A stretch of 57,430 nt of DNA, from assembly GCA_026713825.1 (NCBI GenBank), contig JAPONS010000042.1, forward strand, positions 1 to 57,430, in the 5' to 3' direction. Both the position numbers and the translations under genes were made by a program. This DNA is from Chloroflexota bacterium (GTDB lineage: Bacteria; Chloroflexota; Dehalococcoidia; Lucifugimonadales; UBA1127). The notes under the pieces are model-generated. The model had not been told where the DNA came from, ran no database searches, and was given only the letters and a program-made list of their open reading frames with translations. How positions within the stretch are numbered: position 1 is the stretch's first letter; each line of letters opens with the position of its first letter. Positions 1-57,430 of this stretch are shown in pieces.

Positions 1-60
1 AGAGGCGCGGCGCACGTGGGGCACCCCCACCACAACAACCTCAGCCCCAACCAACACCCA

Positions 61-240
61 CCGCCTCCATGCCGGCGGATGCCGGGATCCAGGGGCCGGG
101 AGGGGAGCCCTCTCCACCAACGTTCTTCGCCGCATCCGCTCCAGCTCCGCGTCATTCCTGCGCAGGCAGGAATCCAATCCGTTCACCCTGAGGGAAATCG
201 AAGGGCGAACGGGGGCTCTCGAAGGATATGAACGGACACG
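61..240. repeat. Dispersed intergenic palindromes, left edge
   Basis: No gene is convincing here. Two variants of the window-wide palindrome family are visible at about 69-92 and 151-178 (the second with arms ATTCCTGC and GCAGGAAT). A second repeat type occupies 180-211; its arms CGTTC-CCCT and AGGG-GAACG can form a hairpin. The same two types recur in many gaps of this window. Short open frames across them are translations of the repeats. Confidence 0.7.
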
Positions 241-256
241 GGCGGGCAACACCCCC

Positions 257-655
257 CTAACTGCACCCGCAACCGACTCCGTTCACCGCGACGCCCTCAG
301 ACCGGTGCGTCGCGTACCCGTCCCGCTTCCACCAGTCCATCCCGCCGATCATCTCCCGCACCTGAAACCCCAGCGTCAGCAGCTTCAGCGCCGTCTTCGT
401 CGACGCGTTGCACCCGATGCCGTCGCAATAGCAAACGTACACCTTCGACTTGTCCAGCCCCTCGGTCGAGGTGTAGCTGATGTCTCGATGCGGAAGGCTG
501 ATCGCCCCGGGAATATGCTCGGCCGCATAAGCGCTAGCCGCCCGACCGTCCACCACCACGATCGGCTCTCCCTTCTCGACAGCCTCATACATGTCCGCCG
601 AGTCCATTTCGTACGCCAGCTTGCTCTGATAAAACGCCATCTGCTCGATGCTCAA
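257..655 (-). CDS. Rhodanese-like domain protein
   Basis: A single-domain rhodanese of about 132 residues, a normal length for stand-alone rhodanese folds. The N-terminal half has the V-V-V-D-G-R motif followed by the A-E-H-I-P-G-A loop typical of the family. The active-site loop reads C-D-G-I-G-C-N-A-S, placing the catalytic cysteine where sulfur would be carried as a persulfide. The TTG start is chosen because a GGGAGGG ribosome site lies about five bases upstream. It ends in a Cys-Gly-Cys-Ser tail, which is unusual and might bind metal. Probably cytosolic sulfur transfer or detoxification; the acceptor cannot be told from context, since the next gene faces the other way. Confidence 0.85.
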   Translation of the reverse strand: MSIEQMAFYQSKLAYEMDSADMYEAVEKGEPIVVVDGRAASAYAAEHIPGAISLPHRDISYTSTEGLDKSKVYVCYCDGIGCNASTKTALKLLTLGFQVREMIGGMDWWKRDGYATHRSEGVAVNGVGCGCS

Positions 656-1300
656 GGTGCCCTCCCTGGCAAAGTTGAAACCGCGAACCCTGGTCTATTC
701 CTGCAATAGCAAGACACCCGTCGAAAGGGGGACACCAACACTTTAGCACGCCTCCCACCGAGCCTCCTAACCTGGCCCGCATACCAGAGAAAGCTTGCCC
801 GTTCCCAGATGCGGGGAGGGCCCCACACCCTGACACAACCCCCTCGCGCGAAAGCCACTCCCCCCCCTACCCTCTCCTCATGCAAGCAATGACCACCACC
901 GGCGCCCAGCCCATCAGCGTCGGCGCACGAGTCTCTACGCCGGTGAGCAGCTCGACCCGTGTCACCTCCGAGGTTCGGAGCAATGCTCCAGAGGGACTCC
1001 CGAAAAAAATTATTTGCTTTGTAGCTGAAATGCGACAAACTCCCTACAAAACAAAGGCGAAACAACCTCCGACGCAGCTACGGGGAATCCGCGCACCAAT
1101 CCAAACGAAAGGCGGGCGCTCAAAGCCCAACGTATGATGAACGGTCGGATCAGACCTCTACCCCACCACGCTTGCGGCGGCGCAGCCATGCATTCTCAAC
1201 CCGAGACGCGTCCCTCGCCGTTGACAACGCCCTCGCGCGGGCATACCGTGCGCGCAATGAGACCGGGCCGGGGGGCGCACGAGTCTACGAGGAGGACGCG
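656..1300. other. Intergenic region upstream of the Rieske oxygenase gene
   Basis: About 645 bases with no gene I can support. A short AT-rich patch around 1003-1060 contains the inverted repeat TTTGTAG (1018-1024) and CTACAAA (1044-1050) with a 19-base loop, possibly an operator or a leader hairpin. Open frames exist on both strands (for example 880-1137 plus and 652-1065 minus) but lack family features. The frame of the downstream gene stays open back to 1172 without a ribosome site, so I did not extend it. Confidence 0.4.
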
Positions 1301-2596
1301 ATGCTGACGCATGAAGAGAACGAGATGCTCTGCAGGGTAGGCCCCGGCACCCCCATGGGCGAGGTCCTGCGACGCTACTGGCTCCCCGTGCTCACCACCG
1401 AGGAGCTCCCTGAACCCGACTGCCCGCCCGTCCGCGCCAAGCTCCTCGGCGAGGAGCTCGTCGCCTTCCGCGACTCCGACGGCAACGTCGGCCTCGTCGA
1501 CAACTACTGCCCCCACCGCCGGGCATCCCTATTCTTTGGCCGCAATGAGGAGGCCGGCCTCCGCTGCGTCTACCACGGCTGGAAGTTCAACGTGGACGGC
1601 GACTGCGTGGACATGCCCTCCGAGCCCGCCGAGTCCAACTTCAAGGACAAGGTCAAGATCAAGTCCTACCCCTGCGTCGACAAGGGCGGCACCATCTGGA
1701 CCTACATGGGCCCCGCGGACCTGCAGCCCCCATTCCTGAACTTCCCGGCCCTCCAGCTCCCCGACGACCACCTCATCACCAACCGCGTCCTCTCCGACTG
1801 CAACTTCATCCAGTCCATGGAGGGCAACCTCGACACCTCCCACATCTCCTACCTCCACCGCAACCTCGCCGACCTGAAGATGGACGACTTCGACGACGGC
1901 ACAGACGTCCTCGGCTTCCCGTCGCCCCGCATGTCCACCAGGATCCGCGGCTACTCCCGCGATGCCAAGCTCATGGTGCAGCCCACCAGCTACGGCTGGC
2001 GCTACGTCGGCCTCCGCGAGACCCCCAACGGCCACCACCACCTGCGCATCACCACCGCCATCTTCCCCGTCTACCAGATGATCGCCCGCCTGCCCGATCA
2101 GGGCCCCGGCATCCTGATGATGGTCCCCCGCGACGACGAGACCTGCTGGCGCTGGAGCGTCGGCGCCCGCACGGACCGCCCCTTCACCGACGAGGAGCGA
2201 GCCGACCGCGCCGGCCAGTCCGCCAACAAGACCGACATCCACGGCCGTGGCGAGAAGGGCAAGTGGAACGACTACATGATGTCCCGCGATGACCAGAAGA
2301 ACCTCAGCTTCACCGGCATCAAGGGCATCGGCACCCAGGACCAGGCCGTCACCGAGAGCATGCAGCCCATCAGCGACAAGATGAACGAGCACCTCGGCAC
2401 CTCTGACCGTGCCATCATCTTCAACCGCCGCATCCTCCTCAACGCCGCCCGCGCCATGATGGAGGGCCAGGAGCCCCTCCGCCACGACCCCGACGTCATG
2501 GGCCGCATCAACTCCCACGAGGAGATCATCCCCGCCGGCGACGACTGGCGGAAGTACGGCGCCTTCGCCGGAGAATCAGAAGGCCTCCCCGTCTAG
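1301..2596 (+). CDS. Rieske non-heme iron aromatic ring-hydroxylating oxygenase, alpha subunit
   Basis: Oxygenase component of about 431 residues, resembling the phthalate/phenoxybenzoate-type family. The Rieske [2Fe-2S] site is C70-x-H72 and C89-x2-H92 (Y-C-P-H-R and C-V-Y-H-G-W). The mononuclear iron site is seen as N-L-D178-T-S-H181 and H186. The ATG at 1301 is chosen because GAGGAGG precedes it; the open frame runs further upstream without such a signal. No reductase or ferredoxin lies next to it, so electron donors must be encoded elsewhere. The following small gene probably belongs to the same transcript. The likely role is oxidation of an aromatic or other cyclic organic compound; the substrate cannot be named. 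Confidence 0.93.
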   Translation: MLTHEENEMLCRVGPGTPMGEVLRRYWLPVLTTEELPEPDCPPVRAKLLGEELVAFRDSDGNVGLVDNYCPHRRASLFFGRNEEAGLRCVYHGWKFNVDGDCVDMPSEPAESNFKDKVKIKSYPCVDKGGTIWTYMGPADLQPPFLNFPALQLPDDHLITNRVLSDCNFIQSMEGNLDTSHISYLHRNLADLKMDDFDDGTDVLGFPSPRMSTRIRGYSRDAKLMVQPTSYGWRYVGLRETPNGHHHLRITTAIFPVYQMIARLPDQGPGILMMVPRDDETCWRWSVGARTDRPFTDEERADRAGQSANKTDIHGRGEKGKWNDYMMSRDDQKNLSFTGIKGIGTQDQAVTESMQPISDKMNEHLGTSDRAIIFNRRILLNAARAMMEGQEPLRHDPDVMGRINSHEEIIPAGDDWRKYGAFAGESEGLPV

Positions 2597-2885
2597 ACCC
2601 GCCAACCCCCCTCGCAAACGCAGGGGGCGACCACGAGGGTCGCCCCCTGTCGTTCCTGCGGAGGCAGAGCCTGCCCCTGCGAAGGCAGGGGAACCCCGAC
2701 AAACCGTGCTCCCTCCGCCATCGTAGGGGCGATTCGCGAATCGCCCGTCCGGCAGCAGCCGGAACCATGCTCGCGACCTGCGCCGCCCCTGACACCGCGC
2801 GGTTGACGACACACACATCCCCTGCCTACCATTGCCCCGACGACCTACGACTGGCACTCACATTCATTCGCATCGGGAGGACACT
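2597..2885. repeat. Intergenic repeats between Rieske gene and its small neighbour
   Basis: The stretch 2651-2700 is one copy of a repeat built from TTCCTGCG-GAGGCAG and CTGCCCCTGC-GAAGGCAGGGG arms; other copies lie at 6143-6195 and 19945-19997. A further hairpin at 2723-2750 has arms GGGGCGATTCGC and GCGAATCGCCC. No gene is seen. Confidence 0.65.
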
Positions 2886-3329
2886 GTGACCGACGAACAG
2901 AAGGAACCGCAGGGGCCGGTGGGCTTCAACGGACACCGCAACTTCACCATGGACGAGCTCGCCGCCCTGCAGCCGGGCCTCGCCATCTTCATGCCAATGA
3001 TCGGCGACCGCTGGTGGAACGTGTACTACGCCGCCAGAGAAGCAAACTGGATCATGGCCAAGTTTGAGTTGGGCGAAGCAATTACCCTGATGCAGAAGGG
3101 CAACCAGACGCGCCCCCGCTACGCCGACGCCATCAACGCCTTCATCGAGAACAACCTTGGCCCCGTCGAAGCCGCCCTCGGCAACGAGGACTTCGAGTCC
3201 TTCGAGGCCGCCTACCACGACGCCACCCGCCGCGCCAACGAGTACCACGACGAGTTCCGCAAGGGCTACCTCGTCTGGAAGCTCCCCGACCACCCCAACC
3301 CCCAGCTCGACTTCACCCCGCGGCAGTAG
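2886..3329 (+). CDS. Conserved-looking small protein of unknown function, Rieske-associated
   Basis: Protein of 147 residues that I do not recognise. The GTG at 2886 is favoured over the earlier ATG at 2832 because GGGAGGACACT precedes it. It is soluble, acidic and apparently mostly helical, with an N-terminal half rich in aromatic residues (G-D-R-W-W-N-V-Y-Y) and alternating charged residues after it. It follows the Rieske oxygenase on the same strand, with repeats between them, so a helper or cotranscribed role is possible but only inferred. The stop codon TAG is the first part of a TAGGGGCG repeat element, as in two other genes of this window. Confidence 0.7.
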   Translation: MTDEQKEPQGPVGFNGHRNFTMDELAALQPGLAIFMPMIGDRWWNVYYAAREANWIMAKFELGEAITLMQKGNQTRPRYADAINAFIENNLGPVEAALGNEDFESFEAAYHDATRRANEYHDEFRKGYLVWKLPDHPNPQLDFTPRQ

Positions 3330-3377
3330 GGGCGATGTGCGAGTCTGAGCACCCTGAGACTCTCGAAGGACCGCCTC

Positions 3378-3409
3378 CGTTCGTCCTGAGGGAAATCGAA
3401 GGACGAACG
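3378..3409. repeat. Hairpin repeat of the CGTTC...GAACG type
   Basis: The left arm CGTTCGTCCT and the right arm AGGACGAACG pair perfectly around GAGGGAAATCGA. It lies between two genes that converge, so it may act as a bidirectional terminator. Relatives lie at 180-211, 29778-29809, 36400-36431 and 51135-51166. Confidence 0.65.
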
Positions 3410-3423
3410 ATCACGTAGGCCCC

Positions 3424-5157
3424 CTACTCCCCCCGCAGCCAAACATCATCCCACCGAGACTGGTTGTACAGCATGAAGTCCCGAGGCGCCCACCCCTGCA
3501 CCTCTCTGCGAACGCCATACAGGTACACCGCGTAGTGCCCCACCACGGCCGGCACAACCTCCATGAGCAGCCGCGTCTCCGCCGCGTGCGCCAGCTCCCG
3601 CCGCCGAGCCGGGTCCAGCTCGACGCGCTGCGCCGCCAGCAGCCGGTCCGCCTCCGCGTCCGTCGCGTAGGAGAGGTTGTTGGGCCCGTCTGTCGTGAAG
3701 TGCGCCCACAGGTAGTGGTCCGGGTCCGTCGTGTTGAACGCGACCCCGCCGATGCGCACGTCGTAGTCGCCCTGCAGCATCCGCCCAATCGACGCCCCGA
3801 ACTCCGCCTGGTCCACCTGCACGTCGAGCCCCAGCTTCCGCCACTGGTCCTGGAAAAAGAGCGCGCTGTTCACCCACACCGGCACGTCGCTCCGCACCAT
3901 GATCGCCGTCGAGAACCCTTCCGGGTACCCGGCCTCGGCGAGCAGCAACTTCGCCCGCTCGACGTCCCCCTCCCTGTCCGCGCCGTACCCCGGCAGCCCG
4001 AGCAACTGCTCCGTCGAGAGCCCCAGCGGCGTGTCGGGCGGGCTGAACCCCGCCGTCATCCCGATGCCGCCCGCGCCGCCCGTCACCAGCGTCAGGTACG
4101 CCTCACGGTCGATGGCCAGCGACAGCGCCTGCCGCACCCGCGCGTCGTCGAAGGGCGCCCGGTTCACGTTGAACGCCGCGCCCATCCAGAACGGCCCCCG
4201 CGCCTCCACCACGTCGATGGCCTCCCCATAGTCCTGCCGTGCCTGCCGCGCCTGCGTCGGCGTCAGGCTCGCCGTCCCCGATGGCGTCGTGTGCACCCGC
4301 CCCGTCGCCAGCGCCGCAAACCGCGCCGCAGAGTCCTTCATGATGAAGAATTCGATGCCGTCCAAATACGGCTTGCCCTCGTCCCAGTAGTTGGGGGTCT
4401 TGTCTACGCGGAAGCTGCTGCCCTGCTTGTACTCCGTGAATGTGAACGGCCCCGTGCCGACAAGCGCCTCCGGGTTGCTCCGAAGCCCCCGCGGGTCCTC
4501 GGCCGTCTCCCGCTCCATCACGTGCTTGGACACCACCATGTAGTGCCCCCCTGCGAAGCTCCTCAGCAGCCCCGCGCTCGGGTTCCCCGTCTGGAACACG
4601 ACAGTCGCCGCGTCCGGCGCCGTGATGTCCACGACGTCCAGGAACGGCGCCCGCTGGCTGGAGAACAGCCCCTTGGGCGGCGAGATCACCCGGTTGAAGT
4701 GCGACACCACGTCATCGGCGATGAACGGCATGCCGTCGTGCCACTGGACGCCCTGCCGAAGGTGGAAGGTGATCGACCTCCCGTCCGCGCCGACCTCCCA
4801 CCGTTCGGCAAGCTCCGGCCGCAGCGCCCCGTCCGGCGCCTCCGGGTCCAGCCGCACCAGCTGCGAGTAGATCGGCGCGATCAGGTCCAGCGCCGCAATC
4901 GACGAGTCCTGCACCGGGTCGAAACCCGCCGGGTCCGTCGCATGTGCCCGCACCAGCACCCCGCCGTAGGCGATCTCGTCGCCCGCCGTAGGTTCGATGC
5001 TGGCCGCCTGCTCGGCGCCAGCCTCAGGCTCCGCGCTCACAACCGGCTCTGCCGTAGGGCCGGCGTCCTCGCGGCACGCCATTGCCATCGATAGCAAGAT
5101 CGTGGCCAATGTCAAGACAAGCAAGAGTCGCAAAGATGGTCTTCCGAAGTTAAGCAA
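3424..5157 (-). CDS. Peptide/nickel-type ABC transporter substrate-binding lipoprotein (SBP family 5)
   Basis: Extracellular solute-binding protein of about 577 residues. The N-terminus has a charged start, the hydrophobic stretch L-R-L-L-L-V-L-T-L-A-T and the lipobox M-A-M-A-C, so it should be lipid-anchored. The core shows family-5 features: E-R-W-E-V and F-H-L-R-Q-G-V-Q-W-H-D-G near residue 120, and G-T-G-P-F further on. I choose the TTG at 5157 because AAGGAG lies five bases upstream; the frame extends to 5205. No permease or ATPase genes adjoin it. Substrate is probably a peptide or other small organic solute. It diverges from a DtxR-family gene, and its promoter lies in the shared gap. 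Confidence 0.9.
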   Translation of the reverse strand: MLNFGRPSLRLLLVLTLATILLSMAMACREDAGPTAEPVVSAEPEAGAEQAASIEPTAGDEIAYGGVLVRAHATDPAGFDPVQDSSIAALDLIAPIYSQLVRLDPEAPDGALRPELAERWEVGADGRSITFHLRQGVQWHDGMPFIADDVVSHFNRVISPPKGLFSSQRAPFLDVVDITAPDAATVVFQTGNPSAGLLRSFAGGHYMVVSKHVMERETAEDPRGLRSNPEALVGTGPFTFTEYKQGSSFRVDKTPNYWDEGKPYLDGIEFFIMKDSAARFAALATGRVHTTPSGTASLTPTQARQARQDYGEAIDVVEARGPFWMGAAFNVNRAPFDDARVRQALSLAIDREAYLTLVTGGAGGIGMTAGFSPPDTPLGLSTEQLLGLPGYGADREGDVERAKLLLAEAGYPEGFSTAIMVRSDVPVWVNSALFFQDQWRKLGLDVQVDQAEFGASIGRMLQGDYDVRIGGVAFNTTDPDHYLWAHFTTDGPNNLSYATDAEADRLLAAQRVELDPARRRELAHAAETRLLMEVVPAVVGHYAVYLYGVRREVQGWAPRDFMLYNQSRWDDVWLRGE

Positions 5158-5207
5158 GAGGGCTCCTTCAGCATATGAGATGAGTGTGCTCTGGCTATGC
5201 CGCAAGA

Positions 5208-5245
5208 ATGGGCTGTATTATATGTCCCATAGTCTGGAAAGTCAT
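5208..5245 (-). promoter_or_regulatory. Promoter of the binding-protein gene with overlapping inverted repeat
   Basis: On the minus strand ATGACT (5245-5240) and a perfect TATAAT (5222-5217) are separated by 17 bases, pointing into the lipoprotein gene. An imperfect inverted repeat with arms ATGGG and CCCAT (5208-5230) straddles the -10 box. Because the neighbouring divergent gene encodes a metal-responsive regulator, this could be its operator; that is inference. Confidence 0.6.
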
Positions 5246-5314
5246 GACAGGCCCCGGACCCGCAAACGGCCCGCCGGATCGAGCGATGGTGTCAACGCAC
5301 AAAGGGGGTAACCA

Positions 5315-6061
5315 ATGACGACCACAACCAGGCGTCGAGCAACCGCGCACGACCGCATCTCCAACATCGCGGAGAACTACCTCCAGTCCCTCTACAAGCT
5401 CCGCGAGGAGGGCCTCCGCCCCAGCGCGGGCAACCTCACCGACTTCATCCGCCGCCTGCCGCGAGAGGAGGGCGTCGGCACGTCCCTCCCGTCCATCCTC
5501 GGCATGCTCCGGCGGATGGCCAAGGAAGGCCTCGTCACAATCAAGCCCAACAAGGAAGTCGAGCTCACCGAGCGCGGTGAGGCCGCGGCCGAGTCCATCG
5601 TCCGCCGCCACCGCCTCGCCGAGCGCCTCGTCGTCGACATTCTCGGCCTCGACGTCGCCCGCGCCCACATCGAGGCGCACCGGCTCGAGCACGCCATCTC
5701 CCCGGAGCTCGAAAAGTGCATTCAGGAGCGGCTCGGGCGGCCCGCCACCAACCCCTTTGGCCGCCCCATCCCCGGCAACGCCCCCAAGTCCTTGAAAGGC
5801 ACGGAAGTCTGCCTCGCCGACGCCGAGGTGGGCCGTGACTACGTCGTTGACCGCGTGCCTGAGGAAGACCCGCAGCTCCTCGCCTACCTCATCGGCTGCG
5901 GGGTCATGCCGGGCGCGCAGCTTCGTGTGGCCGAGCAGAGCAAGTACCGCGGCGTCCTCGTGTTCAAGACGGATTCCTGCGAAAGCTCCATGGGCTACGA
6001 TGCGGCGCGCTTCGTGTGGCTGCGTTCGGCGCCTTCCAACGGGATGGGAGAGGTGCCGTAG
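5315..6061 (+). CDS. DtxR/MntR-family metal-dependent transcriptional regulator
   Basis: Protein of 248 residues: N-terminal winged helix (about 10-85), metal-binding dimerization domain (about 86-150), and a C-terminal FeoA/SH3-like domain (about 165-245). The motif H-R-L-A-E and A-H-I-E-A-H-R-L-E-H align with the DtxR metal sites. The position usually held by a cysteine (E-A-C-R-x-E-H) is histidine here, which may alter metal preference. The usual C-P-H-G segment reads N-P-F-G. AAAGGGGG precedes the ATG. It diverges from the binding lipoprotein. It probably represses metal uptake or homeostasis genes. The TAG stop overlaps a dispersed TAGGGGCG repeat. Confidence 0.88.
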   Translation: MTTTTRRRATAHDRISNIAENYLQSLYKLREEGLRPSAGNLTDFIRRLPREEGVGTSLPSILGMLRRMAKEGLVTIKPNKEVELTERGEAAAESIVRRHRLAERLVVDILGLDVARAHIEAHRLEHAISPELEKCIQERLGRPATNPFGRPIPGNAPKSLKGTEVCLADAEVGRDYVVDRVPEEDPQLLAYLIGCGVMPGAQLRVAEQSKYRGVLVFKTDSCESSMGYDAARFVWLRSAPSNGMGEVP

Positions 6062-6410
6062 GGGCGGCCCTTGTGGTCGCCCCCGCCCCGCCATTTTCGT
6101 AGGGGCAACCCTTGTGGTTGCCCTTCCCAGCCCCGCTCCCCCCGTTGCTCCTGCGAAGGCAGAGCCTGCCCCTGCGCACGCAGGGGAACCCCGACAAACG
6201 CGCCCCCAACCCCTCATACCGGCGAATGCCGGTATCCAGAAACCCCGCGCCCAACAACCCCCGCACCGCTCGCGCCCCCGCCGTTTCCGTAGGGGCGGTT
6301 CGCGAACCGCCCGTCCCGCCTCCAGGCGGGAACCCCGGCAAAGGCAACACCCCTCCCCCCTCAAGGGGGGAATATCCTGCCCCGTACTCGATACGGGGTT
6401 GGGATGGGGG
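6059..6410. repeat. Cluster of dispersed intergenic repeats
   Basis: Several repeat families are packed together. There are two hairpins of the TAGGGGC...CCTTGTGG...GCCC type (about 6059-6085 and 6101-6122), the TTCCTGCGAAGGCAG type (6143-6195) and the ACCGGCGAATGCCGGT palindrome (6214-6240). A GGGGCGGTTCGCGAACCGCCC hairpin lies near 6292-6312, and CCCCGTACTCGATACGGGG at about 6380-6398. It separates convergent genes and may terminate both transcripts. No gene is seen. Confidence 0.75.
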
Positions 6411-6411
6411 G

Positions 6412-6804
6412 CTACGCGTTGAAGTCCGGCAGGTCATACTCCGGCCCGCGTCGCCCCGCCTGGTGCAGGTAGTCGACGTAGAGCGTGATCGACGACACGT
6501 CAGGCGGCTCCGAAAGGTCAATGCCGTGCAGCTCCATGATCTGCCCCCTGAACCACACGTCGAAGGGGTGTGTTGACGAGGCCAGTATCGCGCGGGCCCG
6601 CTCCGGGTCCTCGCCCTCCTGCACCACCAGCGCCACCGGCCCCTCCGGCGCGTCCTGCAGCCACACCCGATGGCGCACCAACCCCAGCCTGCGCTGCTGG
6701 TCCTCGAAGTCCCACCGGCGTAGCCCGTCAAGCTGGTTGTGGAAATCCTTCCACGCGTCCAGTTTGCCCGGCAGTACCGGTGCGGAGAATGCTAGGCTGG
6801 CCAC
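6412..6804 (-). CDS. Small conserved-type protein of unknown function (DUF6176-like)
   Basis: Protein of 130 residues. The GTG at 6804 is chosen because GAGGAGG lies six bases upstream; the frame runs further but is low-complexity Pro/Gly there. The pattern F-S-A-P-V-L-P-G-K near the start, R-R-L-G-L-V-R-H-R-V-W-L-Q in the middle and P-F-D-V-W-F-R-G-Q later resembles a family I recall as DUF6176, whose function is unknown. It may have a small ferredoxin-like fold, but that is inference. No partner gene is suggested by context; it converges with the DtxR regulator and diverges from comM. Confidence 0.72.
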   Translation of the reverse strand: MASLAFSAPVLPGKLDAWKDFHNQLDGLRRWDFEDQQRRLGLVRHRVWLQDAPEGPVALVVQEGEDPERARAILASSTHPFDVWFRGQIMELHGIDLSEPPDVSSITLYVDYLHQAGRRGPEYDLPDFNA

Positions 6805-6911
6805 AAATGCCTCCTCGGCTGTGCCCGCCGGCGGCCCGGCGGGCGGCCCTCGTGACTGAAAACTATTCGCGCGCCGCCGGAGTGTCAAGGGTAAACCCCG
6901 CCGTTCTTCCC

Positions 6912-6941
6912 TTGAATGTTGGGTGCATCCCTCCGTATCAT
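6912..6941 (+). promoter_or_regulatory. Candidate promoter of the comM-like gene
   Basis: TTGAAT (6912-6917) and TATCAT (6936-6941) are 18 bases apart, and the gene starts 28 bases downstream. Confidence 0.5.
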
Positions 6942-6969
6942 GTGTCCATCCCGCTCAACAGGACTCCCA

Positions 6970-8493
6970 ATGCTTGCCAAGGTCTTCACATGCGCTGTGG
7001 TCGGACTGGAAGGCCGGATAATAGAAGTAGAGGTGGACATCTCGCCGGGATTGCCCACCGTCACCGTCGTGGGCCTTGGTGACAAGGCCGTGCAGGAATC
7101 GCGAGAGCGCGTCCGCGCCGCAGTCCGCAACTGCGGCTGCGATTTCCCCATGCGCCGCGTCACCGTGAACCTCGCTCCTGCTGACCTCAAGAAGGAAGGC
7201 CCCGCCTATGACCTCTCCATCGCCGTGGGCGTCCTGCTCAGCACAGGGCAGGTCTCCGGCGACCTCTCCGATACCGTCCTTCTCGGCGAGCTCGCCCTTG
7301 ACGGCGCCCTCCGCCACACCAACGGCATCCTCCCGATGGTCGACCTCGCGCGCCAGGAAGGCTTCCGCCGCGTCGTCGTCCCGGAGGCCGACGCCCGAGA
7401 GGCGGCCCTCGTCGGTGGCATAGAGGTGCTCCCCGCCGCCTCCCTCGCTGAGTTCGTCGCCCACCTCCGGGGTGACGCCCCCATCGCCCCGGCCCGCGTG
7501 ACCCTCACCGCGGAGATGCTGGCGGAACAGGCCGGCGCCTTTCCCATAGACCTCCGTGACATCAAGGGGCAGGAGCACGCCAAGTTCGCGCTTGAGGTTG
7601 CCGCGGCGGGCGGGCACAACGTCCTGATGATGGGCCCGCCGGGCAGCGGCAAGACCCTGCTCGCCCGCAGCCTTCCATCCATCCTCCCCAGCGCCACGCC
7701 CCATGAGGCCCTGGAGGTCACCAAGATCTACAGCATCTCCGGCCTGCTGCCTTCAGATGCCCCGCTCATCACCCAGCGGCCGTTCCGCGCGCCCCACTAC
7801 ACCACCTCCCACGCCGGCCTCGTCGGCGGTGGAAACTGGCCCCGCCCCGGAGAGGTCACCCTCGCGCACCGCGGCGTCCTCTTCCTCGACGAGCTGCCCG
7901 AGTTCGGGCAGAGCGTGCTGGAGGTGCTGCGCCAGCCCATAGAGGACAAGGCGGTCACCATCAGCCGGGCCCAGAGCCGCGTGACCTTCCCCGCCAACTT
8001 CATGCTTGTCGGCGCGATGAACCCCTGCCCCTGCGGCTACCACGGCGATCCCTTTCGCGCCTGCTCCTGCGCCCACAGCGCCGTCGCGCGGTACCGGAAC
8101 CGCATCTCCGGCCCCCTCCTCGACCGCATCGACATCATCCTCCCCGTCCCCCGCGTCGACTATGAGAAGCTCACGGCGGACACCGCCGTCGAGGGCTCGG
8201 CGCAGGTGCGGCAGCGCGTCGAGACCGCCCGCGAGCGCCAGCGCCGCCGCTTCGGCGAGTCCCCAATCCAGTGCAACGCCGATATGGGCCCCTCAGAAGT
8301 CTGGGCCCACTGCCGCCTTGACGACCCCACGCAGGCGATGGCCAAGGCCGCGATGGACAACCTCCACCTCTCCGCGCGCGCCTACCACCGCACCCTCAAG
8401 CTCGCCCGCACCATCGCCGACCTCTCCGGCTCGGACGACATTGGCAGCGGCCATTTTCTGCAGGCCATGAACTACCGCCAACGCAGTGAGTAG
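6970..8493 (+). CDS. comM: YifB/ComM-family Mg-chelatase-like AAA+ ATPase
   Basis: Protein of 507 residues, full family length. The N-terminal Lon-like substrate domain begins L-A-K-V-F-T-C-A-V-V-G-L. The AAA+ core has Walker A G-P-P-G-S-G-K-T and Walker B F-L-D-E-L-P-E-F, followed by A-M-N-P-C-P-C-G-Y and a Cys-rich turn (C-S-C) that probably binds zinc. The C-terminal lid contains L-A-R-T-I-A-D-L and ends in the usual A-x-x-Y-R. ComM relatives are hexameric helicases acting in branch migration during natural transformation. I use the ATG at 6970, which begins the conserved domain, not the in-frame start at 6916. The stop TAG overlaps a dispersed repeat. Confidence 0.93.
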   Translation: MLAKVFTCAVVGLEGRIIEVEVDISPGLPTVTVVGLGDKAVQESRERVRAAVRNCGCDFPMRRVTVNLAPADLKKEGPAYDLSIAVGVLLSTGQVSGDLSDTVLLGELALDGALRHTNGILPMVDLARQEGFRRVVVPEADAREAALVGGIEVLPAASLAEFVAHLRGDAPIAPARVTLTAEMLAEQAGAFPIDLRDIKGQEHAKFALEVAAAGGHNVLMMGPPGSGKTLLARSLPSILPSATPHEALEVTKIYSISGLLPSDAPLITQRPFRAPHYTTSHAGLVGGGNWPRPGEVTLAHRGVLFLDELPEFGQSVLEVLRQPIEDKAVTISRAQSRVTFPANFMLVGAMNPCPCGYHGDPFRACSCAHSAVARYRNRISGPLLDRIDIILPVPRVDYEKLTADTAVEGSAQVRQRVETARERQRRRFGESPIQCNADMGPSEVWAHCRLDDPTQAMAKAAMDNLHLSARAYHRTLKLARTIADLSGSDDIGSGHFLQAMNYRQRSE

Positions 8494-8697
8494 GGCCAAC
8501 CCTTCTGGTTGCCCGCCCCCACCGTCATACCGGCGCAGGCCGGTATCCAGAGGCGTCGAGTGCGGGGCCGTACGCCCCCCCGGTGGTTGCCCACCCCCTG
8601 CCGCCCCCACCGTCATACCGGCGCAGGCCGGTATCCAGAGGCGTCGAGTGCGGGGCTGTACGCTCCCCCGTGGTTGCCCGCCCCCCGCGCACCCCGC
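8492..8697. repeat. Tandem 88-bp intergenic repeat containing palindromes
   Basis: A unit beginning CCGTCATACCGGCGCAGG starts at 8522 and again at 8610, giving an 88-base period with only a few differences between copies. Each unit carries the ACCGGCGCAGGCCGGT palindrome and a GGTGGTTGCCC segment. The start of the tract (8492-8516) has the arms GGGC-AACC and GGTT-GCCC and could act as a terminator hairpin for comM. Confidence 0.8.
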
Positions 8698-8712
8698 TCC
8701 CATAGCTGCGCC

Positions 8713-8741
8713 TTGCCCGTCGCGCGCTGCGCAGCTATACT
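8713..8741 (+). promoter_or_regulatory. Candidate promoter for the 8801 gene
   Basis: TTGCCC (8713-8718) and TATACT (8736-8741) are spaced by 17 bases, about 60 bases before the start codon. Confidence 0.5.
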
Positions 8742-8800
8742 TTCCCTATCATCGCAACCTGCCCGGTAATCCCACTGCACGCCAAGGAGCCTGACATCCC

Positions 8801-9169
8801 ATGTCCCTGATGTTGGAAGTCGAGGACAACGCCAACTGTGACGGCGTCCCGCAGCTCATCTTCAACACCATGGGGGAACCCCGGCAGGTGACGGAGGTCG
8901 TCGCGGGCGATTTCGGGCAGAAGCCATCGCCCCACCGCGTCACCGGCTGGTCCAGCGAGCGCGGTGGGAGCCCTTGCCCCGCCTACGCCGTCCGCATCGA
9001 GGAGTCCGGGGCCGGCGAGGCGTTGTTGGTCTACGGCGGTGATTGGGGTCTCCGCTTCATGCCCCTCCCTGTGGACGAGGAATGGAGCCTGGACAGCCCC
9101 AACCAGTGGGGAGAGAACTTCCTCTCCTTGGACGATGAATCTCAAGTGAGGTTCCTCGGTCCCGGGTAA
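8801..9169 (+). CDS. Hypothetical acidic protein upstream of a cyclophilin lipoprotein
   Basis: Protein of 122 residues that I do not recognise. It has no signal peptide or membrane segment and is acidic, with several W and G residues and a predicted beta-rich character (for example A-L-L-V-Y-G-G-D-W-G-L-R-F). AAGGAG lies twelve bases upstream of the ATG and a plausible promoter lies further up. It is followed after 25 bases by the cyclophilin gene on the same strand, so both are probably cotranscribed. No function is proposed. Confidence 0.65.
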   Translation: MSLMLEVEDNANCDGVPQLIFNTMGEPRQVTEVVAGDFGQKPSPHRVTGWSSERGGSPCPAYAVRIEESGAGEALLVYGGDWGLRFMPLPVDEEWSLDSPNQWGENFLSLDDESQVRFLGPG

Positions 9170-9194
9170 ACCCAATCTGCACAAGGAGCGGACT

Positions 9195-9908
9195 GTGACC
9201 AGACTGAGCATCATTGTCCTCGCGGTTCTGGCGGCCCTTGTACTGGCGGCGTGCAACGGCGACGACGCCACGTCGTCCGGAAGCACGACGACCACCACGA
9301 CAACGACTACGACGACTACCACATCGACCTCGGAAATACCCACCGCGACAATTCCAACGTCAACGCCCCAATCTGAAACGACGGGAGATTCAATGAGCAT
9401 GCAATACGACGGCCCCCCGGCAATGATGATCGACGAGTCCAAGACCTACAAAGCGGTCATCACCACCACCCACGGCACAATCAGCCTTGATCTCTTCGCC
9501 TCTGAGGTGCCCAACACCGTCAACAACTTCGTCTTCCTCGCCCGTGAGGGCTTTTATGACAACGTCATCTTCCACCGTGTCATCCCCAACTTCATGATCC
9601 AGGGCGGCGACCCCACCGGCACCGGCACCGGCGGCCCCGGCTACCGCTTCGACGACGAGCCCGTAAACCGGCAGTACATCCCCGGCACTCTCGCCATGGC
9701 CAACTCCGGCCCCAACACCAACGGCAGCCAGTTCTTCATCATGCACGGCGCCGTAGCCCTGCCACCCAACTACACCATCTTCGGCTTCGCGACTGAGGGC
9801 CTCAACACTGTGAACGCCATCGCCACTGTGCCGACGGCTCCCGGCGGCGAGGGTTCCCGGCCCCTTGACCCGCCCCAAATCCTCTCGATCGAGATCATTG
9901 AAGAGTAG
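9195..9908 (+). CDS. Cyclophilin-type peptidyl-prolyl cis-trans isomerase lipoprotein
   Basis: Protein of 237 residues exported as a lipoprotein: hydrophobic stretch I-I-V-L-A-V-L-A-A-L-V-L-A-A-C with lipobox L-A-A-C. A linker follows with a run of 13 threonines (about 9285-9324), then the cyclophilin domain from about residue 85. Catalytic features are F-H-R-V-I-P-N-F-M-I-Q-G-G-D and G-S-Q-F-F-I, with F-G-F-A-T later. It should catalyse proline isomerization to help protein folding outside the membrane. GTG start with AAGGAG eight to nine bases upstream. The threonine tract is encoded by ACN repeats and may vary in length between strains. Confidence 0.93.
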   Translation: MTRLSIIVLAVLAALVLAACNGDDATSSGSTTTTTTTTTTTTTSTSEIPTATIPTSTPQSETTGDSMSMQYDGPPAMMIDESKTYKAVITTTHGTISLDLFASEVPNTVNNFVFLAREGFYDNVIFHRVIPNFMIQGGDPTGTGTGGPGYRFDDEPVNRQYIPGTLAMANSGPNTNGSQFFIMHGAVALPPNYTIFGFATEGLNTVNAIATVPTAPGGEGSRPLDPPQILSIEIIEE

Positions 9909-9935
9909 TCCATCCCACCCCTTGAACTGTTGACG

Positions 9936-9963
9936 GGCCCGGCGGAATCGACCGCCGGGCCCA
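9936..9963 (+). terminator. Strong hairpin after the cyclophilin gene
   Basis: The arms GGGCCCGGCGG (9936-9946) and CCGCCGGGCCC (9953-9963) pair perfectly over 11 bases around AATCGA, 27 bases after the stop. No T-run follows, so intrinsic termination would be incomplete, but the position fits a transcript end. Confidence 0.6.
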
Positions 9964-10315
9964 TTGTCTGGGGCCCTGGGCAAGAGGCTTTTTGGCGGTT
10001 GTTACCGCATCAACAATAGACCCCGTTGTCGCTTTTCATTTGCTTGTCTCTTACCATGCCGCGTCCTTTTATGTAAGTTTTCAAAACTGCCCAAGAATCA
10101 CCTAGGGAGATCGCACGGACGTTCTCTTGACACCCCCTTAACCCCCTTTTAACGTCAAAGCACAGCGACAAAGCAACCCTGACTTGCGCCCGTCTGAGGG
10201 GGTGTGGCGCCCCAAGCGATCGGGCCCGGGGAATCCTGCCGAGGGCTGCTGTTACACGTACTCAATCGGCATTCGTCCTATAGCTGTTTGCCATTGAGAT
10301 TGATGGAGGCTGGCG
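9964..10315. other. Intergenic region upstream of the MBL-fold gene
   Basis: About 350 bases, relatively AT-rich at first (9985-10155), with no supported gene. TTGACA at 10127-10132 followed 17 bases later by TAACGT is a weak promoter candidate. The part 10180-10255 is GC-rich and could fold, but I recognise no riboswitch. A GGAGG ribosome site for the next gene lies at 10305-10309. Confidence 0.4.
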
Positions 10316-11152
10316 ATGCGCATGAAGGACCTCGAGATCTATCTCCTCAACGACGGCGCCGTCAAAGTTGACGGCGGTTCCACGTTCGGCAACGTCCCCC
10401 GGGAAGCATGGGAGACGATGGTGAAGCCGGACAGGCGGCATCGCGTCCGCTGGGGCATCAACGCGCTGCTCATCAAGACCCGCGACCTGAACATCCTGGT
10501 CGATGACGGCGCAGGCGCCAAGCTTGACGAAGAGGAGAGGGAGAACAAGGGCCTGAATTGCAACCGTCTCAAGAAAGAGCTTCGTGAGCTCGACCTGTCG
10601 CCGCGCGACATCAACTACGTCGTCCTCACCCACCTGCACTTCCTCCACGCCGGCGGCTCCACGCGCCGCACCCGCAACGGCGACGTCGTCGCCGCGTTCC
10701 CGCAGGCGCGCTACCTCGTGCAGCGCACGGCATGGGAGGACGCCCTCGCCCCCAACGAGCTCGGCAAGCGCTCCTTCAACTCAGAGGATTTCCTGCCGCT
10801 GGAGAAGTCCGGCCACCTGGAGCTCATCGACGGCGACTATGAGATCCAGCCCGGCGTCAACATCAAGGTCACCGACGGCCACTGCCGAGGCCACCAGGTC
10901 GTCGTCGCCGAGCAGCTTGGCAACCGCTTCATCTACCTCGGCGACCTCGTGCCCACCGCCTACCACCTCGGCCTGCCCACCATCTCCTCGCAGGACCAGT
11001 TCCCGGAGGACACGCTGGAGCAGAAGCGCAAGTTCCTGAACAATGCGGAGCGCGACGGTTCGCTCCTCCTCTTCTCCCACGGCACGGACACCCGCGGCGG
11101 CTACTTGGAGCGTCGCAGCGGCAAGCTCGCCCTCACGCCCGTGGCCGTCTAG
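10316..11152 (+). CDS. Metallo-beta-lactamase-fold hydrolase with altered metal motif
   Basis: Protein of 278 residues resembling the quorum-quenching lactonase/N-acyl-homoserine-lactonase-like branch of the MBL superfamily. The family motif H-x-H-x-D-H reads H106-L-H108-F-L110-H111, so the aspartate that normally binds the second metal is leucine (codon CTC at 10643-10645). Other ligand regions remain: G-H-C-R-G-H near 190 and Y-L-G-D-L near 204. A GGAGG site six bases upstream supports the ATG at 10316. The loss of Asp may leave one metal site or none, so hydrolytic activity is uncertain. Single gene; neighbours suggest no pathway. Confidence 0.85.
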   Translation: MRMKDLEIYLLNDGAVKVDGGSTFGNVPREAWETMVKPDRRHRVRWGINALLIKTRDLNILVDDGAGAKLDEEERENKGLNCNRLKKELRELDLSPRDINYVVLTHLHFLHAGGSTRRTRNGDVVAAFPQARYLVQRTAWEDALAPNELGKRSFNSEDFLPLEKSGHLELIDGDYEIQPGVNIKVTDGHCRGHQVVVAEQLGNRFIYLGDLVPTAYHLGLPTISSQDQFPEDTLEQKRKFLNNAERDGSLLLFSHGTDTRGGYLERRSGKLALTPVAV

Positions 11153-11235
11153 CCCGGCCCACGCAGAACATTGCGGGAGTGGCGTCCCGGTTCGGGGGCG
11201 CCGCTCCTCTCTTGTGCCGTGAAGTCAACTCGCCG

Positions 11236-11265
11236 TTAGCGGCTGCCGCTTCCCCGTCGTATACT
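11236..11265 (+). promoter_or_regulatory. Candidate promoter of the aldo/keto reductase gene
   Basis: TTAGCG (11236-11241) and TATACT (11260-11265) are spaced by 18 bases, about 50 bases before the start codon. Confidence 0.45.
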
Positions 11266-11313
11266 AGACCCGCGCCCCTGACCACACGCGCAATCCGTTG
11301 ACGAGGATCCGCT

Positions 11314-12327
11314 ATGCAGTACAGGCAGCTTGGGGTGACCGACTTGACCGTGTCCGAGGTTGGCTTCGGCGTGTGGACCGTCGCCACCAACTGGTGGGGC
11401 AAGATAGACCCGGAAGAACGCGTCAAGCTCCTGCAGCAGGCAGTCACCCTCGGCGTCAACATGTTCGACACGGCGGATACCTACAGCGAGGGCTTCGGTG
11501 AGGAGATACTCGCCAAGGCAATCGGCGAGAACCGCCATAACGTCGTCTACGCCACCAAGTTCGGCTACGACATCTACAACGCCGTCCCCCGAGAGGGCCA
11601 TCGTGAGCGCCCCCAGGACTTCTCCCCCGGCTTCATCCGCTTCGCCTGCGAGCAGAGCCTCCGCCGCCTCAACACCGACTACTTCGACCTCTACCAGCTC
11701 CACAACCCCCGCGTCACCGCCATAGAGCGCGACGAGGTCTTCAACACGCTGGAGGACCTGGTGCGAGAAGGTAAGGTGCGCTACTACGGCGCCGCCCTCG
11801 GCCCGGACATCGGCTGGTTTGAGGAAGGCGACGCCATGATGCGGGAACGCGACGGCGTCTCGCTGCAGATCATCTACAGCATCATCGAGCAGCAGCCCGC
11901 CCGAAGCTTCTTCCCCATCGCTGAGGAAACCGGGACCGGCCTGCTCTCCCGCGTCCCTCACGCCTCCGAGATCCTCACTGAAAAATTCCGCAATACCCCG
12001 CCCGTCTTCGAGGCCGGCGACCACCGTGCCCACCGCAATCAGGCATGGCTCGAGGAGGCCGTCCGCAAGCTGGATGAGCTGCAATTCCTGAAGGAGCACC
12101 ACCCCATCGAAATGGACCAGCTCGCCATCACCTTCGCGCTGGCCGAGCCCGGAATCTGCACAGTCCTCCCCAACATCACCAGCCGCGAGACCCTGAAGAC
12201 GTACACCGATGCGTCGGAGGCGGAACGCCCGTGCGAGGACTGTCTGGTGCAACTGCGTGAGGTCTTCGACGAGGTCTTCACCAAAGAGCTGGAGCCCCTT
12301 GACCGGGCGGGAAAGAGCCGCCCCTAG
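11314..12327 (+). CDS. Aldo/keto reductase family oxidoreductase
   Basis: Protein of 337 residues with the (beta/alpha)8 aldo/keto reductase pattern. Catalytic residues appear in order: D in F-D-T-A-D-T-Y, Y in the same motif, K in Y-A-T-K-F-G and H in Y-Q-L-H-N-P. It starts R-Q-L-G-V-T-D-L-T-V-S, a usual family beginning. NADPH-dependent carbonyl reduction is expected; the substrate is unknown. GAGG lies eight bases upstream of the ATG. The C-terminus carries a C-E-D-C pair (about residue 310). Monocistronic by appearance, followed by repeats. Confidence 0.92.
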   Translation: MQYRQLGVTDLTVSEVGFGVWTVATNWWGKIDPEERVKLLQQAVTLGVNMFDTADTYSEGFGEEILAKAIGENRHNVVYATKFGYDIYNAVPREGHRERPQDFSPGFIRFACEQSLRRLNTDYFDLYQLHNPRVTAIERDEVFNTLEDLVREGKVRYYGAALGPDIGWFEEGDAMMRERDGVSLQIIYSIIEQQPARSFFPIAEETGTGLLSRVPHASEILTEKFRNTPPVFEAGDHRAHRNQAWLEEAVRKLDELQFLKEHHPIEMDQLAITFALAEPGICTVLPNITSRETLKTYTDASEAERPCEDCLVQLREVFDEVFTKELEPLDRAGKSRP

Positions 12328-12342
12328 GGCATCGAGCGAAGC

Positions 12343-12483
12343 GCATCCCGTTCACCCGCAGCCCGTCAAAGGCCCGCCCTAACCCCCAAACCCCCATACC
12401 GGCGAATGCCGGTATCCAGAAACCTCACCCCCAACGGACACACTGCGCATCCCGTTCACCCGCAGCCCGTCAAAGGCCCGCCC
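12343..12483. repeat. 38-base direct repeat flanking a dispersed palindrome
   Basis: A segment beginning GCGCATCCCGTTCACCCGCA occurs at about 12343-12380 and again at about 12446-12483. Between them lies one ACCGGCGAATGCCGGT palindrome (12395-12420). A direct repeat enclosing a palindrome resembles the footprint of an inserted or duplicated small element. Confidence 0.7.
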
Positions 12484-12520
12484 GCGCCCCCGGCGTACGG
12501 GCGGTTCGCGCAGCCGAAAG

Positions 12521-13102
12521 CTACGCCCCCTCGGGCGCCGGCGCGACGGGCGCCTCTTGGCCCTGGCCGTCGCGCCCGCCCCGCTGGCCGCGGTTGTTCC
12601 CCCGGCGGTTGAAGCCCCCCCGCTGCGGCCGGTCGTCTGGAGACGCGGGCCTCGGAGACGGACGCCCAAGGAGCTTGCGCATCTCCTCCTCGATGAACTC
12701 GAAGTCTTTCCGCGGAAGCAGGTGCAGCTCGTCCATCAGCGCAAACGGCCACATCTCCGGCGGCCACCGGCGCACGTACTCCAACCTCGGCCCAATCTGG
12801 ATCACGCGAAGGTGCTTGTCCTCAGGCAGCACAAAGTCCGCATTGATGCGTACACGGTACTTGAAGCGCTCGTTGCCCTGCTCCGACGTCCACAGCGGCT
12901 CCTCGTCCTCGAACACCGTGGATGCGATGGTCGCCGTCAGGGGGAAGACCCGCAGCCCCCGGACGTAGAAGAGGAGCCGGTCGCCCTTGACCATCCGGTC
13001 CGTCTTGCGTCGCTGGCGGGCCCCGAAACCCTGTACGGTTAACCCCTGCGCCCGCGTTACTGCAAAGTTCTCTTCTGAGATGCTGAGCATCCAATAGTTC
13101 AA
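12521..13102 (-). CDS. EVE (PUA-like) domain protein with an RGG-rich tail
   Basis: Protein of 193 residues. The N-terminal 145 residues match the EVE/PUA-like fold: N-Y-W-M-L-S-I-S-E-E-N-F at the start, K-G-D-R-L-L-F-Y-V-R in the middle, F-P-L-T-A-T-I-A-S and W-P-P-E-M-W-P-F later. EVE domains bind modified bases in DNA or RNA. The last ~45 residues are low complexity, with R-G-G-F-N-R-R-G-N-N-R and further R-G-G units, like RNA-binding RGG boxes. The TTG at 13102 is chosen because GGAGGG lies upstream and the conserved domain begins there. It is on the strand of the riboflavin genes, 218 bases downstream of ribH. Confidence 0.82.
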   Translation of the reverse strand: MNYWMLSISEENFAVTRAQGLTVQGFGARQRRKTDRMVKGDRLLFYVRGLRVFPLTATIASTVFEDEEPLWTSEQGNERFKYRVRINADFVLPEDKHLRVIQIGPRLEYVRRWPPEMWPFALMDELHLLPRKDFEFIEEEMRKLLGRPSPRPASPDDRPQRGGFNRRGNNRGQRGGRDGQGQEAPVAPAPEGA

Positions 13103-13263
13103 TCTGCCCTCCAGGCCGCCGCGGCCCCGCGCCCCCGGCGCGGACAAGTGCTTCCCTGCACGACCCCGCGCCTCCGCGCGGGCATCCGCCCCGGCGCGCC
13201 GTCATTGTCGCCCGGTTCGAGGTCGACTCTCGCGAGCCTCTCCACTCGCGACGCCGCCCCAAC

Positions 13264-13290
13264 CGTCATTCCGGCGAAAGCCGGAATCCA
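13264..13290. repeat. Dispersed palindrome copy
   Basis: Contains ATTCCGGCGAAAGCCGGAAT, the same palindrome that is triplicated between ribH and ribBA. It lies in the 218-base gap between ribH and the EVE gene, where I see nothing else. Confidence 0.75.
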
Positions 13291-13320
13291 GCGTGACCCT
13301 CTCAACACGCGGGCCCGCCT

Positions 13321-13818
13321 CTAGCCCATCTCCGGCAACTCGCTCTGCCCGGCCCGCACCTTCCGCATCACGTTCGCCATTTCGATCCCCGCAACCGTAA
13401 CGTCGTAGCCCCGGTTGCCCAGCAGCCCGCCGCTCCGGTCGACTGCCTGCTGCTCCGTGTACGCCGTCAGCACTCCGAACATCACCGGCACACCGCTCTC
13501 CCGCGACACCGCCGCGATGCCCGCCGCCGCCTGCTCCGAGACGTGCTCGAAGTGCGCCGTCTCCCCCTTGATCACAACGCCCAGGCACACGATGACGTCG
13601 TGGCGTCCCGTCTTGGCCAGCTCGGCCGCAATGGTCGGCAACTCGAAGGAGCCCGGCGCCCACGCGATGGTAAGGTCATCGTTCTGCACGTCGCCCTGCT
13701 GGCACGCCATGAGCGCGCCCTCCAGCAGGCGCAGCGTCAGGTTCTCGTTGAAGCGCGAGACGGCGATGGCGACCCTAACGCCCCTGCCGGTCTTCTCGCC
13801 CTCAAGCTCAGTCGCCAA
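13321..13818 (-). CDS. ribH: 6,7-dimethyl-8-ribityllumazine synthase
   Basis: Protein of 165 residues, normal length for lumazine synthase, the penultimate step of riboflavin synthesis. Motifs: V-S-R-F-N near residue 20, A-P-G-S-F-E-L-P, V-C-L-G-V-V-I-K-G-E-T-A-H-F (with the catalytic His region) and F-G-V-L-T, then G-N-R-G and E-M-A at the end. It starts with TTG at 13818 and has AAGGA about nine bases upstream, a weak signal. It lies last in the riboflavin gene cluster, separated from ribBA by 286 bases of tandem repeats, so cotranscription across them is not certain. Confidence 0.94.
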   Translation of the reverse strand: MATELEGEKTGRGVRVAIAVSRFNENLTLRLLEGALMACQQGDVQNDDLTIAWAPGSFELPTIAAELAKTGRHDVIVCLGVVIKGETAHFEHVSEQAAAGIAAVSRESGVPVMFGVLTAYTEQQAVDRSGGLLGNRGYDVTVAGIEMANVMRKVRAGQSELPEMG

Positions 13819-13845
13819 TATCCACGTCCTTGGCCGAAAGTGGCC

Positions 13846-14106
13846 GTCGCGTTACCCAAGCGGGTCGTCATCCTTGCCGTCATTCCGGCGAAAGCCGGAA
13901 TCCAGGGCATCGTGCCCACCGGCCTCATCCACCCTTACCCAAGCGGGTCGTCAGCCTTCCCGTCATTCCGGCGAAGGCCGGAATCCAGGGCGTCATGCCC
14001 ACCGGCCTCATCCGTCGCGTTACCCAAGCGGGTCGTCATCCTTGCCGTCATTCCGGCGAAAGCCGGAATCCAGGGCATCGTGCCCACCGGCCTCATCCGT
14101 CGCGCT
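13846..14106. repeat. Three tandem 83-85 base repeats derived partly from the ribBA 3' end
   Basis: The segment ACCCAAGCGGGTCGTC begins at 13854, 13937, 14022 and 14107, giving periods of 83, 85 and 85 bases. The last of these is the genuine 3' end of ribBA (D-D-P-L-G-stop on the minus strand). Each of the three upstream copies also carries the ATTCCGGCGAA-GCCGGAAT palindrome and GCCCACCGGCCTCATCC. The tract thus arose by tandem duplication of the ribBA end together with a dispersed palindrome. There are no unique spacers, so it is not a CRISPR array. Confidence 0.88.
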
Positions 14107-15313
14107 ACCCAAGCGGGTCGTCGATCAGGTGCCCCAGCTTGACCCGCTTGGTCGCCAGGTAGTCGCGGTTCTGCGGCGTCGGTGGCGCGGCGATCGGCAC
14201 CCGGTCCACCAGGTCCAGCCCGTACGCGTCCAGCCCGACAACCTTCTTGGGGTTGTTCGTGAGCAGCCGCAGCCGGCGCACGCCCAGGTCCGCCAGGATC
14301 TGCGCCCCGATGCCGTACCAGCGGAGGTCCGGCGCAAACCCGAGCTCCACGTTCGCCTCCACCGTGTCCATGCCGTTGTCCTGCAGCGCGTACGCGCGGA
14401 TCTTGTTGTGCAGCCCGATGCCGCGACCCTCCTGCCGCATGTACAGGAACACGCCGCGGCCCTCGTTCGCGATGGCCTCAAGCGCGATGTGCATCTGCTC
14501 GCCGCAGTCGCACCGCAGGCTGCCGAAGATGTCGCCCGTCGTGCACTGGCTGTGTACCCGCACCAGGACCTCGTCCTCCGGTGAAATATCCCCCATCACC
14601 AGCGCCAGGTGCTCGTCCGGGTCCACCATGCTCCGGTACGCCACCACGGTGAAGTCCCCGAACCGCGTCGGCATCTTGGCGTCCGCGACGCGCTCCACCA
14701 GCCGCTCGTTCTGTCGCCGGTACGCGATGAGGTCCTGGATGGTCACAATGCGCAGGTCGTGCTCCTCAGCGAACTCCTCTAGGTACGGCATCCGCGCCAT
14801 CGAGCCGTCCGGTGCCATGATTTCGCACAGCACCCCGGCCGGGTAGAACCCCGCCAGCCGCGCCAGGTCGACGATCGCCTCAGTGTGGCCGGCCCGCACC
14901 AGCACCCCGCCGTTCGTGTACCGCAGCGGGAACAGGTGCCCCGGCCGCGCCAGGTCCTCCGCCTTCGTCCGCGGGTCGAGGATCGCCTTCACCGTCGCCG
15001 CCCGGTCGAACGCCGAGATCCCCGTCGTCGCGCCCTCCTTGACGTCGACGGGGACGGTGAACGGCGTGCCGTGCCGCGCCGTGTTCTCCGACACCATCTG
15101 CGGCAGATGCAAGTCGTCGAGCCGTTCGCCCGGAACGGGCATGCACACCAGCCCCCCGCCGTACTTCGCCATGAAGTTGATGTGCTCCGGCGTCACCGCC
15201 TCGGCCGCGACCATCAGGTCGCCCTCGTTCTCCCGGTCGGCGTCGTCCACCACGATGAGCGCCTTGCCCATCCTGATTTCGGCGATGCCCTCTTCTATCG
15301 AGCTGATTGGCAT
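14105..15313 (-). CDS. ribBA: Bifunctional 3,4-dihydroxy-2-butanone 4-phosphate synthase / GTP cyclohydrolase II
   Basis: Protein of 402 residues with both halves present. RibB half (about 1-200): D-D-A-D-R-E-N-E-G-D, then G-H-T-E-A-I-V-D-L-A. RibA half (about 205-400): zinc-binding C-T-T-G-D-I-F-G-S-L-R-C-D-C-G-E-Q, and R-Q-E-G-R-G-I-G-L. Together they supply both precursors of riboflavin. The ATG at 15313 has GGGGAG seven bases upstream; an in-frame GTG at 15328 lies over that site. It follows ribE by 36 bases on the same strand and is probably part of the dcd-ribD-ribE-ribBA transcript. Confidence 0.95.
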   Translation of the reverse strand: MPISSIEEGIAEIRMGKALIVVDDADRENEGDLMVAAEAVTPEHINFMAKYGGGLVCMPVPGERLDDLHLPQMVSENTARHGTPFTVPVDVKEGATTGISAFDRAATVKAILDPRTKAEDLARPGHLFPLRYTNGGVLVRAGHTEAIVDLARLAGFYPAGVLCEIMAPDGSMARMPYLEEFAEEHDLRIVTIQDLIAYRRQNERLVERVADAKMPTRFGDFTVVAYRSMVDPDEHLALVMGDISPEDEVLVRVHSQCTTGDIFGSLRCDCGEQMHIALEAIANEGRGVFLYMRQEGRGIGLHNKIRAYALQDNGMDTVEANVELGFAPDLRWYGIGAQILADLGVRRLRLLTNNPKKVVGLDAYGLDLVDRVPIAAPPTPQNRDYLATKRVKLGHLIDDPLG

Positions 15314-15349
15314 GGGACTCTCCCCCACTCTAACCCTTGGGTTGGACCG

Positions 15350-15964
15350 CTACCCGCTGGGCGCCCTTGGCGACCCCGCCTGAGACGCCCCCTCGGACAG
15401 CAATCGCTCCGTGTACTTGGCCAGAATGTCCGCCTCAAGATTGACGCGGTCGCCTGGCCCGCGCTCCCCCAGCGTCGTGTGCTGGTCTGTATATGGTATC
15501 ACCGCGACGGTAAACCGCGCGTCCGTGAGCTCCGCCACCGTCAGGCTGATGCCGTCCACGGCTACAAATCCCTTCTCCACAACGTAGCGCATGATCTCCC
15601 GCGGCGCAGCAAATGTTATCAGCCGGCTGTTTCCCTCCGGCGTCACCTCGGCGACGACCCCCACAGCGTCCACGTGCCCCTGCACCAGGTGCCCGCCCAC
15701 CTTGCCGCCGTACGCCAGCGACGGCTCAAGGTTCACCGGCGCCCCCACCCGCAGGTCGCCGAGGTTCGTCCGACGCAGCGTCTCCGGCGTCACGTCGACA
15801 GCGAAGCGGCCCTCGCTCATCGTCGTGATCGTCAGGCACGCCCCGTTCACCGCGATGCTGTCGCCGGTCTGCGCGCCCTCCAGCGCCAGCCATCCCTCGA
15901 TGGTCAGCGATTCCTCGCTCGCCTCCAGCACCTTCCCCTTCTCGACGACGATGCCCGTGAACAC
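15350..15964 (-). CDS. ribE: Riboflavin synthase alpha subunit
   Basis: Protein of 204 residues starting with GTG (V-F-T-G-I-V in place of M-F-T-G-I-V), the invariant start of the family. It consists of two lumazine-binding repeats, the first with N-G-A-C-L-T-I and G-H-L-V-Q-G-H-V-D, the second with V-D-G-I-S-L-T-V. It catalyses dismutation of two lumazines to riboflavin. The start codon lies two bases after the ribD stop, so translation is likely coupled. A proline/serine-rich tail ends the protein. Confidence 0.95.
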   Translation of the reverse strand: MFTGIVVEKGKVLEASEESLTIEGWLALEGAQTGDSIAVNGACLTITTMSEGRFAVDVTPETLRRTNLGDLRVGAPVNLEPSLAYGGKVGGHLVQGHVDAVGVVAEVTPEGNSRLITFAAPREIMRYVVEKGFVAVDGISLTVAELTDARFTVAVIPYTDQHTTLGERGPGDRVNLEADILAKYTERLLSEGASQAGSPRAPSG

Positions 15965-15966
15965 GG

Positions 15967-17076
15967 CTACTCCACCCCCCCGCGGCTCGTGGGCGTGTAT
16001 CCCACCACGTGCACGTCCTCGCCGAGCCGGCCAACGCTGATGCGGCCCAGCCGCAGCGCCTCGCCGATGTGCGCGAACCCCTCGCCCTCCACCGGCGTCC
16101 GGGCGTTCTCGCCTCCAATGATCATCGGCGCCACAATCGCCTCCACCTTGCTCACCAGCCCGTCCCGGAACATCGACGCCAGCAGCACGCCGCCGCCCTC
16201 CACCAGCACGGAGTTCACGCCCCGCTCGACGAGGCAGCACATGAGCCCGTGCAGGTCCACGCGCCTGTCGGCCCCCGGCAGGTGCGCCACGTCGGCGCCC
16301 ACCGCGCGGTACGCCGCCTCCGTCTCCGCATCGACGCCCGCCGTCGCGACGAGCACGCTCCCTAGCCCGTGGAAGACCTGCGACGTGGCCGGCGACCGCC
16401 CCGTGCTGTCGACCACCACGCGCAGCGGCTGACGCTCCAGCGCCGCGCCGTCGGCGTCGCGAGCCGTCAGTTGTGGGTTGTCGATGACCACCGTGCCCGC
16501 TCCGGCCATGATGGCGTCGCACGTCTGCCGAAGCTCGTGCGCCCGCCGTCGCCCCGCCTCGCCCGACACCCACCGCGACTCCCCCGTCGCCGTCGCAATC
16601 TTCCCGTCCAGGCTCATCGCAAACTTCGCCACCGCGAAGGGCAATCCCGTCCGCGCCCGGTGCAGGTACCCCTCGAGCGCATCGGCGGCCTCCTCGGCGC
16701 ATTCGCCCACCGCGACCGCCACGCCCGCCGCGCGAAGCTCCTCGACACCCTTGCCGTTCCCCCGCCCGTCCGGGTCCAGCATCGCCGAGTGCGCCTCCGC
16801 GATGCCCGCCTCCAGCAGCGCCGTCGTGCACGGCGGCGTCCTCCCGAAGTGGCAGCACGGCTCCAGCGTCGTGTAGATGGTCGCCCCTCGCGCCGCGTCG
16901 CCCGCCTGCCGCAGCGCGATGACCTCCGCGTGCGGCCCGCCCACCGGCTGCGTCCACCCCTCGCCCACAACGCGCCCGTCCTTCACAATGACCGCGCCAA
17001 CCGAAGGGTTAGGGCTCGCCGTCCCCAGCGTGCTTCTCGCGAGCTCGATGGCTCGCCGCATGTATTCGGTGCTCAT
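15967..17076 (-). CDS. ribD: Bifunctional diaminohydroxyphosphoribosylaminopyrimidine deaminase / reductase
   Basis: Protein of 369 residues. Deaminase domain (1-145): P-H-A-E-V zinc motif and P-C-C-H-F-G-R-T-P-P-C. Reductase domain (about 150-369): A-K-F-A-M-S-L-D-G-K and V-E-G-G-G in the NADPH-binding part. It performs the second and third steps of the pyrimidine branch of riboflavin synthesis. The ATG at 17076 overlaps the stop of the upstream dcd gene in an ATGA arrangement, so the two are translationally coupled. Confidence 0.95.
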   Translation of the reverse strand: MSTEYMRRAIELARSTLGTASPNPSVGAVIVKDGRVVGEGWTQPVGGPHAEVIALRQAGDAARGATIYTTLEPCCHFGRTPPCTTALLEAGIAEAHSAMLDPDGRGNGKGVEELRAAGVAVAVGECAEEAADALEGYLHRARTGLPFAVAKFAMSLDGKIATATGESRWVSGEAGRRRAHELRQTCDAIMAGAGTVVIDNPQLTARDADGAALERQPLRVVVDSTGRSPATSQVFHGLGSVLVATAGVDAETEAAYRAVGADVAHLPGADRRVDLHGLMCCLVERGVNSVLVEGGGVLLASMFRDGLVSKVEAIVAPMIIGGENARTPVEGEGFAHIGEALRLGRISVGRLGEDVHVVGYTPTSRGGVE

Positions 17077-17891
17077 GCTTCGTCCGGCAGCAGCGTCCGG
17101 GAAGCGTACTCCGCCAGTCCCGTGACGCGGTGCAGTGAGGTCCACTGCCGCATAGATGGCCTCGCGCGGCCGTAGACCCACTCCTCCACCGTCCGATGGT
17201 TGACCCCCAGCGCCTCCGCAAACCCTGAGACGTTGCCCGCGTACTCGCTGGCGTGGAACCACGCCCGCAGCTCGGGGTTGGCGTCGTGACCTCGCTGACG
17301 CGGCCCATGACTCGAAGCCCCCTGCTGCGCCGAGTAATTCTGGTAAAAGCGGCTCGGCACCGGCCCCATCTGACCCTGGTACTTGCTGTTCAGCCCCGCC
17401 GAGCCATACGGACGCTCCGCCGGGCTGCTCAGCCACACAAAGGAAAGCTGTGAGCTCTTCATGCCCAGGTAGAGGTTGATGGGGATGCTGGAGAGGTTGC
17501 TCAGTTCCAGTGTGAGCCGCCCCTTCCAGCCGGGGTCGACAAACCCCGCCGTCGAGTGCACCACAAGCCCCAGCCGTCCCAGCGAGCTCTTGCCGTCCAG
17601 CCGGCCCACGATGTCGTCCGGGATTTCGATGTTCTCCGCCGTGATGCCCAGCGCGAATTCGCCCGGCTGCAGCGGGTACGGCACACTCTCGTCCAGCTCG
17701 ACGGTCCGCCACTGCATGTCCGATTGCTGTCGCGGGTCGATGAGCGCGAGCTTGGCGGTCTCCTCCACCAGCAGCGGCGAACCGAGGCGCAGATCGACGC
17801 TCGCAGGCTGCACCGCGTCGTCATCGTACGGGTCGACGACGATGCGCCCCTGCGCTATCTGGCGTCGGATGTCTCTGTCGCTCAGGACCAT
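17073..17891 (-). CDS. dcd: dCTP deaminase with a C-terminal helix-turn-helix-like extension
   Basis: The first ~185 residues are a typical dCTP deaminase: L-S-D-R-D-I start, Q-P-A-S-V-D-L-R-L, G-K-S-S-L-G-R-L-G-L, H-S-T-A-G-F-V-D-P-G-W, catalytic Glu in L-T-L-E-L-S-N and S-K-Y-Q-G-Q. It converts dCTP to dUTP. The protein is 272 residues, about 85 longer than usual. The tail (about 204-272) has F-A-E-A-L-G-V-N-H-R-T-V-E-E-W followed by G-R-A-R-P-S, the pattern of an XRE-like HTH. Such a DNA-binding tail suggests self-regulation or regulation of the coupled rib genes; that is inference. The ATG at 17891 begins the conserved domain. A possible extended -10 (TGGTATGAT) lies about 40 bases upstream. 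Confidence 0.9.
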   Translation of the reverse strand: MVLSDRDIRRQIAQGRIVVDPYDDDAVQPASVDLRLGSPLLVEETAKLALIDPRQQSDMQWRTVELDESVPYPLQPGEFALGITAENIEIPDDIVGRLDGKSSLGRLGLVVHSTAGFVDPGWKGRLTLELSNLSSIPINLYLGMKSSQLSFVWLSSPAERPYGSAGLNSKYQGQMGPVPSRFYQNYSAQQGASSHGPRQRGHDANPELRAWFHASEYAGNVSGFAEALGVNHRTVEEWVYGRARPSMRQWTSLHRVTGLAEYASRTLLPDEA

Positions 17892-17954
17892 TGCACCAAA
17901 GCCTAGCCGTAGTAGCGGCGGTGATTCCCCATCATACCACGCGCGCCCACACCC

Positions 17955-18110
17955 CATGCGTAGGGGCGGCCCTTGTGACCGCCCCCGCCGAACGCACCGC
18001 GCCCCAACCCCGTCATACCGGCGAATGCCGGTATCCAGAGGCGTGGCGTAAGGTCATGGCTCTCGAAGGGCCGCCACTTCGCCCCATGCGTAGGGGTGGC
18101 CCGGTGTTTC
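17955..18110. repeat. Dispersed repeat cluster upstream of dcd
   Basis: Two copies of the GTAGGGGYGGCCC type lie at about 17960-17986 and 18091-18110. Between them is an ACCGGCGAATGCCGGT palindrome at 18012-18038. No gene is seen between the dcd start and 18170. Confidence 0.75.
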
Positions 18111-18170
18111 CGCATAGACTATGACACAGGCTTGTTGCCTCTAAGCGCCCCCCATCGCTAACCTCGCAGC

Positions 18171-18599
18171 ATGAATGACGAACTAAGCGCACTCGACCAA
18201 CTGCATTTCAAGAACGTTGCCTACGATCTCCTGAAGGGTTGGGGCTTCTCGGTCGACGATATGGGGGATGTGGCCGTGCCCGGTCCCGAAGAGCCTGCTC
18301 GGAAGGGGAAGAAGCGCGGCGCGCCCCGGGGCAATCAGAACGCCCGCAAGAACGGCCTCTACTCGAGGCTTGCCCCCGCCCCTCGCCCCGGCGATGTGAA
18401 CAAAGCCCTCGCCATGCCAGACCTCACTGACGACATCGCCGTCGTGCGGCTGATGCTGGCCCATCTGATGCAGGATTCTGAAAAGAACATGAAGTACATC
18501 ATCCAGCTCTACAGGGTCCTTACCCTCCTGTATAGGGCGAACGCCGCGAGAGCTGCCGGGGAAGCGGAGGCGCAGGCCATCCTGGAGAGGTGGCGATGA
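18171..18599 (+). CDS. Small protein with a G-A-P-x-G-N-x-N-A motif, function unknown
   Basis: Protein of 142 residues. A basic central segment K-K-R-G-A-P-R-G-N-Q-N-A-R-K-N-G-L-Y-S matches a motif I know from small proteins near phage and mobile-element genes, often called terminase-small-subunit-like, without firm function. The C-terminal half is helical with repeated alanine and leucine and no membrane signal. The ORF starts with ATG without an evident strong ribosome site. The next frame overlaps its stop (ATGA), suggesting a two-gene unit. Could be a remnant of a mobile element. Confidence 0.6.
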   Translation: MNDELSALDQLHFKNVAYDLLKGWGFSVDDMGDVAVPGPEEPARKGKKRGAPRGNQNARKNGLYSRLAPAPRPGDVNKALAMPDLTDDIAVVRLMLAHLMQDSEKNMKYIIQLYRVLTLLYRANAARAAGEAEAQAILERWR

Positions 18600-18922
18600 A
18601 GGGGGTTCAATTCAATCCCTATCTGGACCACCCACGGGCAGCTACGAATTGTTTCGGAAACAATGGGTCGCCGGCTACGGATTGTTTCGCAAACAATCCC
18701 TGTCTGTCAGCTTGGGAATTGATTGCAAACAATGTCCGCCGGGCAGCTTCGGAGCGGGAATTGATTCCCCCGGCCCTCCGCCCGGCGTCGTCTCGGAACG
18801 CACCACGCCCCCGGCGAACGCCTCAGGGCGAACGTCGGGGGCGCGAGGTTTCTCGTGTCTCGTCGCGCTACGACCAGTACCCGAAGGCCATCGCGCAGCC
18901 CGTGCCCGCCGGCGACCGGTAG
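18596..18922 (+). CDS. Doubtful small ORF overlapping a palindrome cluster
   Basis: An ATG overlaps the stop of the preceding gene and opens a frame of about 108 residues with repeated N-C-F-G-N-N, D-C-F-A-N-N and L-I-A-N-N segments. These are the translation of repeated palindromes, so the frame may be only a by-product of them. It runs 55 bases into the 3' end of the oppositely oriented dioxygenase gene. The start overlap is the only support for translation. Confidence 0.25.
   Translation: MKGVQFNPYLDHPRAATNCFGNNGSPATDCFANNPCLSAWELIANNVRRAASERELIPPALRPASSRNAPRPRRTPQGERRGREVSRVSSRYDQYPKAIAQPVPAGDR
18648..18769. repeat. Cluster of ATTGTTTC-type palindromes
   Basis: Four palindromes occur within 122 bases: ATTGTTTCGGAAACAAT (18648-18664), GGATTGTTTCGCAAACAATC (18679-18698, plus one C), ATTGATTGCAAACAAT (18718-18733) and GGGAATTGATTCCC (18756-18769). 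The first two share the leader GCTACG and are 33 bases apart, about three helical turns. This is AT-rich sequence in a GC-rich setting. It could be an operator array or a small-element end; no binding protein is identified. Confidence 0.7.
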
Positions 18923-19839
18923 CACGGCGCGTAGTCGATCAGGGTGAAGTCCATGTGCTCCGTCGCCCCGGACGTCGTGATCCAGTTCCGGATCTCCGAC
19001 GACCCCGAGTTCAGGTGCTCACGGGGCAGCCCGAACAGCCCCTCCGTGTCCCGGTCCTGCAGCCCCTTGATGACGCTGTGGTCCAGCTCCTCGTTGATCA
19101 CGAAGTGGCTCAGCCCGCCCGACGCAATGACCGCCACCCGCGCGTCGGAGTCCCATTCCTCGACGGCGTTTCGGATCGCCTGCCCCAGGTTGTACGAGCG
19201 CTTCGGCGTCGGCTGGTTCGGCGGGAAGTACGTGTTCAGCATGACCGGCACCATGGGGATCAGCTTGTCCTGCATGATCCGCGTGTAGATGAAGCTGAAC
19301 GCGTGCCCCATGCCCTGGCCCTTGCGGAAGTACCGCGACCGCGCCACGTCGAACTCCTGCTCGCTCAGCGAACTCAGCATGTGGCTCGCCAGGTCCTTCG
19401 CGATGGGGTACTCCTTCTCCTCCAGCCCGTACGACCACGCAGCCCGCCGAAGGGGCGCCTGCAAGCTGTCCGGGATGTTCCACATCGTGTCGCCCCAGTA
19501 GACGGCCATCGCCGGGAAGTTGTCCTCCTGGAAGACCTCCTCCTGGTCGTCGCCGATGACGATAACCGCGTCGACGTTCGCCTCAGCCAGCTTCTGGCTC
19601 ACCGTCGCGATCCCGTTCTGGCAGATGTCGTACCGCTTCTGCCACAGCTCCGGGTCCAGCTGCTTCTCGATCGACGCGTCCGCCATGTCGAGCACTTCCT
19701 CGTACGTGTGGTGGATGCCGTCGAGCCCGTACAGGTGCGGGTTCCGCTTGTCGTTCTCCGCGTGGAGCGGCCACGTCTCCGGCGTCAGGCTAAGCTGTGG
19801 GCTGTGGGAAGTCCCAAGCCCAATCACGATCTCTGCCAT
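18868..19839 (-). CDS. Class III extradiol ring-cleavage dioxygenase (LigB-like)
   Basis: Protein of 323 residues of the LigB/protocatechuate 4,5-dioxygenase family. The N-terminus I-V-I-G-L-G-T-S-H-S-P carries the first iron-binding His; another likely ligand region is I-G-D-D-Q-E-E, and N-E-E-L-D-H is near residue 240. It should open an aromatic ring of a dihydroxylated compound, using iron(II) and oxygen. GGAGACG precedes the ATG. It stands alone, so any link with the Rieske oxygenase, the FAH proteins or the VOC protein in this window is only a plausible catabolic theme. Confidence 0.88.
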   Translation of the reverse strand: MAEIVIGLGTSHSPQLSLTPETWPLHAENDKRNPHLYGLDGIHHTYEEVLDMADASIEKQLDPELWQKRYDICQNGIATVSQKLAEANVDAVIVIGDDQEEVFQEDNFPAMAVYWGDTMWNIPDSLQAPLRRAAWSYGLEEKEYPIAKDLASHMLSSLSEQEFDVARSRYFRKGQGMGHAFSFIYTRIMQDKLIPMVPVMLNTYFPPNQPTPKRSYNLGQAIRNAVEEWDSDARVAVIASGGLSHFVINEELDHSVIKGLQDRDTEGLFGLPREHLNSGSSEIRNWITTSGATEHMDFTLIDYAPCYRSPAGTGCAMAFGYWS

Positions 19840-19944
19840 GCTGCGTCTCCTTGTGTGTTCTATGCGGCCATGACGGCACCGGGCCCGCTATGCTCTCCGT
19901 GCCCCGATTATACACGAATGGGCTCGCGAGCGGCCCGCCCCCAC

Positions 19945-19997
19945 CGTCGTTCCTGCGAAGGCAGAGCCTGCCCCTGCGTCGGCAGGGGAACCCCGAC
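19945..19997. repeat. Dispersed TTCCTGCGAAGGCAG-type repeat
   Basis: Third copy of the repeat seen at 2651-2700 and 6143-6195, located in the gap between the dioxygenase start and the permease stop. No gene is seen between 19840 and 20044. Confidence 0.75.
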
Positions 19998-20044
19998 GTA
20001 CCCAGCCCCCCTCAGCCCGCGGGCAACCCGCGCCCACAACATCC

Positions 20045-21292
20045 CTACTCGTGCCGCAGCGCCTCGATGGGGTGCAGCCGCGCCGCCTGCATCGCCGGGT
20101 AGATGCCGAAGAACAGCCCGATGGCCCCCGACACCGCAGTCGCAATAATCGCAATGTCGCCGCTGAAAACCATGTTCAGCGCCTGCCCGCCAAGCTCCAC
20201 GTCGTCGAAGAAGTACGTGAACCCATACCCCAGCGCCACGCCGATGATGCCGCCCGTCAGGCTCAGCAGCACCGCCTCCACCAGGAACTGCGAGAGGATG
20301 TCGCGCCGCTTCGCCCCCATCGCCTTCCGAATGCCGATCTCCCGCGTTCGCTCCGTCACTGACACCAGCATGATGTTCATGATGCCGATGCCGCCCACCA
20401 GCAGCGCAATGCTCGCAATCGCGCCTAGGAAGATGACGAAGGTCTGCGTGGTCTCCTCCAGCGTCTCGATGGTCTCCACCTGGCTGGTGACCGTGAAATC
20501 GTCCTCGTCCGTGATGCGGTGGCGCAGGCGCAGGATGTTGCTGATCTGCTCCGTCGCCGCGTCGCTCACGTCCTCGCTCGCAATCTGGACGTTGATGTTC
20601 TGCACGGTGATCTCGCCGCCTGCCGTGCGCTGCGCCCCCAGCCGGTAGTACGCCGTCGACACCGGCACAAGAATGCGGTCGTCCTGGTTGCCGAAACCCG
20701 TCCCGCCCTTGGGCTCTAGCAGGCCGATGACCTCGAACGGCCGCCCTCCGATCTTGATCGTGTGACCCACCGGGTGCCGCAGTCCGAACAGCTCCTCCGC
20801 CGTCTCCGACGCCAGCACCGCCACCTGCGACCGCCGCGCGACGTCTGCGTCCGAGATCGACCGGCCGTCCGCCAGTTCGTACGCCCGCACAGGCAGGTAC
20901 GAGGGCGTGACGCCGACCACCGTCGTGTTGGTGTTCTCCCGCTCGAAGACCACCTGCGACCGCGTGCTCGTCTCCGGCGCCACGTCCACCACGTAAGACG
21001 CCAACGCCGGGTCCATCAGCGCCTCAGAGTCCTCCAGCGTCAGCGTCGCCGCACTGCCCGCCGCCCCCGCAAAGCCGAATGCGCTCGTGCTCGCCCCCGG
21101 CCGCACAAACAGCAGGTTCGTCCCCAGCGACTGGATGCGCGCCGTAATCGTCTCCTGCGCCCCGTTGCCGATGGCCGTCAGCGCGATCACCGCCGTCACG
21201 CCGATGATGATGCCCAGCAGCGTCAGCCCCGACCTCAGCTTGTTCGAGTTCAGCGCGTCCAGCGCCGTCAGGAGCGTCGTAAGCGGCGTCAT
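20045..21292 (-). CDS. MacB/FtsX-type ABC transporter permease
   Basis: Protein of 415 residues. A first membrane segment lies at about 18-40 (L-R-S-G-L-T-L-L-G-I-I-I-G-V). A periplasmic MacB-type domain of about 230 residues follows. Three segments lie near the C-terminus, with G-G-I-G-I-M-N-I-M-L-V-S-V and R-E-I-G-I-R-K-A-M-G, the standard FtsX/MacB signature. It pairs with the ATPase encoded just upstream (ATGA overlap) and the adaptor before that. Likely a mechanotransmission exporter of a lipophilic compound or peptide from the outer leaflet. Confidence 0.93.
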   Translation of the reverse strand: MTPLTTLLTALDALNSNKLRSGLTLLGIIIGVTAVIALTAIGNGAQETITARIQSLGTNLLFVRPGASTSAFGFAGAAGSAATLTLEDSEALMDPALASYVVDVAPETSTRSQVVFERENTNTTVVGVTPSYLPVRAYELADGRSISDADVARRSQVAVLASETAEELFGLRHPVGHTIKIGGRPFEVIGLLEPKGGTGFGNQDDRILVPVSTAYYRLGAQRTAGGEITVQNINVQIASEDVSDAATEQISNILRLRHRITDEDDFTVTSQVETIETLEETTQTFVIFLGAIASIALLVGGIGIMNIMLVSVTERTREIGIRKAMGAKRRDILSQFLVEAVLLSLTGGIIGVALGYGFTYFFDDVELGGQALNMVFSGDIAIIATAVSGAIGLFFGIYPAMQAARLHPIEALRHE

Positions 21293-22008
21293 GCGTGTTG
21301 CCCCGCGAGAAGTGGCTGCGCCACCGGCGCGTCGTCCACCACCAGCCCGTCGCGGAAGGAGACGATGCGGTTGGTGTGCTGCGCGATGTCCGTCTCATGC
21401 GTCACCAGCACGATGGTGAGGCCGTCGTTGCGGTTCAGCCCCTGGATGACAGTCATGATCTCGTCGCTCGACCGCGTGTCCAGGTTTCCCGTCGGCTCGT
21501 CCGCCAGCAGGATCGACGGCTCCTTCACCAGCGCCCGCGCGATGCCCACGCGCTGCTGCTCGCCGCCGGACAGCTCCGTCGGCATGTGCTTCGCCCGGTG
21601 CGCCAGCCCCACCCGGTCGAGCGCCTCCAGCGCCCGGGCGCGCCGGTTTCGTCCGTTCCCGTACATCAGCGGCATCTCCACGTTGGCCAACGCCGTGGCC
21701 CGCTGCAGCAGGTTGTACGTCTGGAACACAAACCCGATCTTGCCCTGGCGTATGGACGCAAGTTGGTTGTCGTTCATCTCCCGGACGTCCTCACCCTCCA
21801 GCAGATACCGCCCGCCCGTGGGCACGTCCAGGCAGCCGATGATGTTCATCATGGTCGACTTCCCGGACCCCGACGGCCCCATCACCGCAAGCATCTCCCC
21901 ACGCTCCACGGTCAGGTTGACGCCCTGCAGGGCCTTCACCAGAACGTGGCCCATCTGGTACGTCTTGGTGACGTTGTGGATGGAGATGACCGGCATTGCC
22001 TGCTGCAT
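21289..22008 (-). CDS. MacB/LolD-type ABC transporter ATP-binding protein
   Basis: Protein of 239 residues. Walker A G-P-S-G-S-G-K-S, Q-loop F-V-F-Q-T-Y-N-L-L, signature L-S-G-G-E-Q-Q-R-V, Walker B L-L-A-D-E-P-T-G-N-L-D and His-switch V-T-H-E are all intact. GGGGAGG lies six to seven bases upstream of the ATG at 22008. The end overlaps the permease start by four bases and the adaptor ends 12 bases upstream, so adaptor, ATPase and permease form one operon. Confidence 0.95.
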   Translation of the reverse strand: MQQAMPVISIHNVTKTYQMGHVLVKALQGVNLTVERGEMLAVMGPSGSGKSTMMNIIGCLDVPTGGRYLLEGEDVREMNDNQLASIRQGKIGFVFQTYNLLQRATALANVEMPLMYGNGRNRRARALEALDRVGLAHRAKHMPTELSGGEQQRVGIARALVKEPSILLADEPTGNLDTRSSDEIMTVIQGLNRNDGLTIVLVTHETDIAQHTNRIVSFRDGLVVDDAPVAQPLLAGQHA

Positions 22009-22019
22009 GTCAGCCTCCC

Positions 22020-24089
22020 CTACTGCCCCGCGCCCTGGCCGCGCTGACCGCCTGCCCCTGCGCCGGCTCCGCCCTGCGCCCGTATCTGGTCCCGGATCGC
22101 TCGCCGCTGTTCCGGTGTGAGGTTCCCGGCTCCTCCCTGCCCCAATCCCGCGCCGCCCAGGCCGCCGAGCCCGCCAAGCTGCGGCGTCCGGATGGTTGCG
22201 AAGTTCGGCGCGTCGGCCCCGCCGCCCGTCGAGACGATGCTCTCGCCCTCGTTAATCCCGTCGGTCACGACGACCCAGAAGCCGTCCGATGTTCCTAGCG
22301 TCACGGCTCGCTCTGCCACCTCGCCGCCGACGTCCACAAGCACCGTCGGCTGCGCTATCGTGCCCGCGATCGACGATGCGGGAATGAGCAGCACGTCAAG
22401 CTCCTGCTGCAGTACGATGGTCGCCGTCGCGCTGAGGCCCTCGCGCAGTTGGAGCAGCGGAGGCGTCCGCATGGTTATCTGGATGGGATACGTCACAACG
22501 CCCTGTTGGTTCTCGCCCGTGGTGGAAATCTCCCGCACCACGCCGGGTAGCCCCGCGCCCGGCAGTCCGTCCAGCTCCACGATAACCTCCGCGCCCACCT
22601 GCACGTTCAGCACGTCGATCTCGTCCAGCCGCGCGTCCACCTCCGCCACCGACGTGTCCACAATCTCCAGCACCGCGCTGCCGAAGTTGTTCGCGTTGAC
22701 CGTGTTCCCCGCCTCTGCGAACACCGCGCTCACCTCGCCCGCAAACGGCGCCGTAATGACGACCTCGTCGAGCCGCGCCAACGCCGCGATTAACGTTGCC
22801 TCGTTCGCCTCGATTTGCGCCTCCCGCAGCGCGACCGTGGTTTCGTCCGCCGTCTCGTGCAGTTCCTCCAGCTTGGCGTTGGCGTCGTCCAGCCGCGCCT
22901 TCGCCACCGCAACGTCATGGACCTTCACCTGCACCTCAAGGTCGTCGGACGTCACGTAGACCTCCTCCAGCGCCTCCTCCGCCTTCTTGAGGGCATCCTC
23001 CTCCCGCTCGATGGCATCCTCAGCATTGGACGCCGCTGTCTCCGCGTTGCTCTCCGCCGTCTCCAGGGTCGATTGTGCCTTGTCCACAGGGTCCCACGCC
23101 CTTTCCATCTCCTGGAGCACACAGACGTCCCGCGGGGCTGTGTTGATGTTCTCGCAGTTGCCGTAGACCGCGCCCGGATACAGCGCAATCCACCGGTAGA
23201 CCGTGAACTCGTCCCACGGCGTCTCCGGGTCGTCCAGCTCCGACAGCGGCCCCGGCGCCAGCGGCAGCACCGACGTCACGGCGTCCTCCAACTGGTCGTC
23301 CGAGAAGAAGGTGACAAGGTCAATGTCGTAGGAAGCGAAGAACTCCTCGGGAGTGAGCAGGTACTCACCCGCCGTCAGCGTCTGCCCCAGGAAATTCGTG
23401 ACAGCTCCCTGGTACCCCTCCTTGGCCGTGTCGAGGGACTCGACCGCCGCCTGCACCCTGTCCGCGTGGTCGTCGATGACGTCTTGCAGGTTGTCCTGCG
23501 CCTCGGCCAGCGATTCCTCGGCGGAGGTGACATCGGCCAGCGCGTCATCAATCTCTTCCTGCGTAACGGGGTCCTCTACCTCCACCAGCGCCTCTTCCGC
23601 GTTCTGCACCGCCAGCTCCGCCTTGGCGATGGCCGCTTCCGCCTCGACAATGTCCAGCTCCGAGGGCGGCTCGCTCAGCTCCTCCAGCGTATCCTTGGAC
23701 CTCTGCAGGTCGAACTCCGCCTGCGCGACGTCCCGCTGCAGGTTCGTCACCGTCGCGTCGTCATAGCGCGCCAGTTCCTGCCCTAAGGCAACGTTGTCGC
23801 CCTCCGCAACCAGGATCTCGCCAATCGTGCCCGTCGTCCCGAAGGTAAGCTCCTGTCGGTTGGGGAAGACCACGCTCCCGCTGCTCGTGATCTGGTTGAC
23901 CAGATCTCCACGGCGCACCTGTACAAGTTGCTGGCCCTCCTCCAAAGCAGCTTCCGCCCCTGCTTCCTCATCCCCCCTGCTCTGGATGAAGACAACGGCG
24001 GCAATGCCGAGAATGACTGCCACCACCAGCCAAATTGCCACCACCTGGCCGGTGCTCATGCGGTTCAGACGGGAGACCAGTCCCAACAT
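22020..24089 (-). CDS. MacA/HlyD-type periplasmic adaptor with long coiled coil
   Basis: Protein of 689 residues, much longer than usual MacA (about 370-390). An N-terminal membrane anchor (I-W-L-V-V-A-V-I-L-G-I-A-A-V-V-F-I, about 19-36) is followed by lipoyl/barrel-sandwich half-motifs (G-T-I-G-E-I-L-V-A-E-G) and a long alpha hairpin. The hairpin is interrupted by an insertion (about 225-345) containing D-I-D-L-V-T-F-F and a Cys pair (N-C-E-N...V-C-V). The second half of the lipoyl domain follows near 450, then a beta-barrel region. It ends in a glycine-rich tail with L-T-P-E-Q-R-R-A-I-R-D. GGAGG lies seven bases before the ATG. It connects the permease to an outer component, or acts alone in a single-membrane cell. 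Confidence 0.88.
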   Translation of the reverse strand: MLGLVSRLNRMSTGQVVAIWLVVAVILGIAAVVFIQSRGDEEAGAEAALEEGQQLVQVRRGDLVNQITSSGSVVFPNRQELTFGTTGTIGEILVAEGDNVALGQELARYDDATVTNLQRDVAQAEFDLQRSKDTLEELSEPPSELDIVEAEAAIAKAELAVQNAEEALVEVEDPVTQEEIDDALADVTSAEESLAEAQDNLQDVIDDHADRVQAAVESLDTAKEGYQGAVTNFLGQTLTAGEYLLTPEEFFASYDIDLVTFFSDDQLEDAVTSVLPLAPGPLSELDDPETPWDEFTVYRWIALYPGAVYGNCENINTAPRDVCVLQEMERAWDPVDKAQSTLETAESNAETAASNAEDAIEREEDALKKAEEALEEVYVTSDDLEVQVKVHDVAVAKARLDDANAKLEELHETADETTVALREAQIEANEATLIAALARLDEVVITAPFAGEVSAVFAEAGNTVNANNFGSAVLEIVDTSVAEVDARLDEIDVLNVQVGAEVIVELDGLPGAGLPGVVREISTTGENQQGVVTYPIQITMRTPPLLQLREGLSATATIVLQQELDVLLIPASSIAGTIAQPTVLVDVGGEVAERAVTLGTSDGFWVVVTDGINEGESIVSTGGGADAPNFATIRTPQLGGLGGLGGAGLGQGGAGNLTPEQRRAIRDQIRAQGGAGAGAGGQRGQGAGQ

Positions 24090-24228
24090 TCTCTTCCTCC
24101 GGTGACTTCATCCAGCGAGACGCACGTCTATTGCGCAAAACTGTAATTGAAAACGCGGGGCAAACAGAAAGGTTAGCGCACCGTTTGTACGCCGGGAGGG
24201 GTTCAGGGTAAAGCAGTGGATTCCCGGC

Positions 24229-24858
24229 CTAGCCGGCGCCCACGCCCTCCTGCAGCACCCGGTCCATCACCTGCTTGAAGAAGTCGTACGGGTGTGCGCC
24301 GGTGAAGAGGTAACGGCCGATGGTAAAGGCCGGGATGCCGTTGATGCCGTAGCTGATCGCCTGTTGGTAGCTCTCCTGCACGGCCTCGGCGTACGTGCGC
24401 TTCTGCAGTGCCTCCTCCAGCCCACGCGGGTCCAGCCCGACCTCCTCCGCGACAGCCGTAAGCACCTCGGTCTTCTCGATGTCCTCGCCGCGCTCCCACA
24501 GCGCGCGGAAGCACGCGTGGTGGAAGGGCATCTCCAACCCCATCGCCTTGGCATACTCCGTCGCCTCCAGCGCGGGCACCGTGTACGGCGTGTGCGGGCT
24601 GCGCCGCATGATGAAGCCGGCCTCTTGGGCGTAGGTGCGAAGGGGCTCGTTCAGATCGCCGCCCGGTTGCTCGCCCGGCCGAGGCTGCCGCTCCCTGCCG
24701 CCCGGCGGGATGTCCGGCCGAAGGAAGAACGCGCGCGTCTCTATCTCGACGGGATACTCATCCTGGAGCTTGGTCAGCCTGTCCAGGCCGATGTAGCACC
24801 ACGGTCAGATGTAGTCCGTCCAGACCGTAACCGGAATCGTCTGCGCTTCGGTGGACAT
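24229..24858 (-). CDS. DsbA/FrnE-like thiol oxidoreductase, putative selenoprotein with in-frame UGA
   Basis: A full-length DsbA-family (FrnE-like) frame of 209 residues runs from ATG at 24858 (AAGGGGGG upstream) to 24229. It contains one in-frame TGA at codon 18 (24807-24805). The surrounding residues are W-T-D-Y-I-(TGA)-P-W-C-Y-I-G, where relatives have C-P-W-C-Y-I-G, so the TGA replaces exactly the first redox cysteine. The rest is intact and conserved, including F-F-L-R-P, G-L-E-M-P-F-H, G-I-N-G-I-P-A-F and D-F-F-K-Q-V-M near the end. This fits a selenocysteine U-x-x-C active site rather than decay. A downstream hairpin supports it. An independent restart at the ATG at 24609 would lack the active site. 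A Cys to stop mutation is the main alternative. Cytoplasmic, since no signal peptide is seen. Confidence 0.8.
24764..24801 (-). promoter_or_regulatory. Putative bacterial SECIS stem-loop in the DsbA/FrnE-like gene
   Basis: It begins three bases after the TGA, on the mRNA strand. From the outside in there are UGG/CCA, a U-U mismatch, GCU/AGC, a 3x3 internal loop, and a 7-bp stem UCGGCCU/AGGCUGA. The apical loop is GGAC (24784-24781). The loop starts 20 nt after the UGA and begins with GG, which fits the known bacterial SECIS pattern of a G-starting loop about 16-37 nt downstream. I folded it by eye. Confidence 0.7.
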
Positions 24859-24883
24859 GGCAGCCCCCCTTAACTTTCGCGCA

Positions 24884-24911
24884 AGTATATCACGCGCTCG
24901 CACGCGTACAA
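24884..24911 (-). promoter_or_regulatory. Candidate promoter of the DsbA/FrnE-like gene
   Basis: TTGTAC (24911-24906) and TATACT (24889-24884) on the minus strand are spaced by 16 bases, 26 bases before the ATG. It diverges from the promoter of the FmdB-like gene. Confidence 0.55.
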
Positions 24912-24920
24912 CCGCGTTTC

Positions 24921-24950
24921 TTGACACGTTCTCTACTCACTTGATAGGCT
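24921..24950 (+). promoter_or_regulatory. Candidate promoter of the fmdB-like gene
   Basis: A perfect TTGACA (24921-24926) is followed after 18 bases by TAGGCT (24945-24950), 43 bases before the GTG start. It is back-to-back with the promoter of the DsbA-like gene. Confidence 0.5.
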
Positions 24951-24992
24951 TTGCAGAGACGAACGTTTGGCGTTTACTAGTTGAGGTTTGCT

Positions 24993-25349
24993 GTGCCCCT
25001 TTACGACTACTTGTGCCGAAGCTGCAATCATAAGTTTGAGCTCAGGCAGGGATTCGACGCTGACACAATGACGGACTGCCCTCAGTGCGGGCAGTTGGCA
25101 GACCGTCAGATCAGCTTGGTGCCCGTCATCTTCAAGGGTAGCGGCTGGTACGTGAACGACTACGGCAAGAAGAAGAGCACCCTCGGCAACGGCGACGCGC
25201 CGTCCTCTGACGACGGCCCTTCCACCAGCGATGGCGACGGCCACGGCCACTCCCACGACCACGGCCATTCCCACAGCCACGGCGGGCACTCCCACGATCA
25301 CGGCGCCCCTGCAGCCGCCTCGTCCGAGTCTTCCGGCTCGGACGGCTAA
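24993..25349 (+). CDS. FmdB-type zinc-ribbon protein with a His-rich tail
   Basis: Protein of 118 residues. The N-terminal zinc ribbon has Y-D-Y-L-C-R-S-C, then D-C-P-Q-C-G, the two CxxC pairs typical of the FmdB/regulatory zinc-ribbon family. The middle has I-F-K-G-S-G-W-Y, also typical. The C-terminal ~30 residues are a histidine-rich H-G-H-S-H-D-H-G run, likely metal binding. GTG start with TGAGG seven bases upstream. It probably cotranscribes with dtd, ten bases downstream. Confidence 0.85.
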   Translation: MPLYDYLCRSCNHKFELRQGFDADTMTDCPQCGQLADRQISLVPVIFKGSGWYVNDYGKKKSTLGNGDAPSSDDGPSTSDGDGHGHSHDHGHSHSHGGHSHDHGAPAAASSESSGSDG

Positions 25350-25358
25350 CCCTCCCCC

Positions 25359-25826
25359 ATGCGGGCCCTGCTCCAGCGGGTGTCCTCAGCCTCCCTCACC
25401 GTCGACGGCCAGTTCACGGGCAGCATTGGCGTTGGCTTCGTCGTGCTCCTCGGCATCACCGAAGGCGACACCCTCGACGACGCCCGCTACCTCGTCGAGA
25501 AGACCGTCAACATGCGCGTCTTCCCCGACGACGAGGGCCGCTTCAACCGCTCCCTCGCGGACGTCGGCGGCAGCCTCATGGTGGTAAGCCAGTTCACCCT
25601 CTACGCCGACACCCGCAAGGGCCGCCGCCCCAGCTTCATCCGCGCCGCCCACCCCGACGTCGCGGAACCCCTCTACCAGCAGTCCGTCGCCCTCTTCCGG
25701 GAAGCATGCCCGGAGGTAGTCTCAGGCGTCTTCGGCGGCTACATGCAAGTGGAAATCCACAACGACGGCCCAGTCACCATCATGCTCGACAGCGCTGACC
25801 TCCACGTGCCCCGGCGGGGCGCCTGA
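25359..25826 (+). CDS. dtd: D-aminoacyl-tRNA deacylase
   Basis: Protein of 155 residues, normal family length. The conserved S-Q-F-T-L motif (near residue 77) and N-D-G-P-V-T near the C-terminus form the active site. It hydrolyses D-amino acids mischarged onto tRNA. It starts ten bases after the fmdB-like gene with no strong ribosome site, so translational coupling is likely. The R-A-L-L-Q-R-V-S start is canonical. Confidence 0.95.
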   Translation: MRALLQRVSSASLTVDGQFTGSIGVGFVVLLGITEGDTLDDARYLVEKTVNMRVFPDDEGRFNRSLADVGGSLMVVSQFTLYADTRKGRRPSFIRAAHPDVAEPLYQQSVALFREACPEVVSGVFGGYMQVEIHNDGPVTIMLDSADLHVPRRGA

Positions 25827-25878
25827 ACATCCCAGCCAATAGCCTGGCTACCCTGTGTATGCTATAGTTCCCATCAGG

Positions 25879-26067
25879 ATGCCGAAAGTCAGAGACGCCA
25901 TACGGCGTGTACGCGATGACGGCTGGATACACGATAGGACTAACGGCAGCCATCGTATTTACGTCCATCCGGAAAAGCCTAGCATCGTTGTCATTGCAGG
26001 TCACCCCGGCGAGGAGATGCAAATGTCTATGTGGCAGCAGATAATGAAGCAGGCTGGACTGCGGTAA
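25879..26067 (+). CDS. hicA: HicA family type II toxin (mRNA interferase)
   Basis: Protein of about 62 residues with the dsRNA-binding-like fold of HicA. It has the G-S-H-R-I-Y motif, whose His is the catalytic residue; usual relatives have G-S-H-H. Other family marks are a G-W segment before it and a V-V-I-A-G-H-P ending strand. The ATG at 25879 fits the domain start; an in-frame GTG at 25855 lies over a -10-like TATAGT. The hicB-type antitoxin follows 12 bases later. It cleaves mRNA when free of the antitoxin. Confidence 0.85.
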   Translation: MPKVRDAIRRVRDDGWIHDRTNGSHRIYVHPEKPSIVVIAGHPGEEMQMSMWQQIMKQAGLR

Positions 26068-26079
26068 GGGGTGAAGACC

Positions 26080-26340
26080 ATGGGCTACGCAGTGTTGATC
26101 AGCAAGGGACCCACGAGCTACAGCGCTTGGACGCCGGACCTGCAAGGGTGCTTCGCCGTGGCTAAGACACGGGAAGAGGTCTATAAGCTCATCTGCGAGG
26201 GAATTGAGATCTACATTGACGAGCTGCAGAAGCGGGGAGATCCCGTACCTGAGCCGGAATCCTACGAACTAGTGATGTCCGTCCCCAGCGCGTCGCTGCC
26301 CAAGCGCGGCAAGCGCCTCGCGGCGGCGTCCACTTCCTGA
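26080..26340 (+). CDS. hicB: HicB family type II antitoxin
   Basis: Protein of 86 residues with a partial RNase-H-like fold (Y-S-A-W-T-P-D-L-Q-G-C and T-R-E-E-V). No clear ribbon-helix-helix DNA-binding tail is seen, so autoregulation may be weak or mediated differently. It neutralizes the HicA toxin encoded upstream. I choose the ATG at 26080, which has AAGGGG eight bases upstream, over the in-frame GTG at 26071. Confidence 0.83.
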   Translation: MGYAVLISKGPTSYSAWTPDLQGCFAVAKTREEVYKLICEGIEIYIDELQKRGDPVPEPESYELVMSVPSASLPKRGKRLAAASTS

Positions 26341-26355
26341 GTCGTCTGCCACCCC

Positions 26356-27210
26356 CTACCCCAGGTAGCTGACATCCATGCTGATGTCCAGCGCCGGCGC
26401 CGAGTGCGTCAGCGCCCCGACCGAGATCAGGTCCACGCCGCTCTCCGCCGCCGCTCGCACCGTGTCGAGGTTGATCCCGCCCGAGGCCTCCAGCAGCGCC
26501 CGCCCGCGGTTCAGCTCGACGGCCTGCCCCATCAGCTCCGCAGGCATGTTGTCCAGCAGCAGCAGCTGCGCCCCTGCGTCGAGCGCCTCCTCGGCCTCCT
26601 CCAGCGTCGTGACCTCAACCTCGACCTTGATCGTGTGCGAGGCCCGCGCGTGCGCCATCCGCACCATGTCGCCCAGCGAGACACCCTGCAGCTTCAGCGC
26701 CGCGATGTGGTTGTCCTTGATGAGCACCCCATCGCCGAGGTTCTGCCGGTGGTTGTGCCCGCCGCCGCACCGCACTGCGTACTTCTCCAGCGACCGCAGC
26801 CCCGGTATCGTCTTGCGCGTGTCGATGAGCGAGGCGCCGGTGCCCTTGACCGCCTCCACGTAGGTCGCCGTCAGCGTCGCGACGCCGCTCAGGTGCTGCA
26901 TGAAGTTGATCGCCGTCCGCTCCGCCATGAGCAAGCTCGCCGCCGATCCCCCGGCCCGCAGCGCGACGCTCCCCCGCTCCATGGCGTCGCCGTCCCGCAA
27001 CACCGGCTCCACCTGCAGCGACGGGTCGACGCGGCGGAACACCGCCGCCGCGACCTCCACGCCGCACAGCACGCCCGGCTGCTTGGCAAACAACGTCGCC
27101 GAGGCCTGCAGCTCCGGCGGCACCAGCGCCGCCGTCGTAGCGTCGCCGATGCCCAGGTCCTCTTGCAGGGCCCTGTCGATCAGGTCGTGGATCTCCGGCG
27201 TCAGCAGCAT
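26356..27210 (-). CDS. nadC: Nicotinate-nucleotide pyrophosphorylase (quinolinate phosphoribosyltransferase)
   Basis: Protein of 284 residues. Conserved D-T-R-K-T-I-P-G-L-R, R-C-G-G-G-H-N-H-R, and the C-terminal E-A-S-G-G-I-N-L motif are all present. It joins quinolinate to PRPP and releases CO2, giving nicotinate mononucleotide. It starts six bases after the MBL gene and follows nadB-MBL in one operon, a consistent NAD de novo unit. HicB converges with it 15 bases away. Confidence 0.95.
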   Translation of the reverse strand: MLLTPEIHDLIDRALQEDLGIGDATTAALVPPELQASATLFAKQPGVLCGVEVAAAVFRRVDPSLQVEPVLRDGDAMERGSVALRAGGSAASLLMAERTAINFMQHLSGVATLTATYVEAVKGTGASLIDTRKTIPGLRSLEKYAVRCGGGHNHRQNLGDGVLIKDNHIAALKLQGVSLGDMVRMAHARASHTIKVEVEVTTLEEAEEALDAGAQLLLLDNMPAELMGQAVELNRGRALLEASGGINLDTVRAAAESGVDLISVGALTHSAPALDISMDVSYLG

Positions 27211-27216
27211 GGCGCG

Positions 27217-28068
27217 CTACACCGTGAACTTCATCAGGTCTTCGCCGAACGTGAACGGGTTGCCGTAGTTCGCGCAGATGACCTCGCGCGACCACGCCTC
27301 GTCGACGTCCCCCATGTGCGTCGCGACCAGGTGCGGCACGCCCGACTTCTCCGCCACCTCCGCCAGCCCATGCGGGCACGTGTGCGAGTTCGCAATCCGT
27401 CGCGCGAACTCCGTCAGCGACTCCCGGTCCACCTCGTGGTAGTCACGGCCGTCCGGCGCCGGCCCGCCCCGGTGCGGCTGCGTCTGCATCAGCTCGTGCA
27501 CCAGCATGTTCGCTGTCGCCGATGCCTCGATGATGGCGTCGCTCACCGCCGTGTCGCCAGAGATGACCAGCTTGCTCCGGTCCTCCTCGAACGCGAACCC
27601 CAGCGCCGGCTTCACGTACCCGTGCTCCACCTCGAGCGCCGTCGCGCGCCACCCGTCCCCCTCGAAGGTGTCCCCGTGGTCAACCTCAATGACTTGCACG
27701 TTCATGACGTCCGCCCCCACCCGGTCGTGCAGCCGCCGGATGCGGATGTCCTCCTCGAATGCGTGGATCAGCCTGTCGACAAAGTCCTTCGTCCGCGCCG
27801 GCCCAATGATCATGTAGGGCTTCTTCCTGTACCGGATCCAGCCCGTAATCAGCACGTGCATCAGGTCGACCGTGTGGTCCGAGTGCATGTGGGTCAGAAA
27901 GATGTAGTCCAGGTCCGTCATGTCCTGCCCAATCTGCACCATCCGCCGCACGCACCCGTTGCCCGTGTCCACCAGCACGGTATTGCCGCCGATGCGAAGG
28001 TGGTTCGCGGGTCCCCAGCGGTTGGGGTCGGGCATCGGCGTGCCCGTGCCAAGCAGGGTTAGTTCCAT
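27217..28068 (-). CDS. Metallo-beta-lactamase-fold (RNase Z-like) hydrolase in the nad operon
   Basis: Protein of 283 residues. The H-M-H-S-D-H zinc motif is intact (near residue 80), with further ligand sites I-S-G-D-T and A-T-H-M-G-D. The architecture resembles RNase Z or arylsulfatase-like MBL proteins; the substrate is not known. It sits between nadB and nadC with tiny gaps, so it may process a pathway by-product, but this is only context. GGAGG precedes the ATG. Confidence 0.9.
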   Translation of the reverse strand: MELTLLGTGTPMPDPNRWGPANHLRIGGNTVLVDTGNGCVRRMVQIGQDMTDLDYIFLTHMHSDHTVDLMHVLITGWIRYRKKPYMIIGPARTKDFVDRLIHAFEEDIRIRRLHDRVGADVMNVQVIEVDHGDTFEGDGWRATALEVEHGYVKPALGFAFEEDRSKLVISGDTAVSDAIIEASATANMLVHELMQTQPHRGGPAPDGRDYHEVDRESLTEFARRIANSHTCPHGLAEVAEKSGVPHLVATHMGDVDEAWSREVICANYGNPFTFGEDLMKFTV

Positions 28069-28083
28069 CGAACGCCTCCTGAG

Positions 28084-29622
28084 TTAGTCGGCCTGCTTCA
28101 TGAACACCGTGTGGCGCAGCCACGCCTCCGATGTCTCCGGGAAGTCCGTCCGAAAATGCGCGCCGCGGCTCTCCTGCCGCACCAGCGCCGATTCTGCCAT
28201 CAGTCTACCCAGCGTCACCATGTTGGCAAGCTCCCGGTCGCCCCGGTCGCCGCCCTCCGGCGCCGACGTCTCCCACGCCGAGAACACCCCCGCGGCCTCC
28301 TCCAACCCCTCGCGCGAGCGGATGATGCCGACGTTGCTCCAGTTGAGCGCCTGCAGCCCCTCGATCGACGGCGTGCCCGCGGCGTCCGAGGGCTCGGCCT
28401 CCAGCGCGTAGACCCCCTCCGGCCGGGGCCCCGACCACCCGCCCTCCAGCGAGCGCCGTACAACCCGCTGCCCAAACACCACCGTCTCCAACAGCGAGTT
28501 GCTCGCAAGCCGGTTCGCCCCGTGCAGCCCCGTGCACGCGACCTCGCCGCACGCGTACAGCCCCGGCAGCGTCGTCTCCCCGTCCGTGTTCGTCAGCACG
28601 CCGCCCATCATGTAGTGCGCCGCCGGCGACACCGGTATCGGGTCGCGAGTGATGTCGAGCCCGTGCGTCAGGCACGTCTTGTAGATGCTTGGGAACCGCG
28701 CGGCCACCATCTCCGATGACAGGTGCGTCGCGTCCAGCGCCACGTGCCCCGCGCCCGTGCGCCGCATCTCCGCCAGCAGCGACCGCGACACCACGTCCCG
28801 CGGCGCCAGGTCCCCCTGCGAGTGATAGCCCGTCATGAACGCCTCGCCGCCAGCGTTCCGCAGCACAGCTCCCTCGCCGCGCATGGCTTCCGTGATGAGG
28901 AACGGCGGCGCGCCCGGCAGCCGCAGCGCCGTCGGGTGGAACTGGTAGAACTCCATGTCCATGACCGCCGCGCCCGCCTGGTACGCCAGCGCGACCCCGT
29001 CACCCGTCGTGACCTCGGGGTTGGTGGTGTAGCGGTAGAGCCGCCCCGCGCCGCCCGTCGCCAGTATCGTGTGCGCCGCCAGGTACTCGACCTCGTCGCC
29101 CTCGCCGTTCACGAGCCCCGCGACGCCGACGACCCGCCCGTCCTCGACCAGCAGCCGCGACGTCGTCGTGTACTCCTGCACGTGAATCCGCGAGTGGTGC
29201 GCCAGCGACGACAGCGTCAGCTCGATCCGAGCCCCCGTCGCGTCGCCCCCCGCGTGCAGCACCCGGGGCATCCGGTGCGCCGCCTCGCGACCCAGCGCCA
29301 CCTCCCCGTCCGCCGTGTCGAAGATGACCCCAAGCCGCACCAGCTCCGAGATCGCCTGCGGCCCCTGCTCTGCCAGAATGCGAGCCGCCTCCTCGTTGCA
29401 CAACCCAGCCCCCGCCGCCAGCGTGTCCGCGAAGTGGTAGTTGGGCGAGTCCTCCGGCCCCACAGCCGCCGCAATCCCACCCTGCGCATACTGCGTGTTG
29501 CAGTCAGCGATGCCGCCCTTCGTAAGAATCAGCACGCTCCCAAACTCCACAGCCAGCAGCGCCGAGTACAACCCAGCAATCCCGCTCCCAATCACAATGT
29601 AGTCATATCGCTGCGTGCTCAT
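28084..29622 (-). CDS. nadB: L-aspartate oxidase
   Basis: Protein of 512 residues. FAD-binding G-S-G-I-A-G-L-Y-S-A at the N-terminus, Q-F-H-P-T-A-L and G-E-V-A-C-T-G-L-H-G-A-N-R-L in the catalytic core. It oxidizes aspartate to iminoaspartate for quinolinate synthesis by NadA (encoded further upstream at 31313-32536). A GGGAAG ribosome site precedes the ATG at 29622. A diverged duplicate of its first 24 codons lies 340 bases upstream. Confidence 0.95.
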   Translation of the reverse strand: MSTQRYDYIVIGSGIAGLYSALLAVEFGSVLILTKGGIADCNTQYAQGGIAAAVGPEDSPNYHFADTLAAGAGLCNEEAARILAEQGPQAISELVRLGVIFDTADGEVALGREAAHRMPRVLHAGGDATGARIELTLSSLAHHSRIHVQEYTTTSRLLVEDGRVVGVAGLVNGEGDEVEYLAAHTILATGGAGRLYRYTTNPEVTTGDGVALAYQAGAAVMDMEFYQFHPTALRLPGAPPFLITEAMRGEGAVLRNAGGEAFMTGYHSQGDLAPRDVVSRSLLAEMRRTGAGHVALDATHLSSEMVAARFPSIYKTCLTHGLDITRDPIPVSPAAHYMMGGVLTNTDGETTLPGLYACGEVACTGLHGANRLASNSLLETVVFGQRVVRRSLEGGWSGPRPEGVYALEAEPSDAAGTPSIEGLQALNWSNVGIIRSREGLEEAAGVFSAWETSAPEGGDRGDRELANMVTLGRLMAESALVRQESRGAHFRTDFPETSEAWLRHTVFMKQAD

Positions 29623-29718
29623 GTCTTCCCAGGTCCTCTACACCAGCTCACTGTTCGCCTAGAGCCCGCCGAAGCCTGTTCCGATGTTCTCGAAGGGGGC
29701 ACCCCGCACAACCCCACC

Positions 29719-29887
29719 GTCATACCGGCGAATGCCGGTATCCAGACCCTCCGCCCCCAACACCCTCCGCCGACAGCCGTTCGTGCTGAGGGAAATCGAA
29801 GCATGAACGGGGGCGCGACAGTGCCCACCCGCCTGACCACAAAGCCTTCCGCGCGCCCCATAGGGGCGACCCTTGTGGCCGCCCGAT
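29719..29887. repeat. Dispersed repeats between nadB and its duplicated start
   Basis: Contains one ACCGGCGAATGCCGGT palindrome (29719-29745), one CGTTCGTGCT...AGCATGAACG hairpin (29778-29809) and one TAGGGGCGACCCTTGTGG element (about 29860-29887). They separate intact nadB from the nadB-like fragment. I see no other gene between 29623 and 29990. Confidence 0.75.
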
Positions 29888-29889
29888 CC

Positions 29890-29963
29890 CCCGCCAACAC
29901 CGCCGAGTACAACCCGGCAATCCCGCTGCCAACGACGATGTAGTCATACTGTTGTGTAGTCAT
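29890..29963 (-). pseudogene. Duplicated 5' fragment of nadB
   Basis: Reads from ATG at 29963 as M-T-T-Q-Q-Y-D-Y-I-V-V-G-S-G-I-A-G-L-Y, nearly the same as the nadB start. About 14 of 72 bases differ, and most changes are synonymous. After ~24 codons the homology ends in a dispersed repeat. The protein is only a remnant (frame continues into repeat translation). The synonymous pattern suggests it came from a different working nadB allele, not from recent decay. Confidence 0.8.
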
Positions 29964-29990
29964 GGCGAACGCTCTTTGTCCGTGCAAATG

Positions 29991-30698
29991 CTAGGCGCTA
30001 TGGTGGGCATAGCAAGAATCACACAAGGGCTTGGCCTTTGTGGTCTTGGCAGACGCGCCACACTTGTGACAGTAGTTCCCACTAAAGCGCCTTTGCCACA
30101 GGGCGGCGTGCTCCGCACAAAGCGCGAACCTTCGGTTAAAGACAATGTCCTCGTGACAGGAAATACAAAAGCCTTCCCGCACGGCCCCGCCCTGTCCATA
30201 CGTCCAGCTACGCAACCCTGTGAATACCCTACCGAGAAAGGACGCGGCCTGTGCGGCTACCGGTTTGGACGCACGCTGCGGCCTCCTGGCCTCCTCGATT
30301 AGTCCTTGAACGTAGTTCCGTACCTGCAACTTGCTGGTGCTGTCGCCAAGAATGCAGGCCACTTCGCGGCCCTTGTCCATGGAAGACCGAATTAAGTTCA
30401 TTGAAGTCAGAAGTACAGTTGAGTCGTTGTAGTAGATCTTTGCATGAAGACGGTTCAGTTCCCAAACCTTGATGTTGTTGTTCCGGAGCACACTTAGGCT
30501 GGCCTTGAAGTTGGGTTTTCGCCTCTGCTTACGGACAACAAATGTCACTTCGACGTTTCTCTGTCGAGCCCTTTGGATGGCAGTTTCGGCACGGGTACTC
30601 AGGTCAAGGTAAGGTGTGACGACAACCACTTCGCTACGAGCGTTCTCGAAGACATCAAGAATTGCTTCCGTCACATCTCCGTCAGTAAAGATTTGCAT
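29991..30698 (-). CDS. Phospholipase D-like domain protein with C-terminal zinc ribbon
   Basis: Protein of about 235 residues. The N-terminal ~145 residues are a PLD-like domain with L-H-A-K-I-Y-Y near residue 95 and S-S-M-D-K-G-R-E-V after it, matching the HKD-type motif (H-x-K) of PLD nucleases with a single copy. The C-terminal ~50 residues have four Cys pairs (C-I-S-C, C-A-E-H, C-H-K-C, C-D-S-C), probably one or two zinc ribbons. ATG at 30698 is preferred because GGAACAGGA precedes it. The region is lower in GC than its neighbours, suggesting transfer. May be a nuclease acting on DNA or RNA. Confidence 0.78.
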   Translation of the reverse strand: MQIFTDGDVTEAILDVFENARSEVVVVTPYLDLSTRAETAIQRARQRNVEVTFVVRKQRRKPNFKASLSVLRNNNIKVWELNRLHAKIYYNDSTVLLTSMNLIRSSMDKGREVACILGDSTSKLQVRNYVQGLIEEARRPQRASKPVAAQAASFLGRVFTGLRSWTYGQGGAVREGFCISCHEDIVFNRRFALCAEHAALWQRRFSGNYCHKCGASAKTTKAKPLCDSCYAHHSA

Positions 30699-30741
30699 TT
30701 CCTGTTCCTCTTCCGCCACCACAACCTCCACTTACCCCCGT

Positions 30742-31212
30742 CTAGTCCAGCTCCACCACAAACGGCACCCGACCCCGAAGCTGCGGCTTCCCGTCCGGCC
30801 ACTCTTCCTTCGGCAGCTCGTACACCACCTCGATTTCGTTCCCGTCCGGGTCGAGGAAGTAGATGCCGAAGCCCAGCCCGTGCTCGCCGTACCCCACGAT
30901 CGGCACCTCGAGCTCCCGCAGCCGCCGGTGAAACCCCCGAAGGTCCTCCAGCGTCTCCACCTGCCACGCCATGTGGTACATCCCGACGCGGTTCGGCTGC
31001 GGCCCCGGCGCGTCCATCCCGATCTCCTGCGTCGCGAGGTCGTGCGTCGACACCTCGTCGTCCGTCGCGTAGAACACCATCCCCGGATACTTCGCCGTCA
31101 CGTGGAACCCCATGACCTCCGTGTAGAACCGCTCTGAACGCTCCACGTCCCGCACCCGGATCACTAGGTGCGTCAGCCGCTTGATCTTCGCCTTGGTTGT
31201 CGTCACTGGCAC
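30742..31212 (-). CDS. VOC-family (glyoxalase/extradiol dioxygenase-like) protein
   Basis: Protein of 156 residues with one pair of beta-alpha-beta-beta-beta motifs. Likely metal ligands are H in L-T-H-L-V-I-R-V, H in M-Y-H-M-A-W-Q and E in D-G-N-E-I-E-V. The D-P-D-G-N-E-I-E signature is standard for the glyoxalase/dioxygenase superfamily. Substrate unknown; a role in degradation or detoxification is plausible because other ring-cleavage type genes occur in the window. It lies 100 bases downstream of nadA on the same strand. Confidence 0.88.
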   Translation of the reverse strand: MPVTTTKAKIKRLTHLVIRVRDVERSERFYTEVMGFHVTAKYPGMVFYATDDEVSTHDLATQEIGMDAPGPQPNRVGMYHMAWQVETLEDLRGFHRRLRELEVPIVGYGEHGLGFGIYFLDPDGNEIEVVYELPKEEWPDGKPQLRGRVPFVVELD

Positions 31213-31312
31213 CCTCCTCAGCCCTTAGTCGACAGATCGCTCTAATGACGAGGGGCGGTAGTCCCGCCCCTTCGAATCTTGTCCCTGACCGCGTGTCGAA
31301 TGACCCGCGCAC

Positions 31313-32536
31313 CTACACCAGCGTCAGCATCCGCTCCAGCGCCAGCTTCGAGTAGTGCGCCGTCTCCTCGTCGACGGTCACCCGGTTCGGCACCCGGCCA
31401 GCCAGCAGTTCGTCCGTCACCCACAGCAGGTACGCCGGGTGGATGCGGTACATCGTCGAGCACGGGCACACCACCGGGTCCAGGCAGAACACCGTCTTGT
31501 CCGGGTTCTCGTGCGCCAGCCGGCTCACGAGGTTGATCTCCGTCCCGACGCCCCACACGCTCCCCGGCGCCGCCTCGCCGATCGTCTTCACGATCAGCTC
31601 CGTCGACCCAACGTAGTCCGCCAGCTCGACGGTCTCCATCGGGCACTCCGGGTGCACCAGGATGTTGACGTCCGGGTACGCCGCCTTCGCCTTCGCCACC
31701 TGCAATGGCGTGAACCGAGTGTGTACCGAGCAGTGTCCCTTCCACAGGATCATCTTGCTCGCTTCCAGCGCCTCCGCTGTGTGTCCGCCCAGCGGCCGGA
31801 AGGGGTTCCAGACGAGCATGTCGTCCACCGGTATGCCCATCTTCAGCCCCGTGTTGCGCCCCAGGTGCTGGTCCGGCAGGAACAGCACCCGCTTCCCTTG
31901 CTGGAACGCCCACGCGACAACCTTGCCGGCGTTCGAGGACGTGCACACAGCCCCGTTGTTCCGCCCAACGAGCGCCTTGATCTCCGCCGTCGAGTTCATG
32001 TACGTCACCGGGATGACCGAGCCCTCGCCCAGCGTCTCCATCAGGTCGTCCCAGCAGTCCTCCACGTCGCCCGTCGGCGCCATGTCCGCCATCGAGCACC
32101 CCGCGTTGATGTTCGGCAGCACCACTCGCTGGTGCGCCCCGCCGAGCACCGCTGCCGTCTCCGCCATGAAGTGCACGCCGCAGAAGATGATGAAGTTCGA
32201 CTCCTGCCGCTCGGCCGCAAACTGCGAGAGCTTCAGTGAGTCCCCCCGGAAGTCCGCGAACTGGATGATGTCCTCGCGCTGGTAGTGGTGCCCGAGGATC
32301 ACCGTGCTGCTCCCCAGCGCCGCGCGGTTCGCGTCGATGCGCTCAGTCAGTTGCGCGGGCGTGAGGTTGACGTACTCGTCCGGCAGTCGCTGCCAGCGGA
32401 CGCCCGCGTTCAGCTCCTCCGCCAGCGGCTTCGTCTCCAGCGGCTCGACCTGACAGAAGGCCGACTGCTCCAGCTCCGTCAGGGGCACACGAGGATTTCG
32501 CAGCTTACTGTCGGCAACCGGTAGTTCCAGGGCCAT
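31313..32536 (-). CDS. nadA: Quinolinate synthase
   Basis: Protein of 407 residues. The three Cys that bind the [4Fe-4S] cluster are visible: N-I-N-A-G-C-S-M-A, H-P-E-C-P-M-E-T and C-L-D-P-V-V-C-P-C-S. It condenses iminoaspartate with DHAP. The ATG at 32536 has GGAGGAAG upstream; the open frame extends further. It follows miaB by 14 bases, so the two are cotranscribed, and with nadB and nadC it completes the de novo pathway to NaMN in this window. Confidence 0.95.
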   Translation of the reverse strand: MALELPVADSKLRNPRVPLTELEQSAFCQVEPLETKPLAEELNAGVRWQRLPDEYVNLTPAQLTERIDANRAALGSSTVILGHHYQREDIIQFADFRGDSLKLSQFAAERQESNFIIFCGVHFMAETAAVLGGAHQRVVLPNINAGCSMADMAPTGDVEDCWDDLMETLGEGSVIPVTYMNSTAEIKALVGRNNGAVCTSSNAGKVVAWAFQQGKRVLFLPDQHLGRNTGLKMGIPVDDMLVWNPFRPLGGHTAEALEASKMILWKGHCSVHTRFTPLQVAKAKAAYPDVNILVHPECPMETVELADYVGSTELIVKTIGEAAPGSVWGVGTEINLVSRLAHENPDKTVFCLDPVVCPCSTMYRIHPAYLLWVTDELLAGRVPNRVTVDEETAHYSKLALERMLTLV

Positions 32537-32550
32537 GTGCTTCCTCCCGC

Positions 32551-33927
32551 CTACACCGCTTCCGGCTCGCCCTGCAGCGACCACGGCGATGTCTTCGTAA
32601 TGCGAACGCGGGCCAGCTTCCCGTGGAAGTCCCCCGCGTCCTCAAAGAACACCAGCTTGTCCGTGCGCGTTCGTCCGCGCCACTTGCCCTTGTCCCGGCC
32701 CTCCACGAGCACCTCGAGCGTCTCGCCCAGCAGCCGCTCGTTGATCTCTGTCGCCACCCGCTCCTGCAGCGCGTCGACAGCCTTGAGCCGACGGCGCTTC
32801 ACCTCCTGCGGCACGTCGTCCGTCAGCGTGCGGTGCGCGATGGTCCCCTCCCGCGTCGAGTACTGCGCGACGTGCACCTTGTCGAAGCGCACCTGCTCCA
32901 GCAGCCGGTAGCTCGCCTCGAAGGCCTCCTCCGTCTCGCCGCAGAACCCGACGATGAGGTCCGTACTCAACGCCACGCCCGGCACCGTCGACCGGATGCG
33001 CTCGATCGTCGACAGGTACTCGTCCGCCGAGTACGTCCGCCGCATCGACGACAGCACCTCGTCGTCCCCCGCCTGCATGGGCAGGTTGATGTGCTCGCAC
33101 ACCTTGGGCAACCCTGCGACCGCCCGGATGATGCGGTCGCTCATGTACATCGGGTGCGACGTCAGGAAGCGGATGCGCTCCAGCCCGCACACGTCGTTCA
33201 GCGCGTACAGCAGGTCCGCCAGGTCGTCGTCGCCCGGCAGGTCGTGCCCGTACGCGTCCACCGTCTGCCCCAGCAGCGTGACCTCGCGGACGCCCCGCGC
33301 CGACAGCAGCTCCGCCTCGCGGACGACGTCCGGCAGCGTGCGGCTCACCTGCCGGCCGCGCCGGTACGGGATGATGCAGAAGCTGCAGAAGAGGTCGCAG
33401 CCCTGGATAATCGGGATATAGCTCGTCACGTCGGCGTGCGCGTCCGTCAGCGGCCCGATGCACCCCTCGTAGTCGACGCCCAGCCGCTCGCCCACCAGCT
33501 CCAGCAGCGGCGCGTACTGCTGCGGCTGCATGAACACGTCGACGTGCCCGAAGCGCGCTTCCAGCGAGTCCTTCTTCGGCCCGACCATGCACCCCATCAA
33601 CGCCACGATGCGCTCCGGGTTTCGCCGCTTCAGAGACTTCGCCATGCCGAGCGCGCCCACCACCTTGTCCTCCGCGCTCTGCCGCACCACGCACGAGTTG
33701 AAGACGACGACGTCAGCGTTCTGCGCCGTGGGGGCGGGCCGAAGGCCAAGCTGCTCCAGCGCGCTCGCGAGCCGGTCGGAGTCGGCCTTGTTCATCTGGC
33801 AACCGATGGTCCAGATGTGATAGCTCGTGGGCGTCCCGTCTCCCGCGCCCGGCATCGGAGGCGCCACCGCCGCCGTTTCCGGCTGCTGGATACGGGTAGC
33901 CGTCCACTGTGCTTCTTGAATTGCCAT
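32551..33927 (-). CDS. miaB: tRNA-2-methylthio-N6-dimethylallyladenosine synthase
   Basis: Radical-SAM methylthiotransferase of 458 residues. An N-terminal domain has three Cys (G-C-Q-M-N, N-S-C-V-V-R, M-G-C-M-V-G) for the auxiliary cluster. The radical SAM triad reads C-D-L-F-C-S-F-C with I-P-Y-R-R-G-R, and a TRAM domain ends the protein. It modifies adenosine 37 of tRNAs reading UNN codons. The N-terminus carries ~35 extra, low-conservation residues. ATG at 33927 follows an in-frame GTG at 33930. A serine tRNA gene lies 27 bases upstream on the same strand. Confidence 0.95.
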   Translation of the reverse strand: MAIQEAQWTATRIQQPETAAVAPPMPGAGDGTPTSYHIWTIGCQMNKADSDRLASALEQLGLRPAPTAQNADVVVFNSCVVRQSAEDKVVGALGMAKSLKRRNPERIVALMGCMVGPKKDSLEARFGHVDVFMQPQQYAPLLELVGERLGVDYEGCIGPLTDAHADVTSYIPIIQGCDLFCSFCIIPYRRGRQVSRTLPDVVREAELLSARGVREVTLLGQTVDAYGHDLPGDDDLADLLYALNDVCGLERIRFLTSHPMYMSDRIIRAVAGLPKVCEHINLPMQAGDDEVLSSMRRTYSADEYLSTIERIRSTVPGVALSTDLIVGFCGETEEAFEASYRLLEQVRFDKVHVAQYSTREGTIAHRTLTDDVPQEVKRRRLKAVDALQERVATEINERLLGETLEVLVEGRDKGKWRGRTRTDKLVFFEDAGDFHGKLARVRITKTSPWSLQGEPEAV

Positions 33928-33953
33928 CACGCTGCCTGAAGGAGAATCGTGGG

Positions 33954-34045
33954 TGGCGGAGGGACAGGGATTCGAACCCTGGAGGGGCGGTTAGGCCCCC
34001 AAGCGCTTAGCAGGCGCCCGCACTAGACCACTATGCGATCCCTCC
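33954..34045 (-). tRNA. tRNA-Ser (anticodon GCU)
   Basis: A class II tRNA of 92 bases. The acceptor arms GGAGGGA and TCCCTCC pair, CCA is encoded at the 3' end (33956-33954), the anticodon loop has GCT within C-T-G-C-T-A-A, the long variable arm is GC-rich, and the T loop TTCGAAT is intact. It would read AGC/AGU serine codons. A candidate promoter TTGTAG-17 bases-TACGAT lies upstream on the minus strand. Confidence 0.95.
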
Positions 34046-34140
34046 ACGTATTTAAAACCGTATATCTATCGTATCAACGGCCCCTCATACCTACAATACG
34101 GATTTCGCCGCCAATTTCGTATCTGCACTTGTGAAGGATT

Positions 34141-34159
34141 GCACAAACACCAGTTGTGC
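34141..34159. promoter_or_regulatory. Operator-like inverted repeat upstream of the MFS gene
   Basis: GCACAA (34141-34146) and TTGTGC (34154-34159) form an inverted repeat with a 7-base spacer, about 45 bases before the MFS start. A TACACT -10-like box lies at 34173-34178. Likely a regulator site; the regulator is not identified. Confidence 0.4.
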
Positions 34160-34203
34160 GGCGCCCCTGTGGTACACTTCCTGCATCCTGATTGGAGCGC
34201 CGC

Positions 34204-35523
34204 GTGGCTGACACCGTAGACGCCCCTTCCCGCCATCCCCGCATTTTCCACGGCTGGTATATCGTGGGGATCGCGGTCACGTCGTCCATGCTGCTCTCCG
34301 GTTTCCAGACCTACGCGTTCGGCTTCTTCTTCAAGCCCATGAGCGAGGAGCTTGAGATCGGCCGCGGCGCGACCTCCGCCGTCCTCCTCATCCGCGCCGT
34401 CATCATGGGCGCCCTCGCCCTCCCCATCGGCATGGCCGTCGATCGCTACGGCCCGAAGGCCCTCATGGCCCTCGGCATCATCATCGCCGGCATGTCGACC
34501 ATCGGCATGGCGTGGGTCGGCAGCCTCCTCAGCTTCTACCTCGTCTTCGGCGTCCTCCGCTCCCTCGCCCTCGCCCTCGCCGGCGGCGAAGTCACCAGCA
34601 CCGTCGTCGCCAAGTGGTTCGTCCGCCACCGAGCCCTCGCGCTCGCCATCACGAGCACCGGCATCCCCCTCGGCGGCATACTCATGGCCCCGCTTGCCGC
34701 CCTCCTCATCTCCCAGTTCGACTGGCGCAGCGCCTTCGTCATTTTCGGCGTCATCACCATCGTCGTGCTCCTTGTGCCGTCGTGGCTCGTGATGCGCCGA
34801 ATGCCCGAGGACATCGGCCTGCGCCCCGACGGCGAGCTCCCACGGCCCCCGCCACCCGAGTCGGACGCCGCAGCTCAGCCCGCGGCAACGCCCAGGGCGA
34901 ACCCCGTTGAGCGCGATTGGACCATGGCCGAGGCCGTCCGCACGCCCTCGCTCTGGCTGATAACCCTCAGCCTCAACCTCACCATCTTCATGACCACCAG
35001 CATCACCCTGCACCAGGTCCCCTACCTGACCGACAAGGGCTTTTCGGCGGGCCTTGCCGCCGCCGCCATCATCCTGCTGACAACCGTGGCGTTGCTGGTG
35101 AAATTCTTCTGGGGGTGGATGGCCGCGCGAATACCCATCCGCTACTGCATTGCTATGAGCCAGACCCTCGACGTCGCCGCGCTGATACTGCTGCTGACCG
35201 TGTCGACAACGTGGAGCGTGATCGCCTACGCCTTCGTCTTCGGCCTTGGCCGCAGCGAGGGCCTCTTCGGCTCCCACGCCTACGCGGTCTACTTTGGCCG
35301 CCGCTTCCTCGGCAGCACCAGGGGCATCGTCGCGCCGATACGCATCGCCGCCAGCGGGGGAGGCCCCCTCATCACCGGCATCTTCTTCGACGTCACCGGC
35401 GACTACAACACGATCATTCCCATCTTCATCGGGGTAACGGTGTTGGCAGTCGGCTGCTCGCTCCTCGCCAAGCCGCCCAAACTGTCGGCGGCAAAAGCGG
35501 CAGCCGAGGCCGGTGAGAGGTAA
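34204..35523 (+). CDS. Major facilitator superfamily transporter (MCT/oxalate-formate type)
   Basis: Protein of 439 residues with about 12 membrane segments, the first starting near residue 20 (I-V-G-I-A-V-T-S-S-M-L-L-S). The loop between segments 2 and 3 has D-R-Y-G-P-K, typical of MFS. A cytoplasmic Pro/Ala-rich loop separates the halves near 220-240. Many monocarboxylate or organic-anion carriers of this type occur beside catabolic genes; the substrate is unknown. GGAG lies six bases upstream of the GTG at 34204, which I prefer over the in-frame TTG at 34192. Confidence 0.9.
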   Translation: MADTVDAPSRHPRIFHGWYIVGIAVTSSMLLSGFQTYAFGFFFKPMSEELEIGRGATSAVLLIRAVIMGALALPIGMAVDRYGPKALMALGIIIAGMSTIGMAWVGSLLSFYLVFGVLRSLALALAGGEVTSTVVAKWFVRHRALALAITSTGIPLGGILMAPLAALLISQFDWRSAFVIFGVITIVVLLVPSWLVMRRMPEDIGLRPDGELPRPPPPESDAAAQPAATPRANPVERDWTMAEAVRTPSLWLITLSLNLTIFMTTSITLHQVPYLTDKGFSAGLAAAAIILLTTVALLVKFFWGWMAARIPIRYCIAMSQTLDVAALILLLTVSTTWSVIAYAFVFGLGRSEGLFGSHAYAVYFGRRFLGSTRGIVAPIRIAASGGGPLITGIFFDVTGDYNTIIPIFIGVTVLAVGCSLLAKPPKLSAAKAAAEAGER

Positions 35524-35541
35524 TTCGACCCGAGGCCCGAG

Positions 35542-36282
35542 CTAGCTAGTAGTCGCTTCCGAGCCGGTCCAGTCAGCGGGCGGCGCTGCGGAACCAAGAG
35601 CAACCCACACGGAGCCGTCCTCGAAGTGTTCCTTCTTCCAGATGGGCACGATCTCCTTGAGCCGGTCCACCATGTACATCGTCGCCGCGAAGGCCTCCTC
35701 CCGGTGTGCCGCGCCAACTGCCACCACCAGGCTCGCCTCGCCCAGCTCCAGCCGCCCGATGCGGTGCGCCAGCGCCACGTCTGTGATGCCCCAGCGCTCC
35801 TCCACCTCGTCGAAGATCTGCTGCAGCGTCTTGTATGCCATCTCCGGGTACGCCTCGTAGTCCAGCCGCACCACGCTGCGCCCGCCCGTCTCGTCCCGCG
35901 TCACGCCCTGGAACGTGACGACGCCCCCGTTCGCCGTGTTCATCACCATCGCCGTGACCCTCTCGGCGTCCAGCGGCTCGTCCGTGATGAGGATGCGAGG
36001 GTTCGGGCTGGGGTAGTCGAGCCCGCCTGACACCGGCGGAATGAGCGCCACCTCGTCCCCGGCCCGCAGCGGCTCCGAGCGCTCCACGTAAGACTGGTTC
36101 ACGGCAACCATCGTCGTCGCCAGCAGCGGGACGGTGACCGGATGCGACTCCGCGAGGCAATTCAGCGCGTCCTCGACCGTCGCCCCCGCAGGCAGCGTGA
36201 CCTCGATGCAGTCACTCCCCACCCGCTCGCGGTACACCGCGAACAGCCGGAGCGTAACCGTCACACCATTGGTGGTCGCCAT
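35542..36282 (-). CDS. MoaD-MoaE fusion (molybdopterin synthase)
   Basis: Protein of 246 residues. The first ~85 residues are a ubiquitin-like MoaD (L-R-L-F-A-V-Y-R and A-L-I-P-P-V-S-G-G). The rest is MoaE (I-T-D-E-P-L-D and the catalytic P-I-W-K-K-E region). MoaD normally needs a free C-terminal Gly-Gly for thiocarboxylation, so here the fusion would have to be cleaved after G-G or act differently, as proposed for MoaX-type fusions. It completes molybdopterin synthesis from cPMP. Converges with the MFS gene. Confidence 0.9.
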   Translation of the reverse strand: MATTNGVTVTLRLFAVYRERVGSDCIEVTLPAGATVEDALNCLAESHPVTVPLLATTMVAVNQSYVERSEPLRAGDEVALIPPVSGGLDYPSPNPRILITDEPLDAERVTAMVMNTANGGVVTFQGVTRDETGGRSVVRLDYEAYPEMAYKTLQQIFDEVEERWGITDVALAHRIGRLELGEASLVVAVGAAHREEAFAATMYMVDRLKEIVPIWKKEHFEDGSVWVALGSAAPPADWTGSEATTS

Positions 36283-36339
36283 AGCCCGATTATACGCGCG
36301 AGGGCCGGAGTTACGTAACTCCGGCCCCTCGTATCCATT

Positions 36340-36435
36340 CGCCCTGATCCTGTCCTGAGGCTCTCGAAGCGCCTGTCGAAGGGGACTCCGTCCCTCGCCC
36401 GTTCACCCTGAGGGAAATCGAAGGGCGAACGCCCC
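36340..36435. repeat. Dispersed repeat in the gap downstream of pfkB-like gene
   Basis: Contains a CGTTCACCCT...AGGGCGAACG hairpin at 36400-36431 and a CCTGAGGCTCTCGAAGCGCC segment upstream. It lies between the stop of the PfkB-type gene and the start of the moaD-moaE fusion. No gene is seen in 36283-36435. Confidence 0.6.
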
Positions 36436-37365
36436 CTACCCCGCCTTCACCCCAGCCAGCCGCTCATTGAACTCGTCCATCGTAAACCGGTACTCCTGCG
36501 TGCCCTGCACCTCGACGGCGAACGACGCGCACACACTGCCCATCAGCGCCGCCTCCGCCAGCGTCTTGCCCTCCACCATGCCCTTGACCAGCCCGCCGCG
36601 GTACGCGTCCCCCGCTCCCGTAGGGTCGAGCGCCTGCCGCGGCGTCACGACGGGAATCGGCGTGACCTCGCCGCCAACCCGCAGCTCGGACCCATGCTCG
36701 CCCTTGGTGACGATGACCGCCTTGGCCAGCCCCGCCAGAGCACTCTCGTCGAGGCCCGTCATGTTGGCGATCAGCCCAATCTCGTAATCGTTCGCGATGA
36801 GCACCGTCGCCCCGTCGATGCACTCCCGGAGCCCGTCGGCCGTCCACGCGGGCAGGGATTGGCCCGGGTCGAAGACATAGGGCACCCCGTTCTCTTTGTA
36901 GTACTGCGAGAAGTTGGCCATGTCCTCCAGGTTGCCGGGAGAGACCACGCCCAACGCGTTTGACATGTCGTAGAAGTCGAAGGAAAAGTCTGCGGAGTGG
37001 AGCATGGCGCCCATATGGAAGCCCGTGATCTGGTTGTCGCCTTGGTCCGTCATGATATAGGCGCTCGCCGTCCGCTCCGGGTCGATCACCCGGACTCCGC
37101 TCACCCCCACGCCGTTCTCCTCCATCCAGTCCAGGTAGACGCGGCAGTCCCGCCCCAGCGTCGCCAGCGTCAGCGGCTGCTCGCCCAGCAACACCAGACA
37201 GTACGAGATGTTTCCCGCGCACCCGCCCGGACGCTCGACCATGCTGTCCACGTTGAAGCTCACGTTGATGTTGTGGATCCGGTCCGGCAGGATATGGTCC
37301 GAGAACCGGCCGGGAAAGTTCATGATCCGGTCATAGGCTAGGGAACCAGACACAAAGATAGTCAT
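36436..37365 (-). CDS. PfkB-family carbohydrate (ribokinase/adenosine kinase-like) kinase
   Basis: Protein of 309 residues. The N-terminal signature G-G-C-A-G-N-I-S-Y and the C-terminal D-P-T-G-A-G-D-A-Y-R-G-G, which forms the anion hole with the catalytic Asp, are both intact. The sugar or nucleoside substrate cannot be named; the F-V-S-G-S-L-A-Y-D-R start resembles adenosine/inosine kinase relatives. Promoter lies upstream on the minus strand. It is monocistronic. Confidence 0.92.
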   Translation of the reverse strand: MTIFVSGSLAYDRIMNFPGRFSDHILPDRIHNINVSFNVDSMVERPGGCAGNISYCLVLLGEQPLTLATLGRDCRVYLDWMEENGVGVSGVRVIDPERTASAYIMTDQGDNQITGFHMGAMLHSADFSFDFYDMSNALGVVSPGNLEDMANFSQYYKENGVPYVFDPGQSLPAWTADGLRECIDGATVLIANDYEIGLIANMTGLDESALAGLAKAVIVTKGEHGSELRVGGEVTPIPVVTPRQALDPTGAGDAYRGGLVKGMVEGKTLAEAALMGSVCASFAVEVQGTQEYRFTMDEFNERLAGVKAG

Positions 37366-37394
37366 GTGTGCTCCTGCACGTAGAATGGGGCTTC

Positions 37395-37423
37395 AAGGTA
37401 TCCCGCTCGCAGTGAGGTGTCAA
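37395..37423 (-). promoter_or_regulatory. Promoter of the PfkB-type kinase gene
   Basis: A perfect TTGACA (37423-37418) and TACCTT (37400-37395) on the minus strand are spaced by 17 bases, about 30 bases from the start codon. Confidence 0.6.
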
Positions 37424-37455
37424 CGACACGTTGGGGCTACAGAAGCGTATCCAAC

Positions 37456-37484
37456 TTGCAAATACACCTGCACGAGCATATGGT
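37456..37484 (+). promoter_or_regulatory. Promoter of the vapBC operon
   Basis: TTGCAA (37456-37461) and TATGGT (37479-37484) are spaced by 17 bases, 38 bases before the vapB start. Confidence 0.5.
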
Positions 37485-37521
37485 AGAAGCAGCAGCAATT
37501 TTTCTACCCTGGGGGAGAATG

Positions 37522-37794
37522 ATGGGCCTGAACATCAAGAACGAGGAGACCTGCCGCCTCGCCGGCGAGTTGGCCCGTCTCACCGGCGAGACCATGACCG
37601 CCGCCATCACCGTCGCCCTCCGTGAGCGCTTGGATCGGGTGGGGCGCCAACCGGCAAAAGGCGATTCTGAAGCTCGCTATCGTCGAATTATGGAAATTAG
37701 TCGCGAGTCCGCTGAGTTCTTTCACAACACCACTGGACCCGGTTCGACGGACATCGGCGACTGGCTCTACGATGAGAACGGGTTGCCAAAGTGA
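37522..37794 (+). CDS. vapB: VapB-type antitoxin (PSK/Rv0623 family)
   Basis: Protein of 90 residues. The N-terminal half has G-L-N-I-K-N-E-E-T and L-A-R-L-T-G-E-T-M-T-A-A-I, matching the PSK-type ribbon-helix-helix antitoxin family, which binds its own promoter. The C-terminal tail (D-I-G-D-W-L-Y-D) should wrap the toxin. GGGGGAGA lies upstream. I use the second of two adjacent ATGs (37519 and 37522). The stop overlaps the vapC start. Confidence 0.9.
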   Translation: MGLNIKNEETCRLAGELARLTGETMTAAITVALRERLDRVGRQPAKGDSEARYRRIMEISRESAEFFHNTTGPGSTDIGDWLYDENGLPK

Positions 37795-38177
37795 TCGTTG
37801 ACTCATCAGTCGTAGTAGCCATTCTATTGGGAGAGAATGAAGCCGATGGATTTGGGCGAAAGATCGCGAATGCTGCCGGTTGCAGTATTTCGGTGGTCAA
37901 TTACGTTGAAGCTTCAATGGTTATGGAAGGGCGTGGTGGGAACGCAGGAGGGTACAGGCTAGACAATTTGCTACGAGAGATGCGCATTGAACTCGCCCCC
38001 GTCACGCTCGAGCAGGCCGAGTTGGCCCGCGACGCTTGGCGGCGGTTTGGCAGGGGCAACCACCCCGCCGCCCTGAATCTCGGCGACTGTTTCTCCTACG
38101 CACTCGCGAAAGACACCGGCGAGCCCCTGCTGTTCAAGGGCAACGACTTCACGCTTACGGACATCCCCGCCGCCTGA
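37791..38177 (+). CDS. vapC: VapC-type PIN-domain toxin ribonuclease
   Basis: Protein of 128 residues of the PIN family. Conserved acids are D4 (M-I-V-D-S-S), E41 region (V-N-Y-V-E-A-S), D in L-N-L-G-D-C-F-S-Y-A and D in K-G-N-D-F. It cleaves RNA (usually tRNA or rRNA) unless bound by VapB. The GTG start overlaps the vapB stop (GTGA), so the two are translationally coupled. Confidence 0.93.
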   Translation: MIVDSSVVVAILLGENEADGFGRKIANAAGCSISVVNYVEASMVMEGRGGNAGGYRLDNLLREMRIELAPVTLEQAELARDAWRRFGRGNHPAALNLGDCFSYALAKDTGEPLLFKGNDFTLTDIPAA

Positions 38178-38207
38178 CACGTGAGGAAACTTGGCGAGCC
38201 AAACTAG

Positions 38208-38235
38208 AGGGGGCGCTCCCATGGGAGCGCCCCCT
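38208..38235. terminator. Bidirectional terminator between vapC and the FAH gene
   Basis: A perfect 28-base palindrome: AGGGGGCGCTCCC followed by its complement, centred on ATGGGA. It is 30 bases after the vapC stop and 22 bases from the end of the convergent FAH gene, so it can terminate both. Flanking T-runs are weak. Confidence 0.75.
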
Positions 38236-38257
38236 TGGTCTTCCTTCGAAACAGCCC

Positions 38258-39211
38258 CTAACCGCCGCGCGGCTGGAACGGCCACGTCCCGTTGTTCGGC
38301 TGGCTCTTCAGCGCCTCGCGACGCTCCGCCATCTCGTGCGGCAGCCGCACCACGTGCGGGTCCCACGAGCGCTTGTACTCGTCCGACACACGCTGTCCCT
38401 GACGCCCAAGCTTCTCGATCTCGATCTCCGCGTAGTCCCCGTCCTGCAGCGGCCCGAGCCCGCTGTGGTTCGTCCCCGCGAGGATCACGTCCCCCGGCTT
38501 CAGCGACATCACGTGCGACAGCGCCGCGATCACGTACTTGATGCTGTGCTCCATGTCGCTCGTGTTGTAGTTCTGCCGCAGCTCTTCGTTGACCCAGTAC
38601 TGGACCTGCAGGTTGTTCGGGTCCTCGATTTCGTCCGCGGTGGTGATGGCCGGCCCGATGGGCAGGAACGTGTCGAAGCTCTTGCCGTAGTCGCCCGGCA
38701 GCTGCGACTCCCCCTCCGCCGGCGCCCGCGCCGAGACGTCGACAGCCGTCATGTACCCGAAGACGTAGTCCAGCGCCTCGTCCTCCGAGACGTTGTGCGC
38801 CGTCTTGCCGATGACCACCGCCAGCTCCGCCTCGTGGTTGAAGATCACCGGGTTGTACGCCGGCAGTTCGACGGTGTCGCCGGGGCCGATGACCGCGTCC
38901 GGCGACTTGAAGAACGTCTTCAGCGGCCGCGGTGGGTCAATGGTCACGCCCTCCTTGTAGTTGGCGTTGCCCGCCAGCACCTTCCCCGGTCGTGGCACCG
39001 GCGCTCGCAGCCACGCCTTCTCCATCGGAATCGACTCGCCCTGCGCCAGCAGCTCTAGCGCCGGCCGCAGTTCGTCGAAGTTCGTGATGATGCGCTCCAT
39101 GTAGCGCTGCGGTGACGATATCGACAGGTGCCCCACAGCCTCCGTGATGTCCACGACGCCGTCTTCCTTGACGATGCAGGGCTGGAAGTCGTTGTAGAAC
39201 CCGATCTTCAT
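38258..39211 (-). CDS. Fumarylacetoacetate hydrolase family protein (copy 1)
   Basis: Protein of 317 residues with the FAH C-terminal fold. Metal-binding E-x-E in F-N-H-E-A-E-L-A-V-V and D in G-Y-M-T-A-V-D-V are present, and the G-S-P-type end is replaced by G-D-V-I-L-A-G-T. It probably cleaves C-C or isomerizes ring-fission products. It is clearly related to the adjacent copy 2, from a tandem duplication. The substrate is not known. AGGAGAGAGGCC lies upstream of the ATG. Confidence 0.92.
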   Translation of the reverse strand: MKIGFYNDFQPCIVKEDGVVDITEAVGHLSISSPQRYMERIITNFDELRPALELLAQGESIPMEKAWLRAPVPRPGKVLAGNANYKEGVTIDPPRPLKTFFKSPDAVIGPGDTVELPAYNPVIFNHEAELAVVIGKTAHNVSEDEALDYVFGYMTAVDVSARAPAEGESQLPGDYGKSFDTFLPIGPAITTADEIEDPNNLQVQYWVNEELRQNYNTSDMEHSIKYVIAALSHVMSLKPGDVILAGTNHSGLGPLQDGDYAEIEIEKLGRQGQRVSDEYKRSWDPHVVRLPHEMAERREALKSQPNNGTWPFQPRGG

Positions 39212-39295
39212 GGCCTCTCTCCTCTTGCTGAATTGCCTGGCTTATCGTGCCCGCGCAGGCGCGGGCACAACGCTTGTCGTCCTCTGGTCGGTGAC

Positions 39296-40267
39296 CTACG
39301 GGTTGTACGGCGCTTGGAACGGCCACGAGCCTGTGTTGGCCTGTCCCTTCTGCGCCTCGCGGTTTGCCGCGTTCAGCGCCGGGTCCCGCAGCGCGTCCGG
39401 GTCCCACGTCCGCTTCATCGAGTCCACGATGTTGTGGCCCTGCCGTCCGAGTCCCTCGATCTCGACCTCGCCGAAGTCGCCGTCCTGCAGCGGGCCCAGG
39501 TTCCCGTGGTTCGTCCCGCCCATGATCAGGTCGCCCGGCTTCAGCGTCATGACGTGCGACAGCGTCGCGATCATGTTGGCGATCCCCGCCTCCATGTCGC
39601 TGGTGTTGTAGTCCTGCCGCAGCTTGCCGTTGACGAAGTACTTGATCTGCAGATTGTTCGGGTCCGCCACCTCGTCCGCGGTGGTGATGGCCGGGCCCAT
39701 GGGCAGGAACGTGTCGAAGCTCTTGTCGTAGTGCGACGGCGGTGTGCCGGGCACTTCCGCCTCGTCCGCCTCCGGCGCGCGCGCCGAAACGTCGACAGTC
39801 GTCGTGTACCCGAAGACGTAGTTCAACGCGTCATCCGGCGACACCCGCTTGGCCTCCCTGCCGATGACCACCCCCAGCTCCGCCTCGTGGTTGAAGATGA
39901 CCGGCCGGAACGTCGGCAACACCACCGTGTCGCCGTTCCCGATGACCGCGTCGGGCGACTTGAAGAAGGTGCGCAGCGGCTTGGGCGGGTCGACGTCGAC
40001 ACCCTCCTTGAAGTTCCCCTCGCCGCAGAGGACCTTGCCCGGTCGCGGCAGCGGCGGGCGCAGCCGCACCTGCCCGAGCGGCGTCACCGCGCCCGAAGCT
40101 GCCGCCTGTTCCAGCGCAGGCCGAAGGCTGTCGAAGTCGCCGATGATCCGCTCCATGTACAGTTGTGGGTCACCCTCGTCGAGGTGTCCCACCTGTGCGG
40201 AGATGTCCACGACACCGTCGTCCTTGAGGATGCACGGCTTGAAGTCGTCGTAGAAACCAATCTTCAT
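39296..40267 (-). CDS. Fumarylacetoacetate hydrolase family protein (copy 2)
   Basis: Protein of 323 residues, paralogous to the downstream gene: both begin M-K-I-G-F-Y-x-D-F and share F-K-S-P-D-A-V-I-G and F-N-H-E-A-E-L. Copy 2 carries a few extra residues in the middle (E-V-P-G-T-P-P-S-H-Y-D). ATG at 40267 has AAGGAAGGGAAG upstream; the frame extends 10 codons further without a site. It is 84 bases upstream of copy 1, so both share one transcript. Both may accept related ring-cleavage products. Confidence 0.92.
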   Translation of the reverse strand: MKIGFYDDFKPCILKDDGVVDISAQVGHLDEGDPQLYMERIIGDFDSLRPALEQAAASGAVTPLGQVRLRPPLPRPGKVLCGEGNFKEGVDVDPPKPLRTFFKSPDAVIGNGDTVVLPTFRPVIFNHEAELGVVIGREAKRVSPDDALNYVFGYTTTVDVSARAPEADEAEVPGTPPSHYDKSFDTFLPMGPAITTADEVADPNNLQIKYFVNGKLRQDYNTSDMEAGIANMIATLSHVMTLKPGDLIMGGTNHGNLGPLQDGDFGEVEIEGLGRQGHNIVDSMKRTWDPDALRDPALNAANREAQKGQANTGSWPFQAPYNP

Positions 40268-40338
40268 GGCTTCCCTTCCTTTCCGCCCGCCGGGCACAGG
40301 CGTACCGCTACGCTCGTGCGCCGTTTGGGCGGTGATAG

Positions 40339-40367
40339 GATATAGGGCAAGATTGCGCGGCTGTCAA
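40339..40367 (-). promoter_or_regulatory. Promoter of the FAH tandem pair
   Basis: A perfect TTGACA (40367-40362) and TATATC (40344-40339) on the minus strand are spaced by 17 bases, about 70 bases from the copy 2 start. Confidence 0.65.
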
Positions 40368-40415
40368 GCATTGCGGGCATTTGGCGCGCACGTACCTTCC
40401 GTGACGCCTCCCTGC

Positions 40416-40435
40416 TAGAATGACTGCAACAGTCA
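40416..40435 (+). promoter_or_regulatory. -10 box and leader inverted repeat of ruvB
   Basis: TAGAAT (40416-40421) is a likely -10 box; the -35 is weak. It is followed immediately by the inverted repeat TGACTG-CAA-CAGTCA (40421-40435), which may be an operator or a 5' leader hairpin. The ruvB start is at 40451. Confidence 0.45.
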
Positions 40436-40450
40436 GGCGCACAGGAGCCT

Positions 40451-41503
40451 ATGGAAGAGCGGTTGGTTTCCAGCGCGGAGCAGATAGAGGACACGGGGCT
40501 GGACCGCACCCTGCGGCCCCGGCGCCTCGCGGACTACGTCGGTCAGGGCCGCGTCAAGGAGAACCTCACCATCGGCATCACCGCTGCCCGCCAGCGCGGC
40601 GAGGCCCTTGAACACGTCCTCCTCTACGGCCCGCCCGGCCTCGGCAAGACCACCCTCGCCCACATCATCGGCCATGAGATGGACGTCAACGTCCGCATCA
40701 CCTCCGGCCCCGCCATCGAGCGCCCCGGCGACCTCGCCGCCGTCCTCACCGGCCTCCAGCCCAACGACATCCTCTTCATCGACGAGGTCCACCGCCTCAG
40801 CCGCGTCGTCGAGGAGGTCCTCTACCCCGCGATGGAAGAGTTCGCCATCGACATCGTCATCGGCAAGGGCCCCGGCGCACGCAGCCTCCGCCTCAACCTC
40901 AAGCCCTTCACCCTCATCGGCGCGACCACCCGGTACGCGATGGTCAGCGCCCCCCTGCGTGACCGTTTCGGCCTCGTCCACCGCCTCGAGTTCTACGAGA
41001 CCGCAGACCTCCAGCAGATCATCTCCCGCTCCGCAAGCATCCTGCAGGTGGAAGCCGGCGACGACGGCCTCGCCGAGATCGCCCGCCGTTCCCGTGGCAC
41101 CCCCCGCGTCGCCAACCGCCTCCTCCGCCGCGTTCGCGACTACGCCCAGGTCGCCGCCAACGGCGCCATCACCAAGGACGTCGCCCTCGATTGCCTCTCG
41201 CGCCTGGAGGTCGACAGCCTCGGCCTCGACATGGTCGACCACCAGGTCCTCCGCTCCATCGTCGAAAAATTCGGCGGCGGCCCCGTCGGCCTCGAGACCA
41301 TCTCCGCCTCCATCAGCGAGGACGCCGACACCGTCATGGACGTCTACGAACCGTTCCTCCTCCAGCTCGGCTTCCTCGAGCGCACGCCCCGTGGCCGCGT
41401 CGCCACCCGCCTCGCCTACGAGCACCTCGGCCTCGAGTACACCCCCGGCAAGACGCCGCCCCCGTCGCCCCAACTCACCATGGACGGGATGGAAGCCCAG
41501 TGA
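40451..41503 (+). CDS. ruvB: Holliday junction branch migration helicase RuvB
   Basis: AAA+ ATPase of 350 residues. It begins E-E-R-L-V-S-S and contains [12 protein letters not shown], Walker A G-P-P-G-L-G-K-T, Walker B F-I-D-E-V-H-R-L and sensor G-A-T-T-R, ending in a winged-helix domain with R-T-P-R-G-R. It drives branch migration of Holliday junctions with RuvA. AGGAG lies four to five bases upstream. It shares a four-base overlap with rnhA. No ruvA or ruvC lies nearby. Confidence 0.97.
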
Positions 41504-42009
41504 ACGACCTCCCGCGCGTCACCATCCACACCGACGGCTCCGCCATCGGCAACCCCGGCCCCGGCGGCTACGGTGTCGTTATGTCCTCAGGCGGCCACCG
41601 CAAGGAGCTCTCCGGCGGCTACCGCCGGACCACAAACAACCGAATGGAGATCCTCGCCTGCATCGTGGCGCTGGAAGCCCTCAAGCAACCCTGCCGCGTC
41701 ACCCTTCACAGCGACTCCCGCTACGTGGTCGACGCCATGGCGAAAGGCTGGGCGCGCAAGTGGCAGGCCAACGGCTGGATGCGCAACAAGACCGAGCGAG
41801 CCCTCAACCCGGACCTCTGGGAGCGTCTCCTCGCCCTCGCCGCCGCGCACGACGTCGATTTCCGCTGGGTGCGCGGCCACGCGGGCGTCGTCGAGAACGA
41901 GCGCGCCGACCGCCTCGCCGTCGCCGCCGCCCAGAGCTCAAACCTGCCCCCGGACGAACCCTATGAGACGGCTGCCAGCCGAGCGCCGGGCGTGAGGGCA
42001 AGCCGCTGA
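41500..42009 (+). CDS. rnhA: Ribonuclease HI
   Basis: Protein of 169 residues. Starts with GTG (GTGA overlap with the ruvB stop) and [16 protein letters not shown]. Catalytic acids: D in H-T-D-G-S, E in N-R-M-E-I-L, D in L-H-S-D-S-R and the final D in N-E-R-A-D-R-L. It cleaves RNA in RNA-DNA hybrids. Slightly longer than the E. coli type because of a short C-terminal tail. The stop overlaps the next ATG. Confidence 0.95.
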
Positions 42010-43166
42010 TGCCCAATTTGCACTTCATTCGCGGGCCACGGGCAGCTGTTTCCTTTACCGTCCTGCTCACTATTGCCGTGCTCGTCGCCGCCTGCGGCGA
42101 CGAGGGCACCGCCACCGAAGGCTCCACCGTCCCCTCCAGCGGCTACGCCGTCGAGACCGTAGTGCAGGGCCTGCGTGTCCCCTGGGACATCGCCTTCGCC
42201 CCCGACGGTCGCATGTTCGTCACAGAGCGCCCCGGCCGCATCCGCGTCGTGCAGGACGGCGCCCTCGCCGAGGATCCCTTCGCCGAGCTCGACGTCTGGG
42301 CGCAGAGCGAGGCCGGTCTCATGGGCATCGCCCTGCACCCCGACTTCGCAGACAACGGCCACCTCTACGTCTGCTACACCTACATCGACGACCAGCGCGG
42401 CCCCACCAACCGCATCGCCCGGCTCACCGACGCCAACGGCGCGGGCACGGACCACACTGTCGTCTTCGACGGCATCCCCGGCGCCCGCAATCACAACGGC
42501 TGCCGCATCCGCTTCGGCCCCGACGCCAAGCTCTACGTCACCATGGGCGACGCCCAGAGCGCAGACACCGCGCAGGACCCCGCGTCGCCGTCCGGCAAGG
42601 TTCTCCGCCTCAACGCCGACGGCTCCATCCCCGACGACAACCCCATCGCCGGCAACCCGCTCTTCACCCTCGGCCATCGCAACCCGCAGGGCATCGACTG
42701 GCACCCGGACACCGCCGAGCCCTTCATCACGGAGCACGGCGCCTCGGACAATGACGAGATCAACCTGCTCGTGGCCGGCGCAAACTACGGCTGGCCGGAG
42801 GTGCGCGGCGAGTCCGACAACACGGCCTTTGAGGAGCCTCTGACCACCTACACGCCCACCGTGGCCCTCGCGGGCGCGGCGTTCTACACCGGCGGGCCGC
42901 TGCCGCTCCACTGGACCAACAGCTTCTTCTTCACCACCCTGAAGGAGCAGCACATCCGCCGCCTCACCTTCGCCGAGAGCCTCGATGGCAGGTGGGCAGT
43001 CGTCGGCGACGAGAAGCTGCTTGAGGACGAGTTCGGCCGCCTCCGAGCCATCGCGCAAGGCCCCGACGGCTACCTCTACTTCACTACCAGCAACCGCGAC
43101 GGCCGCGGCAGCCCCGCCCGCTTCGATGACAAAGTCCTCCGCATCGTCCCTGCAAGAGAGGACTGA
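42009..43166 (+). CDS. PQQ-dependent aldose sugar dehydrogenase-type lipoprotein
   Basis: Protein of 385 residues of the GDH-B/sorbosone dehydrogenase (YliI-like) family. An N-terminal signal (V-L-L-T-I-A-V-L-V-A-A-C) has lipobox V-A-A-C. The six-blade propeller contains the catalytic R-N-H-N-G-C region, G-H-R-N-P-Q-G, and T-E-H-G with the K/R PQQ-binding residues. It oxidizes aldoses outside the membrane. ATG overlaps the rnhA stop by one base (TGATG), so it is cotranscribed with ruvB and rnhA. Confidence 0.92.
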   Translation: MPNLHFIRGPRAAVSFTVLLTIAVLVAACGDEGTATEGSTVPSSGYAVETVVQGLRVPWDIAFAPDGRMFVTERPGRIRVVQDGALAEDPFAELDVWAQSEAGLMGIALHPDFADNGHLYVCYTYIDDQRGPTNRIARLTDANGAGTDHTVVFDGIPGARNHNGCRIRFGPDAKLYVTMGDAQSADTAQDPASPSGKVLRLNADGSIPDDNPIAGNPLFTLGHRNPQGIDWHPDTAEPFITEHGASDNDEINLLVAGANYGWPEVRGESDNTAFEEPLTTYTPTVALAGAAFYTGGPLPLHWTNSFFFTTLKEQHIRRLTFAESLDGRWAVVGDEKLLEDEFGRLRAIAQGPDGYLYFTTSNRDGRGSPARFDDKVLRIVPARED

Positions 43167-43482
43167 AGCCTCCCCAAGCCAGCAAAAAGCAACGATTGCC
43201 ATCTAGAAATCCGAACTCAAGAATAGGGGATTCCCATGCTCTGTGCCTCAATTGGCGTGGACCCTTAGGTCAACCCAAACCAGTCGCTCCCTAGGTGCAA
43301 AAGGTCGGCACGCAGGGTTGCTGGCAAACAGAACTACAGCCCAAATACCCCAGAAGGGACAGATTGACATAGACACGGGGGTTGTGCAATGTTGAAGTTA
43401 CTTGTAAAGTCCCGGAACGTATTGTCTCATTTGGTAGGGTGGGAATTGGCGTTCCCATCCTGGCTACACATGGAGGATGGCC
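43167..43482. other. Lower-GC intergenic stretch with no clear gene
   Basis: About 316 bases with noticeably lower GC than the genes either side. A TTGACA box at about 43364-43369 is followed 17 bases later by CAATGT, a weak promoter possibility. I see no gene, repeat or RNA. Confidence 0.4.
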
Positions 43483-43731
43483 ATGGCAACGGCACTAAAG
43501 AAAGAGCTAGAATTCTACCTTGCCCACCAATCAGAAATGGTTCAGAAGTACAATGGCAGGGTCATTGTAATTAAGGACTGTGCGGTTCTTGGTGAATACG
43601 ACAGCTACCTGACCGCCGACTTAGAAACGCAGAAGTATCACCAAGAAGGCACCTACTTGCTGCAAAGAGTGAGTGAAGGCGAAAAGGACTACACCACTGT
43701 CCTACACACCCCAGGAGTGGTGCGCGTATAG
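43483..43731 (+). CDS. Small hypothetical protein in a lower-GC patch
   Basis: Protein of 82 residues that I do not recognise with certainty; the layout E-F-Y-L-A-H-Q-S-E-M-V-Q-K-Y-N-G-R-V-I-V-I resembles small proteins annotated DUF5678. The second ATG (43483) is chosen because GGAGG lies six bases before it, while the first (43477) directly touches it. It has no membrane segment. It is followed by the retropepsin-like gene and probably forms a pair with it. Confidence 0.65.
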   Translation: MATALKKELEFYLAHQSEMVQKYNGRVIVIKDCAVLGEYDSYLTADLETQKYHQEGTYLLQRVSEGEKDYTTVLHTPGVVRV

Positions 43732-43787
43732 CTAGTCCAAGACCTCCGTTCAGTTTTGTCACCGTCAATAACGGTCTAGTAGACCGC

Positions 43788-44273
43788 TTGACCAATGAAT
43801 GCTTTGTATCGAAGGCTTGGGACGCAAGTGCTGCGGGAACCCAGCCTGAGACATTCCCCTTTCGCGCATTGTGGGACACAGGCGCTACCCGAAGTATGAT
43901 CTCACAAAAGGTAGTTGATGCCTGCGGGCTACAGCAAAAGGGGACCGGTACTATTGTCCAAGTCATTGGCGAGGCTGAGGACGTTCCACGATACCTCATT
44001 TCTCTCTACTTGCCCAACAAGGTGGTAGTACCTGAGCTCCTAGTGTCTCTCGGTAAATTCAGAGACTTCGATGTGCTTGTTGGAATGGACATAATCGGAC
44101 GTGGCGATTTCGCTGTCACCAACTCTGAAGGGCAGACCAAGTTCACATTTCGCATACCTTCTCAAGGAGGCATCGACTTCGTGGCTGAGTCAAGAAAAGC
44201 CAATATACCAAGCTTGCGTTCAAGCCCCTCACAACAGACCCGCGAACGAAACCGACGCAAGCGCAAAAAGTAA
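43788..44273 (+). CDS. Retropepsin-like aspartyl protease domain protein
   Basis: Protein of at least 161 residues. The A-L-W-D-T-G-A-T motif gives the catalytic Asp of an aspartic protease, followed by M-I-S and, later, V-L-V-G-M-D-I-I-G, a usual retropepsin-like pattern. The end is very basic (E-R-N-R-R-K-R-K-K). It starts at TTG or perhaps upstream, since the frame stays open (V-N-N-G-L-V-D-R) without an obvious start codon; no ribosome site is clear. In a lower-GC patch, so likely acquired. Substrate unknown. Confidence 0.75.
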   Translation: MTNECFVSKAWDASAAGTQPETFPFRALWDTGATRSMISQKVVDACGLQQKGTGTIVQVIGEAEDVPRYLISLYLPNKVVVPELLVSLGKFRDFDVLVGMDIIGRGDFAVTNSEGQTKFTFRIPSQGGIDFVAESRKANIPSLRSSPSQQTRERNRRKRKK

Positions 44274-44309
44274 TAGGCCCGGATACGGCAACCTGCCGCC
44301 CAACTTTCC

Positions 44310-46163
44310 CTACCCAGCCTCCTGCGCGCCAACGCCCGCCGCGAAGTACGCGTTGTACAGGTTCGCGTACGCCCCGCCCGCCGACATCAGCGAGTCGTGC
44401 GTCCCCTGCTCCAGCACCTGCCCATGCCCGAGCACCACGATGCGGTCCGCGTTGCGGATCGTGCTCAGCCGGTGCGCGATGACGAAGGACGTGCGGTCCT
44501 TGAACACCTCCGTCAGCGCCTGCTGTATCAGGCTCTCGCTGTAGCTGTCGATGTTCGCCGTCGCCTCGTCCAGCACCAGGATCCGCGGGTCCGCCAGCAG
44601 CGCCCGCGCGAAGCTGATGAGTTGCCGCTGCCCTACGCTCAAACTCTGCCCTCGCTCCGACACCGGCGTGTCGTACCCTTCCGGCAGCTTCATGATGAAC
44701 TCGTGCGCCCCGACAGCCCGCGCCGCCTCTTCCACCGTCTCCAGCGGCGCCTCCGCGTGGTTGTAGGCGATGTTGTCGCGGATGCTGCCGGAGAAGAGGA
44801 ACGGCTCCTGCAGCACCATCGCCGTCTGCCGCGCCAGCGAGTCCTGCGTCACGTCGCGCAGGTCGTACCCGTCGATCGTGATCCGCCCGTCAGAGACGTC
44901 GTAGAAGCGGTTGAGCAGCGCCGCCAGCGTCGTCTTTCCCGCGCCCGTCTCGCCCACCAGCGCCACCGTCTCGCCCGCCTTGATGTCCAAGCTCACGCCC
45001 CGCACCACCTCGACGTCCGGCACGTAGTGGAACCGCACGTCGTCCAGCGAAACGTCGCCCCGCACCGGCGGCAGATCGACGGCGTCCGGCTTGTCCTCCA
45101 CCTCCACCGGCGTGTCCAGCAGCGCGAAGATGCGCACACCGGAGGTCATCGCCCGCTGGAACTGCGTGTACTGCATCGTCAGGTTCCGAATGGGGTCGAA
45201 GAACCGCTGCACGTACAGCGCGAAGGCCACGATGACGCTGACCTCCATCGTCCCGTTGATCGCCATGCTCCCGCCGAACACCACCACCAGCCCGATGGCC
45301 ACCGCCGTCAGGATCTCCACCGTCGGCATCAGCGCCGCCGAGAGCCTGCTCGCGTGGAGGTTCGCGTCCAGGTGGCCGTTGTTCACCTGGTCGAACCGGC
45401 GCATGTTGGTCTCTTCCCGGTTCAACGCCTGCACCACGCGCACGCCGGAAATGTTCTCCTGCAAATTCGCGTTCACGATGGCGATCGCCTGCCGCACCCG
45501 CATGAACGTCCCCCACGCGATCCGCTGCCACGCCACCATGATGCCGATGAGCACCGGCACCACCGTCAGCGTGATGAGCGCAAGCTGCACGTCCAGCAGG
45601 AACATCGCAAGGATGATGCCGAACAGGCTCAGCATGTCCGCCAGGCTGCTGATGACCAGGTTCAGGAACTCCTGGAGCTGGTTCACGTCGTTCTGCCCGC
45701 GTGACATGATGCGCCCCACCTCGTTCTTGTCGTAGAACGAGGTCGACAGCCGCTGCAGGTGCGCGAAGATGCGCGATCGCAGCGTGTACAGCACGCCCTG
45801 GCTCACGCGCGCCAGCGTCGTCTGGTACATGTAGTTCGCCACGAACCGCACGCAGATGTTGGCGACGAAGAGCCCCATGACCGCCGCCAGCGCGCCCACG
45901 TCGCCCCGGCTCGGCGCGTCCACCAGCTCGTCGATGCTCAACTTGATGATCCACGGCTGCACCACGATGGTCGCCGTGGTGACCAGCATCGTCAGCAGGC
46001 TCAGGATGGCCAGCCCCTTGTGCGGCATGATGTAGGTGATCAGCCGAGAGACCACGCGGTGGTTATAGAACGCCCCCAGCTCGCTTTCGTCGTCCAGCGC
46101 GCCCTCGCGCCCCATGCCGCGCCAGCCGCCGCCCCCGCCGAACCCGTGGCCGTGCCAGCCCAT
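44310..46163 (-). CDS. ABC exporter half-transporter with canonical ATPase site (subunit B)
   Basis: Protein of 617 residues: Gly/Trp/His-rich N-terminus, about six membrane segments, then an ATP-binding domain. Walker A G-E-T-G-A-G-K-T, signature L-S-V-G-Q-R-Q, Walker B L-V-L-D-E-A-T-A-N-I-D with the catalytic Glu, and A-H-R-L. It pairs with the upstream half-transporter, whose Walker B lacks the Glu, as in heterodimeric exporters such as BmrCD or TM287/288. The start at 46163 overlaps the end of the upstream gene by 124 bases; a later ATG in G-M-G-R-E-G (near residue 17) is possible. Probably a multidrug or lipid exporter. Confidence 0.92.
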   Translation of the reverse strand: MGWHGHGFGGGGGWRGMGREGALDDESELGAFYNHRVVSRLITYIMPHKGLAILSLLTMLVTTATIVVQPWIIKLSIDELVDAPSRGDVGALAAVMGLFVANICVRFVANYMYQTTLARVSQGVLYTLRSRIFAHLQRLSTSFYDKNEVGRIMSRGQNDVNQLQEFLNLVISSLADMLSLFGIILAMFLLDVQLALITLTVVPVLIGIMVAWQRIAWGTFMRVRQAIAIVNANLQENISGVRVVQALNREETNMRRFDQVNNGHLDANLHASRLSAALMPTVEILTAVAIGLVVVFGGSMAINGTMEVSVIVAFALYVQRFFDPIRNLTMQYTQFQRAMTSGVRIFALLDTPVEVEDKPDAVDLPPVRGDVSLDDVRFHYVPDVEVVRGVSLDIKAGETVALVGETGAGKTTLAALLNRFYDVSDGRITIDGYDLRDVTQDSLARQTAMVLQEPFLFSGSIRDNIAYNHAEAPLETVEEAARAVGAHEFIMKLPEGYDTPVSERGQSLSVGQRQLISFARALLADPRILVLDEATANIDSYSESLIQQALTEVFKDRTSFVIAHRLSTIRNADRIVVLGHGQVLEQGTHDSLMSAGGAYANLYNAYFAAGVGAQEAG

Positions 46164-47944
46164 CGTGGCCGCACGCCCTTCCCGCTCTCGGCGGCGAGCT
46201 GGTCGATGGTCGGCTCCGCCGGCAGCAGCTGCAGCTCATACAGCTTGCGGTACAGCCCGTCCCGAGCCACGAGTTCGTCGTGCCGCCCCTGCTCCGCGAT
46301 GCGGCCCTCGTCCAGCACGATGATGGCGTCGGCGCTCCGGACGGTGCTCAGCCGGTGCGCGATGACGAACGTCGTCCGGCCTCGCATCACCTCCGTCAAC
46401 GCCGTGCGCAGCAGGTGCTCTGTGCTCGCGTCCACGCTGGACGTCGAGTCGTCGAGCACCAGCACCGGCGGGGCCAGCAGCACCGTCCGCGCGATGGCCA
46501 GCCGCTGTCGTTGTCCGCCGCTCAACGTGATGCCCCGCTCGCCGATCCACGTCTCGTACCCCTCCGGCTGCGAGACGATGAAGTCGTGCAGTTGCGCGAT
46601 CTTCGCCGCCCGCTCGACCTCCTCGCGCGTCGTGCCGGGACGCCCGTACGCGATGTTGTCCGCCATGGTCGCCGAGAACAGGAACACGTCCTGCATCGCG
46701 ATGCCGATGTTGCGCCGCAGCGACTCCAGCGTGAAGTCGCGCGTATCCATCCCGTCGATGGTGATGCGCCCGTCGGACACGTCGTAGAAGCGCGGCAGCA
46801 GGTGCACGACCGTCGTCTTCCCGCTCCCCGGCATGCCCAGCAGCGCCACCACCTGCCCCGGCTCGGCCTCCAGCGAGACGTGGTCGAGCACCGGCTCCTT
46901 GGCGTATGCAAAGGACACGTCCTCAAACCGCACGTGCCCGCGCACCCGCTCCACCGGCGCCGCGCCCTCTTTGTCCGCCACTGGCGAGGGCGAGTCCAGC
47001 ACCTCGAAGATGCGCTGCCCGGCGGACACGGCCCGTGAGAAGTTGTTGAGGATCATGCCGGACATGCGCACGGGCCCTTGGATGAGGCCCAGGTAGAAGA
47101 TGAACTGCGTCAGCTCGCCCGGCGTCAGCCTCCCGTTCACGATCTCCATGCCGCCGAACCATAGGATGGCCGCAGTCGCTGCCCCAAACATGATCTGGAT
47201 AAACGACGAGTTGAATACCTGCTTCCGGTTGGCATTCAGGTGGGACTCGGCAAGGTCCGTGATGACCACGTCGAACTTCTGCTTCTCGTGCTCCTGCGCC
47301 CCGAACGCCCGCACGACTCGCGCCCCGGCCAGATTCTCCTGCATCACCGTCGTCATCTTGCCCGTGACCCGCAGGATGTACGTCCACACCTGCCGCAGCG
47401 AGAGGCTCACCGCCGCCGACCGGTACGCCACAATGGGCACGAACAGCAGCCCCACAAGCGCCAGCCGCCAGTTCAGGAAGAAGAGCAGTCCCGCCGCGCC
47501 GAACACCAGGATGAAGATGTTGAGCGCCCGCAGCAGCCCGCCCTGCACGAAGTTGCGTATCGCCTCCACGTCCGCCGTCGCCCGCGACATCTGGTCGCCC
47601 GTCTGCTGCCCGTCGTGGTAGCTGAAGCTCAGCCGCTGCAGCTTGTTGAAGATCGAGTTCCGCAGGTCATACGCGACAAGCTGCCCGGTCCACTCGGAGA
47701 GGTACGTCTGCCCGTACGCGAAGACGCCGCGCCCCGCGCTGACCAGGAGGATGAGCAGCGCAAGCTGCACCACCTCGGAGAAGTTGCCCCCGCGCAGCAC
47801 CTCGTCGACGGTGTCGCCCAGAAGCCGGGGCACGACAAGCGCAAACCCGCTGCTGGCGATGAGCGCCGCGTAGGCCGAAGTCATGTGCCGCGGTCGCCGC
47901 CACGCCAGCCCCAGAATGCGCAGCATTATCCTCATGCACCGCAT
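46040..47944 (-). CDS. ABC exporter half-transporter with degenerate ATPase site (subunit A)
   Basis: Protein of 634 residues with six membrane segments and an ATP-binding domain. Walker A M-P-G-S-G-K-T, signature L-S-G-G-Q-R-Q-R and Walker B L-V-L-D-D-S-T-S-S-V-D, in which Asp stands where the catalytic Glu is expected, as in the non-canonical subunit of heterodimers. The C-terminal ~55 residues, rich in Gly, Ala and Arg, overlap the start of the partner. ATG at 47944, or an in-frame ATG nine bases later. First gene of the pair. Confidence 0.92.
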   Translation of the reverse strand: MRCMRIMLRILGLAWRRPRHMTSAYAALIASSGFALVVPRLLGDTVDEVLRGGNFSEVVQLALLILLVSAGRGVFAYGQTYLSEWTGQLVAYDLRNSIFNKLQRLSFSYHDGQQTGDQMSRATADVEAIRNFVQGGLLRALNIFILVFGAAGLLFFLNWRLALVGLLFVPIVAYRSAAVSLSLRQVWTYILRVTGKMTTVMQENLAGARVVRAFGAQEHEKQKFDVVITDLAESHLNANRKQVFNSSFIQIMFGAATAAILWFGGMEIVNGRLTPGELTQFIFYLGLIQGPVRMSGMILNNFSRAVSAGQRIFEVLDSPSPVADKEGAAPVERVRGHVRFEDVSFAYAKEPVLDHVSLEAEPGQVVALLGMPGSGKTTVVHLLPRFYDVSDGRITIDGMDTRDFTLESLRRNIGIAMQDVFLFSATMADNIAYGRPGTTREEVERAAKIAQLHDFIVSQPEGYETWIGERGITLSGGQRQRLAIARTVLLAPPVLVLDDSTSSVDASTEHLLRTALTEVMRGRTTFVIAHRLSTVRSADAIIVLDEGRIAEQGRHDELVARDGLYRKLYELQLLPAEPTIDQLAAESGKGVRPRWAGTATGSAGAAAGAAWGARARWTTKASWGRSITTAWSLG

Positions 47945-48029
47945 TCTACGCCCGCGCGAGGAGGGATGCCAGCGTTATGTAGCCAAATATAGCCGAGAGT
48001 ATGGCCGGAATGTCGGGAACCCGGGGCCG

Positions 48030-48398
48030 TTACTTGTCTGAAAGCAGGCCTTCCACCTTCTCCACAAACCGGACCACGCCTGTGATGTTCTCCCGTACGG
48101 CTGTCGCGCTCATGAACTCCTCATAGAAGTTGGCATGCAACTCGCTCGCAGTGTTGAACAGGAAGCGCAATTCCAGATCATTGGTCTCACCTACTGCTAG
48201 GTCTATGGCCTTGTACAGGTCGTTGTGGTTCCGGTGCCGCCACCCTCGCTCCTCCGCCACGGCCTTGAGTATTTGGCTCGCCGCCGCCCACCCCTTTTCC
48301 GATGCTTGCAACAAGTCACCCCGCTCCAGTTCTTCCTCGGACTGGGCAAGGTAGCGGCGGCTCCGCTTGATGTATGCGTTGTTTCCCGTCGTAGTCAT
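48030..48398 (-). CDS. PaREP1/HEPN-like small protein
   Basis: Protein of about 122 residues starting at the ATG at 48398, the start of the conserved domain (the frame runs to 48455). Y-L-A-Q-S-E-E-E-L-E-R-G-D-L-L-Q-A-S-E-K followed by G-W-R-H-R and N-D-L-Y resembles the PaREP1 family, which is helical and HEPN-like. Function unknown; HEPN-type proteins often act in stress or with nucleotidyltransferases, but no such partner is here. It diverges from uvrB. Confidence 0.7.
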   Translation of the reverse strand: MTTTGNNAYIKRSRRYLAQSEEELERGDLLQASEKGWAAASQILKAVAEERGWRHRNHNDLYKAIDLAVGETNDLELRFLFNTASELHANFYEEFMSATAVRENITGVVRFVEKVEGLLSDK

Positions 48399-48514
48399 GT
48401 TTACCGCCAGTCGGACTTGCCGGTGAATACGTGCGCAATTGACTCGCTGAATCACGGTCTAGTTTACCGGATTGAGCGGAAGATTCGCCACCAATGGAAC
48501 GTCTGTTTCCGCCC

Positions 48515-48543
48515 TTGGGCGCAAGCCTCCCTTCCTGTAGAAT
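48515..48543 (+). promoter_or_regulatory. Candidate promoter of uvrB
   Basis: TTGGGC (48515-48520) and TAGAAT (48538-48543) are spaced by 17 bases, 27 bases before the GTG start. The same TAGAAT box precedes ruvB and the DUF59 gene. Confidence 0.55.
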
Positions 48544-48570
48544 GGTGGCACCACAAGGAAGAGGCGAGCA

Positions 48571-50598
48571 GTGCCGGACTTCAAGGTTGTTTCCGACTTC
48601 GTGCCCACCGGCGATCAGCCGCAGGCCATCGACGCCCTCGCCGAGGGCATCCAGCGCGGCGATCGCCACCAGACCCTCATGGGCGTCACCGGCAGCGGCA
48701 AGACCTTCACCATGGCCAAGGTCGCAGAGCAGGTGCAGCGCCCCACCCTCGTCATCGCCCACAACAAGACCCTCGCCGCCCAGCTAGCTACCGAGTTCCG
48801 CGAGTTCCTCCCCGACAACGCCGTCGAGTATTTCGTCTCCTACTACGACTACTACCAGCCCGAGGCCTACATCCCCCGCACGGACACCTACATCGAGAAG
48901 GACGCCTCCGTCAACGATGAGATTGACCGCCTCCGTCACGCCGCCACCCGCGCCCTCCTCACCCGCCGCGACGTGCTCATCGTCGCCTCCGTCTCCTGCA
49001 TCTACGGCCTCGGCGACCCCGAGGAGTACTACAGCTTCGTCGCCACCGTGCAGCGCGGCGAGCGCCGCAGCCTCCGCCTCCTCGTGCAGGGCCTCATCTC
49101 CATGCAGTACGACCGCAACGACATGGACCTCGCCCGTGGCCGCTTCCGCGTCCGCGGCGACACCCTCGACATCTTCCCCGCCTACGAGGAGCTCGCCCTC
49201 CGCATCTCCTTCTTCGGCGACGAGGTCGAGCGCATCCTCGAGGTTGACCCCCTCACCGGCGAGGTCCTCGCCGAGCGTGACGTCGTCGAGATCTACCCCG
49301 CCAAGCACTTCGTCACCAGCGAGGAGAAGCTGGAAGCCGCCATCCGCAGCATCAACGAGGAATTGGGCGAGCACCTCCAATGGCTCCGGCGGCAGGAGCG
49401 CGTCTTGGAGGCCGCGCGGCTGGAGCAGCGCACCCGCTATGACATGGAGATGCTCCAGCAGGTCGGCTACTGCTCCGGCATCGAGAACTACGCCCGTCAC
49501 CTCAGCGGCCGCGAGATCGGCAGCACCCCCTGGACCCTCCTCGATTACTTCCCGGAGGACTACCTCCTCTTCATCGACGAGTCACACATGAGCGTCCCCC
49601 AGGTCCGCGGCATGTACCACGGCGACATCGCCCGCAAGAAGACCCTCGTCGAGTACGGCTTCCGCCTGCCCTCCGCCCTCGATAATCGTCCGCTGGACTT
49701 CTCGGAGTTCACCGAGCGCACCAACCAGGTCGTCTTCGTCTCCGCGACGCCCGGCCCCTACGAGCGAGGTCTCGTTCCCCGCGCCGTCGAGCAAGTCATC
49801 CGGCCCACCGGCCTCCTTGACCCCACCATCGAGGTCAAGCCCACCAACGGCCAGGTCGACGACCTCCTTGAACAGGTGCGTAAACGCGTCGAGATGGGTC
49901 ACCGCTGCCTCGTGACCACCCTCACCAAGCGCATGGCCGAGGAGCTCGCCGACTACCTCCTTGAGATGGGCGTCCGCGTCCACTACCTCCACTCGGACAT
50001 CGAGACGCTGGAGCGCAGCGAGATCCTCCGCGACCTCCGCCTCGGCGTCTACGACGTCGTCGTAGGCATCAACCTCCTCCGCGAGGGCCTCGACCTCCCG
50101 GAAGTCAGCCTCGTCGCCATCCTCGACGCCGACAAGGAGGGCTACTTGCGGTCGAGCTCCTCCCTCATCCAGACCATCGGCCGCGCTGCCCGCCACGAGG
50201 ACGGCCACGTCATCATGTACGCCGACAGAGTCACCGACTCCATGCGCTTCGCCATCGACGAGACCTACCGCCGCCGGGGCCTGCAGGAAGCGCACAACAC
50301 GGAGCACGGCATCATCCCCACGGGAATCAAGAAGGAAGTCCGCGACATCACGGAGCGCGTGAAGCAGATCGCTGACAGCCGGGCCGAGTACACCCCCGGC
50401 AGCCGCACCGCCCCCGCGGCGGGACAGGACCTCTCCCGCGACGAAATCGCCCGTCTCGTCCGCGAGTACGAGCGCCAGATGAAGGAAGCCTCCAAGCGCC
50501 TGGAGTTCGAGAAAGCCGCCATGCTCCGCGACCAGGTCATAGACCTCCGCCGCATCATGGCCCTCCAGGAAGACCCGCTCCTGCCCTTGGGCAGATAA
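48571..50598 (+). CDS. uvrB: Excinuclease ABC subunit B
   Basis: Protein of 675 residues. Walker [11 protein letters not shown], the damage-recognition beta-hairpin [12 protein letters not shown], helicase motifs D-E-S-H and Q-T-I-G-R-A-A-R, and a C-terminal UVR domain (about 625-660) that contacts UvrC. It verifies lesions in nucleotide excision repair. GTG start with an AAGAGG site. No uvrA or uvrC is in the window. Confidence 0.97.
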
Positions 50599-50617
50599 CC
50601 TCCTCCGCCTTCACCTC

Positions 50618-50644
50618 GTCATACCGGCGCATGCCGGTATCCAG
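50618..50644. repeat. Dispersed palindrome after uvrB
   Basis: Contains ATACCGGCGCATGCCGGTAT, 20 bases after the uvrB stop; it can form a hairpin that might help terminate uvrB. No gene is seen in 50599-50810. Confidence 0.7.
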
Positions 50645-50750
50645 AAATCCTGCCGCCAACGGCATCCCCTATTCCCCGGCCCCTGCCACTGTTCCCCCGT
50701 TCCCCTGCCCCCACCGCCGCAAACCCTAACTTGACCAACCCCATCATCAA

Positions 50751-50780
50751 TTGACACGGCCAACCGCCGTTACCTAGAAT
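50751..50780 (+). promoter_or_regulatory. Promoter of the DUF59 gene
   Basis: A perfect TTGACA (50751-50756) and TAGAAT (50775-50780) are spaced by 18 bases, 30 bases before the ATG. Confidence 0.65.
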
Positions 50781-50810
50781 GACTGTGACTGCAGAGAATG
50801 GAGTGAAGCA

Positions 50811-51119
50811 ATGCGAAGCGCAACACAGCAGATGGTCATTGAGGCCCTCCGTGAGGTCTACGACCCGGAGATCCCCGTCAACGTCTACGACCTTGGCCTC
50901 ATCTACGGCATAGAGATAGACCCGGAGAACAACGTCGGCGTCACCATGACGCTCACCGCCCCCGGCTGCTCCATGGGCCCCGCCATCGCCCAGAACGCCG
51001 AGTGGCGCATCGCCGAGATCGACGGCGTCGGCGAGGTCTCGGTCGAGATGGTCTTCGACCCCCCGTGGTCGCCGGAACTCATCACCGAGGAAGGCAAGAA
51101 GCTGCTCGGCATCGACTAG
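50811..51119 (+). CDS. DUF59/MIP18-family iron-sulfur assembly protein (SufT/PaaD-like)
   Basis: Protein of 102 residues. The V-Y-D-P-E-I-P-V-N-V-Y-D-L-G-L-I-Y motif and the G-C-S-M-G-P segment are typical of the family that helps iron-sulfur cluster assembly. Followed after 82 bases by the Mrp-type ATPase, a common partner, so both probably act on Fe-S delivery. A good promoter precedes it. Confidence 0.93.
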   Translation: MRSATQQMVIEALREVYDPEIPVNVYDLGLIYGIEIDPENNVGVTMTLTAPGCSMGPAIAQNAEWRIAEIDGVGEVSVEMVFDPPWSPELITEEGKKLLGID

Positions 51120-51134
51120 CCCGGAGCGGCCCCC

Positions 51135-51166
51135 CGTTCGTCCTGAGGCAAATCGAAGGGCGGGCC
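51135..51166. repeat. Degenerate CGTTC...GAACG hairpin repeat
   Basis: CGTTCGTCCTGAGGCAAATC followed by GAAGGGCGGGCCG, a diverged copy of the hairpin family, in the gap between the DUF59 and Mrp genes. Confidence 0.55.
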
Positions 51167-51201
51167 GCTTCTAGGTTCGCAACCGGCAAGCCAGGAGACG
51201 C

Positions 51202-52020
51202 ATGGCAACCAGAGAACCTACGCCCCAGGAGAAGGCGCGCCTTGACGCCATCCGCGCGCAGTGGCAGCAGCGCCGCAAGATCAACGACCGTTTCGGCAAG
51301 ATTGCCCACAAGATCGCCGTCTACAGCGGCAAAGGAGGCGTCGGCAAGACCACCGTCTCCGTCAACATCGCCGCAACCCTCGCCGCCCAGGGCGAGCGCG
51401 TCGGCATCCTCGACGCCGACATAGACTGCCCCAACATCGTCAACGCCATGAAGGTGCAGTCCCAGCCCGACTACAGGAACGGCGAGTTCACCCCCGCCAC
51501 CCAGTGGGGCGTCAAGGTCCTCTCCATGGGCTTCTTCCAGGAGAACCAGGAGGAGGCCATCATCTTCCGCGGCCCCATGATCCACAACACCCTCACCCAG
51601 TTCATGGAAAACACGGACTGGGGTGAGATGGACTACCTGATCGTAGACATGCCGCCGGGCACCTCGGACGCCGCCCTCACCATCATGCAGACCCTCCCCC
51701 TGGACGGCTTCGTCGTCGTGACCGGCCCCCAGGAGCTCGCCGCCCTGGACGCCAAGCGCTCCATCAACATGGTGCGCAAGCTCAACATGGCGGTTCTCGG
51801 CGTCGTCGAGAACTTCTCCGGCGAGATCTTCGGCTCCGGCGCCGGCCAGTCCCTCGCCGACGACATCGGCGCCCCCTTCCTCGGCAACGTCGAGCTCCGC
51901 GCCGACTACCGCGACACCTCCCGCCCAAGCGTGCTCATAAGCCCCGCCGTCAAGGACGAGTACGAGGGCGTTGTCGGACGACTTAAGGAGTCCCTGGCCA
52001 ACCTGGAACCTGCTTCCTGA
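51202..52020 (+). CDS. Mrp/NBP35-type P-loop ATPase (iron-sulfur carrier)
   Basis: Protein of 272 residues. The deviant Walker A K-G-G-V-G-K-T-T, D-A-D-I-D-C-P-N and D-M-P-P-G-T-S-D are intact. The usual C-terminal C-x-x-C that holds a bridging Fe-S cluster (as in M-S-x-F-x-C-P-x-C) is missing; the equivalent reads V-V-E-N-F-S-G-E-I-F. This could mean an alternative role or a borrowed cluster site. CAGGAG precedes the ATG. Forms a unit with the DUF59 gene upstream. Confidence 0.9.
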   Translation: MATREPTPQEKARLDAIRAQWQQRRKINDRFGKIAHKIAVYSGKGGVGKTTVSVNIAATLAAQGERVGILDADIDCPNIVNAMKVQSQPDYRNGEFTPATQWGVKVLSMGFFQENQEEAIIFRGPMIHNTLTQFMENTDWGEMDYLIVDMPPGTSDAALTIMQTLPLDGFVVVTGPQELAALDAKRSINMVRKLNMAVLGVVENFSGEIFGSGAGQSLADDIGAPFLGNVELRADYRDTSRPSVLISPAVKDEYEGVVGRLKESLANLEPAS

Positions 52021-52241
52021 GGAACGCTTGCTGCCACTACAACAGATCGGCACAAGCCAATTGAAGGCGCAGAGAGGCGCCCACTAGATGCGTTGCTTCC
52101 ACAACACCCTCCAACTGCATATCCCCCGCCCCTCGTTCCCGGCGTCGCTCCCCGGTTCTCCGTGCCCCTTTGTGCAGCCCATGGTCTACGGGACACCATT
52201 TGAAATTGCTCGGACGTAGCCGAGCCGAAAGGCAGTCGATA

Positions 52242-53531
52242 GTGCACAACGTAGAAGAGACCGGCGCCCACTCGCTGCTCCACTATGCGGAGCTCCTCGA
52301 CCACACCCTGATCGAGGAGTTGGAATGGTTGGCGCGACAGCTCAAGGGCGCGAACATTGCCCATGTAAACGCCACGGCCAACGGCGGCGGCGTCGCCGAG
52401 ATCCTGCACTCCATGCTGCCCCTCTATCACGGCCTCGGCATCGACGCCTCATGGCTCGTCCTTCGCGGCGATGACTCTTTCTTCAGTGTCACCAAGCAGA
52501 TGCACAACTGCCTGCAGGGCGGCGCATGCGGATTGACCGGCGCCGATTGGGACATGCACGCCGCATGGAACAAGTACAACGCGGAGTTCCTGACCTCCAC
52601 CTATGACGCCATCATCGTCCACGACCCGCAGCCGGCCGCCCTCCGCGAGTTCGCCCCCAAGGCGGCCGAAAAGTGGGTGTGGCGCAGCCACATCGACACG
52701 TCGGCTCCCGACCCGAACTCGTGGGCCCGTCTCAGCGGCCTCGTGCACAACTTCGACGCCGCGGTGTTCAGCCTGCCCGAGTTCGCCGGTCCCGGCCTCA
52801 ACGGCCTCTTCATCGACGTCATGCCCCCGGCCATCGACCCGTTCGTCCCCAAGAACGCCCCGATGACCGAATCCGAGGCGCTGTCGATCGTGGCCCGCTA
52901 CGGCATTGACCCCCAGCGGCCCTTCATCACGCAGGTCTCCCGGTTCGACCCGTGGAAGGACCCCCTCGGCGTCATCGAGTGCTTCAGGCGCCTCAAGCCG
53001 GACAACCCGGACCTGCAGTTGGCCATGCTCGGCAACTTCGCTGACGACGACCCGGAGGGCCGCGTGATGTACGACAAGGTTGTCGTGGCCGCGCAGGGCA
53101 CGCCGGACGTCCACATCATCCTCGGCCTGACCGACCTGGTTGGACCCTTCCAGCAAATGAGCACCGTGGTGCTGCAGAAGTCGCTGAAGGAAGGGTTCGG
53201 CCTCACGGCAACCGAGGCGCTGTGGAAGGGCACGCCGGTCATCGCGGGCAACGTCGGCGGCCTCCGCCTCCAGGTGTCCGACGGCGTCGGCGGGTACTTG
53301 GTGGACAGCATAGAGGAATGTGCGGAGCGAGTGGACTTTCTGATAAATCACAATGCGGAACGTGAAGCTCTCGGCGCCGCCGGCAAGGAGCACGTCCGCA
53401 CGCACTTCCTCCTCCCCCGCCTGCTCCGCGACGAGATGCGTTTGCTGCATCAGCTCCTGAACAGCAACGGCCATTCCGCCCGGCAGTGGAGTCCGGACCA
53501 GGTCAGCAACACAAGAGAACTAGCTGGATAG
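52242..53531 (+). CDS. GT4-family glycosyltransferase (trehalose synthase TreT-like)
   Basis: Protein of 429 residues. I-A-H-V-N-A-T-A-N-G-G-G-V-A-E-I-L near the N-terminus, F-F-S-V-T-K-Q-M-H-N and L-K-E-G-F-G-L-T-A-T-E-A-L-W-K later match the TreT/trehalose phosphorylase type of GT4. It could join an NDP-glucose to glucose, giving trehalose. GTG at 52242 is chosen because the conserved domain begins there; the frame extends to a TTG at 52170. No trehalose partner genes are near. Confidence 0.88.
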   Translation: MHNVEETGAHSLLHYAELLDHTLIEELEWLARQLKGANIAHVNATANGGGVAEILHSMLPLYHGLGIDASWLVLRGDDSFFSVTKQMHNCLQGGACGLTGADWDMHAAWNKYNAEFLTSTYDAIIVHDPQPAALREFAPKAAEKWVWRSHIDTSAPDPNSWARLSGLVHNFDAAVFSLPEFAGPGLNGLFIDVMPPAIDPFVPKNAPMTESEALSIVARYGIDPQRPFITQVSRFDPWKDPLGVIECFRRLKPDNPDLQLAMLGNFADDDPEGRVMYDKVVVAAQGTPDVHIILGLTDLVGPFQQMSTVVLQKSLKEGFGLTATEALWKGTPVIAGNVGGLRLQVSDGVGGYLVDSIEECAERVDFLINHNAEREALGAAGKEHVRTHFLLPRLLRDEMRLLHQLLNSNGHSARQWSPDQVSNTRELAG

Positions 53532-53538
53532 CCAGTAG

Positions 53539-53588
53539 CGGCGCGAGGTTTGCTGCAGGGCAACTGGGGCTTCTCGCAACCCGCGCGC
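53539..53588 (+). terminator. Candidate terminator after the GT4 gene
   Basis: The left arm GGCGCGAGGTTTGC (53539-53552) and the right arm GCAACCCGCGCGCC (53575-53588) pair at 12 of 14 positions, followed shortly by CTTTGT. Eight bases after the stop. Confidence 0.5.
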
Positions 53589-53680
53589 CGCCTTTGTCGT
53601 CTCCCTTGCGTCGTGGTACATCCTTATACGCCCCATCATTGGGAGCCATAACGATATAATTCGCGTGAGGTGAGCCCCGA

Positions 53681-54682
53681 ATGGAATTGGATCTGAACCT
53701 GCCCGGCGCGATCGCCCTGTTCCTGGGCGCGTCCGCCGTCGTCGTATTCTCCGCCATCGCCCTCGCCCGCGCCGGCGACGTCATCGCCGAGCGCACGGGG
53801 CTGGGACACCTCTGGGTCGGCTCCCTCCTCATCGCCGGCGCCACGTCGCTGCCTGAGCTCGTCACCAACGTCACCGCCGTCCGTATCGACAACCCGGGCC
53901 TCGCCGCCGGCAACATCCTCGGCGCCAACATGCTCAACGTCAGCAACCTCGCCATCATCGCCGCCGTCTTCGGCGGCCGCGAGATCTATCGCCGACTCTC
54001 CAAGGGCCAGGAGTACCTCGCCATAGAGGCCTTCATCCTGACAGCCCTCGCCGCCACCTACGTCCTGATCGGCTCCGACTCCAACTGGTTTGGCGTCACA
54101 CCAGCCGCCATCTCCATCATCGTCATCTACCTCGCCGGCTCCCGCGTCCTCTACGTCGCCAGCAAGAGCGGCGCCGCCGCCGAGGTGCAGGGGGACGCCC
54201 CCGACAAGTCGCTGCGCTGGGGCTGGAGCGTCTTCCTCATCAGCGCCGCCTTCGTCGCCGTCTCCGCATGGGCCCTCGCCTTCAGCGCCGACGCCATCGC
54301 CGACGAAACCGGCATCTCCGCCAGCTTCATCGGTGTCCTCGCGGTTGCCATCGTCACCACGCTCCCGGAGCTCACCGTCGGCATCACGTCCATCCGCATC
54401 GGCGCGCCGGAGATGGCGATCGCCGGCCTCTACGGCAGCAACGCCTTCAACATCGCCATCCTGGCCGTCGCCGACCTCGCCTACGTCGAGGGCTCACTCT
54501 TCGGGTCGCTCGAAGAAAGCCATGTCATAGCGGGCGGCTTCGCGGTGTTGCTCATGGGGATCGGACTCTTGCAAATGCGGATGCGCCGGACCCTCAAGTA
54601 CTTCTCCCTGACGGAGCCCAGCACGATACTCATTGTCGCCATCTACCTGGTGGGGCTTTCCCTCGTCTTCCGCGCGGGTTAG
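53681..54682 (+). CDS. Calcium/sodium antiporter of the CaCA family (YrbG-like)
   Basis: Membrane protein of 333 residues with two homologous halves. G-A-T-S-L-P-E-L-V-T-N in the first and V-T-T-L-P-E-L-T-V-G in the second are the alpha-repeat ion-binding motifs. A central cytoplasmic loop lies near 165-175. It should exchange Na+ or H+ for Ca2+. GAGGTGAG precedes the ATG and a TATAAT box lies upstream. It converges with the CPA2 gene. Confidence 0.93.
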   Translation: MELDLNLPGAIALFLGASAVVVFSAIALARAGDVIAERTGLGHLWVGSLLIAGATSLPELVTNVTAVRIDNPGLAAGNILGANMLNVSNLAIIAAVFGGREIYRRLSKGQEYLAIEAFILTALAATYVLIGSDSNWFGVTPAAISIIVIYLAGSRVLYVASKSGAAAEVQGDAPDKSLRWGWSVFLISAAFVAVSAWALAFSADAIADETGISASFIGVLAVAIVTTLPELTVGITSIRIGAPEMAIAGLYGSNAFNIAILAVADLAYVEGSLFGSLEESHVIAGGFAVLLMGIGLLQMRMRRTLKYFSLTEPSTILIVAIYLVGLSLVFRAG

Positions 54683-54749
54683 GCGGCTGCGCCTGGAGCC
54701 GCGAATGAAACGTCGTTCGCCGAGGCGAGGCTCGCCAACAAGTTGCACC

Positions 54750-56048
54750 CTACCCAGCCTCCGCCTCCTCCTCGTCTTCTACCGGGTTCTTGCGCCCCGA
54801 TCGCCCGCTCCGGAACGCCGGCACCAGCAGGATCGGTGCAATGAGCGTCGTCACGACGGTCATCAGGATGGCGACGCCGAAGAGCTCGATGTCGATGACA
54901 CTGCGGGAGAGGCCAATCCCCGCGATGATCAGCGCCACCTCGCCGCGCGGCAGCATGCCGAGGCCCACGCGCCATGCGCCGCGGCGGTTGAAGCCCACCG
55001 TCAGCGCGGGCCCGCCGGCCCCGAAGACCTTGCTCACGATGGCAAGCGCCGTGAGGACAAGGCCGAAGCCGAGCACGCCGCCGATCGCCGACAGGTCCAC
55101 AAGCATGCCCATGACCACAAAGAAGATGGGCACCAGGAAGTGGTAGACGCCCATCATGCCGTGTTCGATCCTCTGAGCCAGCGGCGTGTGCGCCAACCCG
55201 AGGCCCACGGAGTACGCACCGATGATCATCGCGAGCCCAAAGGACTCCGCCAGCCCCGCGCCAAGCAGCGCGATGCCCAGGGCCAGCGCCAACGGCGCGC
55301 CCGTATCCCGAAACCATCCCACCGCCTTCGAGATCCACCCGGCAAGCAGGATCATCACGCCCGTCAGCACGATCCAGAAGCCCACCGCCTTGGCCGCGAT
55401 CAGCCCGAGTTCGCCGGCCTCCACCGCGCCCGTCTCCGACATCGCCACTACGACAGCCAGCACAAGAATGCCGAGCACGTCGTCCACCACCGCCGCCGCG
55501 ATGATGGTCACACCTTCCGGCGACCCCATCCGCCCAAGGTCCCGCAGCACGCGCGCCGTAATGCCGACGGACGTGGCCGTCATGATCGCGCCCATGAACA
55601 GCGCCTTCGGGTCCAGGAAGTCGTCCGCGTAGCCGAAGTACACCGTTGCCCCCGCGCCCAACGCGAACGGCACGACTACCCCGCCGATGGCCACCGCGCT
55701 TGCCGGACCGGCGTATCTCAGGAATTGTTTCAGGTTCGTCTCCAGCCCCACCGCAAAGAGCAACACCACGGAGGCGACCTGCGCAACAGTCCAGACCTCT
55801 GTTGAAATGTTGTGTGAGTGTTGGCTGATGGGGTGGATTGCGGGGCCAAACAGCGGCTCTAACCCAAAGAGGCCGATGCCCCCGAGCGCAAAGGGGCCGA
55901 TGATGATGCCCGCTGAGAGTTCACCAAGGACCGGGGGAATGCGGAGGTATCGTTCAGAAATCTCGCCCGCTATTTTCGCAGCCGCCAATATGACGGCCAA
56001 CTGCAGGACTACGCGGGTGATTATATGTACGAGCTCTTCACCTTCCAT
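54750..56048 (-). CDS. CPA2-family monovalent cation/proton antiporter (KefB-like)
   Basis: Protein of 432 residues with about 12 membrane segments. P-P-V-L-G-E-L-S-A-G-I-I-I-G near residue 36 and V-D-D-V-L-G-I-L-V-L near 180 match the transport core of the Na+/H+ exchanger superfamily (the D-D motif). No TrkA-N domain is fused. It should exchange K+ or Na+ for H+. The C-terminus is charged (E-D-E-E-E-A). An ATG at 56048. Confidence 0.92.
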   Translation of the reverse strand: MEGEELVHIITRVVLQLAVILAAAKIAGEISERYLRIPPVLGELSAGIIIGPFALGGIGLFGLEPLFGPAIHPISQHSHNISTEVWTVAQVASVVLLFAVGLETNLKQFLRYAGPASAVAIGGVVVPFALGAGATVYFGYADDFLDPKALFMGAIMTATSVGITARVLRDLGRMGSPEGVTIIAAAVVDDVLGILVLAVVVAMSETGAVEAGELGLIAAKAVGFWIVLTGVMILLAGWISKAVGWFRDTGAPLALALGIALLGAGLAESFGLAMIIGAYSVGLGLAHTPLAQRIEHGMMGVYHFLVPIFFVVMGMLVDLSAIGGVLGFGLVLTALAIVSKVFGAGGPALTVGFNRRGAWRVGLGMLPRGEVALIIAGIGLSRSVIDIELFGVAILMTVVTTLIAPILLVPAFRSGRSGRKNPVEDEEEAEAG

Positions 56049-56175
56049 GTGACGCGCTCGGCATAGGCGTTCCAGTCCTCATCGCTCTGAATTGGGTTCA
56101 GACAGATGCCGGATGGCAATACAGCCGCATTATAGCACCATCAACTATTGCCTCTCGACCGGCGCCTGCCCGCCC

Positions 56176-57261
56176 CTAGAAGCCGCACGGCACGTCGAGC
56201 TCCGCGCAGGTGGTGCGGAACCATTCCACAACCTCCTTGTGCAGTGGGATGCCCCGCGTCGTCCGCTCCTCCGTGTTCTCCGCCTCGATCTGCCCCGGCG
56301 CCAGCACCCGGTCGTGCCCCGGCGCCGGCTTCGTCGACTTGAGCGTCCGTAGGAAGTCGTCCATCGTCTGCTTGAACTCCCCCACGTCGCTGAACGCGTC
56401 GATGTCGTACGCCGCGACGTAGTGCGCAAAGCCCCCCGGCGCCGCGCGCGTGTTCCGCGCCGCGAACCCGAAGCCGCCCATCACCGTGCTCAGGATCTCG
56501 ACCACGCACGCCAGCCCGTACCCCTTGTGCGACCCCAGCTCCCGCAGCGAGCCTGCCGGCAGCGAGAGGAAATCGTCCGGCACCGGGCCCGGCTCCATGA
56601 TGGGCGTACCCTCCATGTCCGCGACCATCCCGCCCGGCAGGATCGCCCCCAGCCGTTTCGCAATGCGGAACTTGTTGACGGCAACCACGCTCGTCGCGAT
56701 GTCCAGCACGAAGGGCGGCTCGTCCAACGCAGGCACCGCCACCGCGATGGGGTTCGTCCCCAGCCGCGGCTCCGCGCCAAACGTCGGCAGCACCTGCGGC
56801 GGCGCCGCCGACATGCACACCCCCACCATGTCGTGCGGCAGCGCCATCATCGCGTGGTACGCCGCCATGCCCACGTGCCCGCACCGCCCCATCGTCACGA
56901 CGCCCATGCCCGTGTTCCGCGCCTTTTCGATTGCTATCTCCATCGCCTTGGGCGCAATGATGATGCCAAGCCCCTCGTCGGCGTCGATGTTGGCCGTCGA
57001 CGGCCGGTCGCGCACCACGCGCCACTCCGGCTCCGGCTTGATCCGCCCCGTCTGGTAGCCGGTGATGTAGTTGCGCAGCATGTTCGACACACCGTGGCTG
57101 TCCACACCCCGGACGTCCGCGAGCACCAGCACATCCGCCGCGAGCGCAGCGTCATCCGACGGCACGCCCATCTTCTGGAACAACGCCGTCGTGACCGCGC
57201 GCAGGTCCTTCTCCCACACCCGGACGCAGTCCTCCTCCCGCAGTACGAAGCTCTCCAGCAT
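56176..57261 (-). CDS. Malate/L-lactate dehydrogenase family (Ldh2-type) oxidoreductase
   Basis: Protein of 361 residues. The family motifs V-D-S-H-G-V-S-N-M-L near residue 55, G-T-N-P-I-A-V-A near 170 and S-H-K-G-Y-G-L-A near 245 are intact. Members use NAD(P) to oxidize malate, lactate, sulfolactate or ureidoglycolate; the substrate is unknown. GGAGGGG lies upstream of the ATG at 57261. It is divergent from nothing in the window and is followed only by repeats. Confidence 0.92.
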   Translation of the reverse strand: MLESFVLREEDCVRVWEKDLRAVTTALFQKMGVPSDDAALAADVLVLADVRGVDSHGVSNMLRNYITGYQTGRIKPEPEWRVVRDRPSTANIDADEGLGIIIAPKAMEIAIEKARNTGMGVVTMGRCGHVGMAAYHAMMALPHDMVGVCMSAAPPQVLPTFGAEPRLGTNPIAVAVPALDEPPFVLDIATSVVAVNKFRIAKRLGAILPGGMVADMEGTPIMEPGPVPDDFLSLPAGSLRELGSHKGYGLACVVEILSTVMGGFGFAARNTRAAPGGFAHYVAAYDIDAFSDVGEFKQTMDDFLRTLKSTKPAPGHDRVLAPGQIEAENTEERTTRGIPLHKEVVEWFRTTCAELDVPCGF

Positions 57262-57330
57262 CCCGCCCCTCCGGTCTTGTTATTGCCAGCACGTCCAACC
57301 CCGTTTGCCCTGAGCCCTAACCCCAACCTC

Positions 57331-57378
57331 CATTCCGGCGAAAGCATGCCCCGTACCCCGACACGGGGCCGGAATCCA
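57331..57378. repeat. Nested palindrome (one repeat inserted into another)
   Basis: The common palindrome ATTCCGGCGAAAGCCGGAAT is interrupted after GCGAAAG by the segment CATGCCCCGTACCCCGACAC and further GGGG, after which CCGGAATCCAG resumes. The insert is itself a hairpin (CCCCGT and ACGGGG), similar to one at about 6380-6398. This is consistent with insertion of one small element into another. Confidence 0.7.
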
Positions 57379-57430
57379 GCTCGCGGACAACCCCTTCCCC
57401 CTCAGGCGGGAGGATGCGATGGGGGGGTCC

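Follow-up and report, generated by a model that had tools for sequence, protein, structure and literature searches.

Selenoproteins that combine a DsbA-like fold with a UxxC motif were first reported in 2005 from the Sargasso Sea, in the form of nine sequences of COG2761 (PMC1088965). The Global Ocean Sampling set contains the same UxxC kind under the name 'DsbA 1' (PMC2398784); it has been found in isolates as well (PMC1794560), and is entered in a 2026 review as 'DsbA-like protein form 1' (PF01323, UxxC; PMC13188914). An earlier note on the DNA studied here, a Chloroflexota contig stretch of 57,430 nt that we call the window throughout, had proposed that one of its minus-strand genes encodes such a protein, and had pointed out that U-x-x-C redox motifs are known in several thioredoxin-fold selenoproteins. 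In common with the published proteins, the product of this gene belongs to PF01323, carries its predicted Sec in the first position of U-x-x-C, and is encoded with a stem-loop just 3' of the UGA that has G in its apical loop. Unlike the published set, it is placed in a Chloroflexota genus with full Sec machinery; the published example is NIP15863.1, and the likeness was drawn from family features. Since every feature of the family that can be tested in sequence is present, the gene is a further member of a known family—new and well documented, from a Chloroflexota (Dehalococcoidia) lineage, and otherwise ordinary—and its novelty is correspondingly lowered by the established status of DsbA-like UxxC selenoproteins.

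Two further families provided points of comparison. The best solved relatives are structures of FrnE (5cnw, 5cp1), likewise of the DsbA family, in which C-P-W-C aligns with the U-P-W-C of the window protein (E 1e-17). FrnE differs in that Cys occupies the Sec position and that its chain, at 260 aa against 209 aa here, has a longer C-terminal part, and the alignment ends at FrnE residue 209 of 260. The C-terminal half also resembles NF041057 (Rcas_1661 family thioredoxin-like (seleno)lipoprotein, DsbG-like; E 5.7e-12). However, NF041057 is a lipoprotein family, whereas inspection of the N-terminal sequence of the window protein revealed no evident signal peptide, lipobox or hydrophobic leader; membership in NF041057 was rejected at 45.7 bits, far under the cut-off of 190.

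A DsbA/FrnE-type gene with a single in-frame UGA

The gene is an open frame from ATG to TAG (Table 1), comprising 209 codons before the TAG, with a translation that reads MSTEAQTIPVTVWTDYI up to the UGA and PWCYIG...VGAG from there to the terminal stop. With codon 18 read as Cys, the protein matches PF01323 (DSBA) over residues 10-197 (E 6.4e-33; 114.6 bits, above the gathering score of 25.6 bits), which bears out the initial description of an intact frame with family features. The sole in-frame TGA falls at codon 18, in the context VWTDYI-U-PWCYIG, where Sec18 would form the first position of the active-site motif U18-P-W-C21. When the window was searched for further redox motifs that include an in-frame TGA, many matches came up, and only the one at 24807 appeared coding-like by eye. 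The mechanically produced list of open reading frames gives a 126-aa fragment for this gene; a standard gene caller would cut the protein after 17 codons or begin it at a downstream start, and the gene is thus easily mis-annotated.

The start region had been credited with both a strong ribosome site and a divergent promoter of its own, and these two elements fared differently. The Shine-Dalgarno-like stretch is indeed strong and lies 5 nt before the ATG, whereas a sigma-70 consensus scan of 24100-25020 recovered no promoter, a negative that carries little weight for a non-model phylum. There is a divergent neighbour gene: it encodes an FmdB-type zinc-ribbon protein whose Cys residues are ordinary. 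Selenoproteins of the FmdB family (UxxU) appear in the 2026 review (PMC13188914). Upstream of the DsbA-like gene lies dtd in addition to this FmdB-type gene, and downstream, on the same strand, an HlyD/ABC/MacB exporter set; the neighbouring genes give no specific clue to its function.

Table 1. Features of the DsbA/FrnE-type locus, in positions of the window
Feature	Position	Strand	Basis
Predicted DsbA/FrnE-like selenoprotein gene; PF01323 thioredoxin-fold oxidoreductase, 209 aa, Sec as residue 18	24229..24858	-	Translation, domain match, dN/dS
UGA (codon 18), predicted to be read as Sec, within the U-P-W-C active-site motif	24805..24807	-	63 TGA and 16 TGC/TGT among 79 aligned loci
Shine-Dalgarno-like AGGGGGG, 5 nt 5' of the ATG at 24858	24864..24870	-	Read from sequence
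Bacterial SECIS-like hairpin, 7 bp	24774..24791	-	Folding, Sec-form specificity, offset, covariation
Hairpin 5' arm, UCGGCCU	24785..24791	-	
Hairpin apical loop, GGAC, with two G	24781..24784	-	
Hairpin 3' arm, AGGCUGA	24774..24780	-	
Divergent neighbour, FmdB-type	24981..25349	+	PF09723

Sec and Cys at codon 18 among relatives

All five genus and family relatives carry TGA at codon 18, with one match and one TGA each at 54-94% identity, and one of them (G005) is a single-contig genome. Close public matches include an entry labelled 'uncultured Dehalococcoidia bacterium' (OX638292.1; 94%) and a Chloroflexota MAG (89%). At the level of the order, a match was recovered in 86 of 197 genomes, and the best match contains TGA in 85 of these 86. 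A phylum sample of 400 genomes yielded a match in 89, mostly with TGA, and the TGA is kept in relatives across the phylum down to about 33% identity.

We then compared the 79 homologous loci whose DNA was fetched and aligned at codon 18. The aligned codon is TGA in 63 and TGC or TGT in 16, with no other codon in any of them, so that the alternation of Cys and UGA, which the earlier note had suggested looking for, occurs at exactly this position. In a tree of these loci the Cys forms are scattered and require 8 changes, of which at least 6 are forced by well-supported branches. Apart from the UGA of codon 18, internal stops in the aligned loci examined are found only near the C-terminus, as natural ends.

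This conservation bears directly on two other accounts of the TGA. According to the first, a nonsense mutation struck a DsbA gene of the Cys form at codon 18, and the remainder has not yet decayed; such a pseudogene would explain the in-frame TGA itself and nothing else. It is refuted by the occurrence of the same TGA in relatives throughout the phylum, together with purifying selection 3' of the TGA, where dN/dS is 0.11 and 0.13 against the two nearest relatives (L025 and L026), that is, about 0.12. The hairpin described below, specific to Sec forms, is a further point against it. We therefore regard a pseudogene as highly improbable, in keeping with the original argument that random nonsense mutation would show no preference for this position. 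The second account is that sequencing or assembly turned a true TGC or TGT into TGA, for which the fragmented state of the assembly (114 contigs) and the existence of Cys forms in the family could be cited. As the same TGA recurs in independent genomes—five genus and family relatives, one of them a single contig—such an error is excluded for all practical purposes. Sequencing error and decay with further stops had both been named in advance as possible outcomes speaking against a selenoprotein, and neither was encountered.

Some genomes of the order also encode additional DsbA paralogs (L096, L097, L105 and L087-L089). In a second, divergent paralog (~35-39% identity) the codon in question is again TGA; a third paralog has Cys, with the motif changed to CPHC or CPHS.

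Selenium machinery in the same genome and across genomes

The genome that carries the DsbA-like gene (G000; 2.64 Mb, 96% complete) encodes the whole set of selenium genes for which a search had been proposed. Above their curated cut-offs we recovered selA (543.9 bits), selB (314.8 bits, or 347.3 with its C-terminal part), selD (380.2 bits) and tRNA-Sec (68.5 bits), the last also reported by ARAGORN as SeC with anticodon tca. Within the matched stretch of the selD gene (L019:1501-2421; G000:C17:26857-27777), codon 11 is an in-frame TGA (AHCAGUAAKFS), at a site where SelD selenoproteins are known to carry Sec. It is thus probable that this selD is itself a selenoprotein gene, so that at least one further gene of the genome seems to use UGA as Sec. 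The 2026 review enters SelD among the selenoproteins with the motif UxxK (PMC13188914).

These observations also weigh on the proposal that the UGA specifies an amino acid different from Sec (Trp, as in code 4, or Gly) or is passed by plain readthrough. Nothing but the open frame speaks for that proposal: homologs show Cys and never Trp at codon 18, and the genome has selA, selB, selD and tRNA-Sec, with selD using UGA likewise. Moreover, TGA ends 33 of the 87 frames of at least 200 aa in the window, as would suit its ordinary use as a stop, even if many of the frames counted are not genes. A decoding other than Sec is accordingly very improbable.

Across genomes, selA is present in 170 of 197 members of the order and in 322 of the 400 genomes of the phylum sample, and a bulk correlation between TGA and a gene this frequent is weak as a statistic. 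The only informative genomes in this respect are four near-complete ones without selA or full-score selB (G046, G404, G420 and G541), and all four have Cys at codon 18. Seven TGA genomes without selA do have full-score selB, which is consistent with incomplete assemblies. Both selA and full-score selB are missing from the TGA genomes G030 (74% complete), G109 (83%), G411 (86%) and G291 (95%); for G291, from the phylum sample, incompleteness may not fully explain their absence.

A SECIS-like hairpin and the proposed route of Sec insertion

In the window sequence a hairpin occupies offsets 16-33, counted from the U of the UGA, with a folding energy of -9.5 kcal/mol; in Sec-form loci it lies at offsets 16-34 on the same count. 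When 30 nt at offset 12 were folded and each sequence was set against 300 of its synonymous recodings, the mean z was -2.09 in the 63 Sec forms versus -0.23 in the 16 Cys forms, and 70% of the Sec forms reached p <= 0.05; for the window sequence alone the signal is modest (p 0.023). A position scan of the Sec forms with 30-nt windows, taken every 12 nt through ~300 nt 3' of the UGA, gave z -1.71 at offset 15 and values from -0.36 to +0.33 elsewhere. Dinucleotide shuffles of 45-96 nt 3' of the UGA left the stability weak or unclear (z -0.1 to -1.9), and detection of the Sec-form signal needed the synonymous-codon shuffle on 30 nt together with the comparison of Sec and Cys forms.

Among 42 distinct Sec-form sequences, 87% of the cells of the hairpin are paired. 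The covariation score is 0.231 versus 0.126 in shuffled alignments, with 0 of 500 shuffles as high, and it is the best among all slid registers. Both-side changes occur in three of the seven pairs, a number within the range of the shuffles (197/500); the excess resides in the number of cells, which indicates that inheritance within clades accounts for part of it. Compared with the family consensus register, the 3' arm sits one base off in most members of the window's own genus, and the consensus structure is thus not matched letter for letter. At the gathering threshold, Rfam recovered only a tRNA (33957-34045) in the window and no SECIS family. The features of the hairpin agree with the published description of bacterial SECIS elements, in which a stem-loop just 3' of the UGA bears G in a small apical loop (PMC1088965). 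It fits a bacterial SECIS, to which SelB may bind as in known families. We also observed a Cys-form locus (L061, from G462; TGC), nested among the Sec forms of one family, whose hairpin is still stable when set against recodings (p 0.02), perhaps as the remnant of a recent change from Sec to Cys.

The earlier reading of the gene as a selenoprotein thus drew support from the machinery and the Sec/Cys alternation, to which the hairpin is added here. By every available computational test—the conserved codon, its alternation with Cys, the selenium genes that the genome carries, the hairpin specific to Sec forms and purifying selection 3' of the UGA—the gene almost certainly encodes a Sec-containing DsbA/FrnE-type oxidoreductase. 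In the mechanism that we propose by analogy with known families, the ribosome would reach the UGA at codon 18, where the hairpin would recruit SelB loaded with Sec-tRNA(UCA), whose synthesis involves SelA and SelD; insertion of Sec would then yield the full 209-residue protein. The DsbA and FrnE families provide the basis for expecting Sec18 to act as the attacking residue of the U-P-W-C redox centre and Cys21 as the resolving residue, and thiol-disulfide exchange would then be faster than in CxxC forms. Given the lack of a hydrophobic leader, a cytoplasmic role is likely, as is a function in thiol homeostasis or disulfide isomerisation of the kind proposed for FrnE.

As a DsbA-like UxxC protein, this case brings no new mechanism. 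It represents a well-supported selenoprotein in an environmental Chloroflexota lineage, and its Sec and Cys homologs make up a clean set for tracking the SECIS hairpin. At a broader level, the homologs may delineate a clade of FrnE-type DsbA proteins that spans the Chloroflexota, with Sec predominant among the closest sampled sequences, repeated swaps between Sec and Cys (a minimum of 6-8 changes on the tree) and no coding-region hairpin in forms that have Cys instead of Sec; we judge this proposition evenly balanced between true and false. If true, this clade would offer a natural series on the gain and decay of SECIS elements under a double constraint, on protein and RNA alike.

Follow-up and report, generated by a model that had tools for sequence, protein, structure and literature searches.

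The locus under study raises the question of whether an in-frame UGA in a gene for a DsbA/FrnE-like protein is decoded as selenocysteine, and whether the hairpin that follows it directly is a bacterial SECIS element. The window, i.e., the whole stretch of DNA that was analysed, comprises 57,430 nt of a draft Chloroflexota genome (2.64 Mb, 114 contigs, 96% complete), which is probably a metagenome bin. The nearest named relatives by protein identity are both Chloroflexota bins, namely L050 ("uncultured Dehalococcoidia bacterium", 94%) and L049 ("Chloroflexota bacterium isolate RHO3_bin_79", 89%). The gene and its elements are as follows.

24229-24858, minus strand: DsbA/FrnE-like gene, 209 codons plus stop, with one UGA read as selenocysteine (translation with TGA = U; PF01323; FrnE fold)
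24864-24871, minus strand: probable ribosome-binding site AAGGGGGG, before the ATG at 24858 (read from the sequence)
24805-24807, minus strand: in-frame UGA, codon 18, predicted selenocysteine, the U of U-P-W-C (the aligned codon is UGA or Cys in homologues)
24796-24798, minus strand: UGC codon of Cys21, the second active-site residue (invariant column of a 52-protein alignment)
24331-24333, minus strand: codon of Pro176 (invariant column P176 of the 52-protein alignment)

The UGA is the single in-frame UGA of the gene and occupies the place of the first Cys in a CPWC active site. The protein matched the PF01323 domain with an E value of 6.4e-33 (114.6 bits vs. a gathering score of 25.6), and its active site reads UPWC (U-x-x-C). 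In a PDB search with the family profile, FrnE of D. radiodurans ranked first (E about 3e-50), and it was also the best fold match (TM 0.80) of the AlphaFold2 model, which had a pLDDT of 94.2. The reading frame is unbroken 3′ of the UGA, and the protein was confidently folded by AlphaFold2. Residue 18 (with UGA read as Cys), Pro19, Cys21, Pro176, and Gly187 were invariant in 52 aligned proteins; we take Pro176 to be the cis-Pro position of the thioredoxin fold. The enzyme is probably cytosolic, because no signal peptide is evident by eye. Membership in NF041057 (thioredoxin-like (seleno)lipoprotein) was rejected, as the NCBIfam score of 45.7 was far short of the cut-off of 190. A plus-strand ORF that runs antisense across the gene (24292-24873) was taken for a probable shadow ORF.

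Two observations concern the neighbourhood. The divergent neighbour (24981-25349, plus strand) is an FmdB-type zinc-ribbon gene (TIGR02605) with Cys codons in this copy; an FmdB family protein is listed as a UxxU selenoprotein in other organisms in an excerpt of PMC13188914. Further away, an ORF upstream of nadB (29619-29987, minus strand; nadB at 28084-29622) copies the nadB start (YDYIV.GSGIAGLYSA) and then has unrelated sequence; it resembles a nadB duplication that is partial and broken.

The hairpin 3′ of the UGA consists of the following elements.

24764-24801, minus strand: bacterial SECIS element, whole hairpin with the outer pairs UGG/CCA and GCU/AGC (MFE structure; bSECIS constraints)
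24785-24791, minus strand: 5′ arm of the 7-bp upper stem, UCGGCCU (fold; the stem covaries in homologues)
24781-24784, minus strand: apical loop GGAC, 20 nt 3′ of the UGA (fold)
24774-24780, minus strand: 3′ arm of the upper stem, AGGCUGA, one base closer to the UGA than in the main homologue group

The preliminary description of this DNA had drawn the hairpin by eye, and it turned out to be right to the base: RNAfold of 24807-24764 returned the UGG/CCA and GCU/AGC pairs, the UCGGCCU/AGGCUGA stem, and the GGAC loop, and the distance of 20 nt between UGA and loop was confirmed by the fold. An MFE fold lacking the stem had been named as an observation that would speak against the proposal, but the MFE structure contains the stem; in a longer stretch of 121 nt, the upper hairpin was present in the MFE and centroid structures alike.

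The hairpin was first compared with chance for this gene alone, in several ways. The energy of 24807-24764 (44 nt including the UGA) was −16.7 kcal/mol, and 8 of 200 dinucleotide shuffles were equally stable. The stability of the 121-nt stretch was not unusual in comparison to dinucleotide shuffles (z −1.13; 25 of 200 as good). Synonymous recodings of the same peptide yielded p values of 0.018 (42 nt) and 0.044 (30 nt) for this gene alone. The hairpin of the single gene is thus slightly beyond chance, with p values of about 0.02–0.13. As judged from the sequences of the homologues, it is far more than chance once these are compared. A scan of the window with Rfam at gathering thresholds yielded one tRNA and nothing else.

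The hairpin was compared with the model of bacterial SECIS elements summarized in excerpts of PMC13188914 (Fig. 2 legend), which demands a loop of 3–9 nt with an upper stem of 4–16 bp, a G among the first two loop nucleotides, a spacing of 16–37 nt, and an MFE of −7.5 kcal/mol or lower. With a loop of 4 nt that starts with GG, a stem of 7 bp, a spacing of 20 nt, and an energy of −16.5 to −17.3 kcal/mol, it is in agreement with all four constraints as given in these excerpts. A covariance model, R1, which was built without the genus of the window, ranked the site first with 38.3 bits, both within the window and genome-wide (next match 15.9). R1 was rejected as proof of SECIS function: Cys homologues reached up to 44.4 bits, and the model mostly reads conserved codons. 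The poor separation of UGA and Cys genes is explained by the fact that R1 also scores conserved coding sequence. A second match in the window (51424-51388) lacks a UGA where the model expects one and appears to be a chance match.

Next, the codon aligned with the UGA was analysed in 86 homologous loci, which comprise all 83 matches in 77 of 197 genomes of the class and three further loci. It was TGA in 54 cases, TGC in 24, and TGT in 8; no other sense codon and neither TAA nor TAG was found at this position among the 86 loci. In an order-level search, 86 of 197 genomes had matches, and the further loci read from the order had TGA at the aligned codon in 29 of 29 cases. In a sample of the phylum, 54 of 301 genomes had matches at 1e-25, and 49 of the 55 matches contained at least one in-frame TGA (anywhere in the match). 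A tree built from 95 proteins requires that Sec and Cys were exchanged 16 times, at least 7 of these on well-supported branches, and the two states are therefore interleaved. In four genomes, a UGA gene and a Cys paralogue occur together (L054/L062 in G070, L029/L085 in G090, L036/L103 in G154, and L102/L101 in G022). A few matches are peculiar. In the order genomes G288, G346, and G267, an in-frame TAA lies within the match in addition to the TGA, possibly because the match extends past the gene end or because of decay. Outside of the class, the homologue matches of G611, G618, G465, and G394 each contain two in-frame TGA codons, one of which may be the terminal stop or, possibly, a second Sec codon. 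In summary, UGA-containing DsbA/FrnE enzymes are frequent in one class of Chloroflexota, and the Sec and Cys forms are often swapped there, which offers a natural set for testing the requirements of bacterial SECIS elements.

The homologues were used to analyse whether selection acts on the stem. Alignment A1 contained 50 UGA loci from outside the window's genus, and pairing was quantified for an 8-bp stem (columns 17-24 with 28-35), i.e., for the upper stem. In A1, 88.0% of the cells were paired, in comparison to 74.0 ± 1.3 in shuffles, and none of 500 shuffles was as high. Changes on both sides were found in 41 cells vs. 12.0 in shuffles. When the 3′ partner was slid, 27.5–53.3% were paired, a comparison in which the tested stem is favoured since it was drawn from folds of these sequences. 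Two other counts on A1 were not unusual: double changes occurred in 5 pairs, a number reached by 136 of 500 shuffles, and there were 14 further pair types, reached by 128 of 500. RNAalifold recovered the five innermost pairs only. For 32 Cys loci, pairing in the same stem did not exceed that of shuffles (62.5% vs. 63.1), of which 329 of 500 reached at least this level.

The folding energies gave a similar picture. In comparison to 1000 synonymous recodings, the mean z of the hairpin energy was −1.93 for 81 UGA genes and −0.13 for 31 Cys genes (p 1.3e-11), and when family means were used (36 UGA vs. 17 Cys families), p was 1.1e-6. Of the UGA genes, 63 of 81 can form 7 or more stem pairs without a bulge and with a G at the start of the loop, vs. 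4 of 31 Cys genes. After correction for phylogeny, the test is underpowered, with only 7 usable pairs; these point to an association of UGA with a strong hairpin, by about 4 to 1 for stems of at least 7 bp (median p 0.375) and by 4–5 to 0 for stems of at least 8 bp (p 0.06–0.13). UGA homologues without any hairpin had also been named in the preliminary description as counterevidence. When a hairpin was required to have 4 or more contiguous pairs, a G at loop position 1 or 2, and a spacing of 16–37 nt, one was present in 77 of 81 UGA genes; in the other 4, this strict count, which allows no bulge, yielded none. These 4 belong to the 18 of 81 UGA homologues with a bulge-free stem shorter than 7 bp. 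In three UGA homologues, L095, L067, and L100, the hairpin is weak or unclear in the usual place, and these might possibly be atypical SECIS elements.

Third positions, which had been proposed as a check, were more conserved in the hairpin (64%) than in the rest of the gene (49%). These values were obtained with codons for the same amino acid in the window's gene and 14 relatives, with the 13 codons after the UGA counted as inside: 84 of 131 were identical inside and 706 of 1454 outside (Fisher p 7e-4, whereby the pairs are not independent). Across all pairs, the identity inside and outside was 0.60 and 0.48 for UGA loci and 0.55 and 0.49 for Cys loci. The difference at third positions is present but smaller than the folding signal.

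These results bear on the possibility that the UGA encodes Sec, but that the conserved hairpin is chiefly a general mRNA structure or a pausing element and not a SelB site. The SelB site is a prediction, and a few UGA homologues have weak hairpins, as would be expected in that case; the stem signal, however, is confined to UGA genes, and position, loop G, and stem length all fit the bSECIS constraints, so we regard a general structure as very improbable. Still less probable is that the UGA arose by faulty sequencing or by a nonsense mutation in a gene undergoing decay, with the hairpin as a side effect of codon conservation. The fragmented draft assembly, probably binned from a metagenome, and the modest single-gene statistics would be compatible with that explanation, but it is refuted by the conservation of UGA at the same codon in 54 of 86 loci; moreover, the frame behind it is intact, and the Cys homologues encode nearly the same peptide without any stem signal.

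The genome was also inspected for the machinery for selenocysteine insertion. SelB was found above the curated cut-off, with its C-terminal part included, selA was present (1.8e-163), and a tRNA-Sec with the anticodon UCA scored above the gathering score. The selD gene (L105, G000:C17:26857-27777) also contains a single in-frame TGA, at the U of HCAG-U-AAKF, and a hairpin with a small GGA loop lies 3′ of it. The genome therefore very probably encodes two or more selenoproteins, SelD among them. In the class sample, selA was found in 45 of 51 UGA genomes vs. 8 of 26 Cys-only genomes (Fisher p 5e-7). All six UGA genomes without a selA match have a tRNA-Sec above the gathering score, so that selA or tRNA-Sec is present in 51 of 51 UGA genomes of this sample, while none of the 4 tested Cys-only genomes without selA (of 18) had a tRNA-Sec. 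A genome-wide reading of UGA as another residue (Trp, Gly, or Cys), which would make a SECIS element unneeded and might be suggested by the alternation of UGA with Cys codons, has next to no probability in view of tRNA-Sec, selA, selB, and selD in the genome, of a stem covariation that tracks UGA, and of the use of UGA as a stop here as well, since TGA ends 2 of 9 examined genes of the window, one of them via an ATGA overlap with the start of the next gene (21289-21292).

Taken together, it is very probable that the hairpin is a bacterial SECIS element and that the UGA is decoded as selenocysteine in a DsbA/FrnE-type oxidoreductase. The SECIS assignment of the preliminary description is supported by the four constraints, by the full Sec machinery, and by a stem that covaries in UGA but not in Cys homologues. 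The gene, the UGA position, the hairpin, the covariation, and the presence of the machinery were computed, while binding by this SelB, insertion efficiency, and dithiol/selenol oxidoreductase action are modelled on the E. coli paradigm. By analogy, SelB with Sec-tRNA(Sec) would bind the apical stem-loop on the mRNA and deliver selenocysteine at the UGA 20 nt upstream of the loop. The ribosome would not stop, because of this delivery, but would pass the UGA, and a U-P-W-C enzyme of the DsbA/FrnE type would be made, which might act as a dithiol/selenol oxidoreductase. Gene calling with table 11 would leave a fragment of 126 aa (24229-24609) without the active site, and a first look at the raw sequence had picked out a real recoding site.

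The register of the stem differs between homologues. In the class-wide register, the window's gene would form only 3 of 8 pairs (by eye on A1); with the 3′ arm one base closer to the UGA, it forms seven pairs and the GGAC loop. The same shifted stem is found in L110 (94% identity), L112 (71%), and L113 (69%), and the shift by one base, with seven pairs retained, prevails in the genus. L111 (89%) has kept the standard register, with a G in the 5′ arm where the others have C, and L115 has a third stem arrangement. The register shifts accompany a change of the acidic residue of RVE/RVD to Thr or Met. In the remote pairs L065/L079 and L089/L091, the loops (GUC and GGUC) are located 5 and 12 nt farther from the UGA. 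On our reading, the structure persists while the peptide and the register shift. The sequence of these events is a reconstruction, and it concerns only a handful of lineages. It might be that throughout the Chloroflexota a residue change in the 3′ arm (RVE/RVD to RLD, RLT, or RLM) is compensated either synonymously in the opposite arm or by a slide of the whole 3′ arm by one base, whereas UGA, loop G, and spacing stay, a generalization to which we give slightly less than even confidence. If true, the register of a SECIS element would be free to slip as long as loop identity and distance are held.

DsbA-like selenoproteins are known from several compilations, of which excerpts were available. 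Nine sequences (COG2761, UxxC) are listed in PMC1088965 (Sargasso Sea 2005), 63 sequences of DsbA 1 in PMC2398784, and 45 DsbA-like selenoproteins in 41 organisms in PMC5029168; "DsbA-like protein form 1" is listed in PMC13188914 (2026 review), and further listings are found in PMC1794560 and PMC9312934. In the excerpts of PMC1088965, PMC2398784, PMC5029168, and PMC13188914, Chloroflexota are not mentioned for form 1. For Dehalogenimonas, an excerpt of PMC4918011 describes a selenophosphate synthase and a formate dehydrogenase with in-frame UGA. The abundance in the class and the shifted stem were not found described in these excerpts, which came from literature with few subscription journals.

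The hairpin resembles the bSECIS model and its E. coli prototype fdhF in being a coding-region hairpin just 3′ of the UGA, with a small loop starting with GG, a spacing of 20 nt, and a 7-bp upper stem. It differs from the fdhF hairpin in its GGAC loop and in its 3′ arm, which is one base off the main register of the family. The fdhF loop is presumably GGU, which we take to be the common start in E. coli. With regard to the protein, FrnE of Deinococcus radiodurans (PDB 5co3, 5cnw) and SCO1869 (3gl5) were the best profile and fold matches in the PDB and share the same fold; both presumably have Cys where the window's protein has Sec. With DsbA-like selenoprotein form 1, as far as the excerpts describe it, the protein shares the Pfam family (PF01323, COG2761) and the UxxC motif; the likeness to published members is by family and motif, and the difference is its occurrence here in many Chloroflexota genomes. 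DsbA-like UxxC selenoproteins are thus already in print, and the locus represents a known kind of recoding without a new mechanism, of which it is a solid, well-supported new example.
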